IMG/VR virus record: IMGVR_UViG_3300025324_000031
Span: 1 to 23,701 of that record
Origin: a virus
Reading direction: 5' to 3' (one strand)
DNA: 23,701 nt
The notes under the pieces were generated by a model. It had not been told where the DNA came from. It saw only the letters and a list, made by a program, of their open reading frames with translations, and did not search any database. The position numbers and the translations under genes were made by a program. How positions within the stretch are numbered: position 1 is the stretch's first letter; every line of letters starts with the position of its first letter. This document shows, piece after piece, positions 1-23,701 of the stretch.

Positions 1-1
1 T

Positions 2-76
2 GTTGAAAACTACGGTCCGCTTGAGAAGTTCGACGAGACGATTGCCTGGATGGATGAAGTGATGCAGCAAAGCTGA
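2..76 (+). CDS. 3' end of an upstream gene (partial)
   Basis: An open frame runs in from the left edge and ends at TGA 74-76, giving 24 residues that finish ...AWMDEVMQQS. It is acidic and reads as normal coding sequence, and a strong terminator follows at once. The fragment is too short to identify. In phages of this layout the gene before the portal region is often the large terminase subunit, but nothing in these residues shows that. Confidence 0.6.
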   Translation, partial: VENYGPLEKFDETIAWMDEVMQQS

Positions 77-82
77 GAAAAG

Positions 83-116
83 AAGGCCCGGAAGAGTTGA
101 CAACCCTCCGGGCCTT
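83..116 (+). terminator. Intrinsic terminator after the first gene
   Basis: The arms AAGGCCCGGA (83-92) and TCCGGGCCTT (107-116) pair perfectly around a 14-nt loop and are followed by a pyrimidine-rich tail (CCGTCTGCTT). The same AGAAGGCCCGGA arm and a similar tail recur in the hairpin at 5923-5966, so the phage reuses this terminator design. Confidence 0.75.
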
Positions 117-141
117 CCGTCTGCTTAGAAGCAGAAGAACT

Positions 142-284
142 ATGTTCGGTTCCTTCTCCGTCAGCACGCTGGCAAGCGTGAGGCGGAACTGATTCGTAAG
201 GGTCTGAACTCCTTTCGCCTGAGTGGTGACCGTATCGACCGTCAGCACATTGCGGCGTGTATCGAAGTTCTCAAGGCTCTCTAA
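142..284 (+). pseudogene. Small coding-like ORF without an in-frame start (possible frameshifted gene)
   Basis: The frame ending at TAA 282-284 is open back to a stop at 126-128. It reads like a real basic small protein (...RQHAGKREAELIRKGLNS..., then ...IAACIEVLKAL), with codon use like the neighbours. It has no ATG, GTG or TTG. The only ATG, at 142 behind a purine-rich leader (GAAGCAGAAGAAC), is in another frame that stops after 16 codons. One extra base just after this ATG would join the two into a protein of about 47 residues (MFRFLLRQHAGK...). It may therefore be a recently frameshifted gene, a sequencing error, or a gene with a rare start codon. The function is not recognised. Confidence 0.35.
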
Positions 285-294
285 CTGACTTCTT

Positions 295-327
295 AACCTC
301 CCAGTCTGATAGAATGGCTGGGAGGTT
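295..327 (+). terminator. Hairpin terminator, with a possible extended -10 in its loop
   Basis: AACCTCCCAG (295-304) pairs with CTGGGAGGTT (318-327) around a 13-nt loop, and TTCATTATG follows. The loop holds TGATAGAAT (307-315), which fits an extended -10 element (TGn-TAGAAT). The same site could therefore end transcription from the left and start transcription of the membrane protein gene at 348. No convincing -35 was found, so the promoter reading is weak. Confidence 0.55.
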
Positions 328-347
328 TCATTATGTTTGGAGGAATA

Positions 348-779
348 ATGAACGAGTGGCTACTTCTCTTTTTGCTCAGTTTGGGTACGTACAGACTTAC
401 TCGGCTGGTAGTCAAGGATACGTTTCCACCTGTCCTTTGGGTAAGAGATAGGCTTGTCGGAGGATGGAGAGAACTTACTGAACGGGAAGAAGACCTACGT
501 ATTAACGATGCTCGGGCACACGAAGATGAAAGGAAGCGTTGGCCAATTCGCTGGCCTGTAGAGACGATCGATGGAGTGGAGCACAGATATGTAAAGCCCG
601 TTTCCTGGTCTCCGTTCTGGCTCCGGGAGCTTCTGAGCTGCCCGTGGTGCTCCTCTGGGTGGCTGTCCCTCGTCTTGGTACTCGGAGCGTCTGCCAGCGT
701 CTCTGTGCCCCTCCCAGCGCTCCTGTGGCTGTCCTCGTGGGCTCTAGGCGCGTTGCTTGCCTCCCAGGACTGGGCATGA
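348..779 (+). CDS. Small membrane protein, DUF1360-like
   Basis: This 143-residue protein has a hydrophobic N-terminus (WLLLFLLSLG) followed by TYRLTRLVVKD. A charged middle section lies at about residues 40-75. Near the C-terminus is CPWCSSGW, leading into a hydrophobic stretch of about 40 residues. The pair of RLTRL...D and CPWC..GW resembles the DUF1360 family of small bacterial and phage membrane proteins, whose function is unknown. ATG 348 is preferred over ATG 333 because GGAGGA (339-344) lies just upstream of it. The gene is a separate unit flanked by terminators. A role in lysis or in the envelope is possible but not shown by the sequence. Confidence 0.7.
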   Translation: MNEWLLLFLLSLGTYRLTRLVVKDTFPPVLWVRDRLVGGWRELTEREEDLRINDARAHEDERKRWPIRWPVETIDGVEHRYVKPVSWSPFWLRELLSCPWCSSGWLSLVLVLGASASVSVPLPALLWLSSWALGALLASQDWA

Positions 780-812
780 GACCCTGACCGGGCGCGACGC
801 TGCCGCGCTCCA

Positions 813-845
813 CCCCTCCCGCGCGCCCATAGCGGGAGGGGTTTT
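813..845 (+). terminator. Intrinsic terminator before the portal gene
   Basis: CCCCTCCCGC (813-822) pairs perfectly with GCGGGAGGGG (832-841) around a 9-nt loop, followed by TTTT at 842-845. This is a textbook Rho-independent terminator and isolates the membrane protein gene from the head operon. Confidence 0.85.
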
Positions 846-889
846 CTCATGCCTCTCTCGCTACAGTAGAGACAAGAGAAGGAGGGCAC

Positions 890-2692
890 ATGCCTTGGTA
901 CACGCTGGGTTTGGGGAGGAAGCCCCCGAAGATCAGAAACGACTTTTCGCCAGAAGCTTTCGAACGCGCGCTTACTGCTGCTGCATCAAATGTGCAGACC
1001 CGGACGGCTTCCTCTTCTTTTATACCTTCTTCTGAATCTTGGCAGAATGAGGTTTGGGGATACTACGATACGCTAGGCGAGTATCGATACGGTGTTGACT
1101 GGAAAGCGCGTATGATGTCGCGCACACGTCTTTACGCTGCGCGCATTGATCCTACGCAGGATGAACCTATTCGTCTTGATGATAACTCTGTAGCCATTCA
1201 GCTTGTTTCTCGCCTCGGCGGAGCAGTAGACCAGCCTAGCCTGCTTTCTGACATTAGTACACAGCTTGACGTTCCTGGAGAGGGATTTGTCATTGCTGAA
1301 ATGATAGACGGAGTAGAAAATTGGTTTGTTCGATCCCGAGATGAAGTGCGGAAGCGCTCGGGCGTTTTTGAAATAGTAGATGAAGACACGCTTAGCAACA
1401 CGCAGGAATGGCGACCGCTAGCGCCAGACCACTTTGCTATGCGTGTTTTTCATCCGCATAAGCGCTATCACTACATGGCTGACTCTGCTTCCCGGGCTGC
1501 GCGAGGAACCATGCGGGAGCTAGAACTAGTTAACCGGCATATTCTAGCTCAGTATCTATCTCGTCTCGCTTCTGCGGGCGTTTGGTTGGTTCCTGAGGAA
1601 ATTACGTTTCCTACCCGCGAAGAGTTTGCAGACCAACCAGACCCGTTTATGGCTGAGTGGATCGAAATTGCAGCAGAAGCTATCCAAAAGCCGGGAACAG
1701 CTTCTGCTGTTGTGCCCATACCGATGAAGATTCCGGGAGAATGGATATCAGCAGCTAAAGATGGGTTTCTAGACTTCACTCTTAGGATAGATGAACAAGT
1801 CATTGAAAAGCGAGAGTCCGCTATTAGGAGACTCGCGACTCAGATAAACATTCCTGCCGAAATCCTGACTGGCATGGGAGCAGTGAATCACTGGGGCGCA
1901 TGGCAACTAGAAGAAGGCGCGGTGAAAACCGCTATCGCTCCAGATATGGAAGAGATCTGCTCAGCTTTTACTAAGCAGTATCTCCGCCCAAGGCTTGCAG
2001 CGTCCGGTGAAGAAAATCCAAACGACTTTGTAGTATGGTATGACTTGTCTGAGATCACTATTCGTCCAGACAGGTCTGAGAAGGCCATCCAACTCTATGA
2101 CCGTCTTGAGTTGTCGGGCGAGGCTGCTCGTCGTGAAGGCGGCTTTGATGAGTCGGACGCTCCGACCGAAGAGGAACTGAACGAGCAAGCTCTAAAGATT
2201 TTCGTTAGAAATATCCCTGAGGCAGCATTTTCCGCCCTTAAGGAACTTACGGGCCAGGAACTGAATGATCCCGATCCTACGGTTGAGGGTGAACCTCCTC
2301 CAGAAGCAATAGAAGAAGCACCCTCTACAGAAGATCGGACCGAACCGGACACACAGAACGAGCCTCCCCCGCCTCCAGACGTTGCTGCACTCAGAGTAGA
2401 ACGAATGATAAAGCAGGCAAACGAGAGGCATGTTATACAGTTTGACGGACTGGGGCAATGGTCATTGCATCATCCCCACCTTTGCAAGGATCACGCCTAT
2501 TCGTGCCCATTCACTCAGGGCGTGCTTAATCTAAAGCACTCTGTATTTCCTGCTCGTTCCGGCTTGTACGAATGCAATCTTGATGCACAAGGAACAATTC
2601 GGATTGGAGATCAATCACCGCTAGAGAGCACAAAGGGGCTTATATCTCTGGGATGGAAGGGAAAGAAGCTCAATGGGCACAGTGTTCACTGA
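890..2692 (+). CDS. Portal protein
   Basis: At 600 residues this is somewhat longer than most siphovirus portals. The portal is the dodecameric ring at the capsid vertex through which DNA enters and leaves. The call rests on the position at the head of the structural operon, the size, and typical actinophage portal features: an N-terminal YGVDWKARMMSRTRLYAARI segment, a central alpha/beta body, and an acidic Pro/Glu-rich tail at about residues 440-500 (EGEPPPEAIEEAPSTEDRTE). After that tail comes an unusual extra segment (about 515-600) with C532-x2-H535-x3-C539 and C562, which could bind metal. RBS AAGGAGG (879-885) fits ATG 890. The 3' end overlaps the next gene by 20 nt, suggesting coupled translation. 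Confidence 0.85.
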   Translation: MPWYTLGLGRKPPKIRNDFSPEAFERALTAAASNVQTRTASSSFIPSSESWQNEVWGYYDTLGEYRYGVDWKARMMSRTRLYAARIDPTQDEPIRLDDNSVAIQLVSRLGGAVDQPSLLSDISTQLDVPGEGFVIAEMIDGVENWFVRSRDEVRKRSGVFEIVDEDTLSNTQEWRPLAPDHFAMRVFHPHKRYHYMADSASRAARGTMRELELVNRHILAQYLSRLASAGVWLVPEEITFPTREEFADQPDPFMAEWIEIAAEAIQKPGTASAVVPIPMKIPGEWISAAKDGFLDFTLRIDEQVIEKRESAIRRLATQINIPAEILTGMGAVNHWGAWQLEEGAVKTAIAPDMEEICSAFTKQYLRPRLAASGEENPNDFVVWYDLSEITIRPDRSEKAIQLYDRLELSGEAARREGGFDESDAPTEEELNEQALKIFVRNIPEAAFSALKELTGQELNDPDPTVEGEPPPEAIEEAPSTEDRTEPDTQNEPPPPPDVAALRVERMIKQANERHVIQFDGLGQWSLHHPHLCKDHAYSCPFTQGVLNLKHSVFPARSGLYECNLDAQGTIRIGDQSPLESTKGLISLGWKGKKLNGHSVH

Positions 2693-4094
2693 TCCCGCTT
2701 TTCATCTTAGAGGCAGACATGTTCAGCACTCGCACGGAAGAAGCAACACGGAAAGTGCAAAACATCTGTCCGGAGCGATGATTGCTCTCATGCCGAGTGA
2801 AGAAAACGCACAGAGGCTTAGGGTTGGGGGAGGTGAAATAGCGGAACAACTCCACTTGACTCTGTACTTCCTAGGAGAGGGAGCAGACTGGGAGAACCAA
2901 GGACGAGAGAGCCTGACTAACGCTCTTATCGATCGGTTCGCAGAAGAAGGGCCGATTATTGTTCAGGCACGCGCCTTTGGCGTAAGTCATTGGAACGGCG
3001 ACAGAGATAATCCTTGTTGGGTGCTAAGCGTAACTAATCTTCCCGAAGAAGACAGGGAAGAGGATTACACCTCCCTTGAAAAGCTCCGCTCAGTTGTGAC
3101 AGAGACCCTTGAAGCAGAAGAAATAAACATTCCGTCTCAGTACACGCCCTGGGCTCCGCACGTTTGTTTGGCTTATACAGACGATGTGAGTTTGACAGAG
3201 GAACTTCAGAAGCGTCTAGGAGCGATTACCTTCGATCGGGTGCGCGTAGCATTCGCGGGAGACTATACGGATATCCACTTGAACAAAGAAGGGTTGACTG
3301 CTGCCGCTAATCCTCTTCTCAGGCGAAACTTGAATCAGTGGGAGTCCGCTTCTCATACTGACTTCGTTCGGATGCAAGAAGACTGGATGAGTGCAGTAGA
3401 TGCCGCTTGGGCAGACATAGCTCAGATCAGGGACGAGCAGATAGAGAGCTTGGCCTCCCAAGTATTCAATGCGGCTCAGGCTGACGACCTAGACGCACTG
3501 ACTTCTCTTAGCCTTAGCGATACAGCCATTCAAGCAGTCTTGTTTGAACACATGGTCAGTGCTGCGCAGCAGGCCGGAGAGCAGCAGCAGGAAGAAGCTG
3601 AAGCACAAGGCATAGAAGTGCCCGAGTGGACGCTAGAAGAGAGCCTGACTGCTGCTATTGGTCTCAGTCTTCTCCAGTCCATATCCGAGGTAACAGCTCG
3701 CGTCATAAACACATCGTTTATTCAGAGTGCTATCCGTAGGGCGCTGTCTCTGGTTGGTCGTCCTCAGATCAGTTCCGAACAAGTTCGGGAAGAGGTAGAG
3801 GCACATCTAGAGGGGTTGTCCGAGGCTGGCCCAAGAGAGTCCATCGGGGGGGCAATCACATCTGCCCAGAATGAAGGACGTAGGACCGTTCTTGCGGCTG
3901 CACCCGAGGCGAGTCAGTATATTGCCTCGGAGATACTCGACAGGAACGTCTGTCAGCCTTGTAGGCAGATAGATGGAACCACATTCGATACGCTGGCAGA
4001 CGCTACCGAGCAATACCCTTCAGGAGGATTCAGAAACTGTTTGGGTGGAGTTCGATGCCGGGGCACTATCGTAGCTGTATGGGACGGAGAATAG
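2673..4094 (+). CDS. 2H phosphoesterase (LigT-like) fused to MuF-like head morphogenesis protein
   Basis: This 473-residue protein has two parts. Residues ~35-200 look like a 2H phosphoesterase (2'-5' RNA ligase/LigT fold), with motif 1 LHLTLYFLG (H61-x-T63) and motif 2 PHVCLAY (H163-x-C165). The usual Thr/Ser of the second motif is Cys. The family cleaves or forms 2'-5' bonds and hydrolyses cyclic phosphates and cyclic nucleotides. Residues ~215-473 are a helical region ending in a MuF (Mu gpF)-type module: C427-x2-C430, IDGTTF, YPSGGF, then NCLGGVRCRG with C456 and C462. MuF proteins are minor head components near the portal and are carried in the virion. The gene lies between portal and protease, the normal MuF place. 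The MuF part is fairly certain and the enzyme part is good by motif. Its substrate is unknown. Confidence 0.8.
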   Translation: MGTVFTDPAFHLRGRHVQHSHGRSNTESAKHLSGAMIALMPSEENAQRLRVGGGEIAEQLHLTLYFLGEGADWENQGRESLTNALIDRFAEEGPIIVQARAFGVSHWNGDRDNPCWVLSVTNLPEEDREEDYTSLEKLRSVVTETLEAEEINIPSQYTPWAPHVCLAYTDDVSLTEELQKRLGAITFDRVRVAFAGDYTDIHLNKEGLTAAANPLLRRNLNQWESASHTDFVRMQEDWMSAVDAAWADIAQIRDEQIESLASQVFNAAQADDLDALTSLSLSDTAIQAVLFEHMVSAAQQAGEQQQEEAEAQGIEVPEWTLEESLTAAIGLSLLQSISEVTARVINTSFIQSAIRRALSLVGRPQISSEQVREEVEAHLEGLSEAGPRESIGGAITSAQNEGRRTVLAAAPEASQYIASEILDRNVCQPCRQIDGTTFDTLADATEQYPSGGFRNCLGGVRCRGTIVAVWDGE

Positions 4095-4097
4095 TAA

Positions 4098-5834
4098 ATG
4101 CCATACGAAGTGAGGCAAAATCATGCTGACTGCCCCGATGACTCCCCTTGGGCAGTAGTCAAGATTGAAGATGGAGAACTTATGGGGTGCCACGCGACGG
4201 AAGAGGAGGCAGACAATCAAAGGGACGCCCTCTACGCTTCAGAAGTAGGAGGAGAGCAGTCTGCCTCCTGGCGTGGACCCCTTGCGGTCGAAGGAATCGT
4301 TACCGGAGATGGAAGGGAGTTTGCAGAGGGTGCACTCTCTTGGGCTGATCTTCCGATTCCTCTTCGTTGGAACAAAGAAGATTCCCATGGGGGAGAACCG
4401 CATACGGTTGCGGTGAACGTTGGTAGGATTGATCGAATCTGGCGTGACGGTAATCAGATCATGGGCGAGGGTGTTCTTAACCTGAAGTCCGAGGATGGTA
4501 AAACCGTCTATCAGATGATCGAAGACAAGTTTATCCGAGGCGTGAGCATCGATGCCGACTCAATCAGTGATGCGGACGTTGAGTTCGTTTGGCCGGAAGA
4601 CAGTGCGGCGGGAGAAGATGAAGATGACCCACTAGCACTCCTCTTTGCTCAGCCTGAAAAGATAATCTTCCATGCCGGACGAATCAGGGCCGCAACGCTG
4701 GTAGACATTCCTGCTTTTGCAGAAGCCTACATAGAACTGACAGACGAAACGGGTAATGTAGTTGCGGGGGGTAGCCGGTTTCAATTTGGCGCTGTTGCCG
4801 CGCATGACACTCCTACGTCAGAAGCATCCTGGGATGGACCAGCCAACGAAACTAGACTTCCTTCCCCCATGAGTGTCGAGACTGCTCGGGATGCTTATGC
4901 ATGGATGGATGACGCTCGTGTAGAAGACGGGCAGATTGTCAAAGACGCTGCTCGGTTCATTCATCATGAGGTGAGTGCAGACGGTTCACCCGGCGCGGCT
5001 AACCTGACTGCCTGCTCTACCGGGATCGGAGTCCTGAACGGAGCAAGGGGCGGAACGACCATCCCAAACGCTGACGTGCAAGGCGTGTACGACCACCTAG
5101 CGGCACATCTCAGGGATGCTGATAGGGAACCTCCTCCGCTCACTGCCAGCGCCTCAGGCAGCCTTACAGCCGCTCTAGCGGTTGAAGACTGGACACCCCC
5201 TAAGGAGTGGTTCACTGATCCCAGGCTCAGTGTCTACACGGGGATCACGGTTCACGCCTCAGGACGCGTCTACGGTCATGCTGCTGCCTGGGGATCGTGT
5301 CACATCGGATACTCAAACGAATGTGTCTCGGTTCCTGAGGAAGATTCTCATCCGTACTTCATGACGGGCGAAGTCTTGACCGAAAGCGGGGAAGCCGTTT
5401 CCGTTGGTCAGATCACGGTTGGCACGGGACACGCAGGATTGAATCTAGGCCATCAGGCTGCCGCATCCCATTATGATAATACAGGTTGGGCGGTTGCTGA
5501 TGTGGCAGTAGGTAATGATGCTCACGGTATCTGGGTTGCGGGAGCTATCCGGCCGAATGCCGATTCATCTAAGGTGCATGAGCTGAGGGCATCGGGGCGC
5601 GTCTCGGGTGACTGGCGCAGGATCGGCGGAAAGCTCAGGCTCGTTGGTCTTTTGGCCGTAAACGTCGCTGGCTTTCTTGATCCTGCTATGCGTGCTCGGG
5701 TAGCATCGGGTAACGTGCTGTCTCTTGTTGCTGCGGGAACTTCTCCGGTTGCTCCGAAGTTCGAGCAGATGACTAAGCAGCAGGCAATGCGAATTGTCAT
5801 GGGTATGTTGGCAGAACGTGTTAGGAAGGAGTGA
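4098..5834 (+). CDS. Capsid maturation (prohead) protease with extra domains
   Basis: This 578-residue protein is much longer than a lone HK97-type protease (about 200). Residues 1-50 form a small domain (CPDDSPWAVV, MGCHATEEEA). The protease core spans ~55-215, with a probable catalytic His at 97 or 102 (DSHGGEPHT) and Ser 150 in IRGVSIDA. A second domain (~235-347) has FIHHEVS, GAANL, GVLNGARGGT and YDHLAAH. The C-terminal part (~360-540) contains VYGHAAAWGSCH and SGDWRR, a pattern I associate with actinophage proteases. It should cleave the capsid protein's N-terminal delta region inside the prohead. It begins 3 nt after the previous stop, so the three head genes form one operon. Confidence 0.85.
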   Translation: MPYEVRQNHADCPDDSPWAVVKIEDGELMGCHATEEEADNQRDALYASEVGGEQSASWRGPLAVEGIVTGDGREFAEGALSWADLPIPLRWNKEDSHGGEPHTVAVNVGRIDRIWRDGNQIMGEGVLNLKSEDGKTVYQMIEDKFIRGVSIDADSISDADVEFVWPEDSAAGEDEDDPLALLFAQPEKIIFHAGRIRAATLVDIPAFAEAYIELTDETGNVVAGGSRFQFGAVAAHDTPTSEASWDGPANETRLPSPMSVETARDAYAWMDDARVEDGQIVKDAARFIHHEVSADGSPGAANLTACSTGIGVLNGARGGTTIPNADVQGVYDHLAAHLRDADREPPPLTASASGSLTAALAVEDWTPPKEWFTDPRLSVYTGITVHASGRVYGHAAAWGSCHIGYSNECVSVPEEDSHPYFMTGEVLTESGEAVSVGQITVGTGHAGLNLGHQAAASHYDNTGWAVADVAVGNDAHGIWVAGAIRPNADSSKVHELRASGRVSGDWRRIGGKLRLVGLLAVNVAGFLDPAMRARVASGNVLSLVAAGTSPVAPKFEQMTKQQAMRIVMGMLAERVRKE

Positions 5835-5842
5835 ACGCGAGT

Positions 5843-5899
5843 ATGTGTGCTTGTAACAAGAAGCGTCCTAAGCCTGTGATTGTTCGTCCCGGCGCATAG
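5843..5899 (+). CDS. Very small CxC peptide gene (18 aa)
   Basis: A complete frame encodes MCACNKKRPKPVIVRPGA. It sits directly after the protease gene, whose end provides an AGGAAGGAG ribosome site (5823-5831) 11 nt before ATG 5843. A longer version from GTG 5831 would add four residues. The peptide is basic, with a CxC pair at the N-terminus and a Pro/Val tail. The terminator follows within 25 nt, so it would be the last cistron of the first head operon. No family is recognised. Coding status is inferred from the good RBS, the tight packing and the codon use. Confidence 0.5.
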   Translation: MCACNKKRPKPVIVRPGA

Positions 5900-5922
5900 T
5901 CGCACGCGGACATGATGATACG

Positions 5923-5966
5923 ACAGAAGGCCCGGAACCTCACTTAGAGGAATCCGGGCCTTCTGT
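5923..5966. terminator. Strong, probably bidirectional terminator between convergent genes
   Basis: A perfect 14-bp stem is formed by ACAGAAGGCCCGGA (5923-5936) and TCCGGGCCTTCTGT (5953-5966). The loop can extend the stem with CCT/AGG pairs. TTTGCTT follows on the + side and TCGTATCATC on the - side. It ends the protease operon and also lies just past the stop of the opposite-strand gene at 5993. The core matches the hairpin at 83-116. Confidence 0.85.
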
Positions 5967-5992
5967 TTGCTTGGGTCAGTCTCGGGCTGGTG

Positions 5993-6181
5993 TCAAGTGA
6001 CTGGACGTACTTCGACCGTGAATCCTTCTGGGCCAACCAAAGCTAGAAGACTCTCCGGGTGATCCTGAAACCCTTCCTGATCGATTTGTGCCATTATCTT
6101 AGGGTCGGAAGTTCCGTATGCTCCGGGAGCTTCCTCCGCACTGACTTCGTACGTGACTTGAATGACTGCTTCGAACTTCAT
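5993..6181 (-). CDS. Small hypothetical protein (opposite-strand cassette)
   Basis: This gene encodes 62 residues, starting MKFEAVIQVTYEVSAEEAPG and ending FTVEVRPVT. The alternating beta-rich start and finish around a helix suggest a small alpha/beta fold. No family is recognised. It is on the opposite strand between the protease and capsid genes. It has its own promoter (6217-6245) and an RBS (GATTGAGGAC) before ATG 6181, and ends at a shared terminator. Its promoter shares a 20-bp element with the cassette at 12336-12545, so the two are probably co-regulated and separate from the virion genes. Confidence 0.7.
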   Translation of the reverse strand: MKFEAVIQVTYEVSAEEAPGAYGTSDPKIMAQIDQEGFQDHPESLLALVGPEGFTVEVRPVT

Positions 6182-6206
6182 CAGTCCTCAATCAGTTCAA
6201 CTATCG

Positions 6207-6226
6207 ATTTAGCTAAAGCCTACCGG
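6207..6226. repeat. 20-bp promoter element, copy 1 (possible operator)
   Basis: ATTTAGCTAAAGCCTACCGG occurs here and again exactly at 12567-12586. It covers the -10 of the minus-strand promoter and the likely start site, and contains the perfect palindrome TTTAGCTAAA (6208-6217). The surrounding spacer is not conserved, so the element itself is probably under selection, for example as a repressor site. Confidence 0.65.
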
Positions 6227-6245
6227 GCCTGAACCAGCACGTCAA
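6217..6245 (-). promoter_or_regulatory. Promoter of the 5993-6181 gene
   Basis: On the minus strand the -35 is TTGACG (6245-6240), followed by a 17-bp spacer and the -10 TAGGCT (6222-6217). A near-identical arrangement (TTGACA, 17 bp, TAGGCT) precedes the gene at 12336-12545. Confidence 0.75.
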
Positions 6246-6372
6246 GCCTCTGTGTCCAGTTTGCTCCTTTGATCAAACAAGTCAAACTAAGTCGTCTTTG
6301 CTCTCTCTAGGAACAGCTTGGTACATTGACAACACAACTGACTTAGCCTGTCCCGTCCATGGAGGGTATGAC
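6227..6372 (+). other. Leader region upstream of the major capsid gene
   Basis: This gene-free stretch lies between the minus-strand promoter and the capsid ATG. It contains small inverted repeats (such as TTTGATCAAA at about 6268) and a TTGACA (about 6327-6332) without a matching -10. A promoter for the highly expressed capsid gene would be expected here, because the terminator at 5923-5966 cuts it off from the upstream operon. I cannot point to a convincing one. Confidence 0.35.
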
Positions 6373-8145
6373 ATGGCTGATGAGCTTTTTTCCGCTCCAT
6401 CGGACCTAACACTTATAAATGATCAAGAACTGAGTGCGCTCGAAGATCAGGGCATCGCGGAGTTTGATCGAGTTCGCTCTCTTGAGGAGGTGACTCCGGA
6501 GCGTGTTCAGTACGCTGCTCAGCTTACGTCAGATCTTGACCGAATCAGGGCAGAGCTTGCCGCCCGCGAAGTTCGTGCACAGCGTCTCGCAGAGCAGGAA
6601 CGGGTACGAAACGCAGATCAGATGACAGCTCTAAACGCTCGCGTCCACGGTCCTGAAGAACCTTCTGAGCCTCTTGAGGGCAAGGTCATGGGAAGCGATG
6701 AAATCGCGGAAGCTGCCGCCAAGGGGGTGACTGCCGCTCTGGTTTCTGTCCTTGGTGAAAGGATGATCCCTAAGCGGACCATCGCCTCTCTGTCTGAGAC
6801 TGCCCAGGTTGCCCCGCAGCCTAAGACTCCTCAGACCAAGCTGAGCATCACTGCGAGTGTTGACATTCCTGGCGTTGCTCCGGGCAACAACATCACCACC
6901 CTGAACTCACTAGGAGAGGCGTTCTCCCGTAAGGCTCGCGCGGTTCCTGTCACTCGTTCAGGTTCTACCGACAACGGGCACACGGTTGCCACTATCAGGA
7001 ACAGTTTCGAACATACGGTTGATGACCGTACATCTCCCGCTCAGGTTGAAGAACTGTTTAACCATCTTCTCAGGCCGGAGCTGAAGAATTCCCTCGTTGC
7101 GGGTGGTGGCTGGTGCGCTCCGTCCGAGATTCGATACGACTTCTTCAACATCGCGTGTGAAGATGGTCTAATCGATCTCCCCACCTTCGGTGTGACCCGA
7201 GGCGGTATTCGGTTCCCCGTTTCACCGTCCTTGGCGGATGCCATCGGTGATAACGCCTTTGGTGGATTTGCTGTTCCATTCTCTAACGCTTCGGTTCCGT
7301 TCCTGTGGACGGAAGCCGATGACATCGCTACAGTCACCGGTTCTCCGAACAAGCCTTGCATGAGGGTCCCCTGCCCGGACTTTGATGAAGAACGTCTAGA
7401 GTGCTACGGCATCTGCCTTACAGCCGGTAACCTTACGGATGATGCATATCCGGAAGCAACCCAGAACACTCTTCGTCTTCTGATGTCGGCTCACGCTCAT
7501 GCCATGAACGCGCGTCTTATCGCGCTCATGGTTGCTCAGTCCTCCGCCCCGATTGCTACGGGTGAGTTTGCGGGCGGTGGAACTCCCGCTACCGCTAAGC
7601 CTGCCTATCAGCAGATTCTTTCCGGACTTGCTCTTGGTGCAACGGACTATCGATCCCGATTCGGTATGTGTATCGATGATGTGATCGAGATAGTTGCTCC
7701 TTACTGGCTCAGGGACGTAATCAGGGCTGACCTTGCGTGGCGTACGGGCGTTGATCTGCTGTCCGTTTCGGATGAGATGATCAACGGCTTTTTCGCTGAT
7801 CGAAACCTTCGTGTCCAGTGGGTGAATGACTGGCAGGTTCGGGGTGCGGGTCAGTTCGGTAACGCAACTCCCATGACTGCCTGGCCTACTACGGTTGATG
7901 TCATGATGTATGCGGCTGGTACCTTCCTGCACGGAAACGGTATGAGCCTGGATCTCGGCGTCATTCGTGACTCGGTTCTTAACGCTGAGAACGACTTCAC
8001 TGCTGCGTGGTCTGAAGAGTGTCACCTCATCGCTCGTGTCGGGCATGAGTCTCGTCAGTACCGAATCACGTTCTCTGTGATGGGTGCGACGACTGTTGCC
8101 AACCTGACTCCGGGTACCCACATCGATCCGTTCCCGAATCTCTGA
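6373..8145 (+). CDS. Major capsid protein (HK97-type) with N-terminal delta/scaffold region
   Basis: The protein is 590 residues from ATG 6373, chosen over upstream starts because GGAGGG (6361-6366) lies 6 nt before it. Residues ~1-105 are charged and strongly helical (DLDRIRAELAAREVRAQRLA), as expected for a delta or internal scaffold domain removed by the maturation protease. No separate scaffold gene is seen nearby. The rest (~130-590) is the shell-forming part, containing LVAGGGWCAPSEIRYD, TRGGIRFPVSP and a C-terminal beta-rich stretch. Gene order after the protease supports the call. It is followed after 22 nt by a gene with an excellent RBS, so the downstream genes share its transcript. 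Confidence 0.88.
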   Translation: MADELFSAPSDLTLINDQELSALEDQGIAEFDRVRSLEEVTPERVQYAAQLTSDLDRIRAELAAREVRAQRLAEQERVRNADQMTALNARVHGPEEPSEPLEGKVMGSDEIAEAAAKGVTAALVSVLGERMIPKRTIASLSETAQVAPQPKTPQTKLSITASVDIPGVAPGNNITTLNSLGEAFSRKARAVPVTRSGSTDNGHTVATIRNSFEHTVDDRTSPAQVEELFNHLLRPELKNSLVAGGGWCAPSEIRYDFFNIACEDGLIDLPTFGVTRGGIRFPVSPSLADAIGDNAFGGFAVPFSNASVPFLWTEADDIATVTGSPNKPCMRVPCPDFDEERLECYGICLTAGNLTDDAYPEATQNTLRLLMSAHAHAMNARLIALMVAQSSAPIATGEFAGGGTPATAKPAYQQILSGLALGATDYRSRFGMCIDDVIEIVAPYWLRDVIRADLAWRTGVDLLSVSDEMINGFFADRNLRVQWVNDWQVRGAGQFGNATPMTAWPTTVDVMMYAAGTFLHGNGMSLDLGVIRDSVLNAENDFTAAWSEECHLIARVGHESRQYRITFSVMGATTVANLTPGTHIDPFPNL

Positions 8146-8167
8146 TAAGAAAAGGAGGTGAAGCAAT

Positions 8168-9043
8168 ATGGCCGGTGCACGACCGATTGTTGAACCGCCC
8201 GTATTCTCCTCCCTTCCTTTCGGATTGTGGGATGCGGTTCAAAAACCGGAAGCTCCCGCCCATTGGCAAAACGGAGTTACGTATATCGAGCGTTGCCCGC
8301 GCGGTGATACTACTTATGATGAGTGCGTTTCCGTGACGGGAACGGGCGCGCCCCCGGAGCCTCCTGCAAAGACAGATAATGTCTTTCAGGCGTTCCGGGG
8401 CGCCACGCCCATCACCATCTACGCTCGGTTCGACTGTTCTCCCGTAGGGATCGGAGAAGCTGAAGAAGCAGCAACAGAAGCTCTTTCTCGTTCAGAAAAC
8501 ACACAGCTAGAGGCAGCCTTCTGGACTGGATCGGTTGGAGGCCAAACAGCGGCCTTTCCTCATCTTGCCGCAGATGCTGAGGTAGATGACGCACAGAGCA
8601 TCCTTCTCCAGACTGCTGCGTCTGTCTGCGTCACGGGTGCAGACGTGGCTCATGGACTCGGAGAGCTAGAAAACTGTTTGGCGGATTGTCACTCTGGTCA
8701 GGGAGTTATTCACATTCCTCCGGAAGCGCTACCAACATTCTTCGCATGGAATCTCGCTATTCGTAGAAATGGTGGCCTATTCACTCCTGCCGGTCATCAG
8801 ATCGTGGTGGGCACTGGATATCCCGGGACAGGCCCGGACGGTTCTGCCGCTCCTGCGGGCTTCACGTGGATTTACGCTACGGGACCGATGTTTGGGTACC
8901 GGGGCAACGTTCGTTTTACCACTGCGCGCGAATCTTTCGATCGTGCGGAAAACACACTTCAGATGATTGCAGAGAGAACCTACGTTCTCGGATGGCAATG
9001 TTGTCACTTCGCAGCATTGATCGAGCTTGGCGTATCGACGTAA
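8168..9043 (+). CDS. Probable virion protein next to the capsid gene, function unknown
   Basis: This 291-residue protein is preceded by AAGGAGGTGA (8152-8161), one of the best ribosome sites in the window, which suggests high expression. It has a Pro-rich N-terminus and a helical, acidic centre (GIGEAEEAATEALSRSENTQ). The C-terminal half has VIHIPPEALPTFFAWN, GGLFTPAGHQIVVGTGYPG and WIYATGP. Cys residues are frequent. This C-terminal half faintly recalls HK97-fold capsid proteins, so a second capsid-like or decoration protein is possible, but this is a guess from pattern. Its position between capsid and tail protein argues for a structural role. Confidence 0.65.
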   Translation: MAGARPIVEPPVFSSLPFGLWDAVQKPEAPAHWQNGVTYIERCPRGDTTYDECVSVTGTGAPPEPPAKTDNVFQAFRGATPITIYARFDCSPVGIGEAEEAATEALSRSENTQLEAAFWTGSVGGQTAAFPHLAADAEVDDAQSILLQTAASVCVTGADVAHGLGELENCLADCHSGQGVIHIPPEALPTFFAWNLAIRRNGGLFTPAGHQIVVGTGYPGTGPDGSAAPAGFTWIYATGPMFGYRGNVRFTTARESFDRAENTLQMIAERTYVLGWQCCHFAALIELGVST

Positions 9044-9055
9044 TGGGTAGGCATC

Positions 9056-9745
9056 ATGGCTAATTCAACGTGCGCAACTCCCATTAAGGGAACGCACATG
9101 CGCATCATTGCGCTTGACGTCTGTGGCGTACCTATTACCGGTACGGGCAGTCTAGTTATCGTTACCAAGGGATTTGTTCAGGTCTCACAGGCTCCGCAAT
9201 ACCAAGAGGGAGAGGAATTCTTCGAGCGTACTGCGGATGGTACTCCCTGCGTAAATCAGAGAGACGACGCCACTCTCACAAGGATGCAGCTTACGATTGA
9301 TTTCTGTGAAATTAACGTGTTGGGTGCTTCCTGGATCATTTCCGCTCGAAACCTTGTTTCCGGAGGACCTATCACAGGATCGGGTACAGCTACTGGGTTT
9401 GCTGTGGCGGAAGGCAATTCAGTCAACCGTTTCTCGCTTGAAGTCTGGCAGGAAGTTGCTGGCTCCGGAGCGTGTGACGCAGAGGGTAACCAGCGATTCA
9501 TCTACAATGCGTGGCCGAACGTGGGCGCTTCTCAAATTGGTGAGTACGCCATTGAGAATGGTCGCAGTACTCTTCAGGTAATCAGCGAAACCAGAGGTGC
9601 AGCGGCTGTTTGGGATACGCTTATCGGCGCTCCCTGGCTCCCTGCGGGAGAATTCGTTGATACCGATGAGCATTGGCTGTGGAACGTGACAACCGAACCT
9701 CCGCCAACAATCATGTGTAATTCAACTGAGCTAGTTCCGGCATAA
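9056..9745 (+). CDS. Probable major tail (tube) protein
   Basis: This 229-residue protein is beta-rich. It includes PQYQEGEEFFERTADGTPCV, then MQLTIDFCEINVLGASWIIS, a Gly-rich turn, and FSLEVWQEVAG followed by FIYNAWPNVG. The pattern of an N-terminal tube-like sheet, a central loop and the late P-N-V/G-E-Y-A segment fits actinophage tail tube proteins, which stack around the tape measure to form the tail. It lies 12 nt after the previous gene and overlaps the next stop-to-start (TAATG at 9743-9747). It comes before, not after, the connector genes, which is a less common order. A decoration protein is the main alternative. Confidence 0.6.
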   Translation: MANSTCATPIKGTHMRIIALDVCGVPITGTGSLVIVTKGFVQVSQAPQYQEGEEFFERTADGTPCVNQRDDATLTRMQLTIDFCEINVLGASWIISARNLVSGGPITGSGTATGFAVAEGNSVNRFSLEVWQEVAGSGACDAEGNQRFIYNAWPNVGASQIGEYAIENGRSTLQVISETRGAAAVWDTLIGAPWLPAGEFVDTDEHWLWNVTTEPPPTIMCNSTELVPA

Positions 9746-10248
9746 TGGCTACACTTCTTGAAGCGCATAGCGCGGTTCCTGATCCACACGGGGACCGCGC
9801 TTATGCGGATGCGCGCTTTATTCCCATAGATGGAGATGTAGTAAATAAGTCTCGTACCGTAGATAAGTCTGAAGACTTGTCCAGGCAAACAACTTCTCTA
9901 TCCGATGACCCGGATTTGTCACAAAGCATAGAAGCAAACGCGCGATACGCTTTCACTACATTCCTAAGCGTTGATGGAGATACTACAGCAGGAATCACTT
10001 TCGGCTTCTCAGTTCCTGAGGGGGTGACAGGTTTTTGGGGGCAGGGGTCTAGAAATAATAGGCTAGCTTTTTCTGAAACTAGTACAGCCATTATTTCTGC
10101 CTCTGGTATAACTTTGACTTTGTCGGGCTCGATTATCGTAGGGGAAAACTCCGGTTCTTTCTCTCTTCGGTGGGCTCAAACCCAAACCGGTTCTACCCCT
10201 TTGTTCATCAGAGCGGGTTCCTGGCTTAGGCTTATGAGGACTGTTTAA
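9745..10248 (+). CDS. Fibre-like or decoration virion protein
   Basis: This 167-residue protein has an N-terminal segment with [17 protein letters not shown], a pattern I associate with short virion attachment domains. A Ser/Thr/Gly-rich beta-sandwich follows ([20 protein letters not shown], then [20 protein letters not shown]). It overlaps the upstream gene by one base and sits 1 nt before the next gene, so it is translated with them. Composition and position suggest an exposed fibre or decoration subunit. No enzymatic motif is seen. Confidence 0.55.
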
Positions 10249-10249
10249 A

Positions 10250-11443
10250 ATGCCTCTAGCTCAATATCGAGATTCTTACTGGTTTCCGAGCGGAATTCTC
10301 GCAGCTAATGTGGAAGCCCGAGTATTCCCTCTCAGTTCTTCTGCACTTGCTCAATTGTGGACTGACGTAACCGGAACTACTGCGCTGCCTAATCCGCTTT
10401 TCACCAATGGTGCGGGAGTTCTTGAATTCTGGGCAGAAGAGGGTGAATACTGGATACACATCGATACTGAGTCATTTAGAGTTCAGGTCGGCTCTCCTGA
10501 CGTAGATGTATTCGAAGTAGCATCCGCCACCCTTAGTACCGGAGTTCTATGGGGTGGCTCTATGTTGGTAAATGCAGGGAACCCTCTAGCGGTAGACGTA
10601 GATGCGCTAGTCGGGTACGTAGTAGACGTCCTAACAGATCCCGTTAGACCGACAATCAGACGCGTATCTGCTCCTGCTCAAACCGTCGTTCTAGACGCTG
10701 CTGCTCAAGCTAGGACGCTTACTTGGTTCGTGATGGACGCTAACGGCGTCTTGACTCAACAAGCCGCGCGCCCCGGTAACGTACAAGCAAGAACTCATAT
10801 AGTTCTTGGTATCGTGGCCCAAGCAGCGGGCGCCATTTATGAAATCGAAGCACAACCTGTCATCCTTGCTCAACCAGGAAATCAGTATTTTGATCTAGTA
10901 GAATCTTTGAGACCGTTCAACATTTCAGGTAATGTAGTTTCACCAAATGGCGCTAACCTAATGTTGAACGTCTCGGCAGGCACAGCTTATGCTAGAGCTT
11001 TCAACCATTTTCTTAGTGGCGTTTTGACAAACAATCCCCACGTTGCATCTTCTGCGGGTCAAAGTCCTGCGCAGTGGCGATACTCGCTTAGAAACACGGT
11101 AGTTTTTCCTCCGCTTACTAATCTTGTTGATCGTGCTAATTATGATCTAAATGGCGTTCTTACGCCTGTAGGAGGAGGAGCCAATACCAGTACGGTTCAA
11201 CGAGTGTGGCATTTTCCAACTACGATCCCAGCCAACGAGTTTGCCATTCAGTACGGGCAGAGCACGTATTCTAGTCTGTCTGCTGCTATAAATGCTATCG
11301 GCTCAGGAACATTCGTGCCGCACCCTGAACTAAGTGCAGCCGGAGTTCTTGTTGCTTATATAGCTGTTACTCGTACAGCTACTAACCTGTCGGATCCAAC
11401 ACAGGCTATGATCATAACCCCAGGAAAGTTCGCCACCCCCTAG
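10250..11443 (+). CDS. Fibre-like virion protein
   Basis: This 397-residue protein has an N-terminal domain (~1-90) of the kind that caps phage fibres and baseplate proteins: [34 protein letters not shown], then YWIHID. A middle beta domain (~95-205) follows, and then a C-terminal domain (~215-397) rich in small residues with [15 protein letters not shown] and [20 protein letters not shown]. No coiled coil or enzyme motif is obvious. It is probably a host-contact or head/neck fibre. Its place between the tail protein and the head-to-tail adaptor makes a neck or capsid fibre as likely as a tail-tip one. Confidence 0.6.
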
Positions 11444-11451
11444 GAGTAGTC

Positions 11452-12288
11452 ATGCCGGTTATCAATCCGACTACTCCCACAGGAACGCCTCCGGGGCAGG
11501 GAGCAGACTTCGGACCGTGCCAGAATTGGCCGTACGTCCTCACGTGCGATATCCCTATAGAGGCTGCCCCGATCACCGGCTACGCCATTAGCATGGCGAC
11601 GGATCTTCTCTGGTCTATGACCGGAATGCGATTCGGTCTGTGCACCATAACACTTCGTCCATGTAGACGAGAGTGCTTCGACCCATGGCCCGACGACTGG
11701 CGTATGTGGCCTGCTTCCGGCACCTTTCCTCAGCCTGCGTTGATTGCTGGCCAGTGGTTCAATCTCGTCTGCGGGGGATGCCCGGGTACGTGCTCATGCT
11801 CCTCTGTCTCTGAGTTCCGCCTGCCCTCTCCGGTTCACCAAATCGTAGACATCACTATCGATGGAACACCGCTTGTTACCGGCGCTTACCGCGTGGACAA
11901 CAACCGGCTGGTGGTTCGTGAGGATGGGGGCACTTGGCCTCTGTGCAACGATCTGAGCGCCCCGGACGGAGCAGAAGGCACCTGGACAGTCACAGCTGTT
12001 TTCGGGGAGCCTGTGCCCGATGGAGCGGCTTTGGCCATGGGCGAACTCATATGCGAAATCATCCGTGGCGCACTCGGCGGTGACTGTCGCCTACCGGCTG
12101 GTGTGCAGCAGCTTGTCAGGCAGGGCGTAACGATTCAGTTCCCGGATGTGGGGGAGCTGTTCAGGCAAGGGAGAACCGGTCTCTACCTTGTAGACATGTT
12201 TATCAACACGTGGAATCCCTACGGGCTCAGACAGAAGTCCAGAACGTATAGGGTGGATCAGCCCGAGGTTCGGAGAACGAATACATAG
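11452..12288 (+). CDS. Head-to-tail adaptor (connector) protein
   Basis: This 278-residue protein has a Cys-rich first half (residues to about 125). The second half is typical of actinophage adaptors: SPVHQIVDITIDGTPL, AYRVDNNRLVVREDGG, TWTVTAVFGEPVPDGA, a helical segment, then DCRLPAGVQQLVRQGV. Such proteins form the ring under the portal. A short AGGAGT ribosome site precedes ATG 11452. The gene ends directly at a 40-bp palindrome carrying a parS-like core. It closes the capsid-to-adaptor transcript. Confidence 0.75.
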   Translation: MPVINPTTPTGTPPGQGADFGPCQNWPYVLTCDIPIEAAPITGYAISMATDLLWSMTGMRFGLCTITLRPCRRECFDPWPDDWRMWPASGTFPQPALIAGQWFNLVCGGCPGTCSCSSVSEFRLPSPVHQIVDITIDGTPLVTGAYRVDNNRLVVREDGGTWPLCNDLSAPDGAEGTWTVTAVFGEPVPDGAALAMGELICEIIRGALGGDCRLPAGVQQLVRQGVTIQFPDVGELFRQGRTGLYLVDMFINTWNPYGLRQKSRTYRVDQPEVRRTNT

Positions 12289-12328
12289 CTAAGGGCCCTA
12301 TGTTTCACGTGAAACGTAGGGCCCTTAG
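12289..12328. terminator. 40-bp palindromic, bidirectional terminator containing a parS-like site
   Basis: The left arm (12289-12308) and right arm (12309-12328) are reverse complements over 20 bp with a single mismatch that can pair as G-U. The arms begin CTAAGGGCCCTA and meet in GTTTCAC/GTGAAAC. It starts at the base after the adaptor stop codon and lies 7 nt past the stop of the opposite-strand gene at 12336, so it can terminate both. Confidence 0.75.
12302..12315. promoter_or_regulatory. parS-like centromere site 1
   Basis: GTTTCACGTGAAAC is an exact 14-bp match to the chromosomal parS core bound by ParB in Streptomyces and other bacteria. The flanking bases are T on the left and G on the right (the 16-bp consensus has A on the right). 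It lies at the centre of the hairpin at 12289-12328. Actual binding by ParB is inferred from the match alone. Confidence 0.6.
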
Positions 12329-12335
12329 CGTTTGA

Positions 12336-12545
12336 TCACTGGCCCCAAACCTTAGGCAGTCTGTTGTCCCACATCTCCCCAGGCAGAGTCTTCAGCCACT
12401 GAGCAACCATCTCGGCAGCTTCGCCAGCATCGCACGGGGGCTCTTCCCCTCGATCGGTAAAGCGCTGCGTCCAAAACTCGACCATCGTTCCTGCTGCGTC
12501 CAAAAGCTCAGCCGCTACAGCTTGCTTTGTCTCACGCTTGCCCAC
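12336..12545 (-). CDS. Small hypothetical protein (opposite-strand cassette)
   Basis: The gene encodes 69 residues and starts with GTG 12545 behind GAGAGGA. The protein is largely helical (AVAAELLDAAGTMVEFW, then AGEAAEMVAQWLKTLPGEMW) with two Trp-rich ends. No family is recognised. It has its own promoter at 12577-12605, shares the 20-bp promoter element with the gene at 5993-6181, and ends at the palindromic terminator with the parS-like core. It is a stand-alone cassette between the adaptor gene and the holin-like gene. Confidence 0.7.
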   Translation of the reverse strand: MGKRETKQAVAAELLDAAGTMVEFWTQRFTDRGEEPPCDAGEAAEMVAQWLKTLPGEMWDNRLPKVWGQ

Positions 12546-12566
12546 GGTCTTTGTTCCTCTCGATCA

Positions 12567-12586
12567 ATTTAGCTAAAGCCTACCGG
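12567..12586. repeat. 20-bp promoter element, copy 2 (possible operator)
   Basis: This is an exact second copy of the element at 6207-6226, including the TTTAGCTAAA palindrome (12568-12577), again overlapping the -10 and start region of a minus-strand promoter. Confidence 0.65.
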
Positions 12587-12605
12587 TCAATACTAGGACT
12601 GTCAA
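12577..12605 (-). promoter_or_regulatory. Promoter of the 12336-12545 gene
   Basis: On the minus strand the -35 is the consensus TTGACA (12605-12600), followed by a 17-bp spacer and the -10 TAGGCT (12582-12577). Confidence 0.8.
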
Positions 12606-12618
12606 GTACACTGAAGAG

Positions 12619-12861
12619 ATGAGGCGTACTACCCGAAGAACTGCGTACACTGTAATTCAGGCAGCCATCGGACTTATCATAGCCTTCCCTATCCTGATAG
12701 ACGCTGCGGGCGTCTCCGAAACACTGCCTGGCATAGGCGTTGCATTGGCTGTGTCTGGTTTTACAACTCGACTTATGGACATCCCCCAAGTTCAAAGCCT
12801 ACTAGCGCATCTCGGTTTGTGTGACAGCGAACACTGCGGAAGAGGAGAAGACGAGGAATGA
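12619..12861 (+). CDS. Holin-like small membrane protein
   Basis: This 80-residue protein has a basic N-terminus (MRRTTRRTAYT), one clear membrane segment (about residues 12-33, IQAAIGLIIAFPILIDAAG), a second weaker one (about 37-53, GIGVALAVSGFTTRLM), and an acidic tail with DSEHCGRGEDEE. This layout fits small phage holins, which permeabilise the membrane and release the lysin. It sits 10 kb upstream of the amidase, inside the connector region, which is unusual for a holin. It overlaps the next gene by 4 nt (ATGA), so the two are translated together. Another membrane role is possible. Confidence 0.6.
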   Translation: MRRTTRRTAYTVIQAAIGLIIAFPILIDAAGVSETLPGIGVALAVSGFTTRLMDIPQVQSLLAHLGLCDSEHCGRGEDEE

Positions 12862-13367
12862 TTTCAGGACCAACTAAATGGTATGTCCTAGCCGAATCTT
12901 TGAGGCAAGCTATTCATAACGATTTGACCGTGAAACCCGATCGTTCAGGCGTAGTCCCTGCTGCGATTGCCTGGGATGAGTGCGACTGTGGTCTTCTAGC
13001 AGTCACCTACGCTCAGATCTACCCAAGCGAGGTTTTCCCAGACTTGCTAAACAACCCTTCGGGCAACTGTGACGCGAGCGTAGAAGTTGGCGAACTTATC
13101 ATCCAACTGATTCGCTGCGCTCCTAACCCTGGCACCGATCCTCTAGGAAACGACCTAGCCCCTTCCGTTTCTGCTCTGGACACTTCAGCACAAGAGATTC
13201 TACGGGACGCTTATGAATTGATCACGTCCGTCAGAACTACTCTCTGTCAGTTCGAGGACGACAGAGACATTTCTGCCTACCTTCTTCGTCCACTAGTCCC
13301 CCAGGGTCCTTCGGGTGGATGCGTAGGCAACGAACTGAGAGTGTTTGTCGGTCTACTGAGGGGATGA
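12858..13367 (+). CDS. Tail-terminator-like / connector protein
   Basis: This 169-residue protein resembles actinophage tail terminator or stopper proteins. It has GVVPAAIAWDECDCGLLAVT, YPSEVFPDL, a helical region (EVGELIIQLIRCAPNPG), and a C-terminal beta strand ending GNELRVFVGLLRG. Such a ring closes the top of the tail tube and joins it to the head. Its place after the adaptor and before the neck protein supports this. It is translated from an ATGA overlap with the holin-like gene and ends 1 nt before the second palindromic terminator. Confidence 0.65.
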   Translation: MISGPTKWYVLAESLRQAIHNDLTVKPDRSGVVPAAIAWDECDCGLLAVTYAQIYPSEVFPDLLNNPSGNCDASVEVGELIIQLIRCAPNPGTDPLGNDLAPSVSALDTSAQEILRDAYELITSVRTTLCQFEDDRDISAYLLRPLVPQGPSGGCVGNELRVFVGLLRG

Positions 13368-13368
13368 G

Positions 13369-13428
13369 CAAGGGGCTATGTTCCTCAGAACACGCTAGCG
13401 CGTGTTTCACGTGAAACATAGCCCCTTG
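13369..13428. terminator. Compound hairpin, bidirectional terminator containing a perfect parS
   Basis: The outer arms CAAGGGGCTATGTT (13369-13382) and AACATAGCCCCTTG (13415-13428) pair perfectly. Inside, AACACGC (13389-13395) pairs with GCGTGTT (13400-13406) as a second hairpin that competes with the parS palindrome for the same bases. The element lies between the stops of two convergent genes (13367 and 13433). Confidence 0.7.
13403..13418. promoter_or_regulatory. parS-like centromere site 2 (perfect 16-mer)
   Basis: TGTTTCACGTGAAACA is a perfect 16-bp palindrome and a full match to the bacterial parS consensus. It is 1.1 kb from the first copy and again lies within a hairpin at a convergent gene junction. 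Binding by a host ParB is an inference. Confidence 0.65.
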
Positions 13429-13432
13429 AAAG

Positions 13433-13654
13433 TCAGAGCATGTCTTTGACCCTAAGAGGAAGCCCAATCATACGGTCTGGTGTGAACGGGCCAGCTTCAT
13501 TACCCGCATCCGTACGAATGGTGAAGCTGACTTCCAAGACACGAACGAGGTAGCCAGTGATACAACCCAAGGCGTTATCCCATTCGATAGCGATCCTCAA
13601 GTCTTCGCCCGGAGCGAGGCTGTTCTTCATCTCGCGAAGCTTCTCAATATCCAT
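13433..13654 (-). CDS. Small hypothetical protein
   Basis: The gene encodes 73 residues starting MDIEKLREMKNSLAPGEDLR. ATG 13654 is chosen because AGGGAGA lies just upstream. An earlier in-frame ATG at 13669 overlaps that ribosome site. A helical start is followed by beta strands (LRIAIEW, CITGYLVRVLEVSFTIR), suggesting a small beta-barrel-like fold. It has its own promoter at 13687-13715 and a conserved leader, and is the last of a four-gene minus-strand island. Its function is unknown. Confidence 0.65.
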   Translation of the reverse strand: MDIEKLREMKNSLAPGEDLRIAIEWDNALGCITGYLVRVLEVSFTIRTDAGNEAGPFTPDRMIGLPLRVKDML

Positions 13655-13686
13655 TATTCTCCCTTTCATCTGTGTTCCTGCTCCTA

Positions 13687-13715
13687 AGCATACAGAAGGC
13701 CCAGAGTTTTGTCTA
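13687..13715 (-). promoter_or_regulatory. Promoter of the 13433-13654 gene, embedded in a terminator
   Basis: On the minus strand TAGACA (13715-13710) is followed by 17 bp and TATGCT (13692-13687). The -35 and spacer lie inside the hairpin at 13698-13725 that ends the preceding minus-strand gene. Downstream lies the leader shared with the genes at 14160 and 15443. Confidence 0.6.
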
Positions 13716-13725
13716 TCTCTGGGCC
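13698..13725 (-). terminator. Terminator of the 13733-13954 gene
   Basis: GGCCCAGAG pairs with CTCTGGGCC (13725-13717 with 13706-13698 on the minus strand) around a 10-nt loop, and is followed by TTCTGTATGC, like the tails of the other GGCCC hairpins at 83-116 and 5923-5966. Confidence 0.65.
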
Positions 13726-13732
13726 AGTCTGC

Positions 13733-13954
13733 TTACTCGGGAAGTCCCTTGCTCTTACGCCACTCGCACGCTACTTCAGAGAAGACTGATTCGGCAGCGT
13801 CCCTGTAGTCTTGCAGGGGCTCAGCTTCCCTGAACGTCGTCTTAAGTGCGGTGCTGAAGTGATGGTTCCCAGCGTCTACCGCCTCATATCCAGCGGCAGC
13901 AACTTCGAGCATCTCATCCGAGCTGTCCTGAGTAGTGTCATACCGAAAGGTCAT
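13733..13954 (-). CDS. Small acidic hypothetical protein
   Basis: The gene encodes 73 residues, starting MTFRYDTTQDSSDEMLEVAA and ending EWRKSKGLPE. The protein is acidic and mostly helical, with GNHHFSTALK in the middle. An RBS (GAGGAAAGAGAG) precedes ATG 13954. Its promoter (13990-14018) overlaps the stop of the upstream minus-strand gene. No family is recognised. Confidence 0.65.
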   Translation of the reverse strand: MTFRYDTTQDSSDEMLEVAAAGYEAVDAGNHHFSTALKTTFREAEPLQDYRDAAESVFSEVACEWRKSKGLPE

Positions 13955-13989
13955 AATTCTCTCTTTCCTCTGTTCTCTTGTCTGATCTT

Positions 13990-14018
13990 AGTCTAGCACG
14001 CTTCTTCAGTCTTGACCA
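13990..14018 (-). promoter_or_regulatory. Promoter of the 13733-13954 gene
   Basis: On the minus strand TGGTCA (14018-14013, four of six consensus bases) is followed by 17 bp and TAGACT (13995-13990). The TAG of the -10 is the stop codon of the gene at 13993-14163. Confidence 0.5.
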
Positions 14019-14163
14019 CCTGAATCTCTTCGTGGCCGTTGCTCATGGTCCAAAGTGTGTCTCGCAACCAGTCTGCCGCTTCCTCGGCAGACCAGCCGAC
14101 AATCTTCCGGGTGTACTCAACTTCCTCACCCTTGTGCCTGTAAGTGATCTCGTACATGTTCAT
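13993..14163 (-). CDS. Small hypothetical protein (56 aa)
   Basis: A complete frame on the minus strand encodes 56 residues, beginning MNMYEITYRHKGEEVEYTRK and containing GWSAEEAADWLRDTLW near the middle. The predicted order is beta-beta-helix-beta, as in many tiny phage accessory proteins. ATG 14163 overlaps the stop of the upstream gene (ATGA), and GAGGAG lies 11 nt before it, so the pair is translationally coupled. Its function is unknown. Confidence 0.6.
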   Translation of the reverse strand: MNMYEITYRHKGEEVEYTRKIVGWSAEEAADWLRDTLWTMSNGHEEIQVVKTEEAC

Positions 14164-14387
14164 GACCAACAATGCTCCTCAACTTGCTTCACGACACGAC
14201 CGAAAGCTGCGTCACCCTCAACAAGAATTTTGTAGTCCTTGAAGTCGTTCTTTACGGGGGAGGTAGCCGTGTTCACTCCTTTGTACGCCCGAACACGCAC
14301 CCGAAGAACAGTCCCGGTACTGAGCTGGACAATCCTGCGCGTGATCACGTAGGTGTAGCCTTTACCGTAAATCTCTTTCCGGTTCAC
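14160..14387 (-). CDS. Small basic hypothetical protein
   Basis: The protein is 75 residues from GTG 14387, starting MNRKEIYGKGYTYVITRRIV and ending VVKQVEEHCWS. The GTG is preferred over an ATG at 14423 because GGAAGGAAG lies just upstream of it, whereas the ATG overlaps the -10 element. The protein is beta-rich and basic in the first half (STGTVLRVRVRAYKG). It is the first gene of the minus-strand island and is coupled to the 56-residue gene that follows. No family is recognised. Confidence 0.65.
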   Translation of the reverse strand: MNRKEIYGKGYTYVITRRIVQLSTGTVLRVRVRAYKGVNTATSPVKNDFKDYKILVEGDAAFGRVVKQVEEHCWS

Positions 14388-14418
14388 TGTTCTTCCTTCC
14401 GTCTGTGTTCCTGAGAAC

Positions 14419-14447
14419 AGCATACCACACTTCTAGACTGCTGAAAC
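14419..14447 (-). promoter_or_regulatory. Probable promoter of the 14160-14387 gene
   Basis: On the minus strand the -10 is TATGCT (14424-14419). A weak GTTTCA at 14447-14442 is 17 bp upstream. The call rests mainly on the leader that follows (CAGGAACACAGACGG), which is the same as in the genes at 13433 and 15443. Confidence 0.45.
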
Positions 14448-14472
14448 CTAGAAACTTCTTCCTCTTTTGGGT

Positions 14473-14500
14473 TTGACAGGTCCTCTGTTTGGGGTAGGAT
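14473..14500 (+). promoter_or_regulatory. Promoter of the 14539-14736 gene
   Basis: The consensus -35 TTGACA (14473-14478), a 16-bp spacer and the -10 TAGGAT (14495-14500) are followed by a purine-rich leader containing GGACAGAGACAAGAG and an RBS before ATG 14539. It diverges from the minus-strand promoter at 14419-14447. Confidence 0.75.
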
Positions 14501-14538
14501 AGAAGCAGAAGGACAGAGACAAGAGAAAAGAGGAAGCC

Positions 14539-14736
14539 ATGGATGCCACAGAAGCAGCGATGAAGGCTCAGAAGGTCAAGATCCTGCACAAGAACCGCAA
14601 CGGCTACAAGGTGGTTGAAGAGGGCGGATGGATCAAGGTTCTCTACGCCGGAGGCGGGATCAAGGCAAAGTTTCCGGTCTGTGACTTGAAGTACATCGGA
14701 GGCCCGAACCTCTGGATCGAACAGAACACCCGATAA
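14539..14736 (+). CDS. Small hypothetical protein (SH3-like?)
   Basis: The gene encodes 65 residues. A short Lys-rich helix (ATEAAMKAQKVKILHK) is followed by short beta strands (NGYKVVEEGGWIKVLYAGGG, PVCDLKYIGG) that could form a small barrel. It is a single-gene unit with its own strong promoter and a 12-bp GNRA-loop terminator, unlike the surrounding virion genes. The RBS is GAGGAAG. Its function is unknown. It is probably expressed independently of the late operon, like the minus-strand cassettes. Confidence 0.7.
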   Translation: MDATEAAMKAQKVKILHKNRNGYKVVEEGGWIKVLYAGGGIKAKFPVCDLKYIGGPNLWIEQNTR

Positions 14737-14739
14737 ACC

Positions 14740-14767
14740 GGAAGCCTCCCCGAAAGGGGAGGCTTCC
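14740..14767 (+). terminator. Strong intrinsic terminator with GAAA tetraloop
   Basis: GGAAGCCTCCCC (14740-14751) and GGGGAGGCTTCC (14756-14767) pair perfectly over 12 bp around a GAAA loop, with CATTTT shortly downstream. Confidence 0.85.
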
Positions 14768-14811
14768 ACTTGGCCATTTTATGATGATATTTCGGGAAAC
14801 TTGGACATACC

Positions 14812-15195
14812 ATGTCGATAGACGTATCTGTACAGATAGACCGGTCTAGACTGGAACGCCTTCTTAGGCTGCCTGGGGGACTGGTTGAACGCAACATGAG
14901 AAGGCGTATCGAGCGGGTAGAGAACCGAGCAAGGCAGCTTGCGCCAGGCAGCATGTCACGACAGATTAGGTCCGAGATCACACGGGAACGCAACGAGGTA
15001 ACCGGATTTGTGATCAGCGATCACCCCGCAACGATCTTTGTTGTGTCGGGTACCCGTCCGCATATCATCAGACCCGTTCGTGCCCGAGCGCTCCGGTTTC
15101 AAGTAGGCGGCCGGACCGTGTTCGCTAAGATCGTGTATCACCCCGGTACGAGGGCAAACAACTTCCTCCTAGAGGCTTTGCGCGAAGCACTCTAG
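14812..15195 (+). CDS. Neck / tail-completion protein (HK97 gp10-like)
   Basis: This 127-residue protein has an N-terminal helix-rich, Arg-rich part (RNMRRRIERVENRARQLAPG), then ITRERNEVTGFVISDH and GTRPHIIRPVRARALRFQVG. The A-P-G-x-S/L..I module and the GT.PH.I.P motif are typical of HK97 gp10-like minor tail or neck proteins that join tail and head. It follows the adaptor and tail-terminator genes, as expected, but is split from them by the minus-strand island. It has only a weak ribosome site. A hairpin terminator lies within its last codons. Confidence 0.75.
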   Translation: MSIDVSVQIDRSRLERLLRLPGGLVERNMRRRIERVENRARQLAPGSMSRQIRSEITRERNEVTGFVISDHPATIFVVSGTRPHIIRPVRARALRFQVGGRTVFAKIVYHPGTRANNFLLEALREAL

Positions 15196-15203
15196 GAGGA
15201 AGT
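15161..15203. terminator. Terminator hairpin overlapping the end of the neck gene
   Basis: ACTTCCTCCTAGAG (15161-15174) pairs perfectly with CTCTAGGAGGAAGT (15190-15203). GCTT/AAGC pairs inside extend the stem. The right arm carries the TAG stop codon (15193-15195), and the left arm lies in coding sequence. CTGTTCGTCTT follows. It lies 10 nt past the stop of the opposite-strand gene at 15213, so it may serve both directions. Confidence 0.7.
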
Positions 15204-15212
15204 CTGTTCGTC

Positions 15213-15425
15213 TTAGCTCATGGCATCCTCTGTGATCTGGTCCAGAAGGTTAATCAGCCTATCCGGGTGCGGGAACAGCTCCGGGTGCTCAGTCTCGACA
15301 GCGAAGACGTTGCTTGAGTTCGCTTGCACAGCGTCAGAGTGCGTCATCTTGCCGTTCTTGACCTTCCGGCCGTTAGCGCGAGCAGCGGCCTTCAGTTCTT
15401 CAAGCTTGGCGTTCCTGGGGTTCAC
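15213..15425 (-). CDS. Small basic hypothetical protein
   Basis: The protein is 70 residues from GTG 15425, with GAGGAAGA just upstream. It begins MNPRNAKLEELKAAARANGR, a Lys/Arg-rich helix resembling SAP- or HeH-like DNA-binding helices, and ends FPHPDRLINLLDQITEDAMS. That resemblance is weak and only a suggestion. It lies 17 nt downstream of the 15443 gene and is probably in the same transcript. Confidence 0.65.
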   Translation of the reverse strand: MNPRNAKLEELKAAARANGRKVKNGKMTHSDAVQANSSNVFAVETEHPELFPHPDRLINLLDQITEDAMS

Positions 15426-15442
15426 GATCTCTTCCTCGTTTC

Positions 15443-15610
15443 TTAGCTTTCGAACTGAACAGTCAGACCGTACTGACCGTAGTACGCTCGAACGTCATCT
15501 TGGGTGAACTCTCGATAGACGTTCTCCGCCACGGCCCAACCCTGAAGTACCAGACTCCACACATTCCACTCGTTGGTCTCTTCGTTCCAACGAACCTGAA
15601 TAGTCCTCAT
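15443..15610 (-). CDS. Small hypothetical protein (55 aa)
   Basis: A complete minus-strand frame encodes 55 residues, starting MRTIQVRWNEETNEWNVWSL and ending GQYGLTVQFES. It is Trp- and Tyr-rich, with a probable beta-helix-beta fold. A consensus promoter (15643-15671), the shared leader and an RBS (GAGAGGAAC) precede ATG 15610, which makes it a convincing gene despite its size. Its function is unknown. Confidence 0.65.
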   Translation of the reverse strand: MRTIQVRWNEETNEWNVWSLVLQGWAVAENVYREFTQDDVRAYYGQYGLTVQFES

Positions 15611-15642
15611 GGTCTGTTCCTCTCGTCTGTATTCCTGAGAAG

Positions 15643-15671
15643 AGTCTAGCGGTTCGGCTGGTCTGTGTCAA
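15643..15671 (-). promoter_or_regulatory. Promoter of the 15443-15610 gene
   Basis: On the minus strand the consensus TTGACA (15671-15666) is followed by a 17-bp spacer and TAGACT (15648-15643). The TGA of the -35 is the stop codon of the upstream gene (15668-15670). Confidence 0.8.
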
Positions 15672-15925
15672 CCCATCCGATCCAACGCCCTAGCCAGTGC
15701 CTTACCCTCCTTCTCAATCTGTTCATCAAGGTGGTCCGCATACTCGTTCAGGCTGTCAGCCAACGAGCGGGCATCTTCGGGAGTCAGACCAACTTCAATG
15801 ACTCGACCGTTCTCCCGCGCTGGGTCACAAACAGTAAACCGGAGACACACCTTGAGCTGAGCATCTTCAAACAGCTTGATCCCCTTGGACCACAGTTCAG
15901 CGACCCAGTACTTCCTATGCGCCAT
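15668..15925 (-). CDS. Small hypothetical protein (85 aa)
   Basis: The protein starts MAHRKYWVAELWSKGIKLFE and has a beta-rich first half (LKVCLRFTVCDPA). The C-terminus is helical (TPEDARSLADSLNEYADHLD, then EQIEKEGKALARAL) and could form a coiled coil. It is reminiscent of small phage proteins with a beta sheet plus a C-terminal helix, but no family is recognised. Its start overlaps the preceding minus-strand gene by 11 nt. AGGGGGAAA serves as RBS. Confidence 0.7.
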   Translation of the reverse strand: MAHRKYWVAELWSKGIKLFEDAQLKVCLRFTVCDPARENGRVIEVGLTPEDARSLADSLNEYADHLDEQIEKEGKALARALDRMG

Positions 15926-16088
15926 CGGTGTTTCCCCCTCGCCTCTTGACTGACTGATTCCACTGTTCGGTCAGGTTGTCGGGAGTCTTCCCCTCATTCT
16001 GCTTATGCAGACTGTCGAACGTGTCTGCCTTTTCCTGAGGAGTCATCCTATCCATGTCTGAACGAGGCAGGTCGGAATGCTTACCCAT
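15915..16088 (-). CDS. Small hydrophilic hypothetical protein (57 aa)
   Basis: A complete minus-strand frame encodes 57 residues, starting MGKHSDLPRSDMDRMTPQEK and ending KRRGGNTDGA. The protein is highly charged and probably helical. AAGGAGAAGA lies just upstream of ATG 16088. The gene overlaps both neighbours (8 nt upstream, 11 nt downstream), as in a tightly coupled operon. Its function is unknown. Confidence 0.6.
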   Translation of the reverse strand: MGKHSDLPRSDMDRMTPQEKADTFDSLHKQNEGKTPDNLTEQWNQSVKRRGGNTDGA

Positions 16089-16248
16089 TTGTCTTCTCCT
16101 TCAAGAGTTCCGCCTGAATCCTTCTGCGGTTTTCCTTACTTACTTGAGCACATTCAACCATGTACGTTTCAAGAAACTCACGCACGTATTCTACCGTAAC
16201 TTCCATGCGCTCAGCAGTAGCAATCTCTGCCTTAGTGTATTCCTCCAT
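16081..16248 (-). CDS. Small helical hypothetical protein (55 aa)
   Basis: The protein begins MEEYTKAEIATAERMEVTVE and continues YVREFLETYMVECAQVSKEN with a basic C-terminus (RRRIQAELLKEK). The frame is open much further upstream. ATG 16248 is chosen because GGGAGGG lies 6-7 nt before it and the promoter lies upstream of that. It is the first gene of the five-gene minus-strand island. It may be a small helix-turn-helix-like or helical-bundle protein, but this is not certain. Confidence 0.6.
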   Translation of the reverse strand: MEEYTKAEIATAERMEVTVEYVREFLETYMVECAQVSKENRRRIQAELLKEKTNG

Positions 16249-16274
16249 CACCATCCCTCCCATCGATTGAGTCG

Positions 16275-16305
16275 AGTCTACAGCATCTGTGTGTAGGGAT
16301 GTCAA
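16275..16305 (-). promoter_or_regulatory. Promoter of the five-gene minus-strand operon
   Basis: On the minus strand TTGACA (16305-16300) is followed either by TGTAGA (16282-16277) at 17 bp or by TAGACT (16280-16275) at 19 bp. The latter matches the -10 form used by other cassettes. Confidence 0.65.
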
Positions 16306-16623
16306 GCCCCAAAACTCAAGTGTCCGAATCATCCCCGTGTGCCCCTGAGATGTCATAGCCTGCCCTTTTCTGTCACCCCAGTATGTACAGAATGCCAAGG
16401 ACGTCTTTAGTGTCCGATGCGCCCGAACACGCCCCGGAATGCCATCACGGCCTGTAATCGTGCATAGCGGTGAACACGGTGAACACGGTGCCCCGGTTAA
16501 CGCCCATATGAAATCCCCACGCGAGGTTTAACTGGCGAGGGTGTTCACCGTGTTCCCATATACGAGCGAACACAGAGAGTAGTTGGGAACGATCAAGGAA
16601 AAATCTGGCGTACCGTCCAGAAG
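16306..16623. other. Divergent intergenic region before the tail module
   Basis: About 320 bp without a convincing gene separates the minus-strand operon from the tail chaperone gene. It is more G+C-rich and C-rich on the + strand than its surroundings, and contains repeated GGTGAACAC units and their inverse (16469-16555), plus two CCCATAT motifs. No clear + strand promoter was found, although the tail module must be transcribed from here or by read-through. Confidence 0.6.
16469..16555. repeat. GGTGAACAC tandem repeats with distant inverted copy
   Basis: GGTGAACAC occurs twice head to tail (16469-16477 and 16478-16486), followed by GGTG. The 15-mer GAACACGGTGAACAC (16472-16486) is exactly inverted as GTGTTCACCGTGTTC at 16541-16555, 54 bp away. 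It could be a binding-site array (iteron- or operator-like) or an RNA stem with a long loop. Confidence 0.65.
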
Positions 16624-17031
16624 ATGAAGGATTTTACGAAGAAGCGAACACCCATTACTTTTCGGGTAGATGAGGACACGTTCGAGGCAGCCCCTGCAAT
16701 CCCTGCGGAAGTCCTGACAGACTTCGCTGTCAAGTTTGCAGATGTTGAGAGCCTCCCTGCACTCAAGCGCGTAGAGGCACTGGCTGAAGTTCTTGAGATG
16801 ATTCTCAAGCCTGCTTCTTTCGAACTGATGAAGAGTCGGATGAAAGACAAAGAACAGCCGATAGAGATTGATCAGTTGAACGACATTATTGCTTGGCTCA
16901 TGGAACAGTACGGACAACGCCCTACACAGCCGTTGCCGGACTCCTTTCCTGGGCGACTCAACCCGGAATCTGGCACGAACTTGACGGAAACTACATTGGT
17001 AGGGGTATCGACCTTCAATCCCTCGAAGTAG
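16624..17031 (+). CDS. Tail assembly chaperone (G-type)
   Basis: This 135-residue protein directly precedes the frame-shifted partner and the tape measure gene, which is the invariant place of tail chaperones. It contains TPITFRVDEDTFEAAPAIPA, a helical stretch ending ALAEVLEMILKPASFELMKS, and an IDQLNDIIAWLMEQYGQRPT segment that continues into a Pro/Ser/Thr-rich, variable tail. This is typical of actinophage chaperones. They coat the tape measure during tail assembly and are absent from the finished tail. The ribosome site is weak. Confidence 0.8.
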   Translation: MKDFTKKRTPITFRVDEDTFEAAPAIPAEVLTDFAVKFADVESLPALKRVEALAEVLEMILKPASFELMKSRMKDKEQPIEIDQLNDIIAWLMEQYGQRPTQPLPDSFPGRLNPESGTNLTETTLVGVSTFNPSK

Positions 17032-17267
17032 ATAGGTTTTTGAACCTCATCTATTCAGAGATGCTGAAGCGTCTCTCTCCAAAGAAGGGCCAGAGCATGG
17101 ACGACGCCCGCAGAGCACTGGACGCGCGCCTAGGGGTGCCAGCGTGGGGCGTGGCTGGCGTTCTGAGGGCCTCTGAGCAGGAGCGCGACCCGTCGGCCCC
17201 CTATTGGTGGAGCGGCGCTGAGAACGCCTCTCAGAGCTTCCTTAGCTCTATGGGGGTGGCGCTGTGA
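16893..17267 (+). CDS. Tail assembly chaperone extension (T-type), reached by -1 frameshift
   Basis: This frame is -1 relative to the upstream chaperone and is open from 16872 (after a TGA at 16869-16871) to 17267. The only possible early start is TTG 16893, with no RBS. Coding character is clear from about 16965 on (GIWHELDGNYIGRGIDLQSL, DRFLNLIYSEMLKRL). The product is therefore expected as a fused GT protein made by ribosomal slippage, as in lambda and nearly all siphoviruses. No textbook slippery heptamer was found. The end overlaps the tape measure GTG by 4 nt. Confidence 0.75.
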   Translation: MAHGTVRTTPYTAVAGLLSWATQPGIWHELDGNYIGRGIDLQSLEVDRFLNLIYSEMLKRLSPKKGQSMDDARRALDARLGVPAWGVAGVLRASEQERDPSAPYWWSGAENASQSFLSSMGVAL

Positions 17268-19804
17268 CTACGCCGTCCGGCGGTCTCGTCGGGGACGCCA
17301 CCATTCGAGTAAGAGCGGATACCGATGATGCAAGTAGAGCGATCACCCGTTTTGCTTCTACCGCTGTAAGATCCCTTGGTTCTATCGGTCCCGCTATTGC
17401 ACCTCTCGCAACCATCGGTGCTTCTCTAGGAACAGCAATTCCTGCTGTCGCAGGCGTAGCTGCCGCTGTTGGCAATCTGCTTCCCGCAGCAACAGCGGCA
17501 GCTACTGGGTTTGTTGCAATCCGGCTTGCGGCTGGAACCGTTCAGCTTGCGATGGTCGGAGTAGAAGACGCAATTAGCGCAGCTTTCGAGACAGGTGAAG
17601 GAAGCACCGAAGCGTTCAGGGAAAGCCTAGAAGGTCTCGCCCCCGCAGCTCGCGCTACCGTTGTTGAAATTCGGGGGATGCGAGAGGAACTGACCGCTGT
17701 ACAGCAGGGAGTGCAACAGCGGTTCTTCGAAGGGTTTGCGGGGGAACTGAGGGATCTATCCGGTTCGGTCCTCCCCGTTCTTCAAAATGGTCTTAACACT
17801 ACAGCCAATATCTTCAACGATATGGCGGTAGGTGCGTCCGATGCAGCAGAACAGCTAGCAACAGACGGAACCCTAGGACAGGCTGTCCAAGGTGCAAACC
17901 TAGGTTTGCTTAATCTACGTGATGTTCCTGCCCAAGTCATCACCGCGTTTACACAACTCGCTGCGGCAGGCGCCCCGGCTTTTGAAAGAATCACTCTCGC
18001 AGCGGCGAATGCAGCAACGCGTGTCACGGATGCACTATCCGGCGCAGTAGAGTCCGGAGCTCTAGAAAACGCAGTAGAGCGTGCGTCCGATCTCTTTGCT
18101 TCTCTGCTCCCCATTGCTCAGGATGTGTTCGGAATTCTGAGCAATCTTTTTGAAGCTGCATCTGTTGGCGGAGACGACCTGTTTCAGGTTCTCGGTTCGG
18201 TTCTTGATGCGCTGAATCAATTCACCGGTACGACAGCTTTTCAAGATGCGATAAGTACCCTGGCTGAAACGATGGGTGTAGTAGGGGATACTGTTGCACC
18301 GCTTTTGATCAGCGCTCTAGAGGCTATAGCACCCGTATTCTCTGTTTTGGGTCCGCCCGTCCAAAGACTTGTGACTGCTCTTGGCCAGGGTCTAGAGCCG
18401 ATCATAGAAGCTATCGCACCACTTCTAGTTACTGCTGCTGAAGGGGTAGGCCAACTAGCAGATGCTATTGCTCCCGTTCTACCAATCGTTGGAAGTTTGA
18501 TAGCTCAACTCGGACCAATTCTTCAACCTATCCTTGAATTTCTTGTTGGACAGATTCAACTCTTCGCCCCCGCTGTTCTTCAAGTAGCAACTATTCTAGG
18601 AAATGTTCTTCGACCTATCCTAGCGGTACTTCCTCAGATTCTAGAACCTATTCTTCAAGCGTTCTTGCGCTTGATAGAAGCCGCACTCCCCGTTCTTATT
18701 GAACTTCTAATAGAACTAGAACCGACCCTAATTGAGCTTACTGTCCTATTGGCGGATCTACTCCTTGCGCTTACTCCTTTGATCGTAGCTGCGCTAGATT
18801 TGGCCACGAACATTCTCAATTTCCTTATGCCCGCGATTAGCGGGTTGATCGGGATCGTGGGAGGACTAGCCGGGGTTCTAAGCAGGCTTGTCTCTGGGGT
18901 AATCCGAGGCGTAGTGATGCCAATCATTCGCGCTTTGACTGCTCTTTTGAGTGGAGATTTCTCCAGAGCGTTTAGGTCAGCTAGGACTCTTGTTTCTCGT
19001 GTACTCAACGCCATTGAAGGTTTCTTCCGGAGCCTGGCAAGCACAGCCAATACAGCCCTTAGAAACACCGTTGATTTTGTTCGAGATCGTGTCGCAGACA
19101 TCGTTAACTTCTTCCAGAACATGCCCGATAGAGTGATTCGCGCTCTGTCTAATCTTGGAAGCAGGCTAAGGGATACAGTCAGAAATGCTGTTCAAAGGGC
19201 AGTAGATGCTACAACCAATAGAATCGATCGAATCGTAGAGATTATAGATAATCTTCCGCAGCGTGCAGTAGATGCCCTAGGTGATTTGGGCAGTACTCTG
19301 TTCAACGCTGGTAAGGATCTGATTCAAGGGTTCATTGACGGTATCCTGAGTCTTGGTGATGCAGTTGAAGATGCAGTCGGCGGTCTAGTTGATGCTGCTA
19401 CCGGCTGGCTTCCTGGCTCTCCCGCAGAAAAGGGGCCCTTGTCTGGGCAAGGCTACGTCTTTCTCAGAGGACAGCGTTTCACTGAAGACTTTGCGCGGGG
19501 CATCAAGCTTCCTGAAAATCTTCTTGAAGATGCGTCCAGAGACCTTGCTATGTCTTCTGTTAGCGGCTTCGAAGAACTTGGGCGCCCATCACTTCCTCTG
19601 TCCTTGGTTCCTGCGTCAGCAGCGGCACGTCCGGCTGTAACCACGCCTTCCCAAGTAGTGGTTAACTTCACTAATAGAGGGGTCATAGGTTCTAGAGCAG
19701 AGGTGTTTGACTGGTTGACTAGCGCTCTTGATCAGTTGGCACGTCAGAATCGTCTGCCTGTTAATCAAGTTCAGAGAAGGCCCGGAGGGGGAATGTTGAG
19801 ATGA
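17264..19804 (+). CDS. Tape measure protein
   Basis: At 846 residues this is the longest protein in the window. It starts with GTG overlapping the chaperone stop (GTGA). The N-terminal ~100 residues contain TIRVRADTDDASRAITRFAS and a hydrophobic stretch. Residues ~345-560 are a long, very hydrophobic run of short Ile/Leu/Pro helices (APLLISALEAIAPVFSVLG and similar). The C-terminus has the typical WLPGSPAEKGPLSGQGY motif and GQRFTEDFARGI. It sets tail length and helps DNA cross the membrane. At about 0.15 nm per residue, the tail would be near 125 nm. Confidence 0.9.
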   Translation: MTTPSGGLVGDATIRVRADTDDASRAITRFASTAVRSLGSIGPAIAPLATIGASLGTAIPAVAGVAAAVGNLLPAATAAATGFVAIRLAAGTVQLAMVGVEDAISAAFETGEGSTEAFRESLEGLAPAARATVVEIRGMREELTAVQQGVQQRFFEGFAGELRDLSGSVLPVLQNGLNTTANIFNDMAVGASDAAEQLATDGTLGQAVQGANLGLLNLRDVPAQVITAFTQLAAAGAPAFERITLAAANAATRVTDALSGAVESGALENAVERASDLFASLLPIAQDVFGILSNLFEAASVGGDDLFQVLGSVLDALNQFTGTTAFQDAISTLAETMGVVGDTVAPLLISALEAIAPVFSVLGPPVQRLVTALGQGLEPIIEAIAPLLVTAAEGVGQLADAIAPVLPIVGSLIAQLGPILQPILEFLVGQIQLFAPAVLQVATILGNVLRPILAVLPQILEPILQAFLRLIEAALPVLIELLIELEPTLIELTVLLADLLLALTPLIVAALDLATNILNFLMPAISGLIGIVGGLAGVLSRLVSGVIRGVVMPIIRALTALLSGDFSRAFRSARTLVSRVLNAIEGFFRSLASTANTALRNTVDFVRDRVADIVNFFQNMPDRVIRALSNLGSRLRDTVRNAVQRAVDATTNRIDRIVEIIDNLPQRAVDALGDLGSTLFNAGKDLIQGFIDGILSLGDAVEDAVGGLVDAATGWLPGSPAEKGPLSGQGYVFLRGQRFTEDFARGIKLPENLLEDASRDLAMSSVSGFEELGRPSLPLSLVPASAAARPAVTTPSQVVVNFTNRGVIGSRAEVFDWLTSALDQLARQNRLPVNQVQRRPGGGMLR

Positions 19805-21396
19805 CATGGTCTCCCTGCGTTTCAGGCGCTGCATATACGATTGCTATCGATTGGAATGAAGACGGTTCTTTTTCTGGACTAGATGATCTCACTACAGACG
19901 TCCTAGACCAGGGAATTACGTCTTCCTACGGAAGAGATCAGGCGCGGCAGCTTTCCCCTCCAAAGATAGGTGACGCCGCATTCTCCGTTTGTAACGTATC
20001 TCGCATCTTCTCTCCGGAAAATACTTCTTCCCCTTTGGTTAACGAACTTGGCGCCGCTCGACCGACCGTTATTGAAGTTGACTTTGAAGGTAATATCTAT
20101 CCTGTCCACTCAGGTCGGGTAGATGATTTCCAAGTACACGCAGACTTCTCTAATCGTTCTGTCGATTTCACTTCTGCTGACGGTCTAGCGCTTCTGCAAA
20201 ATGCTGAGTTGAGTACCGGAGTTTTTAGAGCGCAGCGAACCGGAACTATTATTAACAGTATTCTCGATGCTATCAATTGGACTGCCCCTAGGAGTATTGA
20301 TGTTGGCGCCAACCGTCCTCCCTTTTGGTGGGCGGAGGGAACGGATGCGCTAAGCGCGGTCAACTCTTTGATTCTTTCTGAGGGTCCTCCGGCCATCGCT
20401 TACGTTGCCCCTGACGGAACCTTCGTATTTAGAGATAGACATCACAGAATTCAAGACGAGAAATCCCTTACTTCTCAAGCATTTTTTAATGCTGACGAGA
20501 TTAGTTGTGAATCTCCAGTAGTATCAGGTTTTAGCTATACTCCCCCTTTTACTTACGATCACGGTTGGCGAGACATTATCAACCGAGTCATACAGGATGT
20601 ACAGACGCAGATTGTATCTGCTATTGATGAAGTGGTTTGGTCTGACGAAGGTACCTTTAATATCTCCAGCGGAGAAACCATAAGCCTCATAGCAGTGGCT
20701 AATGAGCCGTTTATTATGGCTCAGGTTCCCGACCAAAGCATTGACTTTGGGACAATTTCCGGAGTAGGTACGCTAACAGTTTCTCTAGATAGAACCTCGG
20801 GGCAAGCTGTAACTATTCGATTGACTGCTTCGGGCGGTTCTGTTCAGTTCACTTATATTCAGCTCAGAGCACGTTCTATAGCGCCTGGCGCAGCCCTTAA
20901 AATTGATGAGTCAGATACTGCATCTATCTCTAGTCACGGAGAAAAGAGTTACCCCAATAATCTAGAATGGGTTAACAGGCATAATGCTCTAGCTGTAGCT
21001 CTTATCATTTTGGCTCATTACGCGGAGCGTAGGCCACTCGTTCAGATGCGACTAGTTTCCTGCGATCCTGAACATTTTCTACAAATATTGACCCGAACTA
21101 TTTCTGACAGAATTACTATCAGGAACGGGGAGCTTGGTCTATTTGACGACTTCTTCATTGAAAGCGTAGCTCACACAATACAGAGAATTAATCCTGATCA
21201 GCCTCCGGTTCATTCTGTGGTACTAGGATGTGAACGAGACGTGATAGAAATTGAAAACTGCTTTACGTTCGATGTAGCCGGAAAAGGTTTCGATCAGGGT
21301 GTTTTCTGTGGTCAGGGTGCAGACGATCCCGATACGGTTTTCATCTTTGATCACCCTCAAAACGGACAGTTTGATTTCGGAGTGTTTGGAACGTAG
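19801..21396 (+). CDS. Minor tail protein (distal tail / tail-associated)
   Basis: This 531-residue protein is the first after the tape measure, overlapping it by ATGA. It is beta-rich: IAIDWNEDGSFSGLDDLTTD, a segment RVDDFQVHADFSNRSVDFTS, AIAYVAPDGTFVFRDRHHR, then a C-terminal domain with GTLTVSLDRTSGQAVTIRLT. The order (distal tail-type N-terminal module followed by tail-associated beta domains) is common in actinophage minor tail proteins that form the tail tip. It ends ...NGQFDFGVFGT. No hydrolase motif is seen. Confidence 0.8.
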   Translation: MTWSPCVSGAAYTIAIDWNEDGSFSGLDDLTTDVLDQGITSSYGRDQARQLSPPKIGDAAFSVCNVSRIFSPENTSSPLVNELGAARPTVIEVDFEGNIYPVHSGRVDDFQVHADFSNRSVDFTSADGLALLQNAELSTGVFRAQRTGTIINSILDAINWTAPRSIDVGANRPPFWWAEGTDALSAVNSLILSEGPPAIAYVAPDGTFVFRDRHHRIQDEKSLTSQAFFNADEISCESPVVSGFSYTPPFTYDHGWRDIINRVIQDVQTQIVSAIDEVVWSDEGTFNISSGETISLIAVANEPFIMAQVPDQSIDFGTISGVGTLTVSLDRTSGQAVTIRLTASGGSVQFTYIQLRARSIAPGAALKIDESDTASISSHGEKSYPNNLEWVNRHNALAVALIILAHYAERRPLVQMRLVSCDPEHFLQILTRTISDRITIRNGELGLFDDFFIESVAHTIQRINPDQPPVHSVVLGCERDVIEIENCFTFDVAGKGFDQGVFCGQGADDPDTVFIFDHPQNGQFDFGVFGT

Positions 21397-21412
21397 TCCG
21401 AACGTAGTCCGA
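21391..21412 (+). repeat. 11-bp tandem repeat at a stop codon
   Basis: ACGTAGTCCGA occurs twice in tandem (21391-21401 and 21402-21412), followed by a degenerate third start, ACGGAGT. The first copy contains the TAG stop of the minor tail protein. The repeat fills most of the gap before the next gene's ribosome site. Confidence 0.7.
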
Positions 21413-21426
21413 ACGGAGTTCAGGAC

Positions 21427-21798
21427 GTGAATGAAGCGCGAGCGTACATCTACCATTCTCAGTGGGTAGCGGACTGTCCGCGACCATACTGTGGCAATAC
21501 TGAATACTTGTTTGACAAGATGAACAAGAGGGATTTGAATTCGCCTCGAACAATCAGGAAGCAAGTATTCAGGTGCTCTTACTGTAAGTTGGTAGCCCCG
21601 ATTGAATGGGCAACAAACGAACACGAGCTAGAAATTGTGCTGTCTATTCGGCCCGTTCCTCACACCCGTAATTGGTATCCTAAAGGACATCCTACGGCTA
21701 TTAAGTATGGCCTCCCCGATGGGCAGACTATTCACGATCTGGTAGAAGAAGCGCGCGAACATGGCGTCATTCCTCCTGAACGAAAGGCTGTGCTCTAA
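21427..21798 (+). CDS. Zinc-ribbon-like small protein in the tail module
   Basis: The protein is 123 residues from GTG 21427 (GGAG about 10 nt upstream). Two Cys pairs, C17-x4-C22 and C50-x2-C53 (ADCPRPYCG and RCSYCK), point to a structural zinc site. The second half contains PHTRNWYPKGHPTAIKYGLP and DLVEEAREHGV. The region NWYP...GHP...GLP recurs in small actinophage proteins next to minor tail genes, whose role is unknown. It ends one base into the next ATG. It may be a minor tail component or an assembly factor. Confidence 0.65.
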   Translation: MNEARAYIYHSQWVADCPRPYCGNTEYLFDKMNKRDLNSPRTIRKQVFRCSYCKLVAPIEWATNEHELEIVLSIRPVPHTRNWYPKGHPTAIKYGLPDGQTIHDLVEEAREHGVIPPERKAVL

Positions 21799-22337
21799 TG
21801 GTCTGGACTCCTCCTCTTACGGCTATTCCGGGATCAGTTCTCACTGCTGCTGAGTGGAACACGTCTGTTAGGGATAACCTCAACGAAACTGCCCCTGCTT
21901 TGGCTACGCAGCAAAGCACTATTTTCGTAGGATCAGGTGTTAACTCTATTGTGGAACGTCTTCCGGACGGTGAAGCAATTACCACTCAAGAGGACACAAC
22001 TAGTACTTCTCCTGACGACCTGGCCACGCCCGGACCTACCGTCACGGTTACTACGGGCCCTAACGCCTTTATTCATTTTAGGGCTGGCCTCAGCAATTCC
22101 TCGGCGGGTGCTACGTCTATCGTCGGTTATGACACCTCCGGAGCTACTACTCTGGCAGCCAATATTGCCAGGGCTATTTCTTCGGACGGTCTTGCCGCTA
22201 ACTCCCGCATGCGCATGGGTACGACTGTTTTTACTGATGGTCTTACACCTGGATCAAATGTTTTTCAGATGAAGTATTGGGTTAGCGGAGGCACTGGCAC
22301 TTTTCTTCACCGTCAAATCTCAGTGGTTCCGCTATGA
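21798..22337 (+). CDS. Probable minor tail / receptor-side beta-sandwich protein
   Basis: This 179-residue protein starts WTPPLTAIPGSVLTAAEWN followed by VRDNLNETAPALATQ, an N-terminal attachment module widespread in actinophage tail proteins. A beta-sandwich follows with TTSTSPDDLATPGPTVTVTT, then ATTLAANIARAISSDG and LTPGSNVFQMKYWVSGGTGT. The last part resembles domains repeated in tail-fibre proteins. It overlaps the upstream gene by one base and the next by 4 nt. It is probably part of the tail tip, possibly in host binding. Confidence 0.65.
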   Translation: MVWTPPLTAIPGSVLTAAEWNTSVRDNLNETAPALATQQSTIFVGSGVNSIVERLPDGEAITTQEDTTSTSPDDLATPGPTVTVTTGPNAFIHFRAGLSNSSAGATSIVGYDTSGATTLAANIARAISSDGLAANSRMRMGTTVFTDGLTPGSNVFQMKYWVSGGTGTFLHRQISVVPL

Positions 22338-22579
22338 CTGATCCGATCATAGGCGATCTTGTTCATTACGTAGAAAAAGCTGCACCCAATAGTGAGCTGA
22401 CTTCCTGTAAGCCAGCTATCGTTAATCAGGTGCCTGGAATATTTGGCGTAGTTACTTCGGTGTCTCTTACGGCTTTTACTCCCTACGGAACAATAATTAA
22501 TTGGAGCTGTGTTCAGAACGAGGAAAGTTACAATATAGGAACGTGGCACTGGCCAGAAGGAGCTATTTCCGGTGTCTGA
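22334..22579 (+). CDS. Small hypothetical protein in the tail/lysis operon
   Basis: The gene encodes 81 residues, starting MTDPIIGDLVHYVEKAAPNS. Beta strands and a C-terminal NIGTWHWPEGAISGV follow. The W-C...GTWH..P ending appears in small proteins beside actinophage fibre and lysin genes, without known function. It is coupled by an ATGA overlap to the fibre-like gene and overlaps the lysin start by 8 nt. Confidence 0.65.
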   Translation: MTDPIIGDLVHYVEKAAPNSELTSCKPAIVNQVPGIFGVVTSVSLTAFTPYGTIINWSCVQNEESYNIGTWHWPEGAISGV

Positions 22580-23609
22580 TCCCTTGAGCGCTGATAGACT
22601 TGTGAGCATTCTTAGAGCAGAAGGTCTTAAGGTAGTCGAATACAGAGATTGGAGGAATAACAACCGAAATCATATAGGTGACTGGGGCCCTGTACATGGA
22701 ATCATGATTCATCACACCGTAACTAAGGGAACCGAAGCGACAGTCAGACTCTGCTATGAGGGGCGCTCAGACTTGCCGGGCCCTTTGTGTCATGGCGTGA
22801 TTGCCAAGGATGGGACGATCTATCTTGTAGGGCATGGCAGGGCGAATCACGCTGGTCTAGGGGATGGTGATGTTCTAAGAGCAGTAAAAGAGGATAGGGA
22901 AGCACCGCCTGACAACGAAGCTAATACAGACGGAAACACTTTTTTCTACGGGTTTGAGTGCGAAAATCTGGGCGACGGTCAAGACCCCTGGCCGGAAGCA
23001 CAAGTTGACGCTATAATCAAAGCAAGTGCGGCTATTTCTAGAGAGCTTGATTGGAAGAAATGGTCTACCATTGGTCACCTTGAATGGCAGCCCGGGAAGA
23101 TTGATCCCCGGGGAGTAGGAATGAACTTCCTTAGGGAAAAAATAGAACAAAGGCTAGAGAGGAACGAAGAACAAATGCCGAGTAGGCTTGTCGTAGAAAC
23201 AAAGAACCTTGTCCACATTGTTGAACCGAACAAATGGACTCAAATTAAGTTCAACAGAGTTTTGACCGATGGCGGCTGGTCTGATAGAAACGAGATGGCT
23301 ACCATTTTGACCGGCGCAGCCTTCTACTCGCTTACTGCCGGTATAGAGGTAGACGGGTTGGTAACAGGGCAAGAACTTCAAATCAGGTTTGTCCACAACG
23401 AAAAGCAAGACGGAGAATGGGTGAGGGCCAGCAACCTACCTATTAGTTCTCCTACACATGACAAGATGAAAGGCAAGTTCGTCCACGTGTGGAATGGTTT
23501 TATCCCTGGGCATAGCTCAAATAGAGTATGCCTAGAGGTTTTCCATATGGGAGAGTCTCCGATCTCAATTAGCTCTGCTCGTGTTGAAGGATTGTACTGG
23601 AAGGATTGA
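22572..23609 (+). CDS. Endolysin: N-acetylmuramoyl-L-alanine amidase with C-terminal beta domain
   Basis: The protein is 345 residues from GTG 22572. The N-terminal ~210 residues are an Amidase_2/PGRP-type domain: GIMIHHT (H47, H48), GTIYLVGHGRANHAG, YGFECEN, and GHLEWQPGKIDPRG with H169, K176 and D178. The zinc ligands are probably H47 or H48, H169 and D178. It should cut the bond between muramic acid and the peptide stem of peptidoglycan at lysis. The last ~130 residues (from about MPSRLVVETKNL) look like a beta-sandwich (NEMATILTGAAFYSLTAGIE, GQELQIRFVHNEK). They do not resemble LysM, PG_binding or SH3 wall-binding domains. There is no signal peptide, so a holin would be needed. Confidence 0.88.
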   Translation: MSDPLSADRLVSILRAEGLKVVEYRDWRNNNRNHIGDWGPVHGIMIHHTVTKGTEATVRLCYEGRSDLPGPLCHGVIAKDGTIYLVGHGRANHAGLGDGDVLRAVKEDREAPPDNEANTDGNTFFYGFECENLGDGQDPWPEAQVDAIIKASAAISRELDWKKWSTIGHLEWQPGKIDPRGVGMNFLREKIEQRLERNEEQMPSRLVVETKNLVHIVEPNKWTQIKFNRVLTDGGWSDRNEMATILTGAAFYSLTAGIEVDGLVTGQELQIRFVHNEKQDGEWVRASNLPISSPTHDKMKGKFVHVWNGFIPGHSSNRVCLEVFHMGESPISISSARVEGLYWKD

Positions 23610-23611
23610 AC

Positions 23612-23701
23612 ATGTCTGACGCTCGTATTAGGCATCTTGTGCACGAAGAAATCGACGGTAGGATAGTTCAGCTTGAAGAGAGTCTTGATGAAGTTCGTAG
23701 A
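23612..23701 (+). CDS. Start of a further gene (partial)
   Basis: ATG 23612 follows the lysin stop by 2 nt, with AAGGA upstream. Thirty residues are visible before the window ends: MSDARIRHLVHEEIDGRIVQ, then LEESLDEVRR. It is charged and helical with a heptad-like pattern, so it may be a coiled coil. It is in the lysis operon, but a function cannot be read from this part. Confidence 0.6.
   Translation, partial: MSDARIRHLVHEEIDGRIVQLEESLDEVRR

Follow-up and report, generated by a model that had tools for sequence, protein, structure and literature searches.

Chromosomal-type parS sites in a phage late region: putative orphan centromeres for host ParB

Having loaded at its parS site as a CTP clamp, the ParB protein spreads and brings in both ParA and SMC (PMC12511625, PMC7022226). 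The consensus of the chromosomal parS is TGTTTCACGTGAAACA, with the core GTTTCACGTGAAAC, and in Streptomyces and other bacteria such sites are clustered near oriC alongside a parAB system (PMC7022226). The phage DNA described here contains the identical 14-mer, although it has no parAB system. Partition sites can also occur on mobile elements apart from partition genes, as in the island SGI1, which has parS copies and no Par proteins and whose exploitation of the ParABS of an IncC plasmid has been demonstrated (PMC10954446). Like SGI1, the phage is a mobile element that has two copies of parS and lacks Par proteins; it differs in that SGI1 is an island that depends on the ParAB of another replicon, a plasmid, and on a different parS sequence, whereas the phage carries the chromosomal parS. 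Extrachromosomal prophages and phage-plasmids likewise have centromere-like sites on a phage genome, but partition proteins and sites of their own serve them, and the present phage encodes no such proteins.

A closer parallel is offered by phi29, a virulent phage without par genes but with a parS-like site in its genome. Host ParB reportedly acts on its DNA, and Spo0J (ParB) is said to have been found by Meijer et al. in 2005 (EMBO J) to help the entrapment of the phi29 genome in spores of B. subtilis. Virospores are also treated in PMC9429907. The two phages are unrelated, and phi29 has a single site, located in coding sequence, whereas the phage described here has two intergenic, hairpin-borne sites, and probably belongs to an actinobacterial host. 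The author of an earlier note on this DNA knew of no described system of exactly this kind; SGI1 with its IncC partner and the reported case of phi29 with Spo0J are both precedents. A general account of host-type parS in phages was not found in the open-access papers searched, and an earlier description is possible outside them.

Two parS sites between convergent late genes

The window analysed, 23,701 bp in length, is an entire IMG/VR record and therefore a genome fragment. Its proteins include portal, head protease, major head (6298-8145, plus strand; phrog_777), tail, adaptor, tape-measure, and endolysin proteins, and it had no match to named phages in a nucleotide search or to Rfam. A single protein encoded at 2673-4094 (plus strand) matches an RNA ligase profile in its N-terminal part (residues 26-204), and its C-terminal part (396-472) is of the head maturation protease type.

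A motif scan of the whole window located GTTTCACGTGAAAC exactly at 12302-12315 and 13404-13417, the two places given in the earlier note, and no further copy even when three mismatches were allowed. The expectation calculated from base composition is about 8e-5 copies in the window, in agreement with the earlier estimate of about 0.0001; with some 1e-4 expected against two observed, and with control palindromes lacking in phages and IMG/VR, a chance origin was ruled out. Copy 1 (12302-12315, unstranded) has the left flank AT and reads TGTTTCACGTGAAACG when extended, matching 15/16 of the extended consensus, the last outer position being G rather than A. Copy 2 (13403-13418, unstranded) is the exact 16-mer TGTTTCACGTGAAACA. 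The 14-mer is identical to copies in Streptomyces chromosomes, and the assignment to the chromosomal type made in the earlier note holds; judged by sequence, both sites are genuine chromosomal-type parS.

Each copy lies directly 3' of a late gene, with a small minus-strand ORF facing that gene. Upstream of copy 1 is the head-tail adaptor gene (11452-12288, plus strand; phrog_783), which converges with an ORF at 12336-12545 (minus strand; phrog_18336, function unassigned in PHROG); upstream of copy 2 is a gene at 12858-13367 (plus strand; phrog_810, function likewise unassigned in PHROG), which converges with an ORF at 13433-13669 (minus strand) without a family match. A strong hairpin is present at both junctions. 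The first (12288-12329, unstranded) is centred on parS, with 13-bp outer arms GCTAAGGGCCCTA/TAGGGCCCTTAGC and a fold of -36.3 kcal/mol (z -8.9), and is a probable bidirectional terminator between the convergent genes. The second (13369-13428, unstranded) has 14-bp arms CAAGGGGCTATGTT/AACATAGCCCCTTG and a fold of -38.8 kcal/mol (z -5.6); its right arm overlaps parS and its loop holds an extra ~24 nt, so that its centre is off parS, which is itself intact. Neither stem is followed by a T-run, and a terminator scan does not list the hairpins; actinobacterial terminators are often without a T-run.

This arrangement invites the explanation that the sites are intrinsic terminators and nothing else, with the palindrome as the apex of bidirectional terminator hairpins and the match to parS irrelevant. 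The position of both copies in strong hairpins between convergent genes is what such an explanation predicts, although the off-centre hairpin of copy 2, with its intact parS, fits it poorly, and the comparisons given below reduce it to a very improbable account.

Almost every named relative of the head protein and of the adaptor comes from a phage of Actinobacteria, with less than 40% identity among the matches listed. The proviruses nearest by head protein (56-64% identity) are all in Streptomyces, and because of this the host is probably a Streptomyces-like actinobacterium. Five of those Streptomyces genomes contain 7-26 exact copies of the site each, against 0 for a reversed control.

Partition genes were sought by domain searches, whose controls were positive. 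No ParB_N or ParA domain occurs within the window, consistent with the earlier remark that neither parA nor parB was visible there. Neither the window nor any of 28 family records (29 in total, of which the window is a fragment and the nearest relative is 56 kb long) has a ParB_N match, and no ParA, sought as an AAA_31 match, was found in the 12 records tested. Phage-encoded ParB or ParA was accordingly rejected, neither gene having been found in the family records searched, and the window phage carries parS as an orphan site. No tyrosine integrase was detected in the parS-bearing records tested.

Conservation of the 14-mer among related phages

The nearest relative, IMGVR_UViG_3300009985_000001 (G001; 56 kb), has a major head protein 92% identical to that of the window phage. 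It contains two copies of the 14-mer, exactly at both orthologous junctions, one after the adaptor gene and one after the gene matching 12858-13367. The adjoining genes share 80% and 71% nucleotide identity with those of the window, but at third positions the figures fall to 52% and 44%, and unconstrained DNA is therefore near saturation, yet parS is identical at 14/14 positions at both junctions. The hairpin arms, in contrast, differ at copy 1 (GCTAAGGGCCCTA.. in the window, GAGAAGCCC.. in G001) and at copy 2 (CAAGGGGCTATGTT.. and AAAGGGACCAT.., respectively), and the stretch between the two sites is rearranged. At junction 1 the parS block is the sole exact 14-mer block in common; at junction 2 it is among few, and at least one more short block is shared beyond it. 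The probability that both sites survived neutrally is ~1e-9, a rough guide in which each junction is represented by one well-diverged relative only, G001. Since the 14-mer is kept while flanks and hairpin arms diverge, the comparison indicates that the 14-mer itself, beyond any terminator, is maintained by selection as a DNA sequence.

In a more distant relative, G002 (head protein 77% identical), both corresponding junctions have ordinary hairpins that lack the 14-mer, which is the other observation in favour of terminators alone. G002 nevertheless contains one exact 14-mer in the first codons of the portal gene, in frame (..GRSPQVSRETAGIL.., ..SPQVSRETAG..) and still bordered by the short arms ATCCCCGC/GCGGGGAT; a copy within coding sequence, where a terminator would do harm, speaks against that explanation, and its relocation implies that the position is free while the sequence is fixed. 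Conservation of the 14-mer at the same junctions in relatives with diverged flanks, the check proposed in the earlier note, is thus seen in G001, at both, and is missing in G002, at both. Loss of the 14-mer with retention of the hairpin, which the note had taken as a sign that only the terminator matters, is seen at the G002 junctions but not across its genome, where the exact copy persists in the portal gene. The wider survey is also unfavourable to terminators: across other phages, parS is flanked by arms of at least 7 bp at only 4 of ~300 sites, against 0.5 expected, so that a general association of parS with hairpins is weak. Two unrelated Gordonia phages, Woes and PatrickStar, resemble the window phage in having the exact 18-mer or 14-mer in an extended intergenic hairpin, although theirs lies between co-directional genes at the right genome end. 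The terminator as the whole explanation was rejected on the combined grounds of the differing arms in G001, the portal-gene copy in G002, and the rarity of hairpins elsewhere.

The 14-mer was found in G001, G002, and the contig G014, which is identical to G002 over the 1.2 kb compared; it was absent from the other 27 relatives searched whole and from 62 proviral loci comprising 1.2 Mb of sequence. The parS-bearing clade has a GC content of 52-57%, and the other relatives and the Streptomyces proviruses mostly ~66-70%. These high-GC relatives, the proviruses included, have no site near the capsid genes, and the site is therefore not required by the entire family.

Several other features of the relatives were recorded. 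G001 (L311 7043-12430 and L312 11098-12798) has a cluster of glycosyltransferases, two nucleotide-sugar epimerases, and a gene whose FtsK/SpoIIIE-like product carries a winged helix at its C-terminus and is found again in several relatives. A link between this gene and parS was considered and rejected, the gene being present also in relatives without parS. At the junction after the adaptor gene, G013 (IMGVR_UViG_3300044698_000167; L318) has a mini CRISPR-array-like stretch at ~6615-6460 on the minus strand, in which three copies of (AT)CCCCGCGTGCGCGGGGAGCAG occur with a period of 61-62 nt, as in a type I-E repeat plus spacer.

Recurrence of host-type parS in phages and its possible role

Host-type parS is present far beyond this family. 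The exact 18-mer ATGTTTCACGTGAAACAT is carried by at least 120 contigs of IMG/VR, where the reversed palindrome is absent, and by 155 of 50,697 phage records (2.3 Gb), where ~0.03 would be expected by chance; matches of 16-18 bp occur in 315 of these records, and none of three control palindromes occurs in any. In an unbiased sample, 94 of 148 matches to the 14-mer also have the outer T and A, against ~9 expected by chance. Raw carrier counts are inflated by multiple records of one phage group and by possible host contamination, and some Listeria and faecal "phage" records that lack annotation may in fact be host chromosome, which does not affect the conclusion. Among plasmids, at most 18 of 72,556 records (7.3 Gb) carry the site, some of them chromosome-sized, and it is absent from 5,426 E. 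coli genomes (28 Gb). E. coli is not known to have a chromosomal ParB. Rarity on plasmids and absence from E. coli together fit a dependence on host ParB.

The 22 carriers inspected include phi29-like Picovirinae, Herelleviridae of Listeria and Lactobacillus, microviruses, an inovirus, and phages of Gordonia, Microbacterium, Arthrobacter, Clavibacter, Rhodococcus, Ruegeria, and Butyrivibrio. The site is intergenic or at a gene border in 15 of them, and a ParB_N domain is missing in 19; the same domain is missing in 43 of 50 IMG/VR carriers, many of which are fragments. Even the 4-6 kb single-stranded microviruses Spiroplasma phage 4 (M17988.1) and phi-CA82 (HQ264138.1) contain the exact 18-mer, and the inovirus bajarodino virus 3 (PQ006097.1) has six exact parS in 6.2 kb, against 0 for the control. 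Among phi29-like phages, B103, Goe1, hmny2, and Chedec 11 keep the gene 15 codons GTT TCA CGT GAA ACA exactly, and phi29 itself reads ATGTTTCACGTGGAACAT, with one mismatch, while third positions of gene 15 are only 41-53% identical in diverged pairs; at the level of sequence, this gene is a second independent case of selection on parS.

As the copies are under selection and recur in many unrelated phages, parS-bearing phages in general probably borrow host ParB. Loading of host ParB on the sites of the window phage is considered very likely, a judgement based on the genome-wide pattern and on their sequence identity with sites of the host. After infection, the protein would load on the phage parS as a CTP clamp, spread across several kb of phage DNA, and be able to recruit ParA and SMC. 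Given what ParB does at parS, a phage genome with such a site should acquire a coat of ParB and share the positioning and segregation of the nucleoid. If lysis were delayed, the unintegrated genome would be tethered to the host nucleoid and partitioned with it, and in a Streptomyces-like host, where ParB drives segregation into spores, this would bring it into spores. Many carriers elsewhere infect non-sporulating hosts, so that spores are not the general reason. We therefore regard the two window sites, with somewhat better than even confidence, as orphan viral centromeres that load host ParB so that the phage genome is segregated with host DNA. Segregation or positioning as the benefit, as opposed to condensation or sabotage, is judged an even chance, and SMC is perhaps involved at the sites. 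The broader view that phages of many kinds (tailed phages both large and small, single-stranded microviruses, and inoviruses) in hosts with chromosomal ParB have repeatedly and convergently acquired host-type parS as a cis-element, avoided by plasmids and serving as a borrowed centromere, with the window phage as an instance in terminator-like hairpins, is likewise favoured, though well short of certainty.

Three other uses of the sites were weighed. In the first, which appears unlikely, no dormant state is involved and the sites act during the lytic cycle, loading ParB and thereby SMC-ScpAB to disentangle, compact, or place replicating DNA for packaging. ParB-parS recruits SMC in several bacteria (PMC7022226), ParB and SMC affect each other's complexes in S. 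venezuelae (PMC12511625), the window sites lie in a late, structural region, and parS occurs in lytic phages of non-sporulating hosts, even in microviruses and inoviruses; however, genomes of 4-6 kb are hardly in need of compaction by SMC, and no phage coupling gene was seen. A second and still less probable use is that of a decoy, in which ParB is titrated by the many copies of the replicating phage and host segregation suffers, in the manner of centromere-type incompatibility, to the benefit of the phage. Extra parS copies do destabilise the resident replicon in the SGI1/IncC system (PMC10954446), and the phage copy number in replication would supply many sites per cell. Against this, the five Streptomyces genomes already hold up to 26 exact copies and parB is non-essential in Streptomyces (PMC7022226), so that the gain would be small, and one or two sites per phage genome make a weak decoy.

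The third use, to which very little credence is given, is self-labelling, in which ParB-coated phage DNA resembles the chromosome and escapes Wadjet/MksBEFG-like SMC nucleases that target extrachromosomal DNA. The far higher frequency of parS in phages than in plasmids and the lack of a tyrosine integrase in parS-bearing records would suit it, but the link to defence is without direct support and plasmids should need such a label at least equally. The plasmid collection is, in addition, dominated by enterobacteria.

If borrowing of host ParB as a centromere-binding partner is correct, phage genomes would commonly have ParB, and perhaps SMC, as a partner, phi29 being no isolated curiosity, and lytic phages would possess a cheap way to persist in dormant or dividing cells and to enter spores. 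Suitable model systems are phi29 and B103 in B. subtilis, phages of Gordonia and Microbacterium, and Streptomyces phages, and ChIP-seq or imaging studies of segregation in infected cells would need to allow for viral parS sites.

Among the individual carriers, many Microbacterium phages have parS within the coding sequence of an HTH DNA-binding protein, and KaiHaiDragon (NC_048020.1) also encodes a protein of the ParB_N type (297 aa frame at 49017-49274). Several copies of parS are found in related bajarodino records as well. Additionally, two parS-bearing PLSDB "plasmids" of ~18 kb from Enterococcus faecium, NZ_CP019991.1 and CP063571.1, are of the size of the phi29-like Enterococcus phage CUB-FM (18,153 bp), which has parS too, and may be phage genomes.
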